A stretch of DNA of 64,000 nt from Protaetiibacter mangrovi (lineage in GTDB: Bacteria > Actinomycetota > Actinomycetes > Actinomycetales > Microbacteriaceae): positions 588,306 to 652,305 of the forward strand of contig NZ_JANTHX010000007.1 in assembly GCF_024752305.1 (NCBI RefSeq), written 5' to 3'. Position 1 is the first letter of the stretch. Every line of letters starts with the position of its first letter. Both the position numbers and the translations under genes were made by a program. A model generated the notes under the pieces. It did no database searches, had not been told where the DNA came from, and saw nothing but the letters and a program-made list of their open reading frames with translations. Below are positions 1 to 64,000 of the stretch, in pieces.

Positions 1-975
1 GAGTACGGCGGCAACGGCGCGCTGCTCGACCTCTCGACCGTCGCCGACACCGTGCAGCTGGACAAGTACGAGGACTTCACCCTCACCAACGCGACCGTCG
101 ACGGCACCGTCTACGGCCTCCCGACCGGCGGCAACGCGATCGGCGCGCTCGTCAACACGGCGCTGTTCGAGCAGGCCGGCGTCGAGGTGCCGACCGACGG
201 CTGGACCTGGGAGGAGCTGATCGACGACGCGAACAAGATCAGCGCCAACACCCCCGACGGCGTCTACGGACTCGACCTGCGCATCCAGGACATCCTGGGC
301 ACCTACGTGGCGCAGATCGACGAGAACGGCATCTACGGCTGGGACGGCCAGCTCGCCACCCGCGAGTCGACCATCGAGTCGTGGTTCGACATGGAGAAGG
401 AGCTCGTCGCCGGAGGCGGCCTGCCCGACCCGTCGATCATCGTGGAGAACCAGAACCTGACCCCGGACCAGACGCTGTTCGGCACGGGCAAGGCCGCGAT
501 CACCTTCGCGTACAGCAACCAGATCGGCAGCTACGGGGCCGGGGCCGGCGGCGACGTCGAGATCCTGCCCCCGCCGACGAGCACCGACGTCTCCGGCGTC
601 GCGGTGCTGCCCTCGCAGTTCTGGGCGATCGCGGCGGAGACCAAGCACGCGGAAGCCTCCGCGATGCTCGTGAACTGGCTGCTCAACGAGCCCGAGCCGG
701 CGAAGACGATCCTCGCCAACCGCGGTCTGCAGTTCAACCCGGACATCCTCGCGGTCGTCAAGCCGCTGCTGTCCCCGGCGGACGCGCAGTCGGCGGAGTA
801 CCTCGAGAAGGTGCTCGAGATCGGCGTCGTGGCCCCGCCGCAGCCGGCCGGCGGCGGCATCCTCAACGAGCTGTCGCAGCGGATCGAGTCCGACATCCTG
901 TTCGGCAAGAGCTCCGTCGCGGACGGCTCGCAGCAGTGGGTCGACGAACTGAGCGCGGCTCTCGCCGCGGGCTGA
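1..975 (+). CDS. ABC sugar transporter substrate-binding protein, C-terminal part (5' end outside window)
   Basis: The frame is open from base 1, so the start lies upstream of the window. The visible 324 residues match the C-terminal two thirds of family 1 extracellular solute-binding proteins, which bind oligosaccharides outside the cell for an ABC importer. Typical features are the YGLPTGGNAIGALVNTALFE segment near residue 40, WTWEELIDDANKI, and a C-terminal run of helices ending WVDELSAALAAG. Family members are usually about 420 residues, so roughly 100 residues including the lipoprotein signal are missing. No permease gene follows, so partner permeases must lie upstream or elsewhere. A strong hairpin follows the stop codon. 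The sugar specificity cannot be read. Confidence 0.85.
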   Translation, partial: EYGGNGALLDLSTVADTVQLDKYEDFTLTNATVDGTVYGLPTGGNAIGALVNTALFEQAGVEVPTDGWTWEELIDDANKISANTPDGVYGLDLRIQDILGTYVAQIDENGIYGWDGQLATRESTIESWFDMEKELVAGGGLPDPSIIVENQNLTPDQTLFGTGKAAITFAYSNQIGSYGAGAGGDVEILPPPTSTDVSGVAVLPSQFWAIAAETKHAEASAMLVNWLLNEPEPAKTILANRGLQFNPDILAVVKPLLSPADAQSAEYLEKVLEIGVVAPPQPAGGGILNELSQRIESDILFGKSSVADGSQQWVDELSAALAAG

Positions 976-990
976 TCGGTCGATGCACAT

Positions 991-1020
991 CGTGGGCGGT
1001 CCCTCGCGGGGCCGCCCACG
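991..1020 (+). terminator. Hairpin terminator after the substrate-binding protein
   Basis: CGTGGGCGG (991-999) pairs perfectly with CCGCCCACG (1012-1020), and the loop holds a further CCC/GGG pairing. It begins 15 nt after the stop codon. There is no T run, as is usual for high-GC actinobacteria. It separates the transporter gene from the glycosidase gene, which starts 45 nt later. Confidence 0.6.
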
Positions 1021-1065
1021 GTCGTGTCGGGGCAGACTTCTCTCATCAGCCACAGGAGGCATCCG

Positions 1066-2691
1066 ATGACCGCCATCGACGACGCACTCGCGGCCCTCGG
1101 CGACCGCGACGTCGGCGCGACGCCGTCCCCCGGCCCGCTCCGGGACGGCCTCTCGGCAGCGGGGATCGGCTTCGCGGCGGCGGGCGGTCCGCTCGCCGCG
1201 CGGTGGGACCAGGCGATCCGGGAGCTCGACGGCTGCATCCGTCCGCTCGGCGGGGACGGCGCACCCGTGCTCGTCGAGGGCGGCGCCTACCCGGGCGCGT
1301 GGGTCGAGAGCACCGGCTCGATCAGCACGGAGGTGCTCGCGCGCTTCGCGCCCGCGGTCGCTCGGGCGACCCATCTGCGCCTCGCCGCGCACGCACGCCC
1401 CGACGGGCTGCTGCCCTACAAGGTGACCGACGACGGTCCCGCCTTCAGCCAGATCCAGATGGTCACCCCCCTCGCGCGCACGGTGCGGAACGTGTTCCGG
1501 CTCACGGGGGGCGGCGACCTCGACTACCTGCGCACCATGTACCGCGCGATGGCGGCGAACGACGAGTGGCTCGCCCGCCACCGCGACACCCTCGGCACCG
1601 GCGGGGTCGAGGCGTTCTGCACCTTCGACACCGGCCACGACGCCTCGCCGCGGTTCTGGGGCGTTCCCGACCGCGGCTACCGCGCCGACGCCGCCCAGGT
1701 GGATCCGGCGCATCCGACGCTTCCCTTCGTCGCCCCGGATCTCACCGCCAACGTCGCGGCCCAGCGCGCCGAGCTGGGGCGCATCGCCGAGACGCTCGGC
1801 GACGACGGCGGCGACTGGCGGTCGCGATCCGCCGCGTCGACGGCGGCGCTGCTCGCCCAGTGCCTCGCCGAGGACGGGCGCTACTACGACCGCGACGCGC
1901 GCGGTGCGCTCCGACGCGTGGTGTCGGATGTGATCCTGCGCGTGTACGAGTCGGAGCACGGCGACGACGCGGAGTTCGCCGCGGCACTCGAGCGCGACCT
2001 CCTCAACACCCGCCGCTTCCTCTCCGCCGCCGGCCTCACCTCGCTCGCGATGGACGACCCGCGCTTCTCGGGCGACGCGACCGTGAACTCGTGGGGCGGG
2101 CCGGTCAACCTGCTCTCGATGATCCGGGCGGCGCACCCGTTCGAGCACCACGGTCGGGTCGCCGAACACGCCCTCGTCGCGACCGCGACGCTCACCGCGC
2201 TCGCCGTCGCCGATCGCTTCCCGCAGTGCCTCGATCCGTCGAGCGGTGCGGCGGGCTACACCGAGGCGTACTCCCCCGCGCTGCTGTTCTTCCTCGACCA
2301 GCTCGAGCGCTCGTGCGGCATCCTTCCCCGCCCCGACGGGAGCGTGTGGTTCTCGGGCCTCGCCCCCACGCGCCTCGAGCACGGCGCCGCAGCGGATGCC
2401 GTCGCCGCCGGGCGGCGCATCGGCGCGCACCGCTTCGCGCTCGCCGCCGACGACGAGCGCGTCGTCGTGGAGCGCGACGGTGCACGATGGCTCGCGTTCC
2501 CGCGCGGATGGCGGGTCGAGACGGATGCCGCCGGCGAACCGCTCGCCGTGGTCTGCCTCGCCGCCCGTCCGGTCGCGGGGGAGCTCGTGACGGCATCCGG
2601 CGCGACCCGCCTGCACCTCGCCCCGAACGACCGCGCCGACCTCGCCACCGGCGCCCGCACCGCTCCCGGCTTCACCGCTCCCGTCTTCTGA
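1066..2691 (+). CDS. Six-hairpin (MGH1/GH63-like) glycoside hydrolase
   Basis: Predicted 541-residue cytoplasmic protein without signal peptide. The ATG at 1066 was chosen because AGGAGG lies at 1053-1058; an in-frame upstream start at 1024 would put residues before this ribosome site. The sequence resembles the (alpha/alpha)6 glycosidases related to mannosylglycerate hydrolase, trehalase and GH63: an N-terminal portion with WVESTGSIS, a middle with DYLRTMYRAMAANDEWL, and the conserved C-terminal part VNSWGGPVNLLSMIRAAHPFEHHGRVAEHAL. Its place between a sugar-binding protein and a GH5/MFS operon suggests that it hydrolyses an imported oligosaccharide. The exact substrate is unknown. The gene converges with the GH5 gene, leaving only 6 bp between the stops. 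Confidence 0.7.
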   Translation: MTAIDDALAALGDRDVGATPSPGPLRDGLSAAGIGFAAAGGPLAARWDQAIRELDGCIRPLGGDGAPVLVEGGAYPGAWVESTGSISTEVLARFAPAVARATHLRLAAHARPDGLLPYKVTDDGPAFSQIQMVTPLARTVRNVFRLTGGGDLDYLRTMYRAMAANDEWLARHRDTLGTGGVEAFCTFDTGHDASPRFWGVPDRGYRADAAQVDPAHPTLPFVAPDLTANVAAQRAELGRIAETLGDDGGDWRSRSAASTAALLAQCLAEDGRYYDRDARGALRRVVSDVILRVYESEHGDDAEFAAALERDLLNTRRFLSAAGLTSLAMDDPRFSGDATVNSWGGPVNLLSMIRAAHPFEHHGRVAEHALVATATLTALAVADRFPQCLDPSSGAAGYTEAYSPALLFFLDQLERSCGILPRPDGSVWFSGLAPTRLEHGAAADAVAAGRRIGAHRFALAADDERVVVERDGARWLAFPRGWRVETDAAGEPLAVVCLAARPVAGELVTASGATRLHLAPNDRADLATGARTAPGFTAPVF

Positions 2692-2697
2692 GCGTCC

Positions 2698-4086
2698 TCA
2701 GGCCAGGTGCGCGGCGAGGAGGGAGGTGAGGCCGGTGCGCTCGGTGCAGGCGTCGAGGCGGAACGAGTGCGCGAGCTCGCGCGCCTGCGCGGGGGTGATC
2801 CCCCGGAAGCGGGCCGCGAACTCCTCGGCCATCGGCTCGGCCAACAGGATGTGCCGCACCAGCACCGCCACGTGCGGCTGCCGCCCCCACGGCCACGGCG
2901 CGTAGTCGGGCCACTCCCGTTCGAACAGGGCGTGGATCGGGTCGATCACGTCGCGCACACCCGCATCCGAGCCGCCCCACGAGTCGATGCCGAGGCGCCC
3001 CTTCTTCTCGACGAGGTCGCCGACGAGCCGCAGGTACGGGCTGTCCGGCCGGGCCGACTCGAGCCCCTGCAGCCCGATGTCCTTGTACGTCCAGAGCGCC
3101 CAGCTCGCGCCGTGCTCGCGGTAGACGTCGAGCTGATCCTGCAGCAGGCGCAGCCGCCACGCATCCTGGCTCCGGTCCGCCGAATAGACGGGCCCGAACT
3201 CGCCGATCCAGATCGGGGTGCCCGTCTCGCGCATGTAGGCGGTGCGCCGCAGGAAGGTCTGCTCGAGAACGGAACGGTCGAAGTACTCGCCGCGGGTCGT
3301 GCCGGGGTACTCGGTGGCGGAGGTGATGCCCGGCAACGCGTAGTCGTGGGCCGTGTAGACGACGTTCGGCAGCGGTTCGGCCGGGTCGAAGCAGCTGAAG
3401 TCGGTGGAGTACTTGTTGCCGTCGAGGAACAGCACGTGCCGGGGGTCGATCGCGCGGATGGCCCCCTCGAGCCGCCGGTAGAACGCGGGCAGCACCTCGC
3501 CCGTCGGATCGCTCGGCTCGTTGATCGGGTTGTAGCCGGCGACCTCGGGGCGGTCCTTGTACCGGTCGGCGAGCGCCTCCCACAGGTGCACGACGCGGTC
3601 CTGGAAGTGCGGATGCTGCCAGAACTCGGCGAGATGGGTGGGGTTGTCGGAGTGCCAGTGCTGGTTCTGGCGCCCCGGCAGCGCATGCAGATCGAGGATC
3701 GACCGGATGCCGTGCCGCGCCAGCAGGGTCACCACCCGGTCGAGCTGGGCGAAGCCCGCCTCCTTCAGCTCGAACGGCCGGGCGTCGTCTTCGAAGTGGC
3801 GGTAGTTGAACGGGATGCGCACCGAGTCGATGCCGATCTCGGCGAGGCGGGCGGCATCCGCCTCGTCGAAGAAGTCGACGAGGAAGGCGTCGAAGAAGGC
3901 GTCGTAGCTCTCCCGGCCCATGGCGTCGAGGAGCAGGCGGCGGAACGCCTCCTCGTTGCCGGGGTACCCGGTGATGAAGTTCTCCATGTTCATCCAGCCG
4001 CCGAGGCCCACCCCGTGCAGCTCCACGGTGCGGCCGTCCTCTCCGGCGAGCCGGTCGCCGTCGACGCGGATCCAGTCCAGGGTCAT
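2698..4086 (-). CDS. Glycoside hydrolase family 5 (glucanase-like), cytoplasmic
   Basis: 462 residues. The start ATG at 4086 is preceded by GAGAGGA. It has the TIM-barrel GH5 pattern: HGVGLGGWMNMENFITGYPGNE at the N-terminus (as in exo-beta-1,3-glucanases), SVRIPFNYRHF near 88-98, the acid/base motif NPINEP with Glu190, HDYALPG near 248, and the nucleophile strand IWIGEFGP with Glu296. No signal peptide is seen, so it should act on imported oligosaccharides. It is the last gene of the operon MFS - M24-like - GH5, 14 nt after the M24-like gene, behind a LacI-type operator at 6502-6519. Expression is therefore probably induced by a sugar. Exo-glucanase versus another beta-glycosidase specificity cannot be settled. 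Confidence 0.85.
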   Translation of the reverse strand: MTLDWIRVDGDRLAGEDGRTVELHGVGLGGWMNMENFITGYPGNEEAFRRLLLDAMGRESYDAFFDAFLVDFFDEADAARLAEIGIDSVRIPFNYRHFEDDARPFELKEAGFAQLDRVVTLLARHGIRSILDLHALPGRQNQHWHSDNPTHLAEFWQHPHFQDRVVHLWEALADRYKDRPEVAGYNPINEPSDPTGEVLPAFYRRLEGAIRAIDPRHVLFLDGNKYSTDFSCFDPAEPLPNVVYTAHDYALPGITSATEYPGTTRGEYFDRSVLEQTFLRRTAYMRETGTPIWIGEFGPVYSADRSQDAWRLRLLQDQLDVYREHGASWALWTYKDIGLQGLESARPDSPYLRLVGDLVEKKGRLGIDSWGGSDAGVRDVIDPIHALFEREWPDYAPWPWGRQPHVAVLVRHILLAEPMAEEFAARFRGITPAQARELAHSFRLDACTERTGLTSLLAAHLA

Positions 4087-4100
4087 CGTGTTCCTCTCGT

Positions 4101-5156
4101 TCACAGTTCGAGTTCGATGGGGCGGGCGAGGCCGCGCACCATCGTGGTCGGCCATCCGGGGTCGACGGTGAGCACCCGGATCCCGTCGTCGACGATCACC
4201 GTGTCCTCCACCTTGGCGCCCGGCGCCGAGGGATTCCAGGCGAACGCCTGCCCCGCGCGGATCACGTCCGCGGCATCCGGGGTGGCCTTCGGGTCGCGCC
4301 CCAGGTAGCCCGTCGGTCCGCCCTGATGGTGGCGTGTCCACTCCTCCGGATCGAAGCCGTGGCGCGGGTAGGCGTCGCGGATGTCGGCGAGCGCCTCGGC
4401 GAGGGTGCGACCGGGCCGCGTCGCGGCGAAGGCGTCCGCCTCCACCTCGAGCAGGGCGGCATCCCCCGCCCGTGCGGAGGGGGTGGCGGAGCCGAAGCGG
4501 ATCCAGCGGGTGAGGTTGACGACCAGGCCGGTCCGCCGGGCTCCGACCACGGCGATCGCGCGCCGTCCGAGCGGAGCGTCGGTCGGAAGCGGATGCCGCC
4601 ATCCGAGCCGCGACTCCCCGGCGACGAGCAGCACGACCGGCTCGGCGCCGATCCCCACGACGGCGCGGGCGAGCTCCGCCGCCAGCCGCCGCTCCGTGTC
4701 ACCAGGGCGCGCCGCGCGCAGCACCTCGCCCACGGCGCGGGCGACCTCTGCTCCCAGCGACGCGTAGCGCGCACGTTCCGCCGGCAGCAGCACGGCCCGC
4801 GCCGCCCGCAGCTCGGCCACGAGGTCGGTGTCGAGCAGACCACCCGGCGCCGGGTCCGGCAGCGAGACGGACCACGGCACCGGGTGGAGTTCGAGCCCGC
4901 CGAGCTCCTCGGCGGCGAGTCGGTCGACCTCGTTGGCGGACGCGTCGACCCGGATGCCGCCGTCGCGGTCGACGACGGCGCGTACGACGGGAGGGCCCCC
5001 GTACGGCACCTGAACCCGCGCCCCGTCGAGGAGCCACGCGAGATTCTCGGCCGCGGTGAGGGTCAGGAAGGGCGCGTCCCGGTCGGCGAGCAGTTCCCGC
5101 ACCCGCGCGAGCTTCGCCGGCCTGTCGTCGCCCACGGCGGCGGATGAGCTGGTCAT
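4101..5156 (-). CDS. M24 (creatinase/aminopeptidase-like) family protein with degenerate metal site
   Basis: 351 residues. An N-terminal creatinase-like domain (about 1-150, including TAAENLAWLLDG) is followed by a pita-bread domain of the M24 type. The region that normally carries the two metal-binding aspartates (D-x-G...G-Y-x-S-D-x-T-R) reads AVVGARRTGLVVNLTRW here, with Val and Asn at the Asp positions. Later elements remain (HHQGGPTGY, KVEDTVIV). This resembles non-metal relatives such as creatinase rather than active Xaa-Pro aminopeptidases. The ATG overlaps the MFS stop by 4 bp (ATGA), so the two are translationally coupled. A peptidase inside a sugar operon is odd; it may act on an amide-bearing sugar or opine-like conjugate, which is inference. 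Confidence 0.65.
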   Translation of the reverse strand: MTSSSAAVGDDRPAKLARVRELLADRDAPFLTLTAAENLAWLLDGARVQVPYGGPPVVRAVVDRDGGIRVDASANEVDRLAAEELGGLELHPVPWSVSLPDPAPGGLLDTDLVAELRAARAVLLPAERARYASLGAEVARAVGEVLRAARPGDTERRLAAELARAVVGIGAEPVVLLVAGESRLGWRHPLPTDAPLGRRAIAVVGARRTGLVVNLTRWIRFGSATPSARAGDAALLEVEADAFAATRPGRTLAEALADIRDAYPRHGFDPEEWTRHHQGGPTGYLGRDPKATPDAADVIRAGQAFAWNPSAPGAKVEDTVIVDDGIRVLTVDPGWPTTMVRGLARPIELEL

Positions 5157-6469
5157 GGCACGGGCTCCCAGGCGTCGTAGCGGCGGAAGCCGGGGCGCGT
5201 GCGGGTCAGGGCGGCGGTCGTGCCGGCGATGAGGGCTCCGCCGAGCAGCGCGGGCACCCAGAGCGCCGCCGCGGCGGCGAGGAAGCCCGCATAGACGTCG
5301 CCGACCCGCGGGCCCGCGGTGAGCACGAGCGTGAAGAGCCCCTGCAGCCGCCCGCGCATGGAGTCGGGGGTCGCCTGCTGCATCATCGTGGTGCGGAAGA
5401 TCCCGGCCACGTTGTCGGCGGCGCCCGCGAGGGCGATCACGAGGCACAGGGCGAGCAGCGCGACGAGGTCGGGTGCGGCATCCGTGGGACGCCCGGTGCG
5501 CGCGCCGAAGAACCACAGCAGCACCCCGAGCAGCGCGACGAACCCCGCCTGCGCGCCGGTCGCGAGAGCGATCGCGCGACCGTGGTGGCGCACGTGTCCG
5601 AGGGGTCCCGAGAGCAGACCGCTCGCGATCACCCCGACGGCCCCGGCGGCGGCCAGCAACCCGACGCTCAGCGCCCCGCCGCCCACGACCAGCGCCCCCA
5701 CGGCGGGCAGGATCGCGTAGCTGCGCCCGAACGCGAGCGTGGCGATCTGCAGGGCGATCGCGGTGCGGATGTTGCGGGCGTCGCGCAGGAACCGCCAGCC
5801 CTCGGCGAGCGCGCCGAGCCCCGGGCGGCTCGGGTTCTCGGGCGGGATGGCGGGCAACGACAGGATTCCCCAGAAGCCGATGAGGAAGAGGCCGATGTCG
5901 ATCGTGTAGGTCCAGGCGAACCCGAACGCCGCCACCAGCAGACCGGCCAGGGCGGGGCCGACGGCGGTCTGCAACCCGGCGCTGAGCCCCGAGAGGGCGG
6001 CCACGGCGGGCAGCAGCCGATAGGGCACGAGGCGCGGGTGGATCGCGAATCGGGCCGCCCCCACGAGCGAGCCCGCGGTGGAGGAGAGCGTGGTGAAGGC
6101 GTAGTACGGCCAGAGCGCGTCGACCTCGGCCCAGGCCAGGGCGGCGATGCCCACCGGGGCGACGAACGCGACGCTCGACGCGGCGATGAGCACGCGGCGG
6201 CGGTCGAAGGCGTCGACGAGCGTTCCGCCCGCCAGCCCGACCACGATCATCGGCACGAGCGCGAAGCCGCCGACCAACGCGACGGCGGCGGTCGACCCCG
6301 AGATGGCGTAGATCTGGATCCCGATGGCGACGGCCGTCAGCTGCGTTCCGACCCCGGCGGCGACACCGCTCACCCAGAATCGGCGATAGGCGGGGCTCTC
6401 GACGAGCGGGGCGGGATCCAGGAGCCATCGGCGCGCGGGCGCGGCGTCCGCGGAATCCGGGGTGGTCAT
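5153..6469 (-). CDS. MFS transporter, first gene of sugar-regulated operon
   Basis: 438 residues with about 12 predicted membrane segments. The MFS loop 2-3 motif is visible as GGTLVDAFDRRRVLI, and the sequence resembles the DHA3-type drug/solute exporters. The start ATG at 6469 has GAAGGAGCG upstream. It heads the operon with the M24-like and GH5 genes. The promoter on this strand has a TACGCT -10 (6494-6499), immediately preceded by the perfect palindrome at 6502-6519. It is a diverged paralogue of the MFS protein at 7075-8427; both share AVALVGG...LVPMIV-GL-GG-L-DAFDRR. The transported compound is unknown. Confidence 0.8.
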   Translation of the reverse strand: MTTPDSADAAPARRWLLDPAPLVESPAYRRFWVSGVAAGVGTQLTAVAIGIQIYAISGSTAAVALVGGFALVPMIVVGLAGGTLVDAFDRRRVLIAASSVAFVAPVGIAALAWAEVDALWPYYAFTTLSSTAGSLVGAARFAIHPRLVPYRLLPAVAALSGLSAGLQTAVGPALAGLLVAAFGFAWTYTIDIGLFLIGFWGILSLPAIPPENPSRPGLGALAEGWRFLRDARNIRTAIALQIATLAFGRSYAILPAVGALVVGGGALSVGLLAAAGAVGVIASGLLSGPLGHVRHHGRAIALATGAQAGFVALLGVLLWFFGARTGRPTDAAPDLVALLALCLVIALAGAADNVAGIFRTTMMQQATPDSMRGRLQGLFTLVLTAGPRVGDVYAGFLAAAAALWVPALLGGALIAGTTAALTRTRPGFRRYDAWEPVP

Positions 6470-6501
6470 CGCGCTCCTTCGCTGCTCGACGCCAGCGTAT
6501 C

Positions 6502-6519
6502 CGAGAAAGCGCTTTCTCG
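6502..6519 (-). promoter_or_regulatory. LacI-family operator covering the -35 region of the MFS/M24/GH5 operon
   Basis: CGAGAAAGCGCTTTCTCG is a perfect 18-bp palindrome with the central GCGC typical of LacI/GalR-family operators (core AAAGCGCTTT). On the minus strand the hexamer TACGCT (6499-6494) follows after 2 nt, so the palindrome occupies the spacer/-35 region where a bound repressor would block RNA polymerase. The start codon is 33 nt downstream. No LacI gene lies in the window. Confidence 0.8.
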
Positions 6520-6558
6520 CATCCTGCGCCCACGCCCGACCCGGCCTACGCTGCTGCC

Positions 6559-7071
6559 ATGACCGAGAGCGACGGCGACGCGATCCGCGCCGCCCTGCGC
6601 TACCGGCTCGACCGCTTCCGCCGCGAGCAGCTCGGCGAGGAGCCGGAGCCCGAACCCGAGCAGCGCGAGGCGACGGATGCGGACCGCGCCCTGGCCGCCG
6701 AGATCGCGGTGCAGCAGGCGATGCGACGCGGCGACTTCGAGAACCTGCCGGGCGCCGGCAAGCCGCTGCCCGGCATCGGCGACGGGCGCCCGCACGATCC
6801 GGACTGGTGGATCCGCCGCAAGATCGAGCGCGAGCAGCTGCGCGGGCTCGGCCCGACGGCGATCCTGCTGCGCGCCGAGGACGCCGAACTGGAGACGCGC
6901 CTCGACGGTTTGACGCGCACCGCCGAGGTGCGCGCCGCGGTCGAGGACTTCAACACCCGCGTGGTCGAGGCGCGGCGGCAGCTGCTCGGCGGCCCGCCCG
7001 TCATCACCCCCACGCGCGACGTCGACGCCGAGGTGGCCGCGTGGGAGGAGCGCCGCCACCCGATCAGCTGA
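6559..7071 (+). CDS. DUF1992 (DnaJ-homologue subfamily C member 28-like) protein
   Basis: 170 residues, soluble. It carries the conserved DUF1992 core AMRRGDFENLPGAGKPLPG near residue 55-73, followed by DPDWWIRRKIEREQ and a charged helical C-terminus. The family occurs widely in bacteria and, as DNAJC28, in eukaryotes; its molecular role is not established. TACGCT lies 6 nt before the ATG, so the transcript is probably leaderless. It converges with the second MFS gene (3 bp between the stops) and diverges from the first. Confidence 0.8.
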   Translation: MTESDGDAIRAALRYRLDRFRREQLGEEPEPEPEQREATDADRALAAEIAVQQAMRRGDFENLPGAGKPLPGIGDGRPHDPDWWIRRKIEREQLRGLGPTAILLRAEDAELETRLDGLTRTAEVRAAVEDFNTRVVEARRQLLGGPPVITPTRDVDAEVAAWEERRHPIS

Positions 7072-7074
7072 GCA

Positions 7075-8427
7075 CTACGGCTGCGGATCGCGCGCGTCGT
7101 AGAGGCGGAACGTCGACTGGGCGCGCAGCAGGATCGCGATGATCGCGACGATCGCGAGACCGCCCGCGACGGGCGGAAGCCAGACGGTGGTGAGCACCGC
7201 GAGACCGCCCGCGATCATGTCGCCGATGCGCGGACCGCCGGTGACCACGACGATGAAGATGCCCTGCAGTCGGCCGCGCATCTCATCCGGGGCGGCGGTC
7301 AGCAACATCGTCGAGCGGAAGATCGCGCTCACCTCGTCGGAGGCGCCGGTGCCGGCGAGCGCCACGGCCGCGAGCAGCAGCAGGGGCAGGTTCACCTGGT
7401 CCCAGCTCGCCCCGACCGGCCCGAACCATCCGGTCGCCGCGACCGCGATGACGATGCCGAACAGCGCCGTGAACGCACCGAACAGCATGATGGCGCGCCC
7501 GATCGCGACCCCGTAGCGGTGCACATGGGCGACCGGTCCGCTGAACAGTCCGGTCAGGAAGGTGCCGATCGCGGTGGCCGCCGTGAGCACGCCCACCGTG
7601 ACCGGCCCGCCGCCGAGCACCGACGCACCGATCGCCGGCAGCAGCACGTAGGGGCGCCCGAGGCTCATGGCCACGATGTCGACGATGAAGCTCATGCGGA
7701 TGTTGGGCGCCGTCTTCAGGAACCGAATGCCGTCGCGCAGCGACTCCAGTCCGGGCTTCGCCGCGTGGCTGAGCGGGGGCAGCTTCGGCAGGCCGAGCAC
7801 CCCGAGGAAGCCGGCCGTGAACAGCACGGCGTCGACCGCGAAGGTGAGCGGGAAGCCGATCGCCGCGACGAGCACCCCGGCGAGCGCGGGACCGATGGTG
7901 AGCTGCAGTCCGAAGGTGATGCCGTTGAGGGCGTTGGCCCGCGACACCATGTCGGCAGGCACGATGCGCGGCGTCACGGAGCTGCGGGTGGCGTTCGAGA
8001 TGGTCGACGCGACCGCGTTGAGCGTGGTGAGCACGTACAGCGGCCACACCGGCGGCCGGCCGGGAACGCCCGAATCGATCGCCGCGAGCACGACGATCCC
8101 GATGATCGCCGCCCACGCGACGATGCTCGAGATGATGAGCACCTTCCGCCGGTCGAAGGCGTCGGCGAGCATCCCGCCCCAGAGACCCGCGACGATCATC
8201 GGCACCAGCGAGATGCCGCCGACGAGCGCGACGGCGAAGGTGTCGCCCGTGATGTCGAAGATGAACAGGCCGACCGCGACCGAGGTGACCCAGAATCCGA
8301 CGCCCGAGATGGAGGTGCCGATGAAGAGCCTCGCGAACACCGGATGCTCGCGCAGCGGGCTCAGGTCGACGAAGCGCCTCCGCCGCGGCAGCTCGATCGC
8401 TTCGGTCGGGTCCTGCGCGTCGGTCAT
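7075..8427 (-). CDS. MFS transporter (paralogue of the gene at 5153-6469)
   Basis: 450 residues with about 12 membrane segments. Loop 2-3 reads GGMLADAFDRRKVLI, and LVPMIVAGLWGG is shared with the neighbour. Sequence and position suggest an old tandem duplication that now flanks the DUF1992 gene. The ATG at 8427 is preceded by GGGAGG and by TAGGCT nine bases upstream. Unlike its paralogue it has no LacI palindrome, so regulation has diverged. Substrate unknown; the DHA3 type suggests drug or metabolite efflux. Confidence 0.8.
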   Translation of the reverse strand: MTDAQDPTEAIELPRRRRFVDLSPLREHPVFARLFIGTSISGVGFWVTSVAVGLFIFDITGDTFAVALVGGISLVPMIVAGLWGGMLADAFDRRKVLIISSIVAWAAIIGIVVLAAIDSGVPGRPPVWPLYVLTTLNAVASTISNATRSSVTPRIVPADMVSRANALNGITFGLQLTIGPALAGVLVAAIGFPLTFAVDAVLFTAGFLGVLGLPKLPPLSHAAKPGLESLRDGIRFLKTAPNIRMSFIVDIVAMSLGRPYVLLPAIGASVLGGGPVTVGVLTAATAIGTFLTGLFSGPVAHVHRYGVAIGRAIMLFGAFTALFGIVIAVAATGWFGPVGASWDQVNLPLLLLAAVALAGTGASDEVSAIFRSTMLLTAAPDEMRGRLQGIFIVVVTGGPRIGDMIAGGLAVLTTVWLPPVAGGLAIVAIIAILLRAQSTFRLYDARDPQP

Positions 8428-8472
8428 GGCCTCCCGAGCCTAACCGTCTCGCGGCGGGTGTATGACAGGAGG

Positions 8473-9558
8473 GTGAACGGCACCGCTGCCCGCATCGAGT
8501 CCACTGCGCTGGTCGTGGCGATCGTCGGCTTCGCCGCGGGCGCCCTGACCGGTCTGCTCGTCTTCCACGGCGGCACGCCCCCGCTCTCCGGGCCGGGGTC
8601 GGTCGGAACCCTGACCACCTTCACCTCGGGCGCGGTCGGCCTGTGCGTCTTCGTGGCGGGCTACGTGCTCTCCTCCGGGCGCCCGGGCCGCGAGTGGCGC
8701 CGCACCATTCCCCTGTGGCGCCGGATCGTCGACATCGGCGCGCTCGCCCTCGCCCACGCGGCGGTGGCGATGCTCGCCTGGATCACGGTCGCCTTCGTGC
8801 TCGCGCACGCCTTCATCGACGCCGCCATCTACAGCCTCGCCGCCTACGGGCTGGTGGGCGGCGGCGCGGCGGCGACCGCCTACCTGGTGTTCCTCTCGGC
8901 GAGCGACATGACCACCAGCCGGCTGGCGACCGTGCTCGTCGTGTTCCTGGTGCTCGGCGTGCTCTCGGCGACGCTCAGCGAGAGCGACCCGCACTGGTGG
9001 CAGACCAACATCAGCGACCTGGGCGTCGACAAGGACTTCTCGGGCGCCATGTTCGACTTCACGATGATCGTCGCGGGCGTGCTCATCACGACGCTGTCGA
9101 GCTACCTGACGAGCGACCTCGAGGCGAGCCCCCTCACCCGCCGTCCCGACGGCACGCCCGACCCGGCGGCCCGGCGCCACGCCGCCGAGATCACCGTCGG
9201 GTTGATCGTGCTGGGACTCTGCATGGCGGGGGTCGGCGTATTCACGGTAGACCTGCACACCGCGATCCACATCGGTGTCTCGATCGGCATGGTGATCGCG
9301 TTCGGATACCTCGTCATCCGGATGCCGCGCCTCGAACCCCGGCTGCCCCGCCCGTTCTTCCTGGTGGGCTTCGCGTTCCTCGCGGTCGTGGTCGCCGCGT
9401 TCGTCGCCTACGCGGTCGGCTACTTCTATCTGACGGTCGTCGAGATCATGGCGTTCGCGCTCGTGTTCGTGTGGCTGTTCCTGCTGATCCGCAACGTCGC
9501 GGCCGCCGCATCCGACCTCGCCGTGGCCGATGCCGCGGCGGCTACGCCTCGCGCGTGA
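8473..9558 (+). CDS. DUF998-family membrane protein
   Basis: 361 residues with about nine hydrophobic segments, including IESTALVVAIVGFAAGAL at the N-terminus. The loop PHWWQTNISDLGVDKDFSGAMFD is typical of DUF998 proteins, whose function is not known. The start is uncertain: GTG 8473 has TATGAC 12 nt upstream (leaderless pattern), and GTG 8458 is in frame. The 3' end overlaps the convergent transglutaminase gene by 17 bp. Confidence 0.7.
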   Translation: MNGTAARIESTALVVAIVGFAAGALTGLLVFHGGTPPLSGPGSVGTLTTFTSGAVGLCVFVAGYVLSSGRPGREWRRTIPLWRRIVDIGALALAHAAVAMLAWITVAFVLAHAFIDAAIYSLAAYGLVGGGAAATAYLVFLSASDMTTSRLATVLVVFLVLGVLSATLSESDPHWWQTNISDLGVDKDFSGAMFDFTMIVAGVLITTLSSYLTSDLEASPLTRRPDGTPDPAARRHAAEITVGLIVLGLCMAGVGVFTVDLHTAIHIGVSIGMVIAFGYLVIRMPRLEPRLPRPFFLVGFAFLAVVVAAFVAYAVGYFYLTVVEIMAFALVFVWLFLLIRNVAAAASDLAVADAAAATPRA

Positions 9559-10387
9559 TCTCGACGGTCACGAAGAGCTTCGAGCTCGACGGGCCGGCGT
9601 AGACGCCGCGCAGCGGGGCGACGTCGTTGTAGTCGCGACCGCGGCCGACGATCACGTGGCGGTCGTCGATGTCGATGAGGTTGGTCGGGTCGAAGCCGTG
9701 CCACTGCCCGCAGTACCACTCGACCCAGGCGTGGGACTCCCCCGCGACGGTGACGCCGATCTCGGCGTCCGGTCGCGGATGCAGGTAACCGGAGACGTAG
9801 CGCGCGGCGATGCCGACCGAGCGCAGGGCGCCGAGGGCGAGGTGGGTGATGTCCTGGCAGACGCCCTTGCGGTGCTCCCACGCCTCCCCGGCGGTCGTGT
9901 GCACGCCCGTGACGCCCGGCATGTACTCGATCCGCTCGCCGATCGCCGTGCACACCGCGCGCGCGGCGGCGCACGGGTCGTCGTATCCGGCCACGATCGA
10001 CTGCGCCAGCTCCACCACCTCGGCGGGCGGCCGGGTGCGCGGGGTCTGCCCGAGCTGCTCGACGTACTCGGTCGCGCGCGCCGTCTCGACCGCGAGCTGC
10101 TGCCAGTCGAGCCCGCGCTCGTCGTGGTCGCGCGAGCGCACCTCGACGAGGCTCGTGGCGGTGAGCGAGAGCTCGTCGTGCGGGTTCAGGATCTCGAAGC
10201 TCGAGACGCGGGTGCCCCAGTAGTCGACGTAGCTGTGGGTGCCCGAGATGGGCGAGATCTCGAGGTTCGAGTAGAGCACGAGCTGGCCGTCGCCCGTGAC
10301 GGGCAGCATGCGCGCCTCGTTGTAGGAGGCGGTGGCGGAGCCCTGGTACTGGAAGCCGGTGACGTGTCGGATGCGCAGGCGGTTCAC
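9542..10387 (-). CDS. Transglutaminase-like cysteine peptidase family protein
   Basis: 281 residues. An N-terminal bacterial transglutaminase-like beta domain (RIRHVTGFQYQGSATASYNEARMLP) precedes the catalytic core with Cys177 in RKGVCQDITHLA, His219 in GESHAWVEW and Asp233 in GFDPTN. The full triad is therefore present. It is last in the three-gene operon with alpha-E and circularly permuted ATP-grasp proteins; the GTG start overlaps the alpha-E stop by 4 bp (GTGA). The same three families travel together in many bacteria and are thought to make or break an isopeptide or peptide bond on an unknown product. Cytoplasmic, as no signal is visible. Confidence 0.85.
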   Translation of the reverse strand: MNRLRIRHVTGFQYQGSATASYNEARMLPVTGDGQLVLYSNLEISPISGTHSYVDYWGTRVSSFEILNPHDELSLTATSLVEVRSRDHDERGLDWQQLAVETARATEYVEQLGQTPRTRPPAEVVELAQSIVAGYDDPCAAARAVCTAIGERIEYMPGVTGVHTTAGEAWEHRKGVCQDITHLALGALRSVGIAARYVSGYLHPRPDAEIGVTVAGESHAWVEWYCGQWHGFDPTNLIDIDDRHVIVGRGRDYNDVAPLRGVYAGPSSSKLFVTVEITREA

Positions 10388-11313
10388 GTGCTCTCCCCCG
10401 CCCAGCTGGGTGCCGCGTTCGTCGGGAAGTACCGCTGACGGATCGCCTCGGATGCGGCGCTCGTCGCGGCCTGCACGCTGTCCATGTGGCGCGGCAGGTC
10501 GTCGAGGATGTCGGCGATGGGGCGGTACTCGAGCTCGGACCTGATCTGGCCGAGGAGGCGGAGGGCCTGGTCGGAGACCCCGACCCGGTCGCTGCGGGGT
10601 TCGATGTCGCGCAGGCTCTGCTCGGCGCGGGTCACCGAGAACAGGATGCTGCGCGGGAACAGCCGGTCGAGCAGCAGGAACTCGGCGGCGTTGCGCGCGC
10701 TCGGCACGCCGCGGTACGTGCGCAGGTAGGCCTCGTAGGCGCCGACCGAGCGCAGGATGGTGGTCCAGCTCGGGCCGGACGCCTCGGTGAGCGAGCGGGT
10801 GGCGAGCAGCCGGGCGGTCATGTCGGCGCGTTCGATCGAGCGGCCGAGGGTGAAGAAGCGGTAGGCCTCGTCGCGGCTCGTCGACGACTCGATGATGCCG
10901 ACCGCGAGGGCGGCGCGCTCGCGCACCCACGCGAAGAACTCGTGCACCTTGTCGCTCGCGACCTTGCGCGGCATCCGGGCCCGGGTGGTGTTGAGCACCT
11001 CCCAGAGCTCGGTCGACACGACCTCGCGCGCCCGGCGCGCGTTCTCGCGGGCGGCGGCGAGCGAGTACGCGATGGAGGCGGGCTGGTTGCGGTCGACGGC
11101 GAGGATCGCGAGCACGTCGGCGCGCTCCACCTCGGAGTCGCCCTCGACCTCGACGCCCATGACCGAGAGCAGCGAGCGGCAGGCGAGGTTCTCCTCGATC
11201 CACGGATCCTCCAGCAGCAGCTGCAGGTGCACGTCGAGGATGCGCGCGGTGCCGTCGCTGCGCTCGATGTAGCGGCCGATCCAGAAGAGCGACTCGGCGA
11301 TGCGGCTCAGCAT
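10384..11313 (-). CDS. Alpha-E domain protein (DUF403)
   Basis: 309 residues, all-helical. The diagnostic N-terminus MLSRIAESLFWIGRYIERSDGTARILDVHLQ and the later FTLGRSIERADMTARLL identify the alpha-E family. Its biochemical role is unknown, but it always accompanies circularly permuted ATP-grasp and transglutaminase-like genes. The ATG (11311-11313) overlaps the 3' end of the ATP-grasp gene by 7 bp. A 35-bp palindromic repeat (11322-11356) ends 9 bp before this start codon, and no good ribosome site is seen, so translation probably depends on coupling. Confidence 0.85.
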   Translation of the reverse strand: MLSRIAESLFWIGRYIERSDGTARILDVHLQLLLEDPWIEENLACRSLLSVMGVEVEGDSEVERADVLAILAVDRNQPASIAYSLAAARENARRAREVVSTELWEVLNTTRARMPRKVASDKVHEFFAWVRERAALAVGIIESSTSRDEAYRFFTLGRSIERADMTARLLATRSLTEASGPSWTTILRSVGAYEAYLRTYRGVPSARNAAEFLLLDRLFPRSILFSVTRAEQSLRDIEPRSDRVGVSDQALRLLGQIRSELEYRPIADILDDLPRHMDSVQAATSAASEAIRQRYFPTNAAPSWAGEST

Positions 11314-12968
11314 TCTGACTCGGTTTCGACACGCGCCCTTCGGGCGCTACTCAACCGACTGCGTTGCTGCTGCTGCTGTTGCTGCTGGTCGCGGCGCGGC
11401 GCGTCCTGCGGGTTGTGGTCCTGGATGTGCGACTCGGTGATGATCGGGATCGAACTGGTCACGGCCGCCTGCTCCGCCACGAGCGCCTGGATGTCGTGGC
11501 CCGGCGAGCTGAGCGGGTCGGTGCCGACCACCCAGGTGTCCTTCGACCCGCCGCCCTGCGAGCTGTTGACGACGAGCTGCCCCTCGGGGAGCGCGACGCG
11601 GGTGAGCCCGCCGGGCAGCACCCAGATGTCCGAGCCGTCGTTCACGGCGAACGGCCGCAGGTCGGCGTGCCGGGGTCGCAGGCCGTCGTCGACGAGCGTC
11701 GGGATCGTCGAGAGCTGCACCACGGGCTGCGCGATCCATCCGCGCGGATCCCGCTGCAGGCGGGTGCGCAGCTCGTCGAGCTGATCTTTGGAGGCATCCG
11801 GGCCCACCACGAGCCCCTTGCCGCCCGAGCCGTCGACGGGCTTCACGACGAGCTCGTCGAGCCGGTCGAGCACCTCCTCGAGCGCGCCCGGCTCTTCGAG
11901 GCGCCAGGTCTGCACGTTCGGCAGGATCGGCTCCTCCGAGAGGTAGTAGCGGATCAGGTCGGGCAGGTAGGTGTAGACGAGCTTGTCGTCGGCGACGCCG
12001 TTGCCGATCGCGTTGGCGATGGTCACGTTGCCGAGGCGGGCGGCCATCATGAGTCCCGGCGAGCCGAGCATCGAGTCTGCGCGGAACTGCAGCGGGTCGA
12101 GGAACTCGTCGTCGACGCGGCGGTAGATGACGTCGACGCGGGTCGGCCCGGCGGTGGTGCGCATGAAGACGCGCCCGCCCGAGCAGTAGAGGTCGCGGCC
12201 TTCGACGAGTTCGACGCCCATGAGCCGGGCGAGCAGGGTGTGCTCGAAGTAGGCGGAGTTGTAGACGCCGGGCGTCAGCACGACGACGGTCGGGTCGTCG
12301 ACGCCCTCGGGGGCGGATGCGCGCAGGGCGCCCAGCAGCCGCTGCGGGTAGTCGCCGACCGGCCGCACCCGCATCGAGACGAACAGCTCGGGAAGTGTCT
12401 GCGCCATCACGCGGCGGTTGGAGATCACGTAGCTGACCCCCGACGGCACCCGCACGTTGTCTTCGAGCACCCGCCAGGTGCCGGCCTCGTCGCGGATCAG
12501 GTCGATGCCCGACACCTGGATGCGCACCCCGTTGGCGGGCTCGATCCCGTGCGCCTCGCGGTGGAAGTGGTTCGACGAGCTGATGAGCCCGGCCGGGATG
12601 ACCCCGTCGAGCACGGCGCGCTGGGTGCCGTAGACGTCGGAGAGGAAGGCCTCGAGCGCCTTCACGCGCTGCTTCACGCCCGCCTCGACGGTGACCCACT
12701 CCGACTGCTCGATCACGCGCGGCACGGCGTCGAGCGGGAACGGCCGCTCCTCGCCCGCGAAGTCGAAGGTGACGCCCTGCGCGAGGTACGAACTGGCCAG
12801 CGACTCGGTGCGCCCGCGCAGTTCCTCCTGCGTCATGCGGGCGAGGGCGGCATGGATCTCGCGGTACGGCACGCGGGCGGCATCGCCGGATGCGAACATC
12901 TCATCCCACGGCGGGGTGCCCTTCCGGCGCGTGGCGACGGCGCCGTAGCCCTCGAACAGGTCACCCAT
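11307..12968 (-). CDS. Circularly permuted type 2 ATP-grasp protein with poly-Q and repeat-derived tail
   Basis: 553 residues. It has the family hallmarks GIDLIRDEAGTWRVLEDNVRVPSGVSYVI (here split as GIDLIRDEAG and TWRVLEDNVRVPSG) near 180-205, the ATP loop VVKPVDGSGGKGLVVG near 375, and PFAVNDG...WVLPGGLTRVALPEG. The family is predicted to form an amide or peptide bond using ATP. The start ATG 12968 has TAGGCT 6 nt upstream, which indicates a leaderless transcript. The extreme C-terminus is unusual: a D-Q8 tract (CAG/CAA repeat near 11363-11388) runs into RSRLSSARRARVETESEC, 12 residues of which are encoded by the 35-bp palindromic element. The tail is probably not part of the fold. Confidence 0.85.
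   Translation of the reverse strand: MGDLFEGYGAVATRRKGTPPWDEMFASGDAARVPYREIHAALARMTQEELRGRTESLASSYLAQGVTFDFAGEERPFPLDAVPRVIEQSEWVTVEAGVKQRVKALEAFLSDVYGTQRAVLDGVIPAGLISSSNHFHREAHGIEPANGVRIQVSGIDLIRDEAGTWRVLEDNVRVPSGVSYVISNRRVMAQTLPELFVSMRVRPVGDYPQRLLGALRASAPEGVDDPTVVVLTPGVYNSAYFEHTLLARLMGVELVEGRDLYCSGGRVFMRTTAGPTRVDVIYRRVDDEFLDPLQFRADSMLGSPGLMMAARLGNVTIANAIGNGVADDKLVYTYLPDLIRYYLSEEPILPNVQTWRLEEPGALEEVLDRLDELVVKPVDGSGGKGLVVGPDASKDQLDELRTRLQRDPRGWIAQPVVQLSTIPTLVDDGLRPRHADLRPFAVNDGSDIWVLPGGLTRVALPEGQLVVNSSQGGGSKDTWVVGTDPLSSPGHDIQALVAEQAAVTSSIPIITESHIQDHNPQDAPRRDQQQQQQQQRSRLSSARRARVETESEC
11322..11356. repeat. 35-bp palindromic element, copy 1 (inside ATP-grasp 3' end)
   Basis: Structure: arm GGTTTCGACAC, stem GCGCCC, loop TTC, stem GGGCGC, arm TACTCAACC. 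It matches the second copy at 60114-60148 in opposite orientation: both arms agree apart from one base, while both stem halves differ and still pair perfectly. Here the element is translated on the minus strand as the last residues of the ATP-grasp protein, and it ends 9 bp upstream of the alpha-E start codon. Confidence 0.8.
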
Positions 12969-13034
12969 GGCACGAGCCTAGGCCCGCGATGTTGCGCCGG
13001 TGTTTCAACGCGGCTCCGACCGCCGGACAGGGAA

Positions 13035-13140
13035 ACGGCCCGCCGGAGGGGGATCGGGCGGGCCGTCTCACGGAGCACAAGAGGAGGCTCCGGGGGATCT
13101 CCCGCGGCGGCGACCACCACAGCGCCGCCGCGGGAATACG
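13035..13140 (-). ncRNA. Candidate structured small RNA (possibly 6C-like), minus strand
   Basis: The 282-bp gap between the ATP-grasp gene and the heme-binding gene holds three hairpins. Read on the minus strand they are a perfect 12-bp stem (13124-13135 with 13100-13111), a GGAGC/GCTCC stem with loop CTCCTCTTGT, and a perfect 10-bp stem (13057-13066 with 13035-13044) whose loop is CGATCCCCCTCC, followed by TTTCCC. The last looks like a terminator on this strand, and the C-rich loops recall actinobacterial 6C RNA. TACCAT upstream (near 13141-13146) could be a -10. A 25-codon ORF starting MVVFPRRRCGG overlaps it but has no ribosome site. The evidence is structural only. Confidence 0.3.
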
Positions 13141-13211
13141 ACCATGGTAAGGAGGCATGCTGGGCGGTCGCCGTGCACAGGCTGGGAAATCGGAAAGCGG
13201 CACCGCCGCTC

Positions 13212-13230
13212 TCGGGTTAGGCTCACCTTA
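13212..13230 (+). promoter_or_regulatory. DtxR/IdeR iron box upstream of the heme-binding gene
   Basis: The 19-mer matches 16 of 19 positions of the DtxR/IdeR consensus TWAGGTTAGSCTAACCTWA, with best agreement in GGGTTAGGCT and ACCTTA. It lies just upstream of the TAGGAT hexamer (13239-13244), covering the -35 region, so iron-loaded repressor should block the promoter. Confidence 0.75.
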
Positions 13231-13250
13231 CTTCTGCGTAGGATGTGCGG

Positions 13251-14351
13251 GTGACCCGAGCACTCCGCGCCTGCCTCGCGGCTGTCGCGACTCTCGCGCT
13301 GCTTGTGGGCTGCGCGGCACCCGGCGCGTCTGATCCGGTCACGCCGTCGACGGGGATCGCCGATGACCGACCGCTCGCCGAGCTCGATCTCTATCCCGAT
13401 CCGCGAACGGTGGAAGGGCCCAGCACCGCGGTCGTCGCGGACGCGGAGATCACCCCGATCGCCGACGACCCGGTGCAGACCTTGCCCGCCACTGTCGTCT
13501 CCCACGACCCCGGCGGTGATCGCGAGGTGCGGGTGACCGACACCTCGCGCGTGCTCGCGCTCGACCTGGCCGGCTCGCTCGCGGCGACGGTCTGGGGACT
13601 CGGCCTCGGTGACTCGCTGGTCGGCCGCGACATGTCGACGACCTTCCCGGGAACCGAGGACCTTCCCGTGGTCACATCCGGCGCCCACGCCGTGAACGCC
13701 GAGAGCGTGCTGGCCCTGCGCCCGACGCTCGTGCTGACCGACGGCACGATCGGCCCGCGCGACGTGCTCGAGCAGCTGCGCGCCTCGGGCGTGACCGTCG
13801 TGTTCCTTGCCAACGAGCCGAGCTTCGACGGCGCGGCACAGCTCGCCCGCGACGTCGCCGCGGCGCTCGGCGTCGGCGAGCTCGGCGAACGGCTCGCCGA
13901 CCGGATCACCGCAGAGGTCGACGACACGATCGCGCAGATCGCGCAGATCGCCCCGGCCTCCGACGACGCGAAGCTGCGTGTCATGTTCCTCTACCTGCGC
14001 GGCGGATCCGGCATCTACTACCTGTTCGGCGAGGAGTCCGGCGCGAGCCGCCTCATCACCGCCCTCGGCGCGCGCGATCTCGCGAGCGAACTCGGATGGT
14101 CGGGCGAGGTGCCGATGACCGACGAGGCGATGATCGCGGCCGACCCCGACCTCATCCTCGTGATGACCGACGGACTCGCCTCGGCCGGCGGCGTCGACGG
14201 CCTGCTCGCCGCGAAGCCCGCGATCGGCCTGACGACGGCCGGCGAGCATCGCCGTTTCGTCGACATGGCCGACGGGGTGGTGCTGAGCTTCGGGCCGCGC
14301 TCGGCCGCAGTGCTCGACGCGCTGGCGCGCTCTCTCTACGCGGCGCCCTGA
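13251..14351 (+). CDS. hmuT: Heme ABC transporter substrate-binding lipoprotein (HmuT-like)
   Basis: 366 residues. An N-terminal signal ends in the lipobox LLVG-C (Cys21), so the protein is anchored outside the membrane. The periplasmic-binding-protein type 2 fold is visible: VLALDLAGSLAATVWGLGLGDSLVGRDMS, then TSGAHAVNAESVLALRPTLVLTD split by short turns, and DPDLILVMTDG near the C-terminus, as in heme-binding HmuT proteins. GTG 13251 was chosen because TAGGAT lies 6 nt upstream (leaderless) behind a DtxR box; GTG 13245 is in frame but abuts the hexamer. No permease or ATPase follows, so it is an orphan component needing a transporter encoded elsewhere. A siderophore-binding role is possible. 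Confidence 0.75.
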   Translation: MTRALRACLAAVATLALLVGCAAPGASDPVTPSTGIADDRPLAELDLYPDPRTVEGPSTAVVADAEITPIADDPVQTLPATVVSHDPGGDREVRVTDTSRVLALDLAGSLAATVWGLGLGDSLVGRDMSTTFPGTEDLPVVTSGAHAVNAESVLALRPTLVLTDGTIGPRDVLEQLRASGVTVVFLANEPSFDGAAQLARDVAAALGVGELGERLADRITAEVDDTIAQIAQIAPASDDAKLRVMFLYLRGGSGIYYLFGEESGASRLITALGARDLASELGWSGEVPMTDEAMIAADPDLILVMTDGLASAGGVDGLLAAKPAIGLTTAGEHRRFVDMADGVVLSFGPRSAAVLDALARSLYAAP

Positions 14352-14419
14352 GGCGCGCACGCGGCGCGCTCCTGGTCCACAGACAGGTCGGGCCCTAGGC
14401 TCGGAGCAGGGGGTGGCAG

Positions 14420-15481
14420 ATGACTGAGGAGGCACGCCGGGTTCTCGTCGTCGACGACGATCCGGATGTCGCGCTGTTCGTGAAGACGGTGCTGGAGCGC
14501 CGTGCCGGATGCGTGGTGCAGACCGCGACCGATGGGCCGTCGGCTCTCGCCGCGGTCGGATCGTTCCGTCCCGACGTGCTCGTGACCGACATCCAGATGC
14601 CCGGCATCTCGGGGCTCGACCTGCTGACGGCGGTGCGCATCGACACCCCCTGGATGCCGGTCGTGATCATGACGGCGCACGTCTCGGTCGACTACGCCGT
14701 GTCGGCTCTGCGCGCGCAGGCCGACGAGTTCCTCACCAAGCCCATCGACTCGACCCGCCTCGTCGAGGTCGTGACGCGCCTGGCCGACGAGGGCCGCGCG
14801 CGCCGCGAGGCGGTCGCCCAGAAGCAGTACGTGCTCGCCGTCGGCGCGCATCCCGACGACGTCGAGATCGGCGTCGGCGGCGTCCTGGCGGCGCACCGGG
14901 CCGCCGGCGACGAGATCACGATCCTCACCCTCTCCCGGGGTGCCCGCGGCGGCGACGCCGACAACCGCCAGCACGAGTCGCTCGCGGCCGCCGAGCTGCT
15001 CGGAGCCCGGCTGTTCCTCCAAGACCTCACCGACACCGAGATCTCGGGTGGCGGCGGCACCGTGAGGCTCATCGAGGAGGTCGTGCGCGAGGTGGTGCCG
15101 ACGATCGTCTACACCCACACCAACCACGACCGCCACCAGGACCACCGGGCCGTGCACGAGGCGACGATCGTCGCCACCCGCAGCATCGACACGGTCGCCT
15201 GCTATCAGAGCCCCTCGGCCACGGTCGACTTCCGCCCCACCCGATTCGTGTCGATCGACGGCTTCGTCGACCGCAAGCTCGAGCTGCTCGCCTGCTTCCG
15301 CTCGCAGGCCGAGAACCGCGCCTACCTCGCCCCCGACTTCGTGCGCGCGACCGCGCGCTACTGGTCGCGTTTCAGCAGCAGCGAGAACGTCGAGCCCCTC
15401 GAGATCGTGCGCGAGACCTCCGACCTCTCGACCCCTGTGCGCGATCGGGTCGACGTCCGCCGCGACCGGGAGGTGCGATGA
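14420..15481 (+). CDS. Response-regulator receiver fused to PIG-L-type deacetylase
   Basis: 353 residues, two domains. Residues 6-122 form a CheY-like receiver with acidic pocket D12-D14, phosphoacceptor Asp57 (VLVTDIQMPG), Thr85 and Lys107 (TKPID). Residues 136-340 form a LmbE/PIG-L metal-dependent deacetylase with AHPDD at 143-147 and the second metal motif HQDH at 239-242. PIG-L enzymes remove N-acetyl groups from GlcNAc-containing substrates using zinc. There is no DNA-binding domain, so phosphorylation probably controls enzyme activity directly. It is the first gene of the operon that ends with a histidine kinase. The ATG at 14420 has a GGAGCAGGGGG ribosome site and TAGGCT at 14396-14401. 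The stop overlaps the next start (ATGA). Confidence 0.9.
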   Translation: MTEEARRVLVVDDDPDVALFVKTVLERRAGCVVQTATDGPSALAAVGSFRPDVLVTDIQMPGISGLDLLTAVRIDTPWMPVVIMTAHVSVDYAVSALRAQADEFLTKPIDSTRLVEVVTRLADEGRARREAVAQKQYVLAVGAHPDDVEIGVGGVLAAHRAAGDEITILTLSRGARGGDADNRQHESLAAAELLGARLFLQDLTDTEISGGGGTVRLIEEVVREVVPTIVYTHTNHDRHQDHRAVHEATIVATRSIDTVACYQSPSATVDFRPTRFVSIDGFVDRKLELLACFRSQAENRAYLAPDFVRATARYWSRFSSSENVEPLEIVRETSDLSTPVRDRVDVRRDREVR

Positions 15482-16464
15482 CCCGCGTGCTCGTCACCGG
15501 CGCGGGCGGAGCAGCCGGGGTCGCCGTGATCCGCTCGCTGCTGGCGCGCGACGACGTGACGGTGTTCGCGGCGGATATGGACGGGTGGGCCGCCGGCCTC
15601 TACCTGGTGCCGGCTGCGCAGCGCCGCCTCGTCGAACCCGGGCGCTCGGACGCGTTCGTGCCGGGGCTGGCCGCCCTTGTCGCCGACGACGCCCTCGACG
15701 TGGTGATCTCGACCGTCGACGTCGAGCTCGAGGCCCTCGCCACCCGCCGAACCGAACTGACCCCTGCGGTGCTGGCGGCCCCGAGCGCCGACACCCTCGC
15801 CGTCGCGCTCGACAAGCTCGCGCTCGCGGAGCGCTGCACGCCCACCGTCAACGTCCCGCGCACGGTGCTCGCGGGGCCCGACGCGCTCGCCGTCGACTGG
15901 GAGTTCCCGGTGTTCGCCAAACCCCGGCGCGGAGCCGGCAGCCGCGGTGTCCGGGTGGTGCCCGACCGGGCGGCGCTCGAGCGGCTGCCCGTCGACGAGG
16001 ACCTCCTCGTGCAGGACCTCCTGCCCGGCGAGGAGTACTCCGTCGACGTCCTCGCGGATGCGGACGGCCGCGTGGTGGCCGCCGTGCCGCGCATCCGTGC
16101 CCGGGTGGACTCGGGCGTCGCGATCGCGGGGCGCACCGTCCACGACCCGGAACTGGAGGAGACGGCGGCCGCGGTGGCGCGGGCGATCGGCCTCGTCGGC
16201 GTCGCGAACGTGCAGCTGCGCCGCGACCGCGAGGGACGCGCCGCCCTGCTCGAGGTGAACCCCCGGTTCCCCGGCGCCCTCCCCTTGACGATCGCCGCCG
16301 GGGTCGACATCCCGTCGCTCGTCGTCGACCTGTTCACGGGGGCGCGCCTGCCGGAGCACGTCGGCTTCCGGGAGCTCGCCTCGGTGCGCTTCCTGGAAGA
16401 CGTCGTGCTCGACCCGCGCGAGGTGCTCGAGTCGGCGCACGCAGCCCACCAGGACGAGGACTGA
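15478..16464 (+). CDS. ATP-grasp carboxylate-amine ligase-like protein
   Basis: 328 residues. An N-terminal Rossmann-like preATP-grasp domain (RVLVTGAGGAAGVAVIRSLL) leads into an ATP-grasp fold: FPVFAKPRRGAGSRGV near 141-157 (ATP-binding lysine and glycine loop), DLLVQDLLPGEEYSVDV, and the metal-binding end LLEVNPRFPGALPL near 259-272. The layout resembles carbamoyl-phosphate-synthase-like and PylC-like ligases that join a carboxylate to an amine. It starts 4 bp inside the preceding gene and is followed 2 nt later by the PHP gene. In this operon it could attach an amino acid or similar group to a sugar or lipid; this is inference. Confidence 0.8.
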   Translation: MTRVLVTGAGGAAGVAVIRSLLARDDVTVFAADMDGWAAGLYLVPAAQRRLVEPGRSDAFVPGLAALVADDALDVVISTVDVELEALATRRTELTPAVLAAPSADTLAVALDKLALAERCTPTVNVPRTVLAGPDALAVDWEFPVFAKPRRGAGSRGVRVVPDRAALERLPVDEDLLVQDLLPGEEYSVDVLADADGRVVAAVPRIRARVDSGVAIAGRTVHDPELEETAAAVARAIGLVGVANVQLRRDREGRAALLEVNPRFPGALPLTIAAGVDIPSLVVDLFTGARLPEHVGFRELASVRFLEDVVLDPREVLESAHAAHQDED

Positions 16465-16466
16465 CC

Positions 16467-17186
16467 ATGCACCCCGCTCTGCGCGGCGACCACCACGTGC
16501 ACTCGACGTTCTCGGACGACGCGGTCTCGACGCTCGCCGAGAACGTCGCCGCCGCCCATGCCGCCGGACTCACCGAGCTGCGTCTCGTCGACCACGTGCG
16601 CCGCGACACCACCTGGGTGCCCGAGTTCCTCGCCGCCGTCGCGGGGCTCGAGGTGCCCGACGGGCTCGTCGTGCGCACCGGGGTCGAGGCGAAGATCCTC
16701 GACGCGGCCGGCGGGCTCGACATCCCGGCCGACCTCGCCGGTGTCGACCGCATCCTCATGGCCGACCACCAGTTCCCCGGAACCGACGGACCGTGGTCGC
16801 CCGCCGCGACGGTCGAGCGCCTGGCGCAGGGCCTCGCACCGGACGACGCGCTCGACCTGCTGATCTCCGGACTGGTCGGGGCGATGCGCCGCCACCCCGG
16901 CAACCAGCTCGCGCACTGCTTCTCGATCCTTCCCAAGGTGGGCCTCTCCGAGGAGTCCCTCGGCGCCGAACGGCTCGCGGAATGGGCGGGCGTCGCCGCC
17001 GCGACCGGAACGGCCGTCGAGGTCAACGAGAAGTGGGCGTGCCCGGGGCCGCAGGCGCTCGCCGCCGCCCACGCCGCCGGGGTCGAGCTGGTCGCGTCGA
17101 CGGACAGTCACGTCGCCTCCGACGTGGGACGCTACGAGCGGGTGATCCCGCTGCTGGCGGGTCTCGACGACGAGGGGGCGGTGTGA
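16467..17186 (+). CDS. PHP-domain phosphoesterase
   Basis: 239 residues. The PHP metal-site motifs are present in order: GDHHVHSTFSDD (H10, H12, D17), VDHVRR near 41, GVEAKI near 72, MADHQFPG near 99, LAHCFS near 149 and the C-terminal STDSHV near 217. PHP enzymes hydrolyse phosphoesters with a trinuclear metal site. Family members include histidinol phosphatases and the CpsB/YwqE protein-tyrosine phosphatases that act with polysaccharide systems. The length fits a stand-alone phosphatase. It lies in the coupled operon; its stop and the next ATG share one base (TGATG). The substrate is unknown; a role in glycan assembly or its control is inferred from context. Confidence 0.8.
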   Translation: MHPALRGDHHVHSTFSDDAVSTLAENVAAAHAAGLTELRLVDHVRRDTTWVPEFLAAVAGLEVPDGLVVRTGVEAKILDAAGGLDIPADLAGVDRILMADHQFPGTDGPWSPAATVERLAQGLAPDDALDLLISGLVGAMRRHPGNQLAHCFSILPKVGLSEESLGAERLAEWAGVAAATGTAVEVNEKWACPGPQALAAAHAAGVELVASTDSHVASDVGRYERVIPLLAGLDDEGAV

Positions 17187-18682
17187 TGGACGCGTTCTGG
17201 CAGGTGGCGTACGACGCACTGGTGGTGGTGCTCCTGGTCCTGGTCGCCACCGGCGCGGTCCCCGTGGTGACGGCCGCCATCCACTTCCTCGTCGTGCCGC
17301 TGCACGCGTTCATCAACCACTACGGCAAAGCCGAGCCGTTCACCCCGAACGTCGCCGTGCTGGTGCCCGCCTGGAACGAGGGAGCGGTCGTCGGCACGAC
17401 CATCGACCGGCTGCTCGAACTGGACTACCCCGCCGAGGCGCTCCGGGTCTACGTGATCGACGACGCCTCCACCGACGACACCCCGGATGTGGTGCGGGCG
17501 AAAGCCGCCGAGCACGCCGGCCAGGTGTTCCTGCTGCAGCGGCAGCAGGGCGGCCAGGGCAAGGCGCACACCCTGAACCACGGGGTGCGGGTGGTGCTCG
17601 GCGAGGACTGGGCCGAGGCGGTGCTCATCATGGACGCCGACGTGATCTTCACCCACAGCTCCCTGCGCCGCATGACGCAGCACCTCGCCGACCCGCAGGT
17701 GGGCGCGGTGTCGGGCTACATCGCCGAGGGCAGTCGCGACCCCAACTACATGACGAGGTTCATCGCCATCGAGTACGTGCTCGCACAGCTCGCCTCGCGC
17801 CGGGCGCAGAACGTGCTGGGCGCCCACGCCTGCCTCGCGGGCGGCGCGCAGCTGCACTCGCGCGCGAACCTCGAGGCGATCGGCGGCGCCATCCCGACCG
17901 GCACGCTCGCCGAGGACACCGTGGCGACCTTCGAATCGCAGCTGCACGGGCGGCGCATGGTGTTCGAGCCGCACGCCGTGGTGCTGGCCGAAGAACCCGG
18001 CACGATCGACGCGCTCTGGAAGCAGCGGCTTCGCTGGGCCCGCGGCAACGTGCAGGTGAGCTCGATGTACCGCAAGGTCTGGTTCCGCTGGGGCCGCGGC
18101 GTGCACCACCTCGGCAACATCGCCTTCGGGGCGTCCTGGTTCAGCATCTTCCTGCTGCCGTTCGCGATGATCCTCTCGTCGATCGGGCTGGTCGGCCTGC
18201 TGCTGCTCGAGAGCGACCTGGCGCAGCTCGTGTTCCGGGCGCTGTGGATCACGGCGGCCCTCACCTACATCTTCTCGATGGTGCTCGGGGTGCAGCTCGA
18301 CGGGCGGGTCGGACGGCTGTCCTGGCGCGAGGCGTTCCTGTTCCCGGGTGCGATCTCGTTCGTGGTGATGGTCGCGGCGCTCTTCCCCGGCCTCATCGAG
18401 GTGCAGCTGCCGGCGCTGTTCGGCATGAAGCTGCTGCCGGAGGGGTACTTCTGGCTGACCCTCGGCATCTACGTCTGGATCTCCGCGGCGATGGCGGGGG
18501 CGGCGCTCGCGCGGATGATCGAGAACACGAAGGCCGGACGCTTCCTGTCGCCGCTGCTCATCTACCTCGTGGGATACGGTCCGCTTCTGTGCGCCATCAC
18601 GGTCGACTCGTACCTCAAGGAGTGGCGCAAGGCGGATACCGTCTGGATCAAGACCGAGAAGACGGGGAGGGTCCTGGGATGA
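17186..18682 (+). CDS. Processive family 2 glycosyltransferase (polysaccharide synthase-like)
   Basis: 498 residues. An N-terminal membrane segment (about 10-40) is followed by a GT-A domain with VLVPAWNEG at 58-66, DD at 92-93 (YVIDDASTDDTP), the metal motif DAD at 150-152, ED at 243-244 and QRLRW at 280-284. The D, DxD, ED, QxxRW set is typical of processive synthases such as PgaC/IcaA, hyaluronan and cellulose synthases. Four or five C-terminal membrane helices follow (about 305-480). A deacetylase gene lies upstream and a 49-residue membrane protein follows directly, as in PNAG systems (PgaB/PgaC/PgaD). The polymer is not identifiable from sequence. Confidence 0.85.
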   Translation: MDAFWQVAYDALVVVLLVLVATGAVPVVTAAIHFLVVPLHAFINHYGKAEPFTPNVAVLVPAWNEGAVVGTTIDRLLELDYPAEALRVYVIDDASTDDTPDVVRAKAAEHAGQVFLLQRQQGGQGKAHTLNHGVRVVLGEDWAEAVLIMDADVIFTHSSLRRMTQHLADPQVGAVSGYIAEGSRDPNYMTRFIAIEYVLAQLASRRAQNVLGAHACLAGGAQLHSRANLEAIGGAIPTGTLAEDTVATFESQLHGRRMVFEPHAVVLAEEPGTIDALWKQRLRWARGNVQVSSMYRKVWFRWGRGVHHLGNIAFGASWFSIFLLPFAMILSSIGLVGLLLLESDLAQLVFRALWITAALTYIFSMVLGVQLDGRVGRLSWREAFLFPGAISFVVMVAALFPGLIEVQLPALFGMKLLPEGYFWLTLGIYVWISAAMAGAALARMIENTKAGRFLSPLLIYLVGYGPLLCAITVDSYLKEWRKADTVWIKTEKTGRVLG

Positions 18683-18828
18683 GCGAGCAGTCTCGTCACG
18701 ACCGCACCGAGGCGTGGGCCGACCTGCGCCGCATCGCACGACGCGAGTACCTGCTGCTGGTGCAGGCGGGGATCGCCGTCGTCGTCCTCGTCGCGATCGT
18801 CTGGGTGCGACAGGCGTTCTTCGCGTGA
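18679..18828 (+). CDS. Small single-pass membrane protein (49 aa)
   Basis: MSEQSRHDRTEAWADLRRIA precedes a charged stretch and one membrane helix (about 27-43, LVQAGIAVVVLVAIVWV), ending RQAFFA. It is coupled on both sides: ATGA overlap with the glycosyltransferase and GTGA overlap with the response regulator. That arrangement makes it a real gene despite its size. By position it could be an accessory subunit of the glycosyltransferase, analogous to PgaD/IcaD, but there is no sequence evidence for homology. Confidence 0.75.
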   Translation: MSEQSRHDRTEAWADLRRIARREYLLLVQAGIAVVVLVAIVWVRQAFFA

Positions 18829-19178
18829 GCGGACTCCCCGTCGCGCTCGTCGTCGAAGACAGCGACGACCAGGCCGGGCTGCTGCGACGCTACCTCGAAC
18901 GCTCCGGCTGCGACGTCGTCGTGGCCGCGAGCGGCGAGAAGGCACTCGAGCTGCTCGAGACGGTCAGCCCCGTGCTCGCCATCGTCGACCTGATCCTCCC
19001 CGGCATCTCCGGGGAGGAGTTCGCCGAGCACCTGCGGCGCACCCATCCCGACTGCCTGCTCGCGATCACCTCTGTGCACGACGCCACCCGCTATCCGGAA
19101 GCGGACGCGGTGCTGCCGAAGCCGTTCACCGGCGCGCAGGTCGCGGCCGTCGCCGAACGGGCGATCGGGTCGCCGTGA
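18825..19178 (+). CDS. Stand-alone response regulator receiver
   Basis: 117 residues, a single CheY-like domain: acidic residues E11-D12, phosphoacceptor Asp55 in LAIVDLILPGISG, Thr/Ser switch in ITSVHD and the conserved lysine in VLPKPF. No output domain. It starts on GTG 18825 overlapping the previous stop and ends overlapping the kinase start, so it is made together with the kinase. It may act as a phosphate shuttle or sink competing with the receiver-deacetylase fusion. Confidence 0.9.
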   Translation: MSGLPVALVVEDSDDQAGLLRRYLERSGCDVVVAASGEKALELLETVSPVLAIVDLILPGISGEEFAEHLRRTHPDCLLAITSVHDATRYPEADAVLPKPFTGAQVAAVAERAIGSP

Positions 19179-20923
19179 CGCGGGCCGAGGGGCGGGTCTG
19201 GGAGCGCTGGTACGCGTTCCTCGACACCCCGAGCCCCCTGCTCAAGCAGGCGCCGACCGCGACCGCACTCGTGCTCGCGATCGTGATCACGCTGGTCACC
19301 CCGGACCTCGTCTTCGACCCGCTTCCCGCCGCGCTCGTCGGGATAGGGGCGGTCGCGGCGGCGACGTCGATGGCGCTCGTGTTGAGCCTGCAGCGCACGC
19401 CGGTACCCGAGTGGACCGTGCTCACCATCCCGATGATCGACATCCTCGGGCTCGGCCTGTTCCGGGCAGGCACCGGCGGCACCGGCTCGATCTACGCCGC
19501 CCTCATCCTGATGCCCATCGTCTGGCTCGCCGCCGCCCCGGGCTTGCGGAACGTGATCATCGTGGTGGGGCTGTCGTCGCTCGCGCTCTCGCTGCCCTAC
19601 CTGGCCGACCCGCCCGAGAGCGGTTCGCAGTGGCTCCGTGTCATCGTCTCGCCCGCGATCTTCGCCGTGGTGGCGGTGATCATCAACGAGCTGTCGCGCC
19701 TCGGCCGCGTCCGTGCCGAAGAGGCGGAGCGGCTGGTCGCCGAACGGTCGGATGCGCTCGAGGAGACCATGCGCGCCGTCGCGAAGCTGCAGGACAGCGA
19801 GCAGCGCTACCGCGAGCTGCTCGAGATGTTCCGCAGCGTCTGGAACGCGACGACCGCCCAGGCCGTCGTCGCGACCGACCACGACGGGCTCGTGGTGGCC
19901 TGGAACCCGGGTGCGACCGAACTGTTCGGCTTCGAAGACCTCGACGCCGAGTACGCGATGCGGGTGCAGGAGCTGTTCTCGCCCGACACCGTCGCCATGC
20001 TCGACACGGAGGCGCTGCGCGTGCGCGACGACGACCCGCTCTCACCGGGCGTGCGTTCCCTGTTCGCGCTCGCCGACACCGGCATCCCGGTCGTACGCGA
20101 GTTCCCGATGACCCGCGAGGACGGGTCGACCGTGCCGGTGCGCCTCACCATCACCATCCGTCGCGACGGTACCGATGCGCGGGTCGGCTACCTGCTGGTC
20201 GCGACCGACGAGACGCGCGCCCACGAGGTCTCCCGCATGAAGGACGAGTTCGTCGGCATGATCTCGCACGAGCTGCGCACCCCGCTCAGCTCGATCCTCG
20301 GCTACCTGGAGCTCCTGCGCGACGACACCGAGCATCCGCTCACCGAGGAGCAGCTGCAGTTCCTGTCCGTCGCCGAGCGCAACGCGCGCCGGCTGCTGCG
20401 GCTCGTCGGCGACCTCCTGTTCACGGCGCAGGTCGAGTCGGGGCGCTTCCCGCTCGACAAGCACGAGGTCGACCTCGCCGCCGTCGTGCGTGCGGCGATC
20501 GAGTCGGCGCAGCCGGTCGCCGACACGGGCGGCGTCGGCATGGTGAGTGCCGTACCGGAACGCGAGGTGCGGGTCCTGGCCGACCCCGTTCGGATCGGCC
20601 AGGCGGTCGACAACCTCATCTCGAACGCGCTCAAGTTCACCCCGAGAGGCGGCGACGTCGTGGTCACCCTCACCGCCGACGAACAGGCGGCGACGATCAG
20701 CGTGCGCGACACCGGCCTCGGCATCCCGCCCGACGAGGTCGACCGGTTGTTCACCCGCTTCTTCCGCGCGAGCACCGCCACCCGGAACGCGGTGCCGGGC
20801 GTGGGACTCGGCCTCAACATCACCAAGGCGATCGTGAGCGCGCACGACGGCGAGATGGATGTCGCGAGCGAGGAGGGCGTCGGCACGGAGTTCCGCATCG
20901 TGCTGCCCCGCGGCACGCACTGA
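19175..20923 (+). CDS. Membrane sensor histidine kinase with PAS domain
   Basis: 582 residues. Five or six membrane helices occupy about 28-170, followed by a coiled linker (172-215), a PAS domain (about 215-345, ending GYLLVATDETRAHEVSRM), and HisKA with SHELRTPLS (His365). The C-terminal HATPase has VDNLISNALKFTPRGG (N box), DTGLGIPPDEVDRLF (G1) and GVGLGLNITKAIV (G2). It is the last gene of the seven-gene operon, coupled by GTGA overlap. Both receivers in the operon are natural targets. The many-helix sensor resembles MHYT/MASE-type input but the ligand is unknown. It converges with the aldo/keto reductase gene. Confidence 0.9.
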   Translation: MTRAEGRVWERWYAFLDTPSPLLKQAPTATALVLAIVITLVTPDLVFDPLPAALVGIGAVAAATSMALVLSLQRTPVPEWTVLTIPMIDILGLGLFRAGTGGTGSIYAALILMPIVWLAAAPGLRNVIIVVGLSSLALSLPYLADPPESGSQWLRVIVSPAIFAVVAVIINELSRLGRVRAEEAERLVAERSDALEETMRAVAKLQDSEQRYRELLEMFRSVWNATTAQAVVATDHDGLVVAWNPGATELFGFEDLDAEYAMRVQELFSPDTVAMLDTEALRVRDDDPLSPGVRSLFALADTGIPVVREFPMTREDGSTVPVRLTITIRRDGTDARVGYLLVATDETRAHEVSRMKDEFVGMISHELRTPLSSILGYLELLRDDTEHPLTEEQLQFLSVAERNARRLLRLVGDLLFTAQVESGRFPLDKHEVDLAAVVRAAIESAQPVADTGGVGMVSAVPEREVRVLADPVRIGQAVDNLISNALKFTPRGGDVVVTLTADEQAATISVRDTGLGIPPDEVDRLFTRFFRASTATRNAVPGVGLGLNITKAIVSAHDGEMDVASEEGVGTEFRIVLPRGTH

Positions 20924-20935
20924 TCGCGGGGCGCC

Positions 20936-21826
20936 TCAGTCGGTGGGCGGTGCCGGCGGCGTGCCGAGCGCGTCGAGCGCCGCCCAGAACTCCACGTCGA
21001 CACTCGCCTGCACGTGGCGCTCGAGCTCGGCGAGGCGCTCCGTCGAGTTGACGCCCACCACGGTCGAATGGATGCGGGGATCCCGCAGCGAGAAGTGCAG
21101 AGCCGCCGTCGCGGGCTCGACACCCCACTCGGCGCACAGCGCCCGGAAGCGGTCGACGTGCGCCAGGAACTCGGCGCTCGGCTCCGAGTAGCCGTAGGTG
21201 CGGCCGCGGAAGTTGTCGCCCGCGAGGATGCCGGCGCCGAAGGGCGCGGCGTTGAACACGGTCATGCCGCGCTCGGTCGCGAGATCCAGGATCCGCTCGG
21301 CGGAGCGGTCGACGACCGTGTACCGGTTGTGGGTGAGCACCGCGTCGAACACGTCGGTCCGCACGTACTCCTCCACCAGCTCGCGGCGACCCGCGGCGAT
21401 GCCGATCGCCCCGATCCGGCCCTGCTCCCGCAGCCGGATGAGGGCGTCGACCGCCCCGCCGGGCGCCATCGCGTCGGTCACCGAGATCGTGTACGGATCG
21501 TGCAGGTGGTAGAGCGGAAGCGTCTCGAGGCCGAGCCGCTCGGTCGACTCCTCGAAGCTGCGTCGCATCCGGTCGCCCGTGAAGGCACCGGTCACCGGGT
21601 CCTGGTCGCCCTTCGAGAACACCACCCGCTCCTCGGGCAGGCCGCCGATCCCGCGGATCGCCTCACCGAGCAGGCGCTCGCTCTCGCCGTCGGCGTAGTT
21701 GTTCGAGGTGTCGGCCTGGTGGAACGTCGACGACAGGATCGCCGTGGCGAGGGCGAGATCCGCGCCGGGCCGCTTGCCGAGGCCCGAGGTGCCGACGGTG
21801 ACGGGTTCGAGTTCGAGGTGGAGCAT
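20936..21826 (-). CDS. Aldo/keto reductase (D-threo-aldose dehydrogenase type)
   Basis: 296 residues, TIM-barrel NAD(P)H oxidoreductase. Tetrad candidates are visible: Asp and Tyr in QADTSNNYADGESERLLG, Lys in VVFSKGDQD and His in LYHLHDPY. The C-terminal part RDPRIHSTVVGVNSTERLAE is typical of the family. The longer loop after the lysine and the HDPY motif point to the D-threo-aldose/L-fucose dehydrogenase subgroup. It is a single-gene unit. A CTCCGCGGAG palindrome (21849-21858) lies upstream, but no clear promoter is visible. Confidence 0.8.
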   Translation of the reverse strand: MLHLELEPVTVGTSGLGKRPGADLALATAILSSTFHQADTSNNYADGESERLLGEAIRGIGGLPEERVVFSKGDQDPVTGAFTGDRMRRSFEESTERLGLETLPLYHLHDPYTISVTDAMAPGGAVDALIRLREQGRIGAIGIAAGRRELVEEYVRTDVFDAVLTHNRYTVVDRSAERILDLATERGMTVFNAAPFGAGILAGDNFRGRTYGYSEPSAEFLAHVDRFRALCAEWGVEPATAALHFSLRDPRIHSTVVGVNSTERLAELERHVQASVDVEFWAALDALGTPPAPPTD

Positions 21827-21911
21827 GCGTCCATGGTGCCACTCGACGCTCCGCGGAGTGCGGATTCGCGTTCGGGCCGAATGCCCTCGCGCGCACTGCG
21901 AACGCCGCGTG

Positions 21912-22523
21912 CTACGCGGCGGAGGCGCCCTCGGCGGCCTCCCACGACTCGGCGATCAGCTCCGAGCCGAGCGGGGTGGGGTGCACGCCGTCGGCCGCGA
22001 TCGCCGCGGCGCCGTGGTGGAGCGCCGCGACCGTGAGCACCCGGTGCAGCGGCACGAAGGCCGCGGCGAACTCGGTGGCGAGCGACGCGACGGCGGCGCG
22101 CTTGCCGTCGAGATCGTCGAGCCACTCCCTCTGCTCGTCCCGCACCGGCGTCAGGAACGGCTCGACGAGGATGAGCCGCGGGTTCGACGCCGCGAGCGCC
22201 TCCTCGAGCAGGCCCCTGTAGACGCTCTCGAAGTGCGCGGCGCTCGTCGGCATGCCGCGGTCGAAGCGCCGCCACGTGTCGTTGATGCCGATGTAGACGG
22301 TGAGCACGCTCGGGGCGAGCTCGATCGCATCCGCCTGCCAGCGCTCGCGGAGGTCGCCGATGCGGTCCCCGCCGATTCCGCGGTTGACGATCGTGCGATG
22401 GTCGCCGCGCCGCGCGAGACCCTCGGCCGCGAGGCGCACATAGCCGCGGCCGAGGCCGTCCGGATCGTCGCGTCGCCCGGCATCGGTGATCGAGTCGCCG
22501 ATGAAGAGCACGGGGCCGGTCAT
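21912..22523 (-). CDS. SGNH/GDSL hydrolase
   Basis: 203 residues. The blocks of the SGNH fold are present: FIGDSITDAG (Ser10), GIGGDRIGDL (Gly), YIGINDTWRRF (Asn) and DGVHPTPLG (Asp/His). These are esterases acting on acyl or acetyl groups; no signal peptide is present, so it is cytoplasmic. It starts 4 bp inside the end of the OafA-like acyltransferase gene (ATGA), which suggests that the pair act on the same acylated glycan. A TAACCT hexamer 6 nt before the ATG could add an internal leaderless promoter. The stop codon lies within a GCCGCGT/ACGCGGC hairpin (21904-21920). Confidence 0.85.
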   Translation of the reverse strand: MTGPVLFIGDSITDAGRRDDPDGLGRGYVRLAAEGLARRGDHRTIVNRGIGGDRIGDLRERWQADAIELAPSVLTVYIGINDTWRRFDRGMPTSAAHFESVYRGLLEEALAASNPRLILVEPFLTPVRDEQREWLDDLDGKRAAVASLATEFAAAFVPLHRVLTVAALHHGAAAIAADGVHPTPLGSELIAESWEAAEGASAA

Positions 22524-24523
22524 GCGGTCAGGTTAGCGGCGATGTGCTGCTCGAGCCACGGTTCCAGGGCCATGACGGCGGTCCGTGTGAGGTGGGCGTT
22601 GAGGTCCTGATAGAGCACCACGTTGCCGAGCACCTGCGGACAGCCCGTCGGAGTGCACAGCACGGGGATGGGATCGATGACCGGGATCGCGAGCTCACGC
22701 GCCGCGGCGGCGGCCCGGTCCGGCACCTCGTCGAGGGCCTCCGTGCGCGACACGATGCAGTCGGCCGCGCGCACCGGGTCGCCACGGCTGTCGTCGATGC
22801 AGCGGTAGGCGGCATCCGTGACCCGCGGGACGTCGGCGATGACGACGACCGGCAGATCGTGTTCGACGAGGACGCGGTAGAACGCGGCGACGTCGTCGGC
22901 CGGGGTCGTGGACCCGCGGTAGCCGGTGGCCAGGATCAGGTCGTACCCGCCGGCCTCGAGGAGGTCCGGAACCTCCGAGCCGCCGGCGCAGGCGTAGAAC
23001 CCGGCGCCGTCGCAGGAGACGCCGACGAAGGTGTCGAGGCGCCAGGCGCCCGCCTCGGCGGCATCCCGGAGTGCCGGGATGTACATCGCGGCATGGGAGT
23101 CGCCGGTGAGGGCGATCCGCACCGCGGCATCCTCGGGACCGTAGGAGCAGCGATGCGCCGCCTCGTGGGTGAGGTCGAAGCAGTCGTACATCCCCGCCTT
23201 GTCGTCGACGCGGGCGCCGATCGACGGCACGAGCGGCTCGAGGGGAGCGACCGGTGCCTCGAGGTCGGGGATCTCGCCCTGCGCGCTGGCGGGCTCGGAC
23301 TGGTTGCCGAGAATCCAGAGCCCGCTTCCCGCCACGGCCACCACCAGCGCGATCGAGGTCGCCGCCGGCGCGAATCCCCGCCACCACGGCGTCGTCCAGA
23401 GGGTGCCGAACCGGAAGGGATCCTCCACGAGCACCTTCGAGATCGCGGCGAGCAGGATCGCGCCGCCGATCACGGCGACCTTCATCCCGGTGGTGAGGGG
23501 CCCGACGGCGCTCGCGAGCACGATGATCAGCGGCCAGTGCCACAGGTACACCCCGTACGAGATGTCGCCGAGGTAGGTCACCGGGCGGATGCGTCCGAGC
23601 ACCGTCGGGGAGAACGGATGCCCGGGGTCACCCGCCGCGAGGCAGAGCACGGTGCCGAGCACGGGGATCGCGGCGATCCACCCGGGGAACGGCGCGCCGT
23701 CGGGGATCAGGAGCATCGAGCCGACGATCGTGAGGAAGCCGGCCCACGCCCCGGAGGTGCGCAGGATGGTGGCGCGGCGCGTGAGGGGTGCGACGTCGAT
23801 CCGGGAGGAGACACCGAACGCGAGCAGGGCACCCGCCGCGAACTCCCACGCGCGCGTGGTGGTCGCGAAGTAGGCGAATCCGGGATCGCCGGCGGTCTGC
23901 ACCACCGAGGCGGCGAACGACCCCACCAGCACGAGCACGATCGCCGCGAACGAGAACCTGCGGGCACGGCTCGCGTGGCCCGTCGTTCCGAGCTGATGAC
24001 CGGAACGACCGGCGAGCCAGATCGCGACGACGAACAGGAGCGGCCAGACGATGTAGAACTGCTCCTCCACCGACAGCGACCAGAAGTGCTGGGTGGGCGA
24101 CGGCGCCGCATCCCGCGTCAGGTAGTCGACGGAGTCATGGATCAGCAACCAGTTCTGCCCGTAGAGCGCGGCGGCGACGGCGTTGCGCAGGGTCGGGATC
24201 CAGGTCGACGCCGGCATCCACAGCAGCGCCGCGCCGATCGTCGCCAGCAGCACGACTCCCGCCAGCGGGAGCAGCCGACGCGCCCGGCGCGCCCAGAAGC
24301 GCCCGACGTGCACCCCGCTGCGCACGGCCGTGGGCAGCAGGTGCGAGGTGATCAGGAACCCGGACACCACGAAGAACACGTCGACGCCCACGTACCCGCC
24401 GGCGATCCGCTCGGGCCAGAGGTGATAGAGCAGCACGCCCCCGACCGCGAGCGCGCGCAGCACCTGGATGTCCGGTCGCGAGGGGGTTCGGGCGGTTCGC
24501 GCCGGCTCGCGGGTGGAGGACAT
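22520..24523 (-). CDS. OafA/YrhL-type acyltransferase with C-terminal SGNH domain
   Basis: 667 residues. An N-terminal acyltransferase-3 membrane domain (about 18-400, ten or so helices) has the usual RPDIQVLRALAVGGVLLYHL opening, GGYVGVDVFFVVSGFLI and SLSVEEQFYIVWP. A linker is followed by an extracytoplasmic SGNH-like domain (about 440-660) with RIALTGDSHAAMYIPAL. This architecture is found in O-acetylases of cell-surface polysaccharides. It may be the O-acetyltransferase for the glycan made by the nearby GT2 operon, which is inference from proximity. The promoter hexamer TACGAT is 8 nt before the ATG. Confidence 0.85.
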   Translation of the reverse strand: MSSTREPARTARTPSRPDIQVLRALAVGGVLLYHLWPERIAGGYVGVDVFFVVSGFLITSHLLPTAVRSGVHVGRFWARRARRLLPLAGVVLLATIGAALLWMPASTWIPTLRNAVAAALYGQNWLLIHDSVDYLTRDAAPSPTQHFWSLSVEEQFYIVWPLLFVVAIWLAGRSGHQLGTTGHASRARRFSFAAIVLVLVGSFAASVVQTAGDPGFAYFATTTRAWEFAAGALLAFGVSSRIDVAPLTRRATILRTSGAWAGFLTIVGSMLLIPDGAPFPGWIAAIPVLGTVLCLAAGDPGHPFSPTVLGRIRPVTYLGDISYGVYLWHWPLIIVLASAVGPLTTGMKVAVIGGAILLAAISKVLVEDPFRFGTLWTTPWWRGFAPAATSIALVVAVAGSGLWILGNQSEPASAQGEIPDLEAPVAPLEPLVPSIGARVDDKAGMYDCFDLTHEAAHRCSYGPEDAAVRIALTGDSHAAMYIPALRDAAEAGAWRLDTFVGVSCDGAGFYACAGGSEVPDLLEAGGYDLILATGYRGSTTPADDVAAFYRVLVEHDLPVVVIADVPRVTDAAYRCIDDSRGDPVRAADCIVSRTEALDEVPDRAAAAARELAIPVIDPIPVLCTPTGCPQVLGNVVLYQDLNAHLTRTAVMALEPWLEQHIAANLTA

Positions 24524-24579
24524 GACGGATCATCGTAACCCGGCGGGGTACACGACCGTGCGCGAGGAGCGTCCCCCGA

Positions 24580-25701
24580 TCAGGGGAGCGGACCGAGCAG
24601 GTTCGCGGCGACGGTCGCATGCACCGACTCGGTGTCGGAGGGGTGGTAGATGCCGGCGAGCACGTCGCGCTGCAGCCGCACGAGCTCGCTCGAGCTGCGG
24701 TAGCCGCCCCCTCCCGCGAGGCGCATCGCCTGGTCGACGACCTCGCGCGCGGTCTCGGTCGCGCGGTGCTTGAGGCCCGTGAGGTCGCGGAACCAGCGCG
24801 CCCCGCGATCGGCCTTCTCGTCGACGTCGCGCGCGACCGCGTCGAGCTGCGGGGCCAGCGCGTCGAGCGCGAGCGCCGCATCCGCGACCCGCCAGCGGAT
24901 GTCGGGGTCGAGGGCGTAGCTCGCCCCCGCGTTCTTGAGGCCGGTGCGCCGCCGCACCGCCTCGACCGCGAGCTCGAGCGCGCGGTCGGCGATCCCCGCG
25001 TAGACGGCGGCGATGAGGGTGAGGAAGTTCGCGAACAGGGCGAAGATGAACGGGTCGGCGTTCGGGCCGACCGGCAGGAACCGCACGATGCGCGCATCCG
25101 GTACGACGGCGTGGTCGAGTGTCGTGGTGCGGGACTGGGTGGCGCGCATGCCGAGGGTGTCCCAGTCGTCGAGGGTGGTGACGCCCGCGTCGTCGCGGGT
25201 GAGGATGCCGTGCACGAGCCGGGGGCCGTCCGGGCCGTCCGCCTGCTTTCCGAAGACGATGAGGCGGGTCCAGGCGGGCGCGAGCGAGGTGAAGATCTTG
25301 GTGCCCGTGAAGGCGTAACCGGCGACGGGGGTCTCCACGCGTTCGGCGGTCGTGAGCGAGTCCCACATGACGAGGTCGTTGCCGGGCTCGCTGTTGCCGA
25401 AGGCGAACAGCTCGCCGGCTTCGGCATCCGCGAGCACCCAGTCGAGGTCGGGGATGCCGCGCTCCGACAGCGTGCGCGCGATGCCGACCACCACGAGATG
25501 CATGTTGATCGCGAGGGCCGTCGCCGGGGCGTAGGCGGCGAGCAGCCGCTGGTCGGCGACGCACTCGGCGAGACTGCGCGGGCGCAGGTAGCCGGCGTCG
25601 CGCAGCTCGGTGAGGTCCTCGTCGAAGAAGCGGTTCTCGCGGTCGTATCCGGGGGCCCGCTCGCGGATCCGCTCCAGCAGTTCGGGTGTCAGCACGCTCA
25701 C
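24580..25701 (-). CDS. Acyl-CoA dehydrogenase family protein
   Basis: 373 residues, FAD-dependent acyl-CoA dehydrogenase fold: N-terminal helical domain, beta domain with LFAFGNSEPGNDLVMWDS and GYAFTGTKIFTSLAPAWT (about 105-140), and helical C-terminus with AMRLAGGGGYRSSSELVRLQRDVLAG. The C-terminal form lacks the usual catalytic Glu signature of fatty-acid enzymes and resembles the SfnB/DszC-like monooxygenase subgroup, so the reaction is uncertain. It starts on GTG 25701 with TAGCGT 6 nt upstream (leaderless). A 56-bp hairpin element separates it from the upstream oxidoreductase. Confidence 0.75.
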   Translation of the reverse strand: MSVLTPELLERIRERAPGYDRENRFFDEDLTELRDAGYLRPRSLAECVADQRLLAAYAPATALAINMHLVVVGIARTLSERGIPDLDWVLADAEAGELFAFGNSEPGNDLVMWDSLTTAERVETPVAGYAFTGTKIFTSLAPAWTRLIVFGKQADGPDGPRLVHGILTRDDAGVTTLDDWDTLGMRATQSRTTTLDHAVVPDARIVRFLPVGPNADPFIFALFANFLTLIAAVYAGIADRALELAVEAVRRRTGLKNAGASYALDPDIRWRVADAALALDALAPQLDAVARDVDEKADRGARWFRDLTGLKHRATETAREVVDQAMRLAGGGGYRSSSELVRLQRDVLAGIYHPSDTESVHATVAANLLGPLP

Positions 25702-25718
25702 CCCCTCACGCTACGACC

Positions 25719-25774
25719 GAGGCGTCACTTCGTGTCGGCATCCGGCGCGGGATGGCGACACAAACTGACGCCTC
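25719..25774. repeat. 56-bp imperfect hairpin element at the oxidoreductase stop codon
   Basis: Two 25-nt arms (25719-25743 and 25750-25774) are complementary at 22 of 25 positions around the loop GGCGCG. The arms open with GAGGCGTCA and contain TGTCG and CATCC. The right edge overlaps the TGA of the oxidoreductase gene (25773-25775), and the left edge ends 6 nt from the -10 hexamer of the acyl-CoA dehydrogenase gene. It could act as a terminator or be a REP-like mobile palindrome. Confidence 0.7.
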
Positions 25775-26795
25775 AGCGTGCGGCGAGCTGGGCTCGGGCG
25801 GCGTCGATGGTAGAGAGCACGTCGAGGGTGGTGTCGAGCGGATGCTCGGGCGCCTCGATCCGGCCGTCGGCCACGTGCTGCGCCACCGCGGTCGCCTGGT
25901 AGGCGAGCCCGTCGCGCCAGCGCATGCCCGTCTCGTCCTCCCAGTAGGCGTTGCCGCCGTCGATGCGCCCGATCCGGAACCCGCCGGGTCCGACGAACGG
26001 CTCGACCTCGAGCTTCAGCCCGTTCGACCCCGCGACCATCGCGGTGATCGGAAGGTCGACCGTCATGCTCGTGAACGAGCTGGCCGAGACCTCCGGCCCC
26101 CAGCCGAGCACGACGCGCGCATCCGCGTCGACGCCCGTCGGGGCGAGCTCGCCGGTCGCCGAGACCGACTCCGGTCGCCCGAGCACGAAGTGCGCCCACC
26201 ACAGGGTGTAGACGCCGAGGTCGAGCAGGCTCCCCCCGCCGAGCGCCGGATCGAAGGCGCGGCTGTGCGGGTCGTACTCGAAGCGCCCCGCGAACGTCGC
26301 GGCGGCACCGACCGGGGTCTGCAGCACGCCGTCGTCGAGCAGGGTGCGGATGATCGTCGTCTGCGGCAGGAACCGCGACCACAACGCCTCCATCGCGAAG
26401 ACCCCGGCGGTGCGCGCGGCGACCACGATCTCCGCGGCATCCGCGGCGGAGACCCCCATCGGCTTCTCGACGAGCACGTGCTTGCCCGCGTCGATCGCGA
26501 GCAGCGCGAGCCGGCGATGCTCGGAGTGCGGGGCCGCGACGAGCACGACGTCGACCTGCGGGTCGGCGACCAGCTGCTCGTACGAGCCGTACGCGGCCTC
26601 GATGCCATGGCGCGCTGCGAACTCGGACGCCCGTTCGGCGGACCGCGAGGCGACCGCGACCACCCGCTGGTCGGTGAACCGGTGCACGGCGGCCACCCAG
26701 TCGTTCGCGATGGCGCCGGGCGCGAGCACGCCCCAGCGCACCACGGGTCCACCGCGCAACGGCACGTGCGTCGGATCGGGGAAGACGAAGGCCAT
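25773..26795 (-). CDS. Gfo/Idh/MocA family NAD(P)-dependent oxidoreductase
   Basis: 340 residues. The N-terminal Rossmann domain (WGVLAPGAIANDWVAAV..., VVAVASRS, VDVVLVAAPHSEHRRLALLAIDAGKHVLVEKP split over residues 20-110) is followed by the GFO C-terminal domain with GGGSLLDLGVYTLWW near 185. The EKP motif supplies the catalytic lysine. These enzymes oxidise or reduce sugars and related diols, and trans-1,2-dihydrobenzene-1,2-diol dehydrogenase is the closest style. TAGCGT lies 6 nt before the ATG, so the transcript is leaderless. The stop codon is formed at the edge of the 56-bp hairpin element. Confidence 0.8.
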   Translation of the reverse strand: MAFVFPDPTHVPLRGGPVVRWGVLAPGAIANDWVAAVHRFTDQRVVAVASRSAERASEFAARHGIEAAYGSYEQLVADPQVDVVLVAAPHSEHRRLALLAIDAGKHVLVEKPMGVSAADAAEIVVAARTAGVFAMEALWSRFLPQTTIIRTLLDDGVLQTPVGAAATFAGRFEYDPHSRAFDPALGGGSLLDLGVYTLWWAHFVLGRPESVSATGELAPTGVDADARVVLGWGPEVSASSFTSMTVDLPITAMVAGSNGLKLEVEPFVGPGGFRIGRIDGGNAYWEDETGMRWRDGLAYQATAVAQHVADGRIEAPEHPLDTTLDVLSTIDAARAQLAAR

Positions 26796-26812
26796 CCCTG
26801 CACGCTATCGAC

Positions 26813-26882
26813 ATCCCGGGTGAGGCTGTGCGACCCGGCAGGTAACCGTGGGGGGCCCGAGCGCACCCGCCTCACCCCGGAT
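26813..26882. repeat. 70-bp inverted-repeat element in the oxidoreductase/Lrp intergenic region
   Basis: ATCCCGGGTGAGGC (26813-26826) and GCCTCACCCCGGAT (26869-26882) pair at 13 of 14 positions, and pairing continues inward weakly (GTGCG with CGCAC). It lies within the 196-bp gap between the divergent oxidoreductase and Lrp genes. It may be a REP-like palindrome or part of the regulation. Nothing else was seen in this gap except the two -10 hexamers. Confidence 0.45.
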
Positions 26883-26991
26883 GATCGTGAGGCCAGTGTG
26901 GCACGCATGCATCTCGAAGAGTTCGGCGTCGCGTGCACGATCGCTGCGCGAATCCCCCCTCTGACGCAAGGAATCGGCCTAGGATTCTGCG

Positions 26992-27429
26992 GTGGACAAC
27001 ATCGACTACCGCATCCTCGATCTGCTCCGCCAGAACTCCCGCGCCGGATACGGCGACATCGGCGATCGCGTGGGCCTCTCGGCGTCGGCCGTGAAGCGGC
27101 GCGTGGACCGCCTCGTCGCCGACGGCGTCATCCGCGCGTTCACCATCCAGGTCGACCCGGCCGTCGACGGCATGGCCACCGAGGCCTACGTCGAGCTGTT
27201 CTGCCGGGGCACCGTGGCGCCCGACGAGCTCAAGCGCATCCTGTCGCAGGTGCCCGAGGTGGTGGACGCGTCGACCGTGACGGGGTCCGCGGATGCCGTG
27301 GTGCACATCCGCTCGCGCGACATCCCCTCGCTGGAGGACGCCCTCGAGCGCGTGCGCATCGCGCCGAGCGTCGACCACACGCGCAGCGCGATCGTGCTGA
27401 GCCACCTCATCCACCGCAGCTACGACTGA
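26992..27429 (+). CDS. Lrp/AsnC-family transcriptional regulator
   Basis: 145 residues. An N-terminal AsnC-type helix-turn-helix (IDYRILDLLRQNSRAGYGDIGDRVGLSASAVKRRVDRL) is followed by a RAM-type alpha/beta ligand domain (about 65-140). Such regulators sense amino acids. GTG 26992 is preceded 6 nt upstream by TAGGAT (leaderless). The bifunctional proline dehydrogenase gene lies about 1.2 kb downstream on the other strand and is a plausible target, but no operator can be assigned. The last base of its stop is the first base of the next ATG. Confidence 0.85.
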   Translation: MDNIDYRILDLLRQNSRAGYGDIGDRVGLSASAVKRRVDRLVADGVIRAFTIQVDPAVDGMATEAYVELFCRGTVAPDELKRILSQVPEVVDASTVTGSADAVVHIRSRDIPSLEDALERVRIAPSVDHTRSAIVLSHLIHRSYD

Positions 27430-27773
27430 TGCCCGCCGAGGCTCCCTACGAGCAGCTGCGCGACCGCCTGCTGGCCGAGATGCGCGCGGGTTCCCGCCCC
27501 GCGGGCGCGCGACTGCCGACGGTTCGGGCGCTCGCCGACGAGCTCGGGCTGGCCCCGGGCACGGTGGCGCGGGCCTACAAGGAGCTCGAGGCCCTCGGCG
27601 CGATCGAGACGCGCGGCCGCGCCGGCAGTTTCGTGGCGTGGTCGGCGGATGCCGGCGAGCGCCGCGTGCAGGAGCTCGCGGCCGCCCTCGTCACCACCGC
27701 CCGCGACCTCGACGTGCCGCCCGAGCGGGTGCGCGCGATCCTCGACGACGCGCTGAGCAACCCGAGCACCTGA
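27429..27773 (+). CDS. Small GntR-family regulator (YtrA-like)
   Basis: 114 residues. A winged helix of GntR type fills residues 1-75: YEQLRDRLLAEMRAG, RLPTVRALADELGLAPGTVARAYKELEALGAIETRG. Only a short helical tail follows, so there is no large effector domain; this is the YtrA style, usually next to ABC exporter genes, though none is adjacent here. It is coupled to the Lrp gene (TGATG). Confidence 0.8.
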   Translation: MPAEAPYEQLRDRLLAEMRAGSRPAGARLPTVRALADELGLAPGTVARAYKELEALGAIETRGRAGSFVAWSADAGERRVQELAAALVTTARDLDVPPERVRAILDDALSNPST

Positions 27774-27811
27774 GCTCCCAGCGGCCGCGGATCATCGCGG
27801 CGCAGGACAGC

Positions 27812-28642
27812 TCAGTGACCGTCCACGTTCGAGTCGACCCCCGCATCCGGGCCCTTCGACAGCGTCGCCAACGCCGCGAGTGCAGCCTCGTCGAGCTCGA
27901 GGTCGAAGATCGCCAGGTTGTCGCGCATGCGCTCCGGGGTGGCCGACTTCGGGATCGCCACGAGCCCCTGCCGCACGTGCCAGGCGAGCACCACCTGGGC
28001 GGGTGTGCGGCCGAGCCGCTCGGCCAGCTCGACCACGACCGGCTCGCGCAGCACGCCGGCTCCCTGCCCGCCGAGCGGGCTCCACGACTCGGTGACGATG
28101 CCGTGCTCGGCGTCGTACGCGCGCTGCGCGGGGCGGGTGATGTGGGGGTTCAGCTGGATCTGGTTCACCGCGGGCACGACGTCGGTCTCCGCGAGCAGCG
28201 TGTCCAGGTGTTCGGGGCGGAAGTTGGAGACGCCGATGGCGCGCGCGCGGCCGTCGGCGTGGAGGGACTCGAAGGTGCGCCAGGTGTCGACGAACAGACC
28301 GCGCTTCGGCAGGGGCCAGTGCATGAGCAGCAGGTCGACGTAGTCGAGGCGCATCCGGTCGAGCGCCGCCTGGAGGCCTCCGACCGCCTTGCCGTCGCCC
28401 TGGAACTCGCCGTCGAGCTTGGTCGTGACGAAGAACTCCTCGCGGGGGATCCCGGTGCGGCGGATGCCCTCGCCGACGCCCGCCTCGTTGCCGTAGCGGG
28501 TGGCCGTGTCGATGTGCCGGTACCCGAGCGACGCCGCAGCCTCGACCGCGTCGGCGACCTGCGCGTCGTCGAGGGGCCAGGTGCCGAGGCCGAGCTGCGG
28601 GATGCGGGCGCCGGTGTTCAGTTCGATGGAGGGGATGCTCAT
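27812..28642 (-). CDS. Aldo/keto reductase (2,5-diketo-gluconate reductase type)
   Basis: 276 residues with the classical AKR signatures: GTWPLDDAQVADAVEAA, GYRHIDTATRYGNEAGVG (catalytic Asp and Tyr), FVTTKLDGEFQG (Lys), LLLMHWPLP (His), and the cofactor end AIPKSATPERMRDN. It reduces carbonyl compounds with NADPH; substrate unknown. It lies downstream of and in the same direction as putA but has its own TAGCGT hexamer 6 nt before the ATG. The first three bases of that hexamer are the putA stop codon. Confidence 0.85.
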   Translation of the reverse strand: MSIPSIELNTGARIPQLGLGTWPLDDAQVADAVEAAASLGYRHIDTATRYGNEAGVGEGIRRTGIPREEFFVTTKLDGEFQGDGKAVGGLQAALDRMRLDYVDLLLMHWPLPKRGLFVDTWRTFESLHADGRARAIGVSNFRPEHLDTLLAETDVVPAVNQIQLNPHITRPAQRAYDAEHGIVTESWSPLGGQGAGVLREPVVVELAERLGRTPAQVVLAWHVRQGLVAIPKSATPERMRDNLAIFDLELDEAALAALATLSKGPDAGVDSNVDGH

Positions 28643-28651
28643 GCCCCCACG

Positions 28652-31600
28652 CTAGAGCGCGAGGTCGATCATCGCCCGATCCGGGGTGCCGAAGCGGTGG
28701 GCGGTGATCGAGATCGCCTGCTCGCGGAGGAACGGCAGCAGCTCGATGCGCCCGGCCGCGGTGACCGGGGCCGCATAGACGGCGATGTCGGGAGCGCCGC
28801 CGACCGCCTCCGCGAGAGCGACGTCGTCGCCCCCCACGAGGCGCACGCGCGCGGGCGCATCGCGTGCCAGCCGCGCGGCGAAGGCGGCGTCCGTCTCGAC
28901 GACCGCGGTCCAGCCGAGGTCGCCCAGGATGCGCGCCTGCCGCAGGGGCGACGCGGAGCTGATCGCGAGCGGGGCGCGGGCGAGCGCGGCCGCGGCGAGC
29001 ACCCGCACGAGCTCCGCGGCCGAGCCCTGCTCGGCGAGCCGCACGGTGACGGCGGCGGGTCGGTAGCGCAGCACGTTGCGCTCGACGCCCAGGCCGGTGA
29101 CGTCGCGAGCGGTGCCGAACTCGTCGGCCCAGGCCGCCGCATCCGAGAACGCGCCCCGCCGCACGGCGTCGAACCCGCCGTAGTCGAGCGCGGGCTGGAA
29201 GGCCTCGATGAGGCCGCGCACCCGCGGCGCCAGGCCGTCGAGGCGCAGGTCGCCCTCCGGGGCAGCGGGTACGGGATGCCAGTCCCCGAGCGCCAGCAGC
29301 GTGTTCGGTCCGCCGGCCTTCACCGAGGTGCCCACCGACGAGCGCTTCCAGCCGCCGAAGGGCTGACGCCGCACGATCGCGCCGGTGATCGGCCGGTTGA
29401 CGTAGAGGTTGCCCGCCTGCACCGTGTCGACCCAGTGCGCGACCTCGTCGGCGTCGAGCGACTGGATGCCGGCCGTGAGCCCGTAGTCGACGGCGTTCTG
29501 CAGGGCGATCGCCTCGTCGAGGTCGGCCGCGCGCATGAGCCCCAGCACCGGCCCGAAGAACTCGGTGCGGTGGAAGTCGGAGCCCGCGGCGACCCCGTCG
29601 CGGACGCCGGGCGACCAGAGGCGGTCGGTGCCGTCGAGCTGCCGCGGCTTCACGAGCCACGACTCCCCCTCGGCCAGGCGCGTGAGCCCGCGGGCGAGCT
29701 TGCCGGAGGGCGGCTCGACGAGGGGTCCGACCACGGTCGACGCCTCCTGCGGGTAGCCGACGGCGAGGCTCGCCACCGCGTCCGCGAGCTGCCGGCGGAA
29801 GCGTTCCGATTCGCCGACCGAGCCGACGAGGATCGCGAGCGAGGCCGCCGAGCACTTCTGTCCGGCGTTGCCGAAGGCGCTCGCCACGAGATCCTTGACG
29901 GCGAGGTCGAGGTCGGCGCTCGGGGTGATCACGATGGCGTTCTTGCCGCTGGTCTCGGCGAGCAGCGGCAGCTCGGCGCGCCACGAGCGGAACAGGGCCG
30001 CGGTCTCGTACGAGCCGGTGAGCACGACGCGTCCGACCTCGGGCGAGGTCACGAGCCGGCGGCCGAGCGCGTCCTCGTCGACGTCGACCAGGCGCAGCAG
30101 CTCGCGCGGCACCCCGGCCTCCCAGAGCGCCTCGGCGAGCACCGCGGCGCTGCGCCGGGCCTGCGGCGCGGGCTTCAGCACGACGGCGCTGCCCGCGGCG
30201 AGCGCCGAGAGCACCCCGCCGGCGGGGATCGAGACGGGGAAGTTCCACGGCGGCACCACCAGCACGAACGGCACCGGCGCGAAGGTGGCATCCCGGATGG
30301 CGGGGAGCTCGCGCGCCGCCGCCGCGTAGTGCACGGCGAAGTCGACCGCCTCGCTGACCTCGACATCCGCCTCGGCGAGCGTCTTCCCGGTCTCGGCCGC
30401 CATGACCTCGATGAGCCGGCCGCGGAACACCGAGAGCACCTCGGCCGCCCGCTCCAGCAGCTCGGCGCGCGCGTGCGGTGCGACGCGCCCCCAGTGCCGC
30501 CCGGCCTCCGCCGTGTCGCGCAGCAGCCCCGCGAGCTGGGCGTCGTCGTCGACGCGGGCGGCCGCGGCCGTGCGCTCTCCGAGCGTGCTCTGCGCGGTGC
30601 GTTCGAGGATGGCGTGCGCCCACACCCGGTTGGCGACGAGGGCGGGGTCGGTGTCGGGCTCGTTGCGGAACGCCTCGGGCGCGCGTGGCAGCGGCGGGCT
30701 CAGCCGGTTCTGGGTGCGGTTCGCGGGGGGCACCTCGTCGTCGAGGGCGGCGAGCGACGCCTCGAATCGCTCCGCCTCGCGCCGGAACACGGCGGGGTCG
30801 CCGAGCGTGAACACCCCCGACATGAAGTTCTCGGGACTCGCGTTCTCCTCGAGGCGACGCACCAGGTAGCCGATGGCCGCGTCGAACTCGTCGGGGTGCA
30901 CGACCGGGGTGTAGAGCAGCAGGCGGCGCACGTCAGCCCGAACCGCCCGCGCCTGCGCGGGCGCCATGCCGAGCAGCATCTCGACGTCGAGCTGCTGCTC
31001 GACGCCGCGGCCGTTCGCGAGCAGCCACGCCCAGGCGAGGTCGAAGAGGTTGTGACCCGCGACGCCGATACGCACCGCCGAGCTCGCCTCCGGTGCGAGC
31101 GCCGCCATCAGCATCCGCTTGTAGTTCGTGTCGGTGGCGCGCTTGCTCGACCAGGTCGCGAGCGGCCAGCCGTGCATCGTCGCGTCGACCCGCTCCATCG
31201 CGAGGTTGGCGCCCTTCACGATGCGCACCTTGATGCCGGCACCGCCCGCGCGCACCCGCGCCCGCGCCCACTCGGTGAGATGGGCGAGCGCCGCGACCGA
31301 GTCGGGCAGGTAGGCCTGCAGCACGATGCCGGCCTCGAGGCGCGCGAACTCCGGCTCGTCGAGCAGGCGGGTGAACACGGCGATCGTGAGGCCGAGGTCG
31401 CGGTACTCCTCCATGTCGAGGTTGATGAACTTGCGGGTCTTCGCGCGGACGGCGTCGAGGTAGAGCGGGCGCAGCAGCTCGGCGACCCGCTCGACCGTCT
31501 CGTCGAAGCCCCAGAGCGTCAGCTGCGCCGCGACCGACGACACCTTGACCGAGACGTAGTCGACGTCGTCGCGGGCGAGCAGCTCGCGCGTGCCCTGCAG

Positions 31601-32074
31601 TCGCCTCGCCGCCTCCCGGTCGCCGAGCACCGCCTCGCCGAGCAGGTTGAGGTTCAGGCGGGCACCGGACGACCGCAGCCGGGCGAGCGTGCCGTCGAGC
31701 TTCTTCGGGGTCGCGTCGATCACCAGATGGCTGACCATCCGACGCAGCACGCGCCGGGCGACGGGGATGACGAGGCGGGGCGCGAGCACCGCGAACCCGC
31801 CGCCGAGCACGACCGCGGCCCGCAGGTACCAGGGCAGGAATCGCGGCACGCGACGCGACAGGCGCTCGAAGCTCTTCGCCGCGACGCGGGGATCCTCCGG
31901 GCGCACCACGCGGTCGACGAAGCCGAGGGTGAAGTCGAGGCCGAGGGGGTCCTGCAGCACCCCCGCGAGCTGCTCGGCCGCCGCATCCGGCTTCTCCCCC
32001 TCCGCCGCCGCGAGCCAACGCCGCACGAGCGCGACCGTCTCGTCGAGGGTCGGCAGATCGGGGGGAACCGCCAT
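28652..32074 (-). CDS. putA: Bifunctional proline dehydrogenase / glutamate semialdehyde dehydrogenase
   Basis: 1140 residues. The N-terminal part (about 60-460) is the FAD proline dehydrogenase barrel: VKVSSVAAQLTLWGFDE, FINLDMEEYRDLGLT, VLQAYLPDS, RIVKGANLAMERVDA. The next part (about 520-980) is the aldehyde dehydrogenase: PWNFPVSIPAGGVLSALAAG, ETSGKNAIVITP and FGNAGQKCSAAS with catalytic Cys near residue 740. A C-terminal domain of about 150 residues is less conserved. Together they oxidise proline to glutamate with channelling of the semialdehyde. No ribbon-helix-helix DNA-binding domain is present, so it is not an autoregulator. The start has TATTCT 6 nt upstream (leaderless). Confidence 0.95.
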   Translation of the reverse strand: MAVPPDLPTLDETVALVRRWLAAAEGEKPDAAAEQLAGVLQDPLGLDFTLGFVDRVVRPEDPRVAAKSFERLSRRVPRFLPWYLRAAVVLGGGFAVLAPRLVIPVARRVLRRMVSHLVIDATPKKLDGTLARLRSSGARLNLNLLGEAVLGDREAARRLQGTRELLARDDVDYVSVKVSSVAAQLTLWGFDETVERVAELLRPLYLDAVRAKTRKFINLDMEEYRDLGLTIAVFTRLLDEPEFARLEAGIVLQAYLPDSVAALAHLTEWARARVRAGGAGIKVRIVKGANLAMERVDATMHGWPLATWSSKRATDTNYKRMLMAALAPEASSAVRIGVAGHNLFDLAWAWLLANGRGVEQQLDVEMLLGMAPAQARAVRADVRRLLLYTPVVHPDEFDAAIGYLVRRLEENASPENFMSGVFTLGDPAVFRREAERFEASLAALDDEVPPANRTQNRLSPPLPRAPEAFRNEPDTDPALVANRVWAHAILERTAQSTLGERTAAAARVDDDAQLAGLLRDTAEAGRHWGRVAPHARAELLERAAEVLSVFRGRLIEVMAAETGKTLAEADVEVSEAVDFAVHYAAAARELPAIRDATFAPVPFVLVVPPWNFPVSIPAGGVLSALAAGSAVVLKPAPQARRSAAVLAEALWEAGVPRELLRLVDVDEDALGRRLVTSPEVGRVVLTGSYETAALFRSWRAELPLLAETSGKNAIVITPSADLDLAVKDLVASAFGNAGQKCSAASLAILVGSVGESERFRRQLADAVASLAVGYPQEASTVVGPLVEPPSGKLARGLTRLAEGESWLVKPRQLDGTDRLWSPGVRDGVAAGSDFHRTEFFGPVLGLMRAADLDEAIALQNAVDYGLTAGIQSLDADEVAHWVDTVQAGNLYVNRPITGAIVRRQPFGGWKRSSVGTSVKAGGPNTLLALGDWHPVPAAPEGDLRLDGLAPRVRGLIEAFQPALDYGGFDAVRRGAFSDAAAWADEFGTARDVTGLGVERNVLRYRPAAVTVRLAEQGSAAELVRVLAAAALARAPLAISSASPLRQARILGDLGWTAVVETDAAFAARLARDAPARVRLVGGDDVALAEAVGGAPDIAVYAAPVTAAGRIELLPFLREQAISITAHRFGTPDRAMIDLAL

Positions 32075-32090
32075 GTTCCGAGAATAGACA

Positions 32091-32122
32091 GAGGCCCCGG
32101 GGAGTTTCTCGCCCGGGGCCTC
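32091..32122 (-). terminator. Terminator after the FMN reductase gene
   Basis: GAGGCCCCGGG (32091-32101) pairs perfectly with CCCGGGGCCTC (32112-32122) around a 10-nt loop. It lies 25 bp downstream of the reductase stop on the minus strand and just ahead of the putA promoter hexamer. Confidence 0.75.
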
Positions 32123-32146
32123 AGTCTGAGGATGTTCTCATCCGGC

Positions 32147-32743
32147 TCAGGCCGCGGCGGCGGCCTCCAGCTTGGCCTCGCGCACGCCGCGCAGGGCGCC
32201 CGCCCAGCTCTCGAGCTGGTTCACGAGGTTCTGCAGGGTGGCGAGGTGCTGCTCACCGGGCGTGAAGGTGCTGAAGTTCTCGAAGTCGTGGAAGAACGAG
32301 AAGGCGAGCTGGGTGCGCACGTCGGCGATCTGCAGCTCGCCGAGGGTGCTGCGCAGCTTGTCGGCGGCGCGGATGCCGCTCGAGAGGGCGCCGTAGCTGA
32401 CGATCGCGCCGGCCTTGTCGTTCCACTCGCGGTAGATGAACGAGATGGCGTTCAGCAGCGCGGGCGACGGGGCGTGGTTGTACTCGGAGGTCACGAAGAC
32501 GAAGCCGTCGTACCGGTCGATCTTCTCGGCCCAGGCGCGCGTGTGGTCGTGCTCGTAGCGGCCGGCGGATGCGGGGATCGCCTCGTCGAGCAGCGGCAGG
32601 TTCGCCTCGGCGATGTCGACGACCTCGTACTCGGCCTCGCCGAGCCGGTTGGCGTGCTCCCCGACCCACTGGGCCACCTGGTCGCCCACCCGACCGGGGC
32701 GGGTGCTGCCGATGATGATGCCGATGCGCAGCGCGCTGGTCAT
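32147..32743 (-). CDS. NADPH-dependent FMN reductase family protein
   Basis: 198 residues, flavodoxin-like. The flavin phosphate loop IGIIIGSTRPGRVGDQVAQWV is at residues 7-27, and FVFVTSEYNHAPSPALLNAISFIYREW is the family's second signature. The last 15 residues are alanine-rich. The start chosen is ATG 32743, preceded by GAGAGGA. It is divergent from the MarR-type regulator at 32827 and shares a control region with paired operators, so it is the likely regulated target, responding to quinones or other stress. Confidence 0.85.
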   Translation of the reverse strand: MTSALRIGIIIGSTRPGRVGDQVAQWVGEHANRLGEAEYEVVDIAEANLPLLDEAIPASAGRYEHDHTRAWAEKIDRYDGFVFVTSEYNHAPSPALLNAISFIYREWNDKAGAIVSYGALSSGIRAADKLRSTLGELQIADVRTQLAFSFFHDFENFSTFTPGEQHLATLQNLVNQLESWAGALRGVREAKLEAAAAA

Positions 32744-32758
32744 GAGTGTCCTCTCGTT

Positions 32759-32800
32759 AGTTGACGTGTCACCGTAACACAACAAGTTGATGCGTCAACT
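32759..32800. promoter_or_regulatory. Paired MarR-type operators in the reductase/regulator divergent promoter
   Basis: AGTTGATGCGTCAACT (32785-32800) has perfect 6-bp arms (AGTTGA/TCAACT). A second, imperfect site begins AGTTGACG at 32759, exactly 26 bp away. On the minus strand TTGACG (32798-32793), a 16-nt spacer and TACGGT (32776-32771) form a promoter for the reductase. The first operator covers its -35, and the second lies just downstream of its -10. Confidence 0.75.
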
Positions 32801-32826
32801 CATTCCCGGGCAGTATCCTGAGGCGC

Positions 32827-33324
32827 ATGTCGACGATGTCCGAGGTGAGCCCCGACGACTGGGACCTCTGGCGCGACTACTTCCGCGGGGGTCGCGAGCT
32901 CGTCGCGGCGCTCGACCGGCGCCTGCAGGACGACGCGGGCATCTCGCATCCGGAGTACCTGCTCATGATGAGCCTCTGGTACGCCCCCGACCAGCACCTG
33001 CGCACCGGCGAGCTCGCCGAGGAGCTGTCGTGGGAGAAGAGCCGGGTCTCGCACCAGGTCTCGCGCATGGAGTCGCGCGGACTCGTGGAGCGCCGCGAGT
33101 GCAGCACGGATGCGCGGGGCGTCTGGGTCGAGCTGACCGCCGACGGCAAGCGCCTGCTGCTGCGCGCGACACGCGACCACACCGACGCGATCCGCGAGTG
33201 GTTCATCGACACCATGACCGACGAGGAGAAGCGCGTGCTCGGCACGATCGCGCGCCGGGTGCGCCGCACGATCGGCACCGCGTGCGACGAGGCGGCCGCC
33301 GTTGACACGGGAGACGCCGCCTAG
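32827..33324 (+). CDS. MarR-family transcriptional regulator
   Basis: 165 residues, winged helix: ISHPEYLLMMSLWYAPDQHLRTGELAEELSWEKSRVSHQVSRMESRGLVERRECSTDARGVWVELT (about 38-103), flanked by dimerisation helices. ATG 32827 has TATCCT 7 nt upstream (leaderless). It is divergent from the FMN reductase and probably represses both. The stop TAG (33322-33324) is the beginning of a TAGGCT hexamer ahead of the ABC transporter genes. Confidence 0.9.
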   Translation: MSTMSEVSPDDWDLWRDYFRGGRELVAALDRRLQDDAGISHPEYLLMMSLWYAPDQHLRTGELAEELSWEKSRVSHQVSRMESRGLVERRECSTDARGVWVELTADGKRLLLRATRDHTDAIREWFIDTMTDEEKRVLGTIARRVRRTIGTACDEAAAVDTGDAA

Positions 33325-33367
33325 GCTCGGAGGAGCGTCCGCGACGAGGGGCGCGCGGGGAGGGACC

Positions 33368-34252
33368 GTGCTCGAGATCCGGGATGTCAGCAAGAGCTAC
33401 GGCGCGCGACGCGTGCTCGACGCCGTGGGGTTCGACGTCGCGCCGGGGCGCATGACGGGCTTCGTCGGCGCGAACGGCGCCGGCAAGACGACCACGATGC
33501 GCATCATCCTCGGCGTGCTCGACGCCGACACCGGCACCGTCACCCTCGACGGCGAACCCCTCGGACCGACCGGGCGACGGCGCTTCGGCTACATGCCCGA
33601 GGAGCGCGGCCTCTACCCCAAGATGAAGCTCGGCGAGCAGCTGGTCTACCTCGCCCGGCTGCACGGCCTGTCGAGAGCCGACGCCGGCCGCAACACCGAC
33701 GCCCTGCTCGAGCGGCTGTCGCTCGGCGAACGGGCGGGCGACGCGATCGAGAAGCTGTCGCTCGGCAACCAGCAGCGCGCCCAGATCGCCGCCGCACTCG
33801 TGCACGACCCGGAGGTGCTGATCCTCGACGAGCCGTTCAGCGGGCTCGACCCGATGGCCGTCGACGTCGTGGTCGAGGTGCTCGCCGAACGGGCGCGCAG
33901 CGGCGTTCCGGTGCTGTTCTCGAGCCACCAGCTCGACATCGTGGAGCGCCTGTGCGACGACCTGGTGATCATCGCCGAGGGCCGCATCCGCGCCGCCGGC
34001 GCCCGCGACGCGCTGCGCGAGGAGCACGCGACGCTGCGCTATCGGCTGCAGACCACGGGTGACGCCGCCTGGGTGCGCGACGAGCCGGGCGTCACCGTGA
34101 TCGAGGCGGAGGGCGGCTCCGCGCTGTTCGACGCCGACGACGCGGATGCGGCCCAGCGCGTGCTCGCGGCGGCGATCGCCCGCGGCCGGGTCGCCGACTT
34201 CGCCCGGCAGCATCCCTCGCTCTCGCAGATCTTCAAGGAGGTCGCACGATGA
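33368..34252 (+). CDS. ABC exporter ATP-binding subunit (NatA-like)
   Basis: 294 residues. Walker A GANGAGKTT at 35-43, degenerate signature LSLGNQQRAQ near 130, Walker B VLILDEPFSGLDP, H-loop SSHQ. A C-terminal extension of about 80 residues follows, as in NatA/YhaQ-type exporters. GTG 33368 has GGGGAGGGA upstream. It is coupled to the permease by ATGA overlap. It is an exporter of unknown substrate; NatAB-like pairs have been linked to sodium or antibiotic efflux. Confidence 0.9.
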   Translation: MLEIRDVSKSYGARRVLDAVGFDVAPGRMTGFVGANGAGKTTTMRIILGVLDADTGTVTLDGEPLGPTGRRRFGYMPEERGLYPKMKLGEQLVYLARLHGLSRADAGRNTDALLERLSLGERAGDAIEKLSLGNQQRAQIAAALVHDPEVLILDEPFSGLDPMAVDVVVEVLAERARSGVPVLFSSHQLDIVERLCDDLVIIAEGRIRAAGARDALREEHATLRYRLQTTGDAAWVRDEPGVTVIEAEGGSALFDADDADAAQRVLAAAIARGRVADFARQHPSLSQIFKEVAR

Positions 34253-35334
34253 CCGCCACCGCGCAGCCCTACTCGACCCCCCGCACGGTGTGGCTCGTCG
34301 CCCAGCGGGAGGTGATGGTGCGGCTGCGCAGCGTCGCCTTCCTGGTGTCGACCGGCATCCTGCTGGCGCTCATCCTCGGCTCGGTGCTGATCAGCGCCGT
34401 GACCGCCGCCAACGCGCAGGCGCCGAAGGTGGCCGTGGTCGCGGGCGTGACCCTGCCCGCGGGCAGCGGCCTCACGGTGATCGAGGCGGACACCCGCGAC
34501 GCGGCGGAGGAGCTCGTGACCGCCGGAACGGTCGACGCGGCGATCGTGCCCGACGCCGGGCCGCTCGGCTACGCCGTGGTCGGCGACGACAGCATCCCGT
34601 TGGGCGTCGTGCAGGCGCTCAGCGTCTCCCCGCCCGTGCACCTGCTCGACGCGAGCTCGACGGCGGGCGTGCTCGGCTACTTCGTCGCCATCGGCTTCGG
34701 CCTCGTGTTCTTCGTGTCGGCGATGACGTTCGGGCAGACGATCGCCCAATCCGTCGTCGAGGAGAAGCAGACCCGCGTGATCGAGATCCTGCTCGCCACC
34801 ATCCCGACGCGGGCGCTGCTGGCCGGCAAGATCCTCGGCACGACGATCCTCGCGCTCGGGCAGATCGTGCTGCTGCTCGCGATCGCCGTGACCGGCCTCA
34901 CGATCACGGGGCAGGGCGCGCTGCTGGCCGGGCTCGGGCTGCCGTTCGCCTGGTTCGCCGTCTTCTTCGTGCTGGGCTTCATGCTGCTGGCCGCCCTGTT
35001 CGCGGCCACCGGCGCGATGGTCTCGCGGCAGGAGGACATCGGCTCGACGACGACGCCGGTGACGATGCTCGTGATGCTGCCCTACCTGATCGTCGTCTTC
35101 TTCAACGACAACGACCTCGTCGTGCGGATCATGTCGTACGTGCCGTTCTCGGCGCCCATCGGGATGCCGCTGCGGCTGTTCCAGGGCGACGCGGCCTGGT
35201 GGGAGCCCATCCTGTCGCTCGCGATCCTCGCCGCGACGTGCGTCGGGGTGATCGCGCTCGGCGCCCGCATCTACGAGAACTCGCTGCTGCGGCTCGGTCA
35301 GCGGGTGCGGTGGGCCGAGGCCCTGCGCGGCTAG
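34249..35334 (+). CDS. ABC exporter permease (ABC-2 type, NatB-like)
   Basis: 361 residues. One N-terminal helix (about 28-48), an external domain of about 110 residues, then five or six helices from about 140 on. MTFGQTIAQSVVEEKQTRVIEILLATIPTRALLAGKILG, shown here as the stretch around residues 160-198, is the classic cytosolic coupling region of this family. Partner of the preceding ATPase. Confidence 0.9.
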   Translation: MTATAQPYSTPRTVWLVAQREVMVRLRSVAFLVSTGILLALILGSVLISAVTAANAQAPKVAVVAGVTLPAGSGLTVIEADTRDAAEELVTAGTVDAAIVPDAGPLGYAVVGDDSIPLGVVQALSVSPPVHLLDASSTAGVLGYFVAIGFGLVFFVSAMTFGQTIAQSVVEEKQTRVIEILLATIPTRALLAGKILGTTILALGQIVLLLAIAVTGLTITGQGALLAGLGLPFAWFAVFFVLGFMLLAALFAATGAMVSRQEDIGSTTTPVTMLVMLPYLIVVFFNDNDLVVRIMSYVPFSAPIGMPLRLFQGDAAWWEPILSLAILAATCVGVIALGARIYENSLLRLGQRVRWAEALRG

Positions 35335-35350
35335 GCACCAGAATGGTGAG

Positions 35351-36415
35351 GTGACTCTGCACGACACCTCCTTCCGCGGCTTCGCGAGCGACAACTACGC
35401 CGGAATCCACCCCGAGGTGATGGATGCCATCGCCGCGGCGAACGGCGGGCACCAGATCGCGTACGGCGAAGACGACTACACCGCGCTACTCGGCGAGGTG
35501 ATCCGCGCCGAGTTCGGCGAGCGCGCCGAGGTGTTCCCGGTATTCAACGGCACCGGCGCCAACGTCGTCTCGCTGACCGCGTTGCTGCCGCGCTGGGGGT
35601 CGGTCGTCGCGACGAGCACGGCGCACATCCACACCGACGAGGGCGGTGCCCCCGAGAAGGTCGCGGGGCTCAAGCTCTTCGTCGTGCCGACGCCCGACGG
35701 CAAGCTCACCCCCGAGCTGCTGGCCACCGAGGCCTGGGGCATGGACGACGAGCACCGCGCCGAGCCGGCGGCCGTCTCGATCACCCAGACCACCGAGCTC
35801 GGCACCCTCTACACGCCGGACGAGGTGCGGGCGATCGCCGACGCCGCCCACGCCGCGGGCCTCGCCGTGCACATGGACGGCGCGCGCATCTGGAACGCGG
35901 CAGCCGCACTCGGGGTGCCGTTCCGGGCCTTCACCACGGATGCCGGGGTCGACATCCTGAGCTTCGGCGGCACCAAGATCGGCGCGCTCGGCGTCGAGGC
36001 GATCGTCGTGCTGAACCCCGACCGCGTCTCGGACATCGTGCGGCTGCGCAAGACGACGATGCAGCTCGCGAGCAAGATGCGCTTCTTCAGCGCCCAGCTG
36101 CTCGCGCTGTTCGACGGGGTGGGGCTGCGGGCGGCCGAGCACGCCAACGCGATGGCGGCGCGGCTGCGTTCCGCCCTCGAGGGGGGCATCGCCGACGGCT
36201 CGATCACGGGCCTGTCGTTCAGCCAGGCGACCCAGGCGAACGCCGTGTTCGCGGTGCTCGCGAACGATGCGGCCGACCGCATCCGCGCGCGCTTCCGCTT
36301 CTACGACTGGGATCGCGCGGCCGGTCAGGTGCGCTGGATGACGGCGTTCGACACGACGGAGGCCGACATCGACGCGTTCGTCGCCGCGATCCGCGAGGAA
36401 CTGGCACGAGCGTAG
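35351..36415 (+). CDS. Low-specificity L-threonine aldolase family enzyme
   Basis: 354 residues, PLP fold type I. FASDNYAGIHPEVMDAI at the start, GEDDYTALLG, FNGTGANVVSL, HMDGARIWNAAAALG with the PLP-contacting Asp, and SFGGTKIGALGVEAI with the Schiff-base lysine. It cleaves threonine or allo-threonine to glycine and acetaldehyde; related family members act on other beta-hydroxy amino acids. GTG start with CAGAAT 6 nt upstream. Its TAG stop is embedded in the -10 hexamer of the next gene. Confidence 0.85.
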   Translation: MTLHDTSFRGFASDNYAGIHPEVMDAIAAANGGHQIAYGEDDYTALLGEVIRAEFGERAEVFPVFNGTGANVVSLTALLPRWGSVVATSTAHIHTDEGGAPEKVAGLKLFVVPTPDGKLTPELLATEAWGMDDEHRAEPAAVSITQTTELGTLYTPDEVRAIADAAHAAGLAVHMDGARIWNAAAALGVPFRAFTTDAGVDILSFGGTKIGALGVEAIVVLNPDRVSDIVRLRKTTMQLASKMRFFSAQLLALFDGVGLRAAEHANAMAARLRSALEGGIADGSITGLSFSQATQANAVFAVLANDAADRIRARFRFYDWDRAAGQVRWMTAFDTTEADIDAFVAAIREELARA

Positions 36416-36424
36416 GCTCGACGG

Positions 36425-38134
36425 GTGACGAGGTCGCCTGCCGAGATGCCGTGGCTCGACTCCTACGCCGAGGGCGTGCCGCGTGAGCTGGAGGTTCCGC
36501 CGGGGTCGCTCGTCGACCTGATCGCCGAGTCGGTGCGCTCCTACCCGGGTCACCCGGCGCTCGAGTTCTTCGGCCGCGAGACCAGCTACGCCGCCCTCGG
36601 CTCCCAGATCGACCACGCGGCGGAAGGCCTGCGGCGCCTCGGCGTGCAGCCGGGCGACCGGGTGGCGCTCGTGCTGCCGAACTGCCCGCAGCACGTCGTG
36701 GCGTTCTACGCGATCCTGCGGGTCGGCGGCATCGTCGTCGAGCACAACCCGCTCTACACGCCCCGCGAGCTGCGGCACCAGTTCGAGGATCACCGCGCCC
36801 GCGTCGCGATCGCGTGGGACAAGACGGTGCCCACCCTGCAGGACTTCCCCGCCGACCTCGCGCTCGACTCGATCGTCTCGGTCGACATGACGCGCGCATT
36901 CCCGGTGCGGATGCGGATGCTGCTGCGCCTGCCGATCGAGAAGGCGCGCACCAGCCGCGCCGAGCTCACGAGCGAGGTGCAGGGCACCGTCACCTGGGAG
37001 GAGCTCCTCACCGGCCCCGCGATCCCCGCATCCGCTCCGACGCCCGCCGCCGACGACGTCGCCCTCATCCAGTACACCTCCGGCACCACCGGAACCCCCA
37101 AGGGCGCGACCCTCACCCATCGCAACCTGGTGGCGAACGCCGCGCAGGCCCGCGCCTGGGTGCCCGCGATCCCCCGCGGCTCGGCGTCGGTGCACGCGAT
37201 CCTGCCGCTCTTCCACGCCTACGGCCTGACCCTCTGCCTCACCTTCGCGATGAGCATGGGCGCGCGGCTCGTGCTGTTCCCGAAGCCCGACCCCGACCTC
37301 GTGCTGCCTGTCTTCAAGAAGCGACCGCCGACCTTCCTGCCCGCGGTGCCGCCGCTGTACGACCGGCTGCGGAAGGCCGCCGAGGAGAAGGGCGTCTCGC
37401 TCCAGGGCATCGAGATCGCGATCTCCGGGGCGATGCCGCTGTCGAAGGACGTCGTCGAACCCTGGGAGGCCCTCACGGGCGGCTACCTCGTCGAGGGCTA
37501 CGGCCTCTCCGAGTGCTCGCCCGTGCTCATGGCGAACCCGGTCGCGCCGAACAGGCGCGCGGGCACCGTCGGCCTGCCGCTGCCCGGCACCGAGCTGCGC
37601 GTCGTCGACCCCGACGAGCCCACCCGCGACGTCGAGCCGGGCGAACCGGGCGAACTCGTCGTGCGCGGTCCGCAGGTGTTCTCGGGCTACTGGAAGAAGC
37701 CGGAGGCCACGGCCGAGGTCTTCACCGACGGATGGTTCCGCACGGGCGACATCGTCTCGGTCGACGACGCGGGCTTCGTCACCATCACCGACCGCATCAA
37801 GGAGCTCGTGATCACGGGCGGCTTCAACGTCTCGCCCTCCGAGGTCGAGGACATGCTGCGCGGCTACGACGGCATCGCGGATGTCGCGATCGTCGGCATC
37901 CCCGACGCGCGCGACGGCGAGCACGTCGTCGCCGCGGTCGTCGCCGAGCCGGGGGCGAGCGTCGACACGGATGCGCTGCGCGCCTGGGCGAAGCAGCAGC
38001 TCGCCGCCTACAAGGTGCCGCGGCGCGTGCACCTGGTCGACGAGCTCCCGAAGTCCATGATCGGCAAGGTGCTGCGGCGCAAGGTGCGCGAGCAGCTGAT
38101 CGCATCCGGAGCAGAGAAGGGCACCCCCGCGTGA
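36425..38134 (+). CDS. Long-chain fatty acid-CoA ligase
   Basis: 569 residues, ANL adenylating enzyme: IQYTSGTTGTPKGATLTHRN near 216-235 (P-loop), VEGYGLSECSPV, GWFRTGDIVSVDDAGF and the C-terminal LPKSMIGKVLRRKVRE with the catalytic lysine. It activates fatty acids with ATP and CoA for degradation or lipid synthesis. GTG 36425 follows TAGGCT by 6 nt, a leaderless start, so it can be expressed separately from the aldolase. GTGA overlap links it with the LLM oxidoreductase. Confidence 0.9.
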   Translation: MTRSPAEMPWLDSYAEGVPRELEVPPGSLVDLIAESVRSYPGHPALEFFGRETSYAALGSQIDHAAEGLRRLGVQPGDRVALVLPNCPQHVVAFYAILRVGGIVVEHNPLYTPRELRHQFEDHRARVAIAWDKTVPTLQDFPADLALDSIVSVDMTRAFPVRMRMLLRLPIEKARTSRAELTSEVQGTVTWEELLTGPAIPASAPTPAADDVALIQYTSGTTGTPKGATLTHRNLVANAAQARAWVPAIPRGSASVHAILPLFHAYGLTLCLTFAMSMGARLVLFPKPDPDLVLPVFKKRPPTFLPAVPPLYDRLRKAAEEKGVSLQGIEIAISGAMPLSKDVVEPWEALTGGYLVEGYGLSECSPVLMANPVAPNRRAGTVGLPLPGTELRVVDPDEPTRDVEPGEPGELVVRGPQVFSGYWKKPEATAEVFTDGWFRTGDIVSVDDAGFVTITDRIKELVITGGFNVSPSEVEDMLRGYDGIADVAIVGIPDARDGEHVVAAVVAEPGASVDTDALRAWAKQQLAAYKVPRRVHLVDELPKSMIGKVLRRKVREQLIASGAEKGTPA

Positions 38135-39129
38135 AATTCGGCATCTTCATCCCCCAGGGCTGGCGTTTCGACCTGGTGGGCATCGACCCCGCACGGCAGT
38201 GGGGGGTGATGCACGACCTCGCCCAGGCCGCGGAGGCGGGACCGTGGGAGTCGCTGTGGGTCTACGACCACTTCCACACCACGCCGGTGCCGAGCGAGGA
38301 GGCCACCCACGAGGCGTGGACCCTCATGGCCGCGTTCGCGGCGTCGACCTCGCGCATCCGGCTCGGGCAGATGTGCACGTGCGTCGCGTACCGCAACCCC
38401 GCCTACCTCGCGAAAGTCGCCGCGACCGTCGACCTGATCTCGGGCGGCCGCCTCGAGATGGGCATCGGCGCCGGCTGGTACGAGCACGAGTGGCGCGCCT
38501 ACGGCTACGGGTTCCCGGATGCGCCGGCCCGGCTGCGCGCGCTCCGCGAGGGCGTCGAGGTCATGCACCAGGCCTGGACCACCGGCACGGCGACCCTCGA
38601 CGGCGAGTTCTGGCAGGTCGACGGCGCGATCGTCGAGCCCCGCCCGCTGCAGGACGGCGGCATCCCGTTCTGGGTCGCCGGCGGGGGTGAGAAGGTGACG
38701 CTCAAGATCGCGGCGCAGTACGCGAGCTACACGAACTTCAACGGAGGCGCCGAGGAGTTCGCCGCCAAGAGCGAGATCCTGCGCGGGCACTGCGAGACCC
38801 TCGGCAGGGACTTCGGTGCGATCACGCGCTCGAGCAACTTCAACACGATCATCGCCGAGACGAGCGCCGAGGTGCATCGCAAGGTCGACGCCCTCGAGGC
38901 GCGGCTCGCGGCGTCGATCGGCGACGCCAAGGCGGCGGAGCTCGTGTCGCAGTACCGCGGGGTGGCCTCCAAGGAGGGCATCGCCGGCACCCCCGACGAG
39001 GTGATCGAGGTGCTGCGCGAGCGCGAGGCCCTGGGGCTCGGCTACAGCATCCACTACTTCCCCGACTCGGCGTACGACCGCTCCGGCGTCGCCCTCTTCG
39101 AGGAGAAGGTCATCCCCGCGCTGAGCTGA
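38131..39129 (+). CDS. LLM-class (F420-dependent) oxidoreductase
   Basis: 332 residues, luciferase-like TIM barrel: MKFGIFIPQGWRF, ESLWVYDHFHTTP, RIRLGQMCTCVAYRNPAYLAKVAATVD (here near 77-103), DLISGGRLEMGIGAGWYEHEW and IPFWVAGGGEKVTLKIAAQYA. The GAGWYE region is typical of F420-binding actinobacterial members. Coupled to the acyl-CoA ligase by GTGA. The substrate is unknown; the pairing suggests action on a lipid or acyl compound. Confidence 0.85.
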   Translation: MKFGIFIPQGWRFDLVGIDPARQWGVMHDLAQAAEAGPWESLWVYDHFHTTPVPSEEATHEAWTLMAAFAASTSRIRLGQMCTCVAYRNPAYLAKVAATVDLISGGRLEMGIGAGWYEHEWRAYGYGFPDAPARLRALREGVEVMHQAWTTGTATLDGEFWQVDGAIVEPRPLQDGGIPFWVAGGGEKVTLKIAAQYASYTNFNGGAEEFAAKSEILRGHCETLGRDFGAITRSSNFNTIIAETSAEVHRKVDALEARLAASIGDAKAAELVSQYRGVASKEGIAGTPDEVIEVLREREALGLGYSIHYFPDSAYDRSGVALFEEKVIPALS

Positions 39130-39213
39130 CCCCCGGCGGGGCGGCGGCGGCGTGTGTGACGCGAGGTTGCGGAGGGATTCGGCCTGCGGGCGGGCGGCGG
39201 TTAGCGTCGACCG

Positions 39214-41187
39214 GTGACGCGCGAGGCCCCCATCCACGAACTCCTGGTCGAGACCCGCGCCTACCCGCCGCCCGCCGAGCTCGCCGCCCGGTCGAACGTC
39301 GCGCCGGATGCGTGGGCGCGCGCCGCCGACGACCCGGTCGCGTTCTGGGCGGATGCCGCCCGCCGCCTTCGCTGGGAGACGCCGTTCACGCGCACCCTCG
39401 ACTGGACGCCCGCGCTCGCCGCCGATGGAACGCTGCAGCCTCCGCGCGCCGAGTGGTTCGCCGACGGCACCCTCAACGTGGCGGTGAACTGCGTCGACCG
39501 GCACGTCGACGCCGGCCTCGGCGATCGGGTCGCGTACCACTGGGAGGGCGAGCCCGGCGACAGCCGCACGCTGACCTTCGCCGAGCTGCAGCGCGAGGTC
39601 GCGAAGGCGGCGAACGCGCTCACGGAGCTCGGCATCCGGCGGGGCGACCGCGTCGTGATCTACCTGCCCGTGCTGCTCGAGACGGTCATCGTGACGCTCG
39701 CGGTCGCCCGGATCGGTGCCGTGCACTCGCTCGTCTTCGGCGGCTTCTCGGCCGAGGCGCTGCGCTTCCGCGTCGAGGACACCGGAGCCAAGCTGCTCGT
39801 CACCTCCGACGGCCAGTACCGACGGGGGAAGGCCGTTCCGGTCAAGGACAACGCGGATGCCGCGGTCGCGGGCCTCGACCACGTCGAGCACGTGCTCGTG
39901 GTGCGCCGCACGGGCGACGAGATCGCGTGGACGCCGGGCCGCGACGTGTGGTGGCACGAGCTCGTCGAACGGCAGCCCGACACCCACGCGGCCGAGGCGT
40001 TCCCCGCCGAGACGCCGCTCTTCATCATCTACACCTCCGGAACCACGGGACGGCCGAAGGGTCTCGTGCACACGAGCGGCGGCTACCTCACCCAGGCCTC
40101 GTGGACCCACTGGGCCGCGTTCGACGCGAAGCCCGACGACGTGCACTGGTGCACCGCCGACCTGGCGTGGGTGACCGCGCACACCTACGAGCTGTACGGA
40201 CCGCTCAGCAACGCGACCACCCAGGTGATCTACGAGGGCACCCCGGATGCGCCGCGCCGCACCCGGCACTTCGAGATCATCGAGCGCTACGGGGTGACCG
40301 TCTACTACACGGCGCCGACGCTCGTGCGCACCCTCATGACCTGGTTCCCCGACGGGGTTCCGGAGGGCTTCGACCTCGGCAGCATCCGACTGCTCGGCTC
40401 GGTCGGCGAGGCCATCAACCCGGAGGCCTGGGTGTGGTTCCGCGACAACATCGGCGCGGGGTCGGCCCCGATCGTCGACACCTGGTGGCAGTCGGAGACC
40501 GGCGCCGCCGTCATGGCCCCGCTGCCCGGGCTCACGACCGTGAAGCCCGGCTCCGCCACCCGCGCGCTCCCCGGTCTGCGCACGCTCGTGGTCGACGAGC
40601 ACGGCGACGAGGTGCCGCGGGGGGCCGGCGGGTACCTGGTGATCCCCGACCCCTTCCCGTCGCTCGCGCGCACGGTGTGGTGCGACCCGCAGCGCTACCT
40701 CGACTCGTACTGGCGCCGCTTCGCCGACCGCGGCTACTTCTTCTCCGGCGACGGCGCGAAGGTCGACGCCGACGGCGACGTCTGGTTGCTCGGTCGCGTC
40801 GACGACGTCATCAACGTCTCCGGCCACCGCCTCTCGACGATCGAGATCGAGTCGGCGCTCGTCGCGCATCCGCTCGTCGGCGAGGCCGGGGTCACCGGCG
40901 CCGAGGACCCCGTGACGGGCGAGGCCATCGTCGCGTTCGTGATCCCCGCGCGTGAGCTCGGACCGGATGCCGTCTCCGAGCTGCGCGCGCACGTGGCCCG
41001 GGCGATCGGCCCGATCGCGAAGCCGCGCGAGATCCACATCGTGCCGGAGCTGCCGAAGACCCGCTCGGGCAAGATCATGCGGCGCCTGCTGCGCGACATC
41101 GTCGACGGGCGCCCGCTCGGCGACACCACGAGCCTGCAGAACCCCGACGGCCCGGCGCGCATCGCGGAGCTCGTGCGGGCCACCTGA
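39214..41187 (+). CDS. acs: Acetate (or propionate)-CoA ligase
   Basis: 657 residues, the normal length for acetyl-CoA synthetase. N-terminal domain with DPVAFWADAARRLRWETPF, VIYLPVLLETVIVTLAVARIGAVHS near 150-175, YTSGTTGRPKGLVHT near 271-285, TWWQSETGAAVM, GDGAKVDADGDVWLLGRVDDVINVSGHRL near 510-540, and the acetylatable lysine in PKTRSGKIMRRLLRDI. It makes acetyl-CoA from acetate, ATP and CoA. GTG 39214 with TAGCGT 6 nt upstream. Converges with clpB. Confidence 0.92.
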   Translation: MTREAPIHELLVETRAYPPPAELAARSNVAPDAWARAADDPVAFWADAARRLRWETPFTRTLDWTPALAADGTLQPPRAEWFADGTLNVAVNCVDRHVDAGLGDRVAYHWEGEPGDSRTLTFAELQREVAKAANALTELGIRRGDRVVIYLPVLLETVIVTLAVARIGAVHSLVFGGFSAEALRFRVEDTGAKLLVTSDGQYRRGKAVPVKDNADAAVAGLDHVEHVLVVRRTGDEIAWTPGRDVWWHELVERQPDTHAAEAFPAETPLFIIYTSGTTGRPKGLVHTSGGYLTQASWTHWAAFDAKPDDVHWCTADLAWVTAHTYELYGPLSNATTQVIYEGTPDAPRRTRHFEIIERYGVTVYYTAPTLVRTLMTWFPDGVPEGFDLGSIRLLGSVGEAINPEAWVWFRDNIGAGSAPIVDTWWQSETGAAVMAPLPGLTTVKPGSATRALPGLRTLVVDEHGDEVPRGAGGYLVIPDPFPSLARTVWCDPQRYLDSYWRRFADRGYFFSGDGAKVDADGDVWLLGRVDDVINVSGHRLSTIEIESALVAHPLVGEAGVTGAEDPVTGEAIVAFVIPARELGPDAVSELRAHVARAIGPIAKPREIHIVPELPKTRSGKIMRRLLRDIVDGRPLGDTTSLQNPDGPARIAELVRAT

Positions 41188-41194
41188 CCCGAGG

Positions 41195-43366
<2,172 letters not shown>

Positions 43367-43381
43367 GATTCTCCGGGTAAG

Positions 43382-43404
43382 AGTTGAGTTGTGGTGACTC
43401 AACT
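43382..43404 (-). promoter_or_regulatory. HAIR (HspR operator) of clpB
   Basis: AGTTGAGT, seven bases, ACTCAACT: a perfect inverted repeat matching the HspR consensus CTTGAGT-N7-ACTCAAG except at the outermost base of each core. It starts 16 bp upstream of the clpB start codon and overlaps the promoter. Confidence 0.9.
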
Positions 43405-43561
43405 TTAGCGCGCCGCGCCCGCGATTGCACGAGCCATCTGCCATCGCCCGTCCACGCGATGCGGATTTCACCCCGCCGGGGTGACGGGGGCCCGCACCCG
43501 CGGTGTAGAAAAGCCCCAAGGCGTCTCGCATGGGAGGTGCCGCCATCTCGAAAGGATCGCC

Positions 43562-43951
43562 ATGACCTTCCTGAGCTCCCTCTGGGACTTCATCTGGCTG
43601 CTGTTCTGGACCTTCGCGTTCGTGGCCTACCTGTTCGCGATCTTCGCGATCATCGGCGACCTGTTCCGCGACCACAAGCTCAACGGATGGTGGAAGGCGC
43701 TCTGGATCATCTTCCTGATCTTCGTGCCGTTCCTCACGGCTCTCGTCTACCTCATCGCGCGCGGCAAGGGCATGGCCGAGCGCAGCGCGGCCGCCGCGGC
43801 GTCCAGCCAGCGCGCGGGCGAGGCCTACATCCGCGAGGTCGCCGGCACGGCGACCCCCTCCGACGAGATCGCCAAGGCGAAGGCGCTCCTCGACGCGGGC
43901 GCGATCACCCAGGCGGAGTTCGACGCCCTGAAGGCCAAGGCGCTCGGCTAG
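43562..43951 (+). CDS. PLD-nuclease-N/SHOCT-type membrane protein
   Basis: 129 residues. Two membrane helices (about 8-33 and 45-66, with [22 protein letters not shown] between and in them), then a short coiled region and a C-terminal SHOCT motif ([28 protein letters not shown] at about 101-128). SHOCT domains are small oligomerisation or binding modules; the function is unknown. ATG 43562 has AAAGGA upstream. Its stop overlaps the stop of the convergent channel gene (CTAG). Confidence 0.85.
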
Positions 43952-44658
43952 TCCAGCTGCTCGATCGACGGCGCCGCATCCGGTCCGGGTGCGGCGCCGT
44001 CGGCGTCCGCGGACTCGCCCTCGTGGTGTCGGATGCGGTCGCCGAGGTAGGTGACCACGATGGCGGAGGTCACGCCGATGATCGCGACGCCGCCGATCAT
44101 GAGCACCACCGCCCAGAACCGCCCGAGCACCGTGACCGGCGCGTAGTCGCCGTAGCCGACCGTGAAGACCGTCACGCACGCCCACCAGATCGCCTCGCCG
44201 AACGTCGTGATCGTCGCGTCGGGCGAGGTCCGTTCCGCGACCAGCACGGCGAGCGCGATCGAGTAGACGAAGACCACGGCGAAGGCGGCGGTCATCACCC
44301 CGATCCGCACCCGCTGGTAGGCGCCGCCCCGGTCGCGCAGGAGCGGCACGCGGACCACGTGGCGCAGCTGCACCACCGGGCGGAACACGGGCAGGAGCGC
44401 CGCGACCGCATCGGGGATGCTCGCCAGCACGAACGTCCGGCGGGGCTTCGCGAGCGCCAGGCGCACCACGTAGTCCACGATGAACGTCAGCCAGATCCCG
44501 ATCAGGAGGACGGCCGCCACACCCCAGAGCGCCGAGTGGGTGTCGTCGACGAGCACCACGATGCTCCAGGCGATCAGGTAGAGGAACGCGAGCACCAGGA
44601 ACGGCACCCGCGTGCGCTCCTCCCAGCGCACGCGTCGCGCGTCCCGGTCGGAGGTCAC
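43948..44658 (-). CDS. Potassium-channel-like protein, last gene of the dnaK operon
   Basis: 236 residues from GTG 44658, which overlaps the hspR stop by 4 bp; an ATG at 44685 is in frame but lies inside hspR. Helices at about 20-40 and 45-65, an amphipathic linker, helix at about 120-145, a pore with the selectivity filter TVGYGDY, and a last helix [20 protein letters not shown]. It is a voltage-gated-like potassium channel of six-helix or shortened layout. No RCK domain; the tail is acidic. Cotranscription with dnaK-grpE-dnaJ-hspR implies heat control of ion flux. Confidence 0.85.
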
Positions 44659-45080
44659 TGCCGACCCGTGCCCAGAGGACGCCACACCACGAGCTGATTC
44701 TGCTTGCGAGCCCGCGTTCCGGCCCGCAGCGACACCACCTCGCCCTCGGCCCCGGCCGCGAACACGCGCCGCCCGGGACGCGCCAGCAGCTCGTCGGCGA
44801 GGGCGCCCTCGAGCTCGCGCACGCGCGCCGTGAGCGCCGTCACCTGGTTCTCGAGCTCCAGGATGCGGCGGATGCCCTCGAGGTTGAGCCCCTCGGCGGA
44901 GAGCCGGGCGATCTCCCGCAGCTGCACGACGTCGCGCATCGAGTAGCGACGCGACTTGCCCGCCGTGCGCTGGGGGCTCACGAGCCCCATCCGGTCGTAC
45001 TGCCGCAGGGTCTGCGGGTGCATGCCCGCGAGCTCGGCGGCGACCGCGATCGCGAAGATCGGCGTCGACTCGTCCATCAT
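44655..45080 (-). CDS. hspR: Heat-shock repressor HspR (MerR family)
   Basis: 141 residues. MerR-type winged helix: [44 protein letters not shown] (about 8-51), then a coiled-coil dimerisation helix and a basic tail. HspR binds HAIR sites with DnaK as corepressor, giving feedback control. Three HAIR-like sites occur in the window (43382, 48560, 48614). The start overlaps the dnaJ stop (ATGA), and its own stop overlaps the channel gene start. Confidence 0.93.
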
Positions 45081-46048
45081 CCGCGGGCCCTCTCGATGAG
45101 CTCCTCGCGCGGGTTCTCGTCCGGCAGCGCGGCCGCGAAGTCCTCGAGCTTCTTCTTCGCGTCGCCCGACAGGTGGCTCGGCACCACGACGTGCACCGTG
45201 GCGAGCAGGTCGCCGACGGATCCGCTCGTCGTGACGCCGCGCCCCTTGACCCGCAGCACGCGTCCGCTCGGGGTGCCGGCGGCGACCCGCAGTCGCACCG
45301 GATCGCCGTCGAGCGTCGGCACCTCGATGGTCGCGCCGAGCGCCGCCTCGGTGAACGTGATCGGAACGTCGACCCGCAGGTTCGCGCCGTCGCGTTCGAA
45401 CACCGGATGCGGCCTCACCGAGACCGTGAGCACGAGGTCGCCGGCGTCGCCGCCGTCGGGGCTCGGCTGCCCCTTGCCGCGCAGCTTGATCTTCTGGCCG
45501 TCGCGCACGCCCGCCGGGATCTTGACCTTCGTCGCCTTGCCGCCGGGCAGCTGCAGCGTGACGGTGTCGCCGTGGATCGCCGTGAGGAAGTCGAGCGTGG
45601 TCGTCGCGGTGATGTCGGCACCCGGGGTCGGGCCGCCGTAGCCGCGGTACCCGCCCGACACGTTGCCGAAACGGCCCGAGCCGAACATGCCGCCCAGCAG
45701 ATCCTCGAAACCGCCCGCGCTGTAGCCGGTGCGCGCCCCGGGGACGCCTCCGCCGAACATGCCGCCGAAGACGTCCTCGAAGCCCTGCCCGCCGGAGGTG
45801 AACCGGGCCCCCGTGCCCATGGCGCGGATCTGGTCGTACTCGGCGCGCTCCTGCGGGTCGGCGAGCACCGCGTAGGCCTCGCTGATCTCCTTGAACCGCG
45901 CCTCGGCGGCGGCGTCACCCGGGTTGGAGTCCGGATGGTACTGCCGCGCGAGCTTGCGGTAGACCTTCTTGAGCTCGGCTTCGGAGACGTCCTTCGAGAC
46001 CCCGAGCACGGCGTAGAAGTCCTTGTCGAACCAGTCCTGGCTGGCCAT
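45077..46048 (-). CDS. dnaJ: DnaJ-family co-chaperone without zinc finger (CbpA type)
   Basis: 323 residues. J domain (1-70) with HPD at 38-40, then a Gly/Phe-rich linker with two similar segments (GFEDVFGGMFG and GFEDLLGGMFG), then two substrate-binding beta domains. The cysteine-rich CXXCXGXG zinc region is absent: not one such motif is present. It is therefore CbpA-like although it sits in the canonical dnaJ position. A second zinc-finger DnaJ is probably encoded elsewhere. Stimulates DnaK ATP hydrolysis. Confidence 0.92.
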   Translation of the reverse strand: MASQDWFDKDFYAVLGVSKDVSEAELKKVYRKLARQYHPDSNPGDAAAEARFKEISEAYAVLADPQERAEYDQIRAMGTGARFTSGGQGFEDVFGGMFGGGVPGARTGYSAGGFEDLLGGMFGSGRFGNVSGGYRGYGGPTPGADITATTTLDFLTAIHGDTVTLQLPGGKATKVKIPAGVRDGQKIKLRGKGQPSPDGGDAGDLVLTVSVRPHPVFERDGANLRVDVPITFTEAALGATIEVPTLDGDPVRLRVAAGTPSGRVLRVKGRGVTTSGSVGDLLATVHVVVPSHLSGDAKKKLEDFAAALPDENPREELIERARG

Positions 46049-46063
46049 CGGACCCCTCTCGGA

Positions 46064-46666
46064 TCAGCTGGTGGGGGGAGCGCTGACCGCGACCTTGGCG
46101 GCGCGGATCAGGCGGTCGCCGAGCACGTATCCGGTCTCGATGACGTCCTTCACGGTCTCGCCCTCGGCCTCCGGGTCGGGCAGGTGCACGACGGCCTCAT
46201 GGATGTTGGGGTCGAACGGCTCGCCGACCTCGCCGACGCGACGCAGCCCGTACTTCTCGAATCCGGCCCGCAGCTTCTGCGAGACGATCGTGAGGGGCGC
46301 GCCCTCGACGAGGTCGCCGTGCGCGTCCGCGCGATCGAGGTCGTCGATCACGGGCAGCAGCGAGCGGATCACCTCGGCGATGACCGCCTCGCGATTCGCC
46401 GCCCGGTCGCGCTCGACCCGGGTGCGGAAGTTCTTGAGGTCGGCCTGCGCCCGCGCCGCGATCTCGCGGTACTCGGCCACGAGGTCCTTCTCGGCGTCGG
46501 CCAGCAGCGCGAGATCCTCGTCGCTCAGGCCGTCGCCCTCGTCGGGCACCCGGTCGGCCGCGGGCGTCTGGGCCCGCGGCTCGCCGGTGCTCGGGTCGAT
46601 CTTCCGCTTGTCCTGGACCGTCGGCTCCTCGGCCTCGTTGTCCTCGTCGCGGTTCTTGTCGGCCAT
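46064..46666 (-). CDS. grpE: Nucleotide exchange factor GrpE
   Basis: 200 residues. Acidic, variable N-terminus (about 1-60), long helix (ALLADAEKDLVAEYREIAARAQADLKNFRTRVERD, about 55-90), helical bundle with VIRSLLPVIDDLDRA, and a C-terminal beta wing including FDPNIHEAVVHLPDPEAEGETV. It releases ADP from DnaK. The start lies 2 nt after the dnaK stop. Confidence 0.95.
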   Translation of the reverse strand: MADKNRDEDNEAEEPTVQDKRKIDPSTGEPRAQTPAADRVPDEGDGLSDEDLALLADAEKDLVAEYREIAARAQADLKNFRTRVERDRAANREAVIAEVIRSLLPVIDDLDRADAHGDLVEGAPLTIVSQKLRAGFEKYGLRRVGEVGEPFDPNIHEAVVHLPDPEAEGETVKDVIETGYVLGDRLIRAAKVAVSAPPTS

Positions 46667-46668
46667 GC

Positions 46669-48519
46669 CTACTTCTTCTCGTCCTCGTCGTCCACGATCT
46701 CGGCGTCGACCACGTCCTCGTCGGAGGCGCTCGTGCCGCTCGTCGGGCTCGGCCCCTCGGCCGCCTCGGAGCTGGCCTGGTAGATCGCCTCGCCGAGCTT
46801 GGTCTGCGACTCGCCCAGCTTCTCGAACGCCGACTTGATGGCGCCCTCGTCCTCGCCCTGGAGGGCCGTCTTGAGCGACTCGATGTCGGCCTTCACCTCG
46901 TCCTTGACGGGCTCGGCGATCTTGTCCTCGTTCTCGGAGATGAGCTTCTCGAGCGAGTACACGAGCTGCTCCGCGTTGTTGCGCACCTCGGCCGCCTCGC
47001 GACGGGCCTTGTCCTCCGCGGCGTGCTCCTCGGCCTCGCGCACCATGCGCTCGATGTCGTCCTTCGGCAGCGACGAGCCGCCGGTGATCGTCATCGACTG
47101 CTCCTTGCCGGTGCCCTTGTCCTTGGCGGACACGTGCACGATGCCGTTCGCGTCGATGTCGAAGGTCACCTCGATCTGCGGCACGCCGCGCGGCGCCGGG
47201 GCGATGCCCGTGAGCTCGAACGTGCCGAGCGCCTTGTTGTCGCGGGTGAACTCGCGCTCGCCCTGGAAGACCTGGATGGCCACCGAGGGCTGGTTGTCGT
47301 CGGCGGTCGTGAAGGTCTCGCTGCGCTTGGTCGGGATCGCCGTGTTGCGCTCGATGAGCTTCGTCATGATGCCGCCCTTGGTCTCGATGCCGAGGCTGAG
47401 CGGGGTCACGTCGATGAGCAGCACGTCCTTGCGCTCGCCCTTCAGCACGCCGGCCTGGAGGGCGGCGCCGACGGCGACCACCTCATCCGGGTTGACGCCC
47501 TTGTTGGGCTCCTGACCGCCGGTGAGCTTCTTGACGAGCTCGGTGACGGCCGGCATGCGGGTCGAGCCTCCGACGAGCACGACGTGCGCGATGTCGGCGA
47601 CCTTGATGCCCGCCTCCTTGATGACGTCGTCGAACGGCTTCTTGGTGCGGTCGAGCAGGTCGGAGCTCATCTGCTCGAACTGCGCGCGCGTGAGCGTCTC
47701 GTCGAGGTTCGCGGGGCCGTTCTCGGTGAGCGAGAGGTAGGGCAGCTGGATGCTCGTCGACATGTTCGACGAGAGCTCCTTCTTGGCCTGCTCGGCGGCC
47801 TCCTTGAGGCGCTGCAGCGCGATCTTGTCCTTCGAGACGTCGACGCCGGTGGTGTCCTTGAACTTCTTGATGAGGTGCTCGACGATGCGCTGGTCCCAGT
47901 CGTCGCCGCCGAGGCGGTTGTCGCCGGAGGTGGCGCGCACCTGGATGGTCGAGAAGTCGTCGTCCTTGCCGACCTCGAGCAGGGACACGTCGAAGGTGCC
48001 GCCTCCGAGGTCGAAGACCAGGATGAGCTCGTCCTCCTTGCCCTTGTCGAGGCCGTAGGCGAGAGCCGCCGCGGTGGGCTCGTTGATGATGCGGAGCACG
48101 TTGAGGCCCGCGATCTCGCCGGCCTCCTTGGTGGCCTGGCGCTCGGCGTCGTTGAAGTACGCGGGCACGGTGATGACGGCGTCGGTCACGTCCTCGCCGA
48201 GGTACTGCTCGGCGTCGCGCTTGAGCTTCTGGAGGATGCGCGCCGAGATCTCCTGCGGCGTGTACTTCTTGCCGTCGATCTCCTTCTTCCAGTCGGTGCC
48301 CATGTGCCGCTTGACGGATGCGATGGTGCGGTCGACGTTCGTGACGGCCTGGCGCTTGGCGGTCTCGCCGACGAGCACCTCGCCGTCCTTCGTGAAGGCG
48401 ACGATCGAGGGGGTGGTGCGGAAACCCTCGGCGTTGGCGATGACGGTGGGTTCTCCACCCTCGAGGACGGCGACCACGGAGTTGGTGGTTCCGAGGTCGA
48501 TACCGACTGCTCGTGCCAT
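46669..48519 (-). CDS. dnaK: Chaperone DnaK (Hsp70)
   Basis: 616 residues. ATPase domain with [75 protein letters not shown] and [12 protein letters not shown]. The substrate-binding domain has [11 protein letters not shown] and the C-terminal lid ends in acidic residues ([14 protein letters not shown]). ATG 48519 with AAGGAG upstream. First gene of a five-gene operon. Promoter elements TTGACT (48608-48603), 17 nt and CAAACT (48585-48580) lie between two HAIR sites. Confidence 0.97.
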
Positions 48520-48559
48520 GTTCTGTTGCTCCTTGTAGAACCGGTGAATGCGCGCTCAG

Positions 48560-48582
48560 AGTTGAGCCGCAACGTATCAAGT
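48560..48582 (-). promoter_or_regulatory. Degenerate second HAIR site, dnaK proximal
   Basis: AGTTGAGC, seven bases, TATCAAGT. The left arm matches the HspR site and the right arm keeps TCAAG. It covers the expected transcription start downstream of the putative -10 CAAACT. Streptomyces dnaK also has multiple HAIRs. Confidence 0.55.
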
Positions 48583-48613
48583 TTGCACCCCGTCCGGGGG
48601 GAAGTCAAGAAAC

Positions 48614-48634
48614 GTTGAGTCGCTCCGACTCAAC
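48614..48634 (-). promoter_or_regulatory. HAIR (HspR operator) of the dnaK operon
   Basis: GTTGAGT, seven bases CGCTCCG, ACTCAAC: a perfect inverted repeat equal to the clpB HAIR arms. It lies just upstream of the TTGACT hexamer (48603-48608) taken as the -35. Confidence 0.9.
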
Positions 48635-48702
48635 TCGCCGGTGCGGACGGCGCGCCCCGCGACGATACCGCCCGTTCACCCGCCGGCAGTAGCGTTGCGC
48701 GC

Positions 48703-50136
48703 ATGACCGACCCGAACGGCGACGAGGCCGCGGCCTCCGTCACCCCTCCGCCCACCGCCGCCAACACCGGCATGATCGCGTCCATGTCACGCGGACTCCA
48801 GGATCCGGACCGCGTGGTGCCGCGCAAGCAGGTCGTCTCCTGGGCGTTCTGGGACTGGTCGACGCAGCCCTTCAACTCGGTGATCCTGACCTTCGTCTTC
48901 GCCGCCCTCTACCTCGTGTCGGACTCGTTCCTGCCCGCCGACATCGCGGCGCTGCCCGACACCGACCCGGTCAAGGAGGGCGCGCTCGCGGATCTGTCGA
49001 GCGGCTACGGGCTCGCCACGACCTTCGCCGGCATCCTCATCCTGCTGCTGGCCCCCGTGCTCGGCCAGCGGGCGGACGCGAGCGGACGCAAGAAGCGGAT
49101 GCTGCTCGTCTTCACCTACCTGCTCGCCCTGCTGCAGTTCGCGCTCTTCTTCGCCTACGCCGACCCCGCGTTCTTCTGGTACGGCGCGATCGTGCTGGCG
49201 CTCGGCGCGGTGGTGTCCGAGATCGCGGGCGTCAACTACAACGCGATGCTCGTGCAGGTCTCGACCCCGAAGACGATCGGACGGGTGAGCGGGCTCGGCT
49301 GGGGCCTCGGCTACATCGGCGGCATCGTCGCGCTCGTCATCGTCGTCGCCCTCAACGCGGTCGACTGGTTCGGCATCGACACCTCGAACGGGCTCGTCTA
49401 CCGCCTCATCGCGGTCGGCGCGGCCGTCTGGACGGTCGTGTTCTCGATCCCGCTGTTCCGCAACGTGCCCGAGGCCGCGCCGTCGGCGGAACCCGGTGCG
49501 CGCGTCGGGTTCTTCGCGGGCTACGTGGTGCTCGTGAAGGACATCGCGCGGCTCTACCGCGAGGCGCGCCCCGCCTTCTGGTTCCTGCTCGCGAGCGCCA
49601 TCTACCGTGACGGTCTCGCCGGAGTCTTCGCCTTCGGCGGCGTGCTCGCCGCGGTCGCCTTCCACTTCAGCCCCAACGAGGTGATCATCTTCGGCATCGC
49701 GGCGAACCTCGTCGCGGGCGTCTCGACGATCTTCGCGGGGCGCGCCGACGACTGGTTCGGGGCCAAGGCCGTCATCGTCTTCGCGCTCTCCGGCCTCGTG
49801 GTCATGGCGATCGTGGTGTTCGCCTTCCACGACCTCGGCACGGTGATCTTCTGGGTCGGCGGCCTCACGCTCTCGGCGTTCGTCGGGCCGGCCCAGGCCG
49901 CGAGCCGGTCGCTCCTGGCGCGGGTGACCCCGGTCGGCCGCCAGGGCGAGATCTTCGGCCTGTACGCGACGACCGGGCGCGTGGCGAGCTTCATCTCGCC
50001 GGCACTGTGGACCGCATCCATCGCCCTCTTCGGCGCCACGATCTACGGCGTGCTCGGCATCGCCCTCGTGCTGCTGGTGGGACTGGTGCTGCTGCTCCTG
50101 GTGCGCCTGCCGAGGCACGTGCGCCCCATCCGCTGA
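48703..50136 (+). CDS. UMF1/Atg22-type MFS transporter
   Basis: 477 residues, about 12 helices. QVVSWAFWDWSTQPFNSVILTFVFA split around residues 45-70 is the family opening, and GLGWGLGYIGGIVALVIV with GPAQAASRSLLARVTPVGRQGEIFGLY further on matches the UMF1 (Atg22-like) group, which includes vacuolar amino-acid effluxers in yeast. ATG 48703 with TAGCGT 7 nt upstream (leaderless). Its promoter region abuts the dnaK HAIR, but it points the other way. Substrate unknown. Confidence 0.85.
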   Translation: MTDPNGDEAAASVTPPPTAANTGMIASMSRGLQDPDRVVPRKQVVSWAFWDWSTQPFNSVILTFVFAALYLVSDSFLPADIAALPDTDPVKEGALADLSSGYGLATTFAGILILLLAPVLGQRADASGRKKRMLLVFTYLLALLQFALFFAYADPAFFWYGAIVLALGAVVSEIAGVNYNAMLVQVSTPKTIGRVSGLGWGLGYIGGIVALVIVVALNAVDWFGIDTSNGLVYRLIAVGAAVWTVVFSIPLFRNVPEAAPSAEPGARVGFFAGYVVLVKDIARLYREARPAFWFLLASAIYRDGLAGVFAFGGVLAAVAFHFSPNEVIIFGIAANLVAGVSTIFAGRADDWFGAKAVIVFALSGLVVMAIVVFAFHDLGTVIFWVGGLTLSAFVGPAQAASRSLLARVTPVGRQGEIFGLYATTGRVASFISPALWTASIALFGATIYGVLGIALVLLVGLVLLLLVRLPRHVRPIR

Positions 50137-50186
50137 CGCCGGCGCCGGCCCGGCCGCACCCCCGCCGGGCAGCCGCGCCTCTCCCC

Positions 50187-50278
50187 CACCCCAGAAATGC
50201 AGGAGACATCCCCGCCGGGGGTCGGTGGATGCGGCGATCCCGGGGCTCCGCCGCAGGAACTCCTGCATTTCTGGGGTG
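50187..50278. repeat. 92-bp MITE-like element with perfect 19-bp terminal inverted repeats
   Basis: CACCCCAGAAATGCAGGAG (50187-50205) and its exact reverse complement (50260-50278) bracket 54 bp of GC-rich sequence that can fold further. It fills most of the 175-bp gap between the MFS gene and the winged-helix gene and ends 22 bp before the latter's -10 hexamer. There is no coding capacity. It looks like a non-autonomous mobile palindrome; a two-sided terminator is the alternative. Confidence 0.75.
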
Positions 50279-50311
50279 ACCGGGCGCGGGGTGGCGGGCT
50301 AGCGTGGGGGC

Positions 50312-50725
50312 ATGTCGACGCGGACCCTCGCCTACTGGCTGGCGCTCGTCGACCGTCTCGTGGAGCGCGGCTTCGCCGGGGCGCTCGACGAGCACGGCAT
50401 CACGCGCATGCAGTGGCGCATCCTGACCGCGCTCGGCGACGGGCCGGCCACGGCGGACCAGCTCGACGCGGCGCTCGCCGACATGCCCGCCTACGACGAC
50501 GACGCGACGGCGGCCGAGCAGCTCGGCGAGCTCGTGGAGTCCGGATGGGTGGAGTCGGCGGATGCGTATCGGCTGACCGAGCGCGGCCGCGTCGCCCACG
50601 GCCACATCCTCGACGCGGTGGCCGAGTTGCGCAGCCGGGTGCTCACCGACATCACCCCCGAGGAGGAGGCCGCCACGGTGGCGCTGCTCGAGCGGATGGC
50701 ACGCAACCTCGGCTGGGACGGCTGA
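50312..50725 (+). CDS. MarR-like winged-helix protein
   Basis: 137 residues: ALDEHGITRMQWRILTALGDGPATADQLDAALADM...EQLGELVESGWVESADAYRLTERGRVAHGHI, a winged helix with dimerisation helices. It resembles MarR-type regulators, though the recognition region is short. ATG 50312 with TAGCGT 6 nt upstream (leaderless). No operator or partner recognised. Convergent with the HerA-like gene (6 bp between stops). Confidence 0.75.
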   Translation: MSTRTLAYWLALVDRLVERGFAGALDEHGITRMQWRILTALGDGPATADQLDAALADMPAYDDDATAAEQLGELVESGWVESADAYRLTERGRVAHGHILDAVAELRSRVLTDITPEEEAATVALLERMARNLGWDG

Positions 50726-50731
50726 GCGCGC

Positions 50732-51820
50732 TCAGCGCACCGGCACCGCCACATCCGAGCCGCCTTCGCGTGTGAGCCGCGCGCCGAGCTGCACGATCGA
50801 CGGCTGCTCGATGAAGCCGCCCGCCATGAGCGCCTGCCCCTTCGCGAAACCCGGCGCCCGCTCGATGAGCGACGTCGGCGCGAAGCCGAACACCTCGGCG
50901 AGCTCGGCGAGGTCGCGCGGCGAGTTCATGCGCATGAGCGTCAGGTTGTCGCACTGGGTGAGCGCGTTCACGTGCACCTTCGACGGGCGCTGGGTGGAGA
51001 ACAGCAGCCAGAGCCCGTACTTGCGACCCTCGGCGGCGATCTGGACGATGCGCTCGGTCAACGCGATCTCGAGCGGGGTCTCGGGGTCGGGCGGGCACAG
51101 GTTGTGCGCCTCGTCGATGACGAGCAGCCGCGGGACGCGCTGCTCGCGGTTCTCCCAGAGGTGGTCGAGCACCGCGAGCGCCGCCGCGCGCAGCTCCTCC
51201 GCGCTCGAGAAGCCGCCGAGATCGAGCACCGTCACGTCGGCCCGCTCGTCGACCACGTCGGTCGCGGCGACCCCGCCCCAGGCCCAGAGCGGCCAGTCGA
51301 GCACGCCCAGGTTCTCGACGCGCATCGCGACGTCGAGCAGCGTGGGGTCGTCGGCCGCGCGGAAGCCCGCGACGAGCTCCGCCGCGGTCGTGGTGGCCGG
51401 CGACACCTCCCACCGCATGAGGGCGTTGTACTCGGCACGGTCGAGCAGGGGATCGATCCGCAGCGCCGCAGCGCGCGCCTTGCGGTTCATGTCGACGTAG
51501 CGCACGTGCAGCCGGTCGCCGCCCTCGCCCGAGCTGCGGAGCACCCGGATGTCGCGTTCCGCCCACGCCGCGACCACCGCCTCCGGCGCGCCGTCGCGCA
51601 GCTCCCCGATGCGGGCGAAGTCGGTGTTGGGGTCGAAGATCACGATCGGCAGCCGGGTGCGCAGGATCAGCTGCTCGAGCGCGACGCCGAGCGCGTAGGT
51701 CTTGCCGGAGCCCGACTGCCCGCACCAGAAGGTGTGGCGGTTGAACCGCTCGGCGAGCAGGGACGCGGTCGCCGCGTCGGAGGAGTCGACGAGCGTGCCG
51801 ACGGGGAGCTCGGTGGTCAC
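50732..51820 (-). CDS. HerA/VirB4-like P-loop ATPase, stand-alone
   Basis: 362 residues. FWCGQSGSGKTYALGVALEQLI (Walker A 34-41), VIFDPNTDFARIG, LLVIDEAHNLCPP (Walker B), then GRKYGLWLLFSTQRPSKVHVNALTQCDNLTLMRMNSPRDLAEL split over the last third, which is the sensor/arginine-finger part of HerA-FtsK ATPases. It starts on GTG with TAGGAT 6 nt upstream. No NurA nuclease or Sir2 partner gene is adjacent. It may pump or remodel DNA or protein; the role is unknown. Confidence 0.8.
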   Translation of the reverse strand: MTTELPVGTLVDSSDAATASLLAERFNRHTFWCGQSGSGKTYALGVALEQLILRTRLPIVIFDPNTDFARIGELRDGAPEAVVAAWAERDIRVLRSSGEGGDRLHVRYVDMNRKARAAALRIDPLLDRAEYNALMRWEVSPATTTAAELVAGFRAADDPTLLDVAMRVENLGVLDWPLWAWGGVAATDVVDERADVTVLDLGGFSSAEELRAAALAVLDHLWENREQRVPRLLVIDEAHNLCPPDPETPLEIALTERIVQIAAEGRKYGLWLLFSTQRPSKVHVNALTQCDNLTLMRMNSPRDLAELAEVFGFAPTSLIERAPGFAKGQALMAGGFIEQPSIVQLGARLTREGGSDVAVPVR

Positions 51821-51892
51821 GGGGGCATCCTATGGGCGTCGCCCGCGGGCGCCTCCACCCGATCCGGGTGTGCTGTTCGCTAGTCTGTGGCC

Positions 51893-52429
51893 ATGTCGCC
51901 CGCCCCTGATGGCACCGATCTCGTCCTGCTGCTCGACGAGGACGGCAAGCCGATCGGCACCGCCCCCAAGGCGACCGTGCACGGCGCGGACACCCCGCTG
52001 CACTTCGCGTTCTCGTGCCACGTGTTCAACCCGGCCGGGCGTCTGCTCGTGACTCGGCGCGCCCTCGGCAAGGACACCTTCGCCGGGGTCTGGACGAACG
52101 CGTTCTGCGGTCACCCGGCGCCGGGCGAGACGGCGATCGACGCCATCCAGCGCCGCGCGCAGGCCGAGCTCGGGGTCTCGGTGCGCGACGTCGAGATCGT
52201 GCTGCCGCACTTCCGCTACCGTGCGGCCGACGCGAACGGCATCGTCGAGAACGAGATCTGCCCCGTGTTCCGCGCCGTCGTCGACGTCGACCCGAAGCCG
52301 TCGACGGACGAGGTGGCCGAGTGGGTGTGGGCGGAGCCGATGTCGGTGCGGATGGCGGTGACCGCGGCGCCCTTCGCCTTCAGCCCGTGGTTCTCGCTGC
52401 AGCTGGCCGCCTGGCCGGCCGGCAAGTAG
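51893..52429 (+). CDS. idi: Isopentenyl-diphosphate delta-isomerase, type 1
   Basis: 178 residues, Nudix-related fold. Catalytic Cys72 in TNAFCGHPAPGE and Glu119/121 in IVENEICPVF, with metal-binding His residues near 30 and 37 (TVHGADTPLHFAFS). It interconverts IPP and DMAPP for isoprenoids. ATG 51893 with TAGTCT 6 nt upstream; a start at 51887 lies inside that spacer and is unlikely. Confidence 0.92.
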   Translation: MSPAPDGTDLVLLLDEDGKPIGTAPKATVHGADTPLHFAFSCHVFNPAGRLLVTRRALGKDTFAGVWTNAFCGHPAPGETAIDAIQRRAQAELGVSVRDVEIVLPHFRYRAADANGIVENEICPVFRAVVDVDPKPSTDEVAEWVWAEPMSVRMAVTAAPFAFSPWFSLQLAAWPAGK

Positions 52430-52432
52430 CGC

Positions 52433-53038
52433 TCACTCGCCGCGCGATCCCGCATCCGTCGCGGTGACGTCGGTGCGGTGGAAGTCCTGCCACGACCGCG
52501 AGGCGGTCGGGCCGCGCTGCCCCTGGTAGCGGTTGGCGTAGGCACCGGAGCCGTAGGCGTTGAGGACGGGCGAGCTGGTGCGGAAGAAGCACAGCTGGCC
52601 GATCTTCATGCCCGGCCACAGCTTGATCGGCAGGGTGGCGACGTTCGAGAGCTCGAGCGTGACGTGCCCGGAGAAGCCCGGGTCGACGAAGCCGGCGGTC
52701 GAGTGGGTGAGCAGGCCGAGACGGCCGAGCGAGCTCTTGCCCTCGAGCCGGGCGGCGACGTCGTCGGGCAGGGTGACGAGCTCGTAGGTGGAGCCGAGCA
52801 CGAACTCCCCCGGGTGCAGGATGAACGGCTCGCCCTGCTTCGTCTCGATCAGCCGGGTGAGCTCGGGCTGCTCCTCGGCCGGGTCGATGAACGGGTACTT
52901 GTGGTTGTCGAAGAGCCGGAAGTACCGGTCGAGGCGCACGTCGATGCTCGACGGCTGGATCATCTCCCGGTCGAGGGGCGAGAGTCCGATGCGTCCGGCG
53001 TCCAGTTCGGCGGCGATGTCGCGGTCGCTGAGCAGCAT
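52433..53038 (-). CDS. dcd: dCTP deaminase (probably bifunctional, making dUMP)
   Basis: 201 residues, trimeric dUTPase-like fold: [86 protein letters not shown] (catalytic Glu) and a C-terminal [16 protein letters not shown] lid. Actinobacterial homologues deaminate and dephosphorylate dCTP; the length and lid fit that group. TACGCT 6 nt before the ATG (leaderless). Confidence 0.93.
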
Positions 53039-53054
53039 GCGTCGAGCGTATCGG

Positions 53055-53732
53055 CTACGCCCGCGAGACCCACCCCGCGGCCCGCAACCGCGCGAACGCG
53101 TCGAGCAGCAGGTCGAGGGTGAAGTCGAACTCCGCGTCGTCGTCGCACGCGCCGCTCGCGTTGCGGGTCGCCGCGTCGATCGCGATCGCGGTGACGCTGG
53201 GGTAGCGCGTCGCCATCATCCGCATGATCGCCTCCTGCTCGGCGGGGCTCGGCGGGGTGGCGGGCGGCTCCTCGAAGGCCTCGGGGCTGAAGCCCCAGAT
53301 GCGGTGCCCGAGGGCGTGCATGGCGTGGTGGGTGAGGTCGACCGAGTACCCGTCGGCGAGGAAGGCGCCCGCGACGGCGTCCATGTGGGCGATCACGGTG
53401 GGGGTGCGACGGCTGCGGGTCTCGATCGCGGGGCGCAGCCACGGATGCCGCAGCAGCTCGGTGCGGGCGGCGCGGATGCGGGCGCGCACCTGGTCGGCTC
53501 CGGCGGGCGCCGCATCCGGGACGTCGTAACCCTCGATGACGGTGTCGATCATGCCGCCCACGAGGTCGTCCTTGTCGTCGACGTGCTTGTAGAGCGCCAT
53601 CGGCACCACGCCGAGCTCGGCGGCGACGGCGCGCATGCTCACGGCGTCGAGCCCCGACCGATCGGCGAGCGCGACGGCGGCGGCGAGCACGCGGGCGCGG
53701 TCGAGGGGGGCGCGCTTCGTCTCGACCACCAT
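53055..53732 (-). CDS. TetR-family repressor (TetR C-terminal class)
   Basis: 225 residues from ATG 53732, with GGGAGG upstream; longer readings have no ribosome site. N-terminal helix-turn-helix [56 protein letters not shown] (about 10-65), then an all-helical ligand domain of the TetR_C type. It is divergent from the DUF4386 gene, and two palindromic operators sit between them, so it should repress itself and that gene. The ligand is unknown. Confidence 0.9.
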
Positions 53733-53745
53733 CCGCACCTCCCGC

Positions 53746-53774
53746 TTGACAGGTGTACATCGTACACCTAGGCT
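53746..53774 (+). promoter_or_regulatory. Canonical promoter of the DUF4386 gene
   Basis: TTGACA (53746-53751), a 17-nt spacer, and TAGGCT (53769-53774). It is the only near-consensus -35/-10 pair that I found in the window. The first TetR operator fills the spacer exactly. Confidence 0.85.
53751..53769. promoter_or_regulatory. TetR operator 1
   Basis: AGGTGTACATCGTACACCT is a perfect palindrome with a 3-nt centre. It occupies the spacer between the -35 and -10 of the rightward promoter and also overlaps TACGAT, a possible -10 of the repressor gene on the other strand, so one bound dimer can silence both. Confidence 0.9.
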
Positions 53775-53785
53775 TCGAGTCGCTT

Positions 53786-53802
53786 GGTGTACGCCGTACA
53801 CC
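53786..53802. promoter_or_regulatory. TetR operator 2
   Basis: GGTGTACGCCGTACACC repeats the operator 1 arms (GGTGTAC/GTACACC). Its centre is 34 bp from the centre of operator 1, and it lies just past the expected transcription start of the DUF4386 gene. Confidence 0.9.
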
Positions 53803-53819
53803 CCACCGAAAGGATCACC

Positions 53820-54476
53820 GTGCCCGACCATCGCCGCCTCTCGCTCGCCGCGGGCGTGCTCTACCTGCTGACCTTCGTCACCTCGATCCCCGCGGCCGCG
53901 CTCTACGTACCCCTGCTCGCCGGCGGCGCGCATCCCGACCCCTCACCCACCGCGACGGGCGCCGTGCTCGAGATCGTGCTGGCCGTCAGCTGCATCGGCA
54001 CCGCCGTGGTGCTCGCGCCCGTCGTGCGCCGGGTGAGCGAGGTCGCCGCGCTCGGCTTCGTCGCGGCCCGCACGACCGAGGCGGCGCTCATCCTGGTCGG
54101 CGTGGCGACCGTGCTCACGCTGTCCGCGCTCCGCGTCGCGGGCGCAGCCGCCGACGACCCCTCCGCCGAGCTCCTGGTGGAGGCCCACCGTTGGGCGTTC
54201 CTGCTCGGCCCCGGCCTCATCCCGGCGATCAACGCGCTGTGCCTCGCGCCCGCCCTGTACCGCGGGCGGCTCGTGCCGCGGGCGATCCCGATCGTCGGCA
54301 TGATCGGCATCCCGCTGCTGCTCGCCTCGGCGACGGCGACCGTGTTCGGGGTGTTCGAGCAGACGTCGCCCCTGGCCGCCGCGGCCGCCGCGCCGATCGC
54401 GCTGTGGGAGCTGAGCCTCGGGCTGTGGTTGACCTTCGCCGGCTTCCGGAATACCGCGGTCGACGCCCTCGTATAG
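53820..54476 (+). CDS. DUF4386-family membrane protein
   Basis: 218 residues with six hydrophobic segments: LSLAAGVLYLLTFVTSIPAA at the start, a central pair, and IGIPLLLASATATVFGVF and ALWELSLGLWLTFAGF at the end. The family is uncharacterised and often sits beside TetR genes. GTG 53820 has AAAGGA upstream; the transcript has a leader, since the promoter at 53746-53774 is well separated. Controlled by the divergent TetR repressor. Its TAG stop begins a TAGGCT hexamer ahead of the tRNA gene. Confidence 0.85.
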   Translation: MPDHRRLSLAAGVLYLLTFVTSIPAAALYVPLLAGGAHPDPSPTATGAVLEIVLAVSCIGTAVVLAPVVRRVSEVAALGFVAARTTEAALILVGVATVLTLSALRVAGAAADDPSAELLVEAHRWAFLLGPGLIPAINALCLAPALYRGRLVPRAIPIVGMIGIPLLLASATATVFGVFEQTSPLAAAAAAPIALWELSLGLWLTFAGFRNTAVDALV

Positions 54477-54506
54477 GCTCTACGTCTGTGGCCGCCTGGC
54501 GGCTGC

Positions 54507-54577
54507 GGGGCTGTAGTTCAATGGCAGAACTTCTGCTTCCCAAGCAGACAGCGCGGGTTCGATTCCCGTCAGCCCCT
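54507..54577 (+). tRNA. tRNA-Gly, anticodon CCC
   Basis: Cloverleaf: acceptor GGGGCTG/CAGCCCC, D arm GTTC...GAAC, anticodon stem TCTGC/GCAGA with loop TTCCCAA (anticodon CCC at 54539-54541), and T arm GCGGG/CCCGT with loop TTCGATT; discriminator T. CCA is not encoded. It reads GGG codons. A TAGGCT hexamer at 54474-54479 may be its promoter. Confidence 0.95.
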
Positions 54578-54578
54578 C

Positions 54579-54618
54579 AAGGTCCTGACGGACGGCGTCT
54601 GCCGTTCGGCAGGACCTT
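54579..54618 (+). terminator. Terminator after tRNA-Gly
   Basis: AAGGTCCTG (54579-54587) pairs with CAGGACCTT (54610-54618), with a nested ACGGC/GCCGT stem inside. It begins 2 nt after the tRNA. Confidence 0.75.
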
Positions 54619-54712
54619 CGAGTTGCAGTGGATCGAACCCCTGGGTGGGCCCACGCCGCCGGAGGCTCCGCGCGCGGCGCAGCCGCGGGTGGAGGGGCGG
54701 TGGGGACGATTC

Positions 54713-54931
54713 TCAGCCCCGCGCGGTCGCCCGGAAGACGAGGGCGCGGGCCTCTGCATCCGCGGCCTGCGCCTGCAGCCGGCGGCTGATCCGCCGCTCG
54801 AGCTCCGCGCGGGTCGGTGCGGACGGATGGCGTCGCCCCCAGCGCTCGAGCGCGCGGCCCAGCCGGATGGCCAGCTCGCCGACCCCGATGCGGGTCGCGG
54901 GGATCGCGTCGCGGGCGGTCGCAGCGCTCAT
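54713..54931 (-). CDS. Hypothetical protein (72 aa) coupled to the ArsR-type regulator
   Basis: Not recognised. 72 residues, basic and helical, alanine/arginine rich: MSAATARDAIPATRIGVGEL then a predicted long helix to the end. No membrane segment, no cysteine. Support for the gene is the 4-bp ATGA overlap with the stop of the regulator upstream. It may modulate the regulator. Confidence 0.6.
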   Translation of the reverse strand: MSAATARDAIPATRIGVGELAIRLGRALERWGRRHPSAPTRAELERRISRRLQAQAADAEARALVFRATARG

Positions 54932-55569
54932 GGTCGGTCCTCTTCTCCCGGGGTGACCTCGCCGCGCACGAGCGGGAAGGCGTTGATGTGCATCTGCACC
55001 GGGCGGCTGCCCGGCGTCGGGGTGGTCTTGTACGCGGCGATGTACTTCTGCAGCACGACGTCGATGTCGGCGATCAGCTCGTGCAGCTGCGGCGCGGTGA
55101 GCCGGAGGTTGATGGTGTCGAAGGTCGCGGCGTCGAGCCACTCGTCGCCGAAGACGCTCTCGCCGGCGCCGAGGAAGTCGTGCAGGTTCGCGTCGCGTGC
55201 CCGGTACCACTCGTCTTCCACGAGCTGCGCGGCGAGGCGCTCGGCGCTGCCCGGCGGCAGGTCCCGCGGCTCGGGGGTGGCGATGGATCCCGGCCGGCGC
55301 TCCCACCAGCGTTCCCGGCGCGCGCCGTGACCGACCACCTCTCGCACGAGGCCGTGCTTCTCGAGCTGGCGCAGGTGATAGCTCGTCGCCCCGCTCGACT
55401 CGGCCAGCCGCTCCGCGAGGCCGCTCGCGGTCAGGGGGCCGTAGGCCGAGAGCTCGTCGAAGATGCGCACCCGAAGCGGATGCGCGAGGGCGCGCAGCGC
55501 CTCGGTCGGCAGCACGTGGTCGATGCCAGGGTGCCGGCTGCTGCTGGGCTGCTGCTCGATCGGTTCCAT
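54928..55569 (-). CDS. ArsR/HTH_20-type winged-helix regulator
   Basis: 213 residues from ATG 55569. Winged helix EALRALAHPLRVRIFDELSAYGPLTASGLAERLAESSGATSYHLRQLEKHGLVREV (about 22-77), then a helical C-terminal half of about 120 residues typical of the larger ArsR/YczG-like regulators. TACCTT 7 nt before the ATG indicates a leaderless start. The promoter is embedded in a palindrome and three phased 9-bp repeats (55574-55620), so it is probably autoregulated. The SLC13 permease gene lies upstream on the same strand, but its stop is 65 bp away. Confidence 0.85.
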   Translation of the reverse strand: MEPIEQQPSSSRHPGIDHVLPTEALRALAHPLRVRIFDELSAYGPLTASGLAERLAESSGATSYHLRQLEKHGLVREVVGHGARRERWWERRPGSIATPEPRDLPPGSAERLAAQLVEDEWYRARDANLHDFLGAGESVFGDEWLDAATFDTINLRLTAPQLHELIADIDVVLQKYIAAYKTTPTPGSRPVQMHINAFPLVRGEVTPGEEDRP

Positions 55570-55573
55570 GAAG

Positions 55574-55620
55574 GCAAAGGTACCTTTGCAAAGCAATCTT
55601 TGCAAACACTTCTTTGCGAA
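55574..55620 (-). promoter_or_regulatory. Palindrome plus three 14-bp-phased repeats at the ArsR-type promoter
   Basis: GCAAAGGTACCTTTGC (55574-55589) is a perfect 16-bp palindrome. CTTTGCAAA occurs at 55584 and 55598, and CTTTGCGAA at 55612, spaced exactly 14 bp. On the minus strand TTGCAA, 17 nt and TACCTT form the promoter inside the array, so the repeats are operator sites. Confidence 0.8.
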
Positions 55621-55633
55621 TGCGTCCGATCGC

Positions 55634-57442
55634 CTAGAACGGCAGCAGCACCGGCACCAGCACCACGCTCACGACCAGCACCACCAGGGTGAACGGCACC
55701 CCGATCCGCACGAAGTCCCCGAATCGGTAGCGCCCCGGCTCCACGACGAGCGTGTTGACCGGCGACGACACCGGGGTCATGAAGGCCGCCGACGCCGCGA
55801 GCGCCACGATGAGCGCGAACGGATACGGCGAGAAGCCCAGGTGCTGCGCGGCCGTGATCGCCACCGGCGCCATCAGCACCGCCGTCGCGGTGTTCGAGAC
55901 GAACATGCCGATGAGCGCGGTGATCGCGAAGAGCACCGCCAGCACCAGGTACGGCCCGGCCCCGCCCGTCACCGCGAGCAGCCCGTCGACCGCGAGGTCG
56001 ACTCCACCGGTCTGCTCGAGCGCCTGCGCGAATGGGAGCATCCCGGCGATCAGCAGCAGCGTGGGCCAGTGGATGGCCCGGTAGGCGGTCTTCAGGTCGA
56101 CGGCGCCGACCGCCCCCATCAGCAGGGCCGCGATGAGCGCCGCGAGCACGTTGGGCACCGTGCCGGTCACCATGAGCACGATCATGACGAGCACGGAGAG
56201 GATCGCGAGGGGTGCCCGGTCAGCGGCGGGCGCCGCCTCCGTCGACTCGACGGGCAGATCGAGCACGACGAAATCACCGCCCGCCGCGCGCATCCGCCGG
56301 ATGGTCTCCCAGGCGCCCGCGACCAGCAGGGTGTCGCCGAGCGCCAGGCGTCGTTCGAGGAACGCCGGTCCGACGGCGCGGCCGGCGTGGCGGACGCCGA
56401 GCACGGTCAGGTCGTGGTCGGACCGGATGCGCAGCTCGACCACGCTGCGGTCGACGGCCGCGGAGTCGGGCGCCACCAGCAGCTCCGCCATCCCCAGCTG
56501 CCGCGAGTAGCTCGCGAAGAAGTCGCCCGGGAGCTCGACCTCGACGAGCCCCAGCTCGTCGAGGCGCTCCTCGGGGGGCGCGAGATCGAACACCAGCGTG
56601 TCGCCCCGGCGCACCGTGGTCTCCGCTCCGGCCGTCAGCGTGGTGCCCCGCAGCAGTCGGCGGCGCTCGACACCCAGCACCGAGCTGTGCGCGGTTCCGA
56701 CCTCCAGCCCCAGGAGCGCCCGGCCGAGAAGCGGCGACCCCGGTTCGACGCGGAAGGTGCGCACGCGGGAGTCGACCGCGTAGTCGGCGACGAGGGTCGA
56801 GAAGGTGCGCGCGGATGCGCCGCGGGCGGTCGGTCCGCCTCCGAGGAAGCGGCGCGCCACGAGCATGTAGCCGATGCCGAGCACGAGCACGACGAGGCCC
56901 ACCGGGGTGACCGTGAAGAAGCCGAAGCCGTCGAGGCCGGCGCGTCGCAGCTCGGCGTCCACGACGAGGTTCGGCGCGGTCGCGATGAGCGTGAGCATGC
57001 CGCTGATGAGCGCAGCGAAGCTCAGCGGCATGAGCAGCTGTCGCGGCGAGATGCCGGTGCGGGCGGCGATGCTGAGGGCCACGGGGATGAAGATCGCCAC
57101 GACGCCGGTCGAGCTCATGATCGAACCGAGCACGGCGACCGCGAGCATCAGCAGCACCACGAGCAGTCGCCCGTCGCGTCCCGCGCGAGCCGCCAGCCAG
57201 TCGCCGAGGCGATAGGTCACCCCGGTGTGCGAGAGGCCCGCCCCCACGACGAACAGCGCCCCGATCAGCACCACGTTCGGGTCGGCGAACCCGGAGAGCG
57301 CATCCGGAACGCTCAGGATGCCGGCCAGCGGCAGCGCGACGATGGCCAGCACCGCGACCACGTCCATCCGCGGGCGGCCCATCGCGAACATCGCGATCGC
57401 GACGGCGAGCAGCACGAGGACGACGATCAGGTCGATGCTCAT
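55634..57442 (-). CDS. SLC13/DASS-type permease with two TrkA-C domains
   Basis: 602 residues. N-terminal membrane half (about 1-190) with VLGSIMSSTGVVAIFIPVAL, then two cytosolic TrkA-C-like domains (about 215-390) and a C-terminal membrane half with GMFVSNTATAVLMAPVAITAAQ and AFMTPVSSPVNTLVVEPG. The paired SxTG/SNTATA motifs are the anion and sodium sites of the DASS family (dicarboxylate, sulfate). The start ATG 57442 has GGAGG upstream; an ATG at 57457 overlapping the previous stop is the alternative. Confidence 0.85.
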   Translation of the reverse strand: MSIDLIVVLVLLAVAIAMFAMGRPRMDVVAVLAIVALPLAGILSVPDALSGFADPNVVLIGALFVVGAGLSHTGVTYRLGDWLAARAGRDGRLLVVLLMLAVAVLGSIMSSTGVVAIFIPVALSIAARTGISPRQLLMPLSFAALISGMLTLIATAPNLVVDAELRRAGLDGFGFFTVTPVGLVVLVLGIGYMLVARRFLGGGPTARGASARTFSTLVADYAVDSRVRTFRVEPGSPLLGRALLGLEVGTAHSSVLGVERRRLLRGTTLTAGAETTVRRGDTLVFDLAPPEERLDELGLVEVELPGDFFASYSRQLGMAELLVAPDSAAVDRSVVELRIRSDHDLTVLGVRHAGRAVGPAFLERRLALGDTLLVAGAWETIRRMRAAGGDFVVLDLPVESTEAAPAADRAPLAILSVLVMIVLMVTGTVPNVLAALIAALLMGAVGAVDLKTAYRAIHWPTLLLIAGMLPFAQALEQTGGVDLAVDGLLAVTGGAGPYLVLAVLFAITALIGMFVSNTATAVLMAPVAITAAQHLGFSPYPFALIVALAASAAFMTPVSSPVNTLVVEPGRYRFGDFVRIGVPFTLVVLVVSVVLVPVLLPF

Positions 57443-57453
57443 GCTCGCCTCCG

Positions 57454-58659
57454 TCATCCGAGGAACGCGGTGAGTCCCTCTGCCAGCCGGTCGATCTCGG
57501 AGGCCGTCGTGTACGGCGCGAGGCCGACGCGCAATCCGCCGCCGTCGCCGAGGCCGAGCGCGCGCGACGCCTCGAGCGCATAGAAGTTGCCGCTCGGGGC
57601 GTGCACCTGCCGCAGCCCAAGGTACTCCGCGGCCTCCGCGGCCGAGCGGCCGGGGAATGTCATGAGCACGGTCGGGGTGCGCCGCGCCGCCCGGGACCAC
57701 ACCACCACCCGGTCGCCGAGGGAGGCGAGATGCCCCTCGAGGCGGGCGAGCAGCGACGACTCGTGGGCGTGCAGCGCCTCGAACGATGCGACGAGCGCGC
57801 CCCTGCGGGTCGTCGCGTCCCCGGGGGCGAGGCCCGCGAGCACCTCGACGGCCGCCGTGACACCCGCCATCGTCTCGTACGGCAACGTGCCGAACTCGAA
57901 GCGCTCGGGCACGGCATCCGTCGACGGCGCGAGCTTGTCGGGGCGGATCGTCTCGAGCAGCACCGGGTCGGCGCCGAGCACCGCGCAGTGCGGACCGAGC
58001 AGCTTGTACGGCGAGCAGACGACGAAGTCGGCGCCGAGGGCCTCGCGGTCGACGAGCTCGTGCGCCGCGTAGTGCACGGCGTCGACGTAGACGGGCGCGC
58101 CGCGCTCGTGCGCCGCATCCGCGATCGCCCGCACCGGCGGCATGGTGCCGATGAGGTTGGAGGCGGCGGTGAGCGCGACCACCCGCGTGCGCTCGGAGAG
58201 CACCTCGTCGAGGTCGTCGAACAGCAGCTCGCCGGTGGCGGGGTCGAGCTGGATCCAGCGCACGGTCGCCCCCGTCCGGGCCGCCGCCTGCACCCACGGG
58301 CGCACGTTGGAGTCGTGGTCGAGGCGCGTCACGACGACCTCGTCGCCCGGCACCCAGTCCCGTGACAGGTGTCGCGAGAAGTCGTACGCGAGCTGGGTGG
58401 CGCTGCGCCCGTAGACGACCCCGGATGCCGGCACGCCGAGCAGGTCGCCGACGGCCGCGCGCATCGCCGCCACCGCATCCGTCGCATTGCGTTCCGAGGT
58501 CGTGGCCGTTCCGCGGTTCGACAGCGGTCCCGTCAGGGTGCGGGCGATCGCCTCGCCCACCTCGCGCGGCGTCTGCGTGCCGCCCGGGCCGTCGAAGTGC
58601 GCCACCCCGGTCTCGAGGGCGGGGAAGCGGGCACGGAAGGCGTCGAGGTCGAAGCTCAC
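57454..58659 (-). CDS. Cysteine-desulfurase-like PLP enzyme (class V aminotransferase)
   Basis: 401 residues. FDGPGGTQTPREVGEAI near 21, GRSATQLAYDFSRHL, TRLDHDSNVRPWVQAA, YVDAVHYAAHE (PLP aspartate) and VCSPYKLLGPHCAVLG with the Schiff-base lysine. It fits the CsdA-like group of class V aminotransferases whose members lack a settled substrate. The catalytic cysteine loop of true desulfurases is not evident near residue 340-350. GTG 58659 start. The downstream permease could share the transcript (stop and possible ATG overlap). Confidence 0.8.
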   Translation of the reverse strand: MSFDLDAFRARFPALETGVAHFDGPGGTQTPREVGEAIARTLTGPLSNRGTATTSERNATDAVAAMRAAVGDLLGVPASGVVYGRSATQLAYDFSRHLSRDWVPGDEVVVTRLDHDSNVRPWVQAAARTGATVRWIQLDPATGELLFDDLDEVLSERTRVVALTAASNLIGTMPPVRAIADAAHERGAPVYVDAVHYAAHELVDREALGADFVVCSPYKLLGPHCAVLGADPVLLETIRPDKLAPSTDAVPERFEFGTLPYETMAGVTAAVEVLAGLAPGDATTRRGALVASFEALHAHESSLLARLEGHLASLGDRVVVWSRAARRTPTVLMTFPGRSAAEAAEYLGLRQVHAPSGNFYALEASRALGLGDGGGLRVGLAPYTTASEIDRLAEGLTAFLG

Positions 58660-58710
58660 CCGCTCATCACAGCAGACCCGATGCCCAGGCGGGTGGATTA
58701 GCGTGTGCGC

Positions 58711-59010
58711 GTGACCGTTTTCGCCCCCGAGGTCGTCGAGGCGGTGCTCGCGCACATGAACGACGACCATCTCGACGACAACCTCCTCATCGTGCGCGCC
58801 TTCGCCGGCCGCGATCCGGAGGCGGCCCGCATGATCGACCTCGACCACCGGGGCGGGACCTGGCGCTACACGGTGGCCGGCGAGGACGCCGAGCTGCATC
58901 TGCCGTGGTCCCGCGACCTGCAGGAGCGTCCCGAGATCCGCCGCGAGATCGTCGCCCTCTACGACGCCGCGTGCGGCAAGCTCGGCGTCGAGCCCCGGCC
59001 GCACGCCTGA
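58711..59010 (+). CDS. DUF2470 domain protein (heme-utilisation related)
   Basis: 99 residues, a single DUF2470 domain: VVEAVLAHMNDDHLDDNLLIVRAFAGRD, DLDHRGGTWRYTVAGEDAEL, RREIVALYDAAC. The domain is elsewhere fused to heme-degrading HugZ-type proteins, and the HMNDDH motif contains likely ligand residues. The iron-regulated heme oxygenase gene lies 450 bp downstream on the same strand, which supports a heme role. GTG 58711 with TAGCGT 6 nt upstream (leaderless). Confidence 0.8.
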   Translation: MTVFAPEVVEAVLAHMNDDHLDDNLLIVRAFAGRDPEAARMIDLDHRGGTWRYTVAGEDAELHLPWSRDLQERPEIRREIVALYDAACGKLGVEPRPHA

Positions 59011-59017
59011 TCCGGCC

Positions 59018-59404
59018 GTGACGCCCAATCGGATCGCCGGGGCGGCGGGAGCCCTCGTCTTCGGCGTGCTCGGGATCTGGGGCGCGATCGCGGCGGCCGG
59101 CGCCGACCAGGGCGCCGGCGTGCTGCTGGCCGGCCTGCTCGGCACCGACCTGGCCCTCGCGGGCGTGCACCTCGTGATCGCCGGCTGCCTGGCGGCCGGA
59201 GCCCTCCGCGGTGATCGCCTCGCGCGGCCGATGAACGTGGGGGTCGGCCTGCTGCTGCTGGTGCTGGGGTTCGTCGGCCTGTTCGTGGTGGGCACGCCGC
59301 TCAACGTGCTCGCGCTGTCGGGCGTCGGAAACGTGCTGCATTTCGCCGCCGCCTCGGCCCTGCTCGCGACGGGGATCGGCGCGGCGCGGACCGCGGCGGG
59401 ATGA
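59018..59404 (+). CDS. DUF4383-family membrane protein
   Basis: 128 residues with four membrane helices: IAGAAGALVFGVLGIWGAIA, LAGVHLVIAGCLAAGAL, VGLLLLVLGFVGLFVVG, and VLHFAAASALLATGIG. The spacing and NVLHFAAA motif match DUF4383; function unknown. It begins 8 nt after the DUF2470 stop on GTG 59018, so it shares that transcript. Confidence 0.75.
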   Translation: MTPNRIAGAAGALVFGVLGIWGAIAAAGADQGAGVLLAGLLGTDLALAGVHLVIAGCLAAGALRGDRLARPMNVGVGLLLLVLGFVGLFVVGTPLNVLALSGVGNVLHFAAASALLATGIGAARTAAG

Positions 59405-59431
59405 CGCCTGGTGCAAACCTTCAGTCGCACA

Positions 59432-59455
59432 TAAGCTAAGGGGAACCTAACCTCG
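59432..59455 (+). promoter_or_regulatory. DtxR/IdeR iron box of the heme oxygenase gene
   Basis: Two overlapping 19-mers fit the consensus: minus strand TTAGGTTCCCCTTAGCTTA (59450-59432) at 15 of 19, and plus strand from 59437 at 14 of 19. TAAGCT (59432-59437) is a plausible -10, so the repressor would bind over the promoter. Confidence 0.75.
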
Positions 59456-59465
59456 AGGAGTCCCC

Positions 59466-60119
59466 GTGTCGGTGCTGCCCTTCTCCCAGGCTCTGCGCGA
59501 GCGCACCTGGACCGGACACTCCGACAGCGAGGGCGCCGGGTTCATGTCCGACCTCATGAAGGGCGAGGGGACCCGGGCCGACTACATCGCGCTCGTCGCC
59601 CAGCACTACTTCATCTACGAGGCGCTCGAGGCCGCCGAGGCGGCGTTCGCCGGGGATGCCGTGGTCGCCCACTTCGTGACCCCGCGTCTGACGCGGCTCC
59701 CCGCGCTGGAGTCCGACCTCGGGTTCCTGCTCGGCCACGACTGGCGCGCGCAGATCGCCCCGCTCCCCACCACGGTCGCGTACGTCGAACGCATCCGCCG
59801 CGTCGCCGCCGAGCGCTGGTCCGGCGGCTTCGTCGCGCACCACTACACCCGCTACCTCGGCGACCTCTCGGGCGGCCAGTTCATCCGCACGGTGATGCAG
59901 CGCCGCTTCGGTTTCGAGACCAACGGCGTCGGCTTCTACCTCTTCGACGAGATCGCCGACCCGCAGTCGTTCAAGCAGACCTACCGCGACGAGCTCGACC
60001 GCGTGGACTGGGACGACGCCGAGCGCGAGCGGGTGATCGACGAGGTGCTGCTCGCCTACCGCCTCAACACCGAGCTCTTCGACGACCTGGCCCGCGCGAA
60101 GGCGCCTCTCGCTGGTTGA
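59466..60119 (+). CDS. hmuO: Heme oxygenase (biliverdin-producing)
   Basis: 217 residues, the usual length for bacterial HmuO. Proximal heme ligand His18 in RERTWTGHSDSEG, FMSDLMKGEGTRADYIALVAQHYFIYEALE near 26-55, and the distal helix HHYTRYLGDLSGGQ (125-138). It opens heme to release iron, CO and biliverdin. GTG 59466 has GAGGAG 5 nt upstream. Iron box in the promoter; expressed when iron is scarce, together in function with the HmuT-like lipoprotein at 13251. The stop codon TGA is supplied by the 35-bp repeat. Confidence 0.93.
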   Translation: MSVLPFSQALRERTWTGHSDSEGAGFMSDLMKGEGTRADYIALVAQHYFIYEALEAAEAAFAGDAVVAHFVTPRLTRLPALESDLGFLLGHDWRAQIAPLPTTVAYVERIRRVAAERWSGGFVAHHYTRYLGDLSGGQFIRTVMQRRFGFETNGVGFYLFDEIADPQSFKQTYRDELDRVDWDDAERERVIDEVLLAYRLNTELFDDLARAKAPLAG

Positions 60120-60148
60120 GTAGCCCGCGCAGCGGGCGTATCGAAACC
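60114..60148. repeat. 35-bp palindromic element, copy 2 (between convergent genes)
   Basis: On the minus strand: arm GGTTTCGATAC, stem GCCCGC, loop TGC, stem GCGGGC, arm TACTCAACC. It spans the heme oxygenase stop codon and ends 1 bp before the stop of the convergent helicase gene, so it fills the whole gap and could terminate both transcripts. See copy 1 at 11322-11356. Confidence 0.85.
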
Positions 60149-60149
60149 G

Positions 60150-61442
60150 CTACGCCTCGATGCCCGGGATGGGCTTCGCGCGCGACATGAACCGGCGCAC
60201 GTTGTCGTCGACGATGATGTCGCTCGGCCGCAGCGGTCGGGTGAGGTAGAGCCCGTCGAGCGTGGTCAGCCGGCTGAGCGCCACATAGGTCTGGCCCGGG
60301 GCGAAGCTGCGCTGCCCGAGGTCGACGATCGCCGAGTCGTAGCTCTTGCCCTGCGACTTGTGGATGGTGACCGCCCACGCGAGCCGCAGCGGGAACTGCG
60401 TGAACTCGGCCACCACATCCTTCGTGAGCTGCTTGGTGACGGGCGAGTAGCTGTACTTGTAGCGCTCCCAGGTGACCGGCGCGACCAGGTGCCTCTCACC
60501 GTCGACCTCGACCGTGACGTCGTCGGCGATCTTCACGACCTCGCCGATCGTGCCGTTGACCCAGCGGCCCTCGCCGCCCGCGTCGTTGCGCAGGAACATC
60601 ACCTGCGCGCCGACCTTCAGCTCGAGCCGCTCGTCGGCGGGGTACGCACGGCCGCCGAAGTCGCCGTTCACGTCGGCCACGGCCGACAGCACCCGCCCGG
60701 GGAGGCGGGCGAGAGCGGTCTGGTTGATGCGGGTGACCGTCTGGTTGGTGGTGGCGAGCGTGATGGTGCCGTCGTCGGGCGCCGGACGCGCCCCGACGGA
60801 GTTGAGGCGCCCCGCCATCTCGGCGGTGACCATGCCGTAGCGCACCGCGTTCAGCAGCTGCTTGAACTCGAGCTCGTGCTGGCGGTGGATGGTGCCGAGC
60901 TCGTAGATGGTGAGCTCGGTCTCGTCCCACACCCGGGCGTCGAAGAACCAGATGGAGCGGTAGCGGTCGGCGAAGTAGGCGCGCTCGTCACCGTCGCCCG
61001 GCACGGGCGCCAGCTGGAACGGATCGCCGAAGAGCACGAGCTGCACCCCGCCGAAGGCCTCGTGCGGCCGCTGCCGCGCCTGGCGGAGGCTGCGGTCCAT
61101 CGCGTCGAGCAGGTCGGCGTTCACCATCGACACCTCGTCGACCACGAGGGTCTCGATGGTGTTCAGCAGCTTCTTGAGCTCGGCCGACTGCTCGATCTCG
61201 TGGTCGGCGATCACCCCGATCGGCAACCGGAACAGCGAGTGGATGGTCTGCCCGCCCACGTTGAGCGCAGCGACCCCGGTGGGCGCGCAGATCACGAGCT
61301 GCTTGGAGGTGTTCCAGGCGAGGTACTCGAGCAGGGTCGACTTGCCGGTGCCCGCGCGCCCCGTGACGAAGATGTGCTCGCGCGTCGTCTCGATCGCCTC
61401 GAACACCGCCCGCTGCTCGGGGGCGAGATCGGATCGCGGCAT
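60150..61442 (-). CDS. PIF1/RecD-like superfamily 1 helicase
   Basis: 430 residues. Walker A VTGRAGTGKSTLLEYL (28-35), GVAALNVGGQTIHSLFRLP (motif Ia region typical of PIF1), VVDEVSMVNADLLDAMDRSLR (motif II), LVLFGDPFQLAPVPG (motif III), and the C-terminal AWAVTIHKSQGKSYDSAIVDLG and YVALSRLTTLDGLYL (motifs V-VI). A 5'-3' DNA helicase for replication or repair. TAGCCT 6 nt before the ATG (leaderless). Confidence 0.9.
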   Translation of the reverse strand: MPRSDLAPEQRAVFEAIETTREHIFVTGRAGTGKSTLLEYLAWNTSKQLVICAPTGVAALNVGGQTIHSLFRLPIGVIADHEIEQSAELKKLLNTIETLVVDEVSMVNADLLDAMDRSLRQARQRPHEAFGGVQLVLFGDPFQLAPVPGDGDERAYFADRYRSIWFFDARVWDETELTIYELGTIHRQHELEFKQLLNAVRYGMVTAEMAGRLNSVGARPAPDDGTITLATTNQTVTRINQTALARLPGRVLSAVADVNGDFGGRAYPADERLELKVGAQVMFLRNDAGGEGRWVNGTIGEVVKIADDVTVEVDGERHLVAPVTWERYKYSYSPVTKQLTKDVVAEFTQFPLRLAWAVTIHKSQGKSYDSAIVDLGQRSFAPGQTYVALSRLTTLDGLYLTRPLRPSDIIVDDNVRRFMSRAKPIPGIEA

Positions 61443-61501
61443 CCCAGAAGGCTAACCGAGGCGCGCCGCCGCAGCCGCGCGGGCGCGGCAGAATGTGCAG
61501 C

Positions 61502-62446
61502 ATGAGGATCGTGCTCGGCTGGGTGGGAGCCGCGGTGGTGCTCCTCGGCGCGATCATCGGCGGGGTCGCGGTCGCGGGCGCGACCGTGTTCTCCGCATCC
61601 GCCTTCGTGCGCGACTACCTCGGCGCGCTGAGCGCCGGCCGGGTCGACGACGTGCTGGCCCTCCCGGGCGTCGACGCGGACGGCCTCGACCCCCGGCTGC
61701 TGGACCCGCTCGCCCTCACGCAGTTCGACTGGTCGATCGAGGGCGACGACGAGACCGCGGGAGTGCACACCGTCATCGTCGCGTTCTCGGGGGCGGGCAC
61801 GAGCGGACGCACACACCTGACGGTCGAGCGCGTCGGAACCCGGTTCGGCCTCTTCCCCGAGTGGGGCTTCGCCGACTCCCCGGTCACCGCGTTGACGCTC
61901 ACCACGACGGGCGACACCCGGGTGAGCGTCGGACGGCTCCCCCTCGACGTCGCCGACGGCGGCCCCGTGGTCTTCGCCGCGCTCAGCCCGGGCGTCTACA
62001 CCGTCGCCCACGACTCCGAGTACCTCACCGCCGACCCCGTCACGGTCGCCGCGACGGGCTCCCCCGCATCCGTCGCCGTCGCCGTCGAGCCCGACGACGC
62101 GTTCGTCGCCGCCGCGCAGGACGCGATGGAGGCGGACCTCACGGCGTGCACCACCCAGCAGGTGCTCTTCCCGACCGGCTGCCCGTTCGGCTTCGCCATC
62201 CAGAACCGGGTCGCCGGGGTGCCCGAGTGGACGATCGCCCGGATGCCGCAGGCGACGGTCGCCGCGTCGGACGAGATCGGCCTGTGGGCGGTGCCTCCCG
62301 CCGACGGCGTCGCGCACCTGAGCGTCGAGGTGCAGTCGATCTTCGACGGCTCGATCTCGACGCTCGAGCAGGACGTGCCGTTCTCCGCCGGCTATCGCGT
62401 CGCCTTCGATGGCGACACGCTCCGCCTCATCCCCGCCCTGCGCTGA
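61502..62446 (+). CDS. Membrane-anchored secreted protein of unknown function
   Basis: Not recognised as a named family. 314 residues: one N-terminal helix (IVLGWVGAAVVLLGAIIGGVAVAGATVF, residues 3-30) and an extracellular remainder made of beta-rich repeats. A first part (35-110) resembles NTF2-like/DUF4878 folds (FVRDYLGALSAGRVDDVLAL); then a PEGA-like stretch (GPVVFAALSPGVYTVAHDSEYL) and a part with two cysteines (ACTTQQVLFPTGCPFGF). CAGAAT lies 7 nt before ATG 61502; ATG 61493 is an in-frame alternative. Confidence 0.7.
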   Translation: MRIVLGWVGAAVVLLGAIIGGVAVAGATVFSASAFVRDYLGALSAGRVDDVLALPGVDADGLDPRLLDPLALTQFDWSIEGDDETAGVHTVIVAFSGAGTSGRTHLTVERVGTRFGLFPEWGFADSPVTALTLTTTGDTRVSVGRLPLDVADGGPVVFAALSPGVYTVAHDSEYLTADPVTVAATGSPASVAVAVEPDDAFVAAAQDAMEADLTACTTQQVLFPTGCPFGFAIQNRVAGVPEWTIARMPQATVAASDEIGLWAVPPADGVAHLSVEVQSIFDGSISTLEQDVPFSAGYRVAFDGDTLRLIPALR

Positions 62447-62499
62447 GTCTGCACCCCGAGTCGATCTCGGTGTCCGCGACGCGTCGCGTGCCTGGCCCC

Positions 62500-64000
62500 C
62501 TACGGCCGCAGGGCGCGCTTCGCCAGCATCTCGTTGTAGGCGGCCAGCTCGGCCTCGCCGTCGCGGTCGGCGGCCCGGTCGCGGCGCTTCGCCTCGCGGT
62601 CGTCGCTGCGCGCCCACTGGATGGCCACCACGATCGCGAGCGCGACGGTCGGGATCTCGCCGACCGACCAGGCGATCCCCCCGCCCCAGCGCTGGTCTTC
62701 GAGCGGCGGCAGGCCCCAGGTGCGTCCCATCGCCCCGAACCAGTCGGCGAGCATCAACCCCTGGTCGGACATGATGGCCAGCCCGAAGAAGGCGTGGAAC
62801 GCCATCGTCGCGAGCAGCAGCAGCAGCCGCAGGGCGTGCGGCGGGCGCTTCCGCACGGGATCCACGCCGACCAGCACGAGGACGAAGAGGTACCCGGTCA
62901 GCAGGAAGTGCAGCACCATCCAGAGGTGGCCGACGTGGTCGGTGACCGCCCAGCGGAAGATCGGCGTGTAGTAGAAGACCCAGAGCGACGCCGCGAACAG
63001 CACCGCGGCGACGAACGGGTTGGTGAGCAGCGATCCCGCGGGGGACTGCACCGCCCACAGCACCCACTCGCGTCCACCGCGGCTGCCGTCGTCGCGTTTG
63101 CGGGCGGCGCGCGCCAGCAGCGTCACGGGTGCCGCGAGCACGAGCAGGATCGGGATCGCCATCGTCAGGATCATGTGGCCGAGCATGTGGGCCGAGAACA
63201 GGAACTGCTCGTAGACGGCGGGCGCGCCGTTCGTCACCCACGCGAGGCCCGCGAGCCCCAGCATCCAGAGGACGGTGCGGTGGATCGGCCAGCGGTCGCC
63301 GCGGCGATGGAGTCGCCAGACGCCGGCGAGGTAGAAGAACGCGCCGAACGCGACGACGAGCGCCCACACGAGCTCGAGCCGCCACTCGGTCAGATAGCGC
63401 AGCGGGGTGAGCTCCGGCGGGAGCGGGATGCCGGTGAGGTACTCGGCGGGCGACGGGTTCGCCTGATCGGTGGCGGGAACCTCGTCGATCGGGGGCGCCG
63501 TGCGCGCCAGTCCCGCCGCGAGACCCGACGCGACCCCCATGAAGACGATCTCGGCGGTGACGACGAGCGCGAACCAGCGTCGCGATCCGTCGCGGGCGAT
63601 CCGACCGATCGCCCACCGCCGCTGGACGGCCCCGAGCGCTCCGAGCGCGAGCAGCGACAGCACCTTGCCGACCACGATCACGCCGTAGGGCGTGGTGAGG
63701 TTCGCGAACTCCCCCACCCGGATGGCGGCGGACGCGTATCCGGAGACGGCGACCACGATGAAGCAGATGAGCGCGACGGTGGAGTAGCGCGAGAGCACGA
63801 CCGCGAGCCGCGTGCGGTCGAGGTGACGCCGCACCATGACGACGGTGAGCAGGCCGCCGACCCAGACGCCCGCGAACAGCAGGTGCAGCCACAGGGCGCT
63901 CACCGCGATGTCGTGGTCGGCGGTCGAGCCGGCGTGCCCCTGCAGGGCGATGAGCAGCAGGCTGAGGGCGGAGGCGATCCCGACGAGCGCGAGGGCGACG
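62500..64000 (-). CDS. CopD/CtaG-caa3 fusion membrane protein, N-terminus outside window
   Basis: The frame stays open to the window edge; an in-frame GTG at 63903 is internal to a longer protein, since a hydrophobic helix (LALVGIASALSLLLIALQG) precedes it. The CopD-like part has WLHLLFAGVWVGGLLTVVM and YSTVALICFIVVAVSGY; the second part is a CtaG_caa3 domain with FSAHMLGHMILTMAIPILLVL, HLWMVLHFLLTGYLFV and MAFHAFFGLAIM. These histidine-bearing helices bind copper. It probably supplies copper to cytochrome oxidase. The tail is charged and cytosolic. Confidence 0.88.
   Translation of the reverse strand, partial: VALALVGIASALSLLLIALQGHAGSTADHDIAVSALWLHLLFAGVWVGGLLTVVMVRRHLDRTRLAVVLSRYSTVALICFIVVAVSGYASAAIRVGEFANLTTPYGVIVVGKVLSLLALGALGAVQRRWAIGRIARDGSRRWFALVVTAEIVFMGVASGLAAGLARTAPPIDEVPATDQANPSPAEYLTGIPLPPELTPLRYLTEWRLELVWALVVAFGAFFYLAGVWRLHRRGDRWPIHRTVLWMLGLAGLAWVTNGAPAVYEQFLFSAHMLGHMILTMAIPILLVLAAPVTLLARAARKRDDGSRGGREWVLWAVQSPAGSLLTNPFVAAVLFAASLWVFYYTPIFRWAVTDHVGHLWMVLHFLLTGYLFVLVLVGVDPVRKRPPHALRLLLLLATMAFHAFFGLAIMSDQGLMLADWFGAMGRTWGLPPLEDQRWGGGIAWSVGEIPTVALAIVVAIQWARSDDREAKRRDRAADRDGEAELAAYNEMLAKRALRP

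Follow-up and report, generated by a model that had tools for sequence, protein, structure and literature searches.

Response regulators with enzymatic outputs include CheB, PleD and the PP2C/SpoIIE types. In the mycothiol and bacillithiol pathways, which run through MshA-MshB-MshC and BshA-BshB-BshC, respectively, deacetylation by a PIG-L enzyme is followed by ligation to the freed amine. Synthase-dependent exopolysaccharide systems are described for cellulose, acetylated cellulose, PNAG, alginate and Pel, and typically include a part binding a cyclic-dinucleotide signal, according to PMC7112194. A Pig-L deletion study in C. difficile, with a biofilm part and a response regulator gene adjoining, is the subject of PMC12613277. 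In the open-access literature searched, PMC3281065 and PMC8407117 among it, no description was found of a receiver-PIG-L protein or of the seven-gene set considered here.

This set lies on the plus strand of the window, a stretch of 64,000 nucleotides from Protaetiibacter mangrovi. It opens with gene A (14420-15481, ATG start), encoding a receiver-PIG-L fusion of 353 aa, followed by the ATP-grasp gene B (15478-16464, 328 aa), the PHP phosphoesterase gene C (16467-17186, 239 aa), the GT2 synthase gene D (17186-18682, 498 aa), gene E (18679-18828) for a small membrane protein of 49 aa with one membrane segment, the single-receiver gene F (18825-19178, GTG start, 117 aa) and the PAS histidine kinase gene G (19175-20923, GTG start, 582 aa). 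From A to G, the junctions are, in order, an overlap of 4 bp, a gap of 2 bp and overlaps of 1, 4, 4 and 4 bp; coordinates and domains agree with the preliminary description, in which seven same-strand genes overlapped by 1-4 bp or stood 2 bp apart. Outside the cassette, a solute-binding-protein-like gene (13245..14351, plus strand) forms the left boundary and an aldo/keto-reductase-like gene (20936..21826, minus strand) the right one, both named by inspection. A promoter and terminator scan of 14300-21100 found none. The likeliest product of the cassette is a secreted polysaccharide, and we put at roughly 55% the probability that the seven genes form a phosphorelay-gated, synthase-dependent polysaccharide cassette. 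Behind this reading stand the computed gene set, its conservation, its gain and loss as a unit, the intact active-site residues, the linkage of deacetylase site and module, and the export-type proteins of diderm relatives.

Within the source genus, the block is found between the same two boundary genes in four of nine genomes, and in the five cassette-free genomes both boundary genes are only 13-59 bp apart. Present or absent as a whole block between fixed neighbours, the seven genes thus constitute one unit. Receiver-PIG-L fusions are distributed over Actinobacteria, Thermoleophilia, Proteobacteria, Myxococcota and others; outside the window, 109 distinct fusion loci were compared, and 57 of them have A-B-C-D in colinear order, every one belonging to the 92 rows assigned to Actinobacteria sensu lato. 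When the GT2 D alone was used as a query, which is blind to PIG-L, it was found in 14 of the 297 genomes of the order, and PIG-L, ATP-grasp and PHP genes adjoin it in all 14. A chance neighbourhood was rejected on the grounds of the gain and loss as a block, the D-only search and the A-B-C-D colinearity. The genes stay together in related genomes, as the conserved functional unit proposed beforehand demands. A link to the OafA-like and SGNH genes, noted at that stage 1-4 kb downstream, found no support: homologues of the two were seen close to a fusion in no genus but this one (L175-L177, L093 being the same record as L175), and these genes were rejected as cassette members, being outside the block gained or lost. 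Four loci (L074, L134, L139 and L140) carry a second, distant ATP-grasp-GT2 set in which no PIG-L of its own is seen and the receiver-PIG-L takes its place. The secreted proteins beside L075, L076, L081, L084 and L140 gave no Pfam match, those of L076, L084 and L140 no NCBIfam match, and a profile of the L140-type secreted protein no match in the PDB.

Protein A matches Response_reg (6.9e-31) and PIG-L (3.2e-24) in Pfam, the latter with 86.3 bits against a cut-off of 28.2. The receiver covers residues 8-118 and the PIG-L Pfam match residues 139-252, family similarity extending to about 336. With D13, D57, T85 and K107 all there (acidic pair, Asp57, Thr85, Lys107), the receiver has a canonical predicted phosphorylatable site, and with H144, D146, D147, H239, D241 and H242 (HPDD and HxDH motifs) and a score above the Pfam cut-off, the second domain is a predicted PIG-L de-N-acetylase.

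Conservation of this deacetylase site was followed in 110 fusions. The fusion set comprised 118 loci (L033-L056, L063-L077, L093-L171), from which L076 and L136 were left out for having no single match over both domains; with the window added, 117 remained, and 7 duplicates were removed. L172 and L057-L062, which have only a receiver, only a PIG-L domain or a different kind of fusion, stand outside this count. The presence of a histidine kinase or of the module was defined by tblastn similarity to the window genes within the stretch around each fusion. The deacetylase site is intact in 84/84 fusions with an ATP-grasp or GT2 gene nearby versus 14/26 without (Fisher 2.7e-9), those 14 including L046, L048, L052, L065 and L069. 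In 19 of the 110 rows, less than 4.5 kb of sequence is available on one side; without these rows, decayed sites number 0/67 with the module and 11/24 without. In an irreversible-loss tree test, all eight independent catalytic losses fall on module-less branches, which make up 30.6% of tree length (P=7.6e-5), and none of the same eight falls on branches lacking a histidine kinase. A reversible-change count gave 3/3 events (P=0.031), and an independent-pairs sign test of module against catalysis, for which pairs are too few, was not significant (median p 0.5 and 0.25).

On the signalling side, the receiver site of the fusion is canonical in 81/82 cases with a histidine kinase within 6.5 kb versus 14/28 without (Fisher 2.8e-9). 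The tree-based counts are weaker, with 4/5 irreversible receiver losses in the absence of a histidine kinase (P=0.09) and 3/4 events under reversible change (P=0.24), and the independent-pairs test, again with too few pairs, was not significant (0.5 one way). Some cassettes, in Legionella, in alphaproteobacteria and of the Serinicoccus type, have degenerate receivers, so phosphorylation is not universal. F matches Response_reg (7.5e-15) and G matches PAS, HisKA and HATPase_c in Pfam, the N-terminal region of G being hydrophobic by inspection. F is optional, as it was not detected in L177, from the same genus, nor in several other loci. Neither A nor F matches a DNA-binding domain in Pfam, which bears out the earlier statement that neither receiver has a DNA-binding output, and the signal probably ends in enzyme control, as was held then. 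No c-di-GMP-binding domain was found among the seven genes with Pfam and NCBIfam, searches that domain-free binding would escape.

D matches Glyco_tranf_2_3 (1.2e-32) and carries the motif QRLRW, in keeping with the processive GT2 synthase with QxxRW announced in the preliminary description; its C-terminal W-x-K-T-x-K-x-G motif is invariant in 32 sequences. Its model (pLDDT 92) resembles PcManGT, the cellulose synthase BcsA and hyaluronan synthases. By family, motifs and model, D is thus a predicted inner-membrane GT2 synthase of the polysaccharide-synthase type. PcManGT, its top structural match, is a mannosyltransferase, which is by itself no argument for a polymer. Neither Pfam nor NCBIfam gave a match for E, search sensitivity being low for such a short protein. 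In 60 of 70 distinct cases the GT2 gene is followed by an ORF of 35-100 aa with a membrane segment, and such ORFs are found after PHP in 4/66 cases, after ATP-grasp in 0/77 and after receiver F in 0/37, so E is a real gene. In three Legionella loci (L144, L152, L153) its counterpart is fused to the GT2 C-terminus, and the tiny membrane partner is tied to the synthase as first suggested.

Several Gram-negative (diderm) cassettes include a TPR/beta-barrel export-type protein, with homologues in 12 of the 30 loci L141-L170, some of them monoderm; in the window organism, the cassette lacks one. The model of the L154 protein shows TPRs and 14 strands, and its best PDB match is the cellulose exporter BcsC, at a TM-score of 0.32, with generic TPR proteins close behind (9.2e-8) and a model pTM of 0.48. 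The L153 cassette is adjoined by a BcsB gene and by a GH81 gene, and the latter would be more in line with a beta-1,3-glucan than with an amino-sugar polymer.

For the phosphorelay-gated polysaccharide cassette, we infer polymer identity, order of chemical steps, switch direction and phosphotransfer as follows. Kinase G would sense a signal and phosphorylate A on its receiver, with F as an optional second one, and the phosphorylated receiver of A would switch the fused cytoplasmic PIG-L deacetylase. The latter would free an amine on a nucleotide-, phosphate- or lipid-linked sugar precursor, to which B would join a carboxylate, perhaps an amino acid. Phosphatase C would take a phosphate off within the pathway, and D together with the small subunit E would polymerise and extrude the product.

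The enzymes acting around the deacetylase bring in another reading. B matches ATPgrasp_Ter (6.6e-32) and is PRK12767-like but below the cut-offs of that family, with K148, E259, N261 and R263 kept in 97% or more of the sequences in an alignment of 78. C matches PHP (1.4e-7), its nearest solved structure is YcdX, and D8, H10, H12, D17, H43, E74, H101, H150, D213 and H215 are kept in 97% or more of the sequences in an alignment of 67. Of 52 loci, 50 have a phosphatase, which belongs to any of three families unrelated to one another, as expected of a required step, and PHP was never seen together with either other family in one cassette. The four enzyme types of the cassette fit the mycothiol order, so that glycosyl transfer, dephosphorylation, PIG-L N-deacetylation and ligation to the amine could yield a soluble or lipid-linked conjugate; bacillithiol and diacetylchitobiose deacetylases are also among the nearest solved PIG-L relatives. 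However, the modelled D appears to be a BcsA/HAS-type membrane synthase, and an export-type barrel in several diderm cassettes and BcsB in one speak for a polymer, making such a conjugate unlikely.

A PNAG-type system, in which D would be a PgaC homologue making poly-GlcNAc, with PIG-L replacing PgaB and E replacing PgaD, is improbable. It draws on the small membrane partner beside the synthase, on PgaC_IcaA, which scores best for D among the NCBIfam models (1.5e-36), and on the TPR/barrel protein of several diderms, whose match to PgaA is weak (4e-8), missing the cut-off and outranked by two other TPR families. Nevertheless, D reaches only 126.3 bits against an equivalog cut-off of 422.3, and no PgaB-type deacetylase is present among the seven genes, so membership in PNAG synthesis, the pathway to which the set was likened earlier, is not retained. 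A cytoplasmic deacetylase would be unable to reach a polymer extruded during synthesis, and neither an ATP-grasp protein nor a phosphatase is known to have a role in making PNAG. It is equally doubtful that C and F both serve in signalling, the phosphatase acting on a phosphoprotein like CpsB, Wzb or SixA, and that PIG-L is mainly regulatory: the PHP, LMW-PTP and His_Phos_1 families all contain protein phosphatases, an HPt gene adjoins the His_Phos_1 gene in L142, and loci without the module have decaying PIG-L sites but keep receiver and kinase; yet the 84/84 site retention with the module is hard to square with a regulatory-only PIG-L, and no BY-kinase was noticed on inspection of gene lists.

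Returning to the secreted polysaccharide, the cassette could, more tentatively, add a sixth, so far unrecognised kind to the synthase-dependent exopolysaccharide systems, one that occurs across several phyla, with a phospho-switched cytoplasmic deacetylase, a free-amine sugar precursor loaded by the ATP-grasp ligase with an amino acid or another carboxylate ahead of polymerisation, and a new N-acylated amino-sugar polymer. In such a cassette, a phosphorelay would gate polymer chemistry through direct action on a sugar deacetylase, amounting to two-component control at the enzyme level. With relatives in Actinobacteria, Thermoleophilia, Proteobacteria and others, the cassette may define an overlooked matrix polymer; its small size, its soil-bacterial relatives and the natural presence/absence pairs in one genus make the product directly testable.

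Compared with known systems, A resembles CheB, PleD and the PP2C/SpoIIE types in having a receiver fused directly to a catalytic domain, whereas its output is a PIG-L de-N-acetylase. The cassette shares PIG-L deacetylation with the mycothiol and bacillithiol pathways, and putatively ligation to the freed amine, but its deacetylase bears a receiver; with D a GT2 membrane synthase and B an ATP-grasp protein in place of MshC or BshC, the cassette lacks the GT4 MshA-like transferase and the MshC-like ligase of a mycothiol-type pathway. Like PgaABCD and IcaABCD, the cassette combines a GT2 nearest PgaC among NCBIfam models with a small membrane partner and a deacetylase, but the PgaC cut-off is missed, PIG-L is not a polysaccharide deacetylase, and a ligase and a phosphatase are added. 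As in synthase-dependent systems, a membrane GT2 and its small partner, joined in several diderms by a putative export-type TPR/barrel protein, belong to a compact operon gained or lost whole, whereas the cytoplasmic receiver-PIG-L, ATP-grasp and phosphatase, and phosphorelay parts in place of a recognisable c-di-GMP domain, set this cassette apart.

The seven genes at 14420-20923 on the forward strand form one unit. They overlap or almost touch, and their coordinates agree exactly with the coupled same-strand genes of the preliminary description. Pfam assigns them, in order, a receiver with PIG-L, ATP-grasp, PHP, GT2, no match for the 49-aa membrane protein, a single receiver and PAS-HisKA-HATPase. 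The fused receiver keeps D13, D57, T85 and K107 and its PIG-L domain H144, D146, D147, H239, D241 and H242. Key residues of the ATP-grasp and PHP proteins are conserved at 97% or more across 78 and 67 aligned sequences, respectively, picked for near full-length matches.

The receiver-PIG-L gene is present in four of the nine genomes of the genus, and the genes flanking the block in the window, binding-protein-like and aldo/keto-reductase-like, are found in all nine. These flanking genes lie 13, 16, 34, 37 and 59 bp apart in the five genomes without the block and 6.3 to 8.7 kb apart with it. The block sits between them in three same-genus relatives too, two of which (L175 and L176) carry extra DNA separating it from the binding-protein gene. 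In the window, its limits coincide with the seven genes, and the OafA-like and SGNH genes noted downstream lie beyond them. Elsewhere in the window, 42001-44000 and 46001-50000 differ from most of the stretch by a lower GC (0.686) and a strongly negative AT skew.

The distribution is patchy, with matches spanning both domains of the fusion in 25 of the 150 genomes of the family and in 17 of the 297 of the order. The expected conservation of the fusion's neighbourhood with GT2 and ATP-grasp genes holds. A GT2-only search (E 1e-70) was positive in 14 of the 297 order genomes, and in all 14, window counted, PIG-L, ATP-grasp and PHP genes adjoin the GT2. The PIG-L is fused to a receiver in 13 and stand-alone in one (G153), and the fused receiver is degenerate in G334, G400 and, by inspection, G237. 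At E 1e-90, 3 of the 396 genomes sampled across the phylum gave a GT2 match, one being the window's own. A scan of named genomes gave at least 80 loci, many from MAGs with possibly wrong taxon labels. The matches listed include Microbacterium, Leucobacter, Leifsonia, Cellulomonas, Blastococcus and Serinicoccus, as well as Solirubrobacterales, Thermoleophilia, Acidimicrobiales, Rhodospirillales, Legionella, Marinicella, Burkholderiales, Myxococcota, a Rhodothermales MAG and others. The first four genes are colinear in 57 of 109 distinct fusion loci, window left out.

The deacetylase most likely works together with the module, i.e. a nearby ATP-grasp or GT2 gene, as argued by counts and tree treatments. 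Of the 110 distinct fusions, all 84 with the module retain an intact PIG-L site, as against 14 of the 26 without it. On a tree built without active-site columns and with losses taken as irreversible, all eight independent losses fall on module-less branches, which make up 30.6% of length (P 7.6e-5), and none on kinase-less ones. H239 is the commonest target, and the losses do not all share one substitution. Two treatments are weaker than this count: a reversible model (3/3 events, P 0.031) and independent pairs, too few but with none in the opposite direction. The receiver site is canonical in 81 of the 82 fusions that have a kinase no further than 6.5 kb away, against 14/28 of the others. Its losses fall on kinase-less branches in 4/5 cases (P 0.09; 3/4 in the reversible model, P 0.24) and on module-less ones in 2/5 (P 0.48), making a receiver-kinase link suggestive.

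In seven loci (L049, L050, L051, L053, L055, L129 and L130), the PIG-L site is decayed, the receiver canonical, the enzyme genes absent, and receivers and a kinase adjoin; these fusions are apparent pseudo-deacetylase regulators. Past another module-less fusion, L052 (identical in sequence to L133) carries four histidine-kinase matches in one stretch. In L057 (5816-6892) and L058 (6170-7288), the receiver shares 55-58% identity with that of the fusion, yet its partner is a SpoIIE/PP2C phosphatase rather than PIG-L; the SpoIIE match was tested in L057 and judged by inspection in L058.

A distant set of adjacent PIG-L, ATP-grasp and GT2 genes without receiver is found in L081-L088 and L091; the two PIG-L proteins inspected by eye (L081, L084) have hydrophobic N-terminal segments. 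In L074, L134, L139 and L140, distant-type ATP-grasp and GT2 genes are convergent to a receiver-PIG-L and its kinase, and no second PIG-L gene was seen in these stretches. There, the receiver-PIG-L appears to act as the PIG-L of the distant set. A secreted-looking protein adjoins the distant GT2 of L140 (12938-14083) and is conserved at L139, L134, L074 and L081; it gave no match in Pfam (L140, L081), in NCBIfam (L140) or, as an alignment, against PDB.

From anatomy and co-conservation, the only parts directly observed, we infer a mechanism. The kinase would phosphorylate the receiver of the fusion, which would then switch the fused deacetylase; deacetylation would yield a free amine, to which the ATP-grasp protein would ligate its substrate; a dephosphorylation step would follow, and the GT2 with the 49-aa protein would polymerise and export the product. 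Among the matches listed, 52 distinct named loci combine ATP-grasp and GT2, and in 50 of them a phosphatase gene lies no more than 1.5 kb away; none was found in that range at L144 and L155. The phosphatase is PHP in 42, His_Phos_1 in 6 and LMW-PTP in 2, assigned by Pfam for L142, L151, L153, L154 and L158 and by similarity for the remaining loci. The substitution of unrelated families for one another points to a required dephosphorylation step, either metabolic or regulatory.

A small membrane protein comes after the GT2 gene in 60 of the 70 distinct cases and after other cassette genes in 4/66, 0/77 and 0/37; among the ten exceptions, L144, L152 and L153 have it fused onto the GT2 C-terminus. 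L132 holds tandem GT2 matches at 13056 and 14554 within one cassette. Secreted-looking proteins with a common STEHN motif (by eye) and no Pfam match lie beside the cassette or distant set at L075 (12090-13895), L076 (9598-11097) and L084 (7529-8845).

Response-regulator outputs have been the subject of surveys. Searches of an open-access library, which covers no bioRxiv preprints and only a minority of subscription papers, turned up no description of either a receiver-PIG-L protein or this gene set. Five synthase-dependent polymers are given in PMC7112194, whose main text lacks the terms PIG-L, ATP-grasp and response regulator. Several Gram-negative loci include a TPR protein inside the cassette, with homologues in 12 of the 30 loci L141-L170, a range including monoderms (partial match in L141 and L157). 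The L154 protein is modelled (pTM 0.48) with TPR helices up to residue 212, then 14 beta strands up to 440. In the PDB, E. coli BcsC matches it best (TM-score 0.32, E 7.6e-8), with generic TPR proteins close behind at 9.2e-8, and in NCBIfam, PrsT and PilW TPRs outscore PgaA. BcsB and GH81 genes lie immediately upstream of the GT2 in L153 and, by inspection, L152; the GH81 neighbour in L153 keeps a beta-glucan among the possible products. The GT2 of the block, modelled at pLDDT 92, has PcManGT, BcsA and hyaluronan synthases as its nearest structures.
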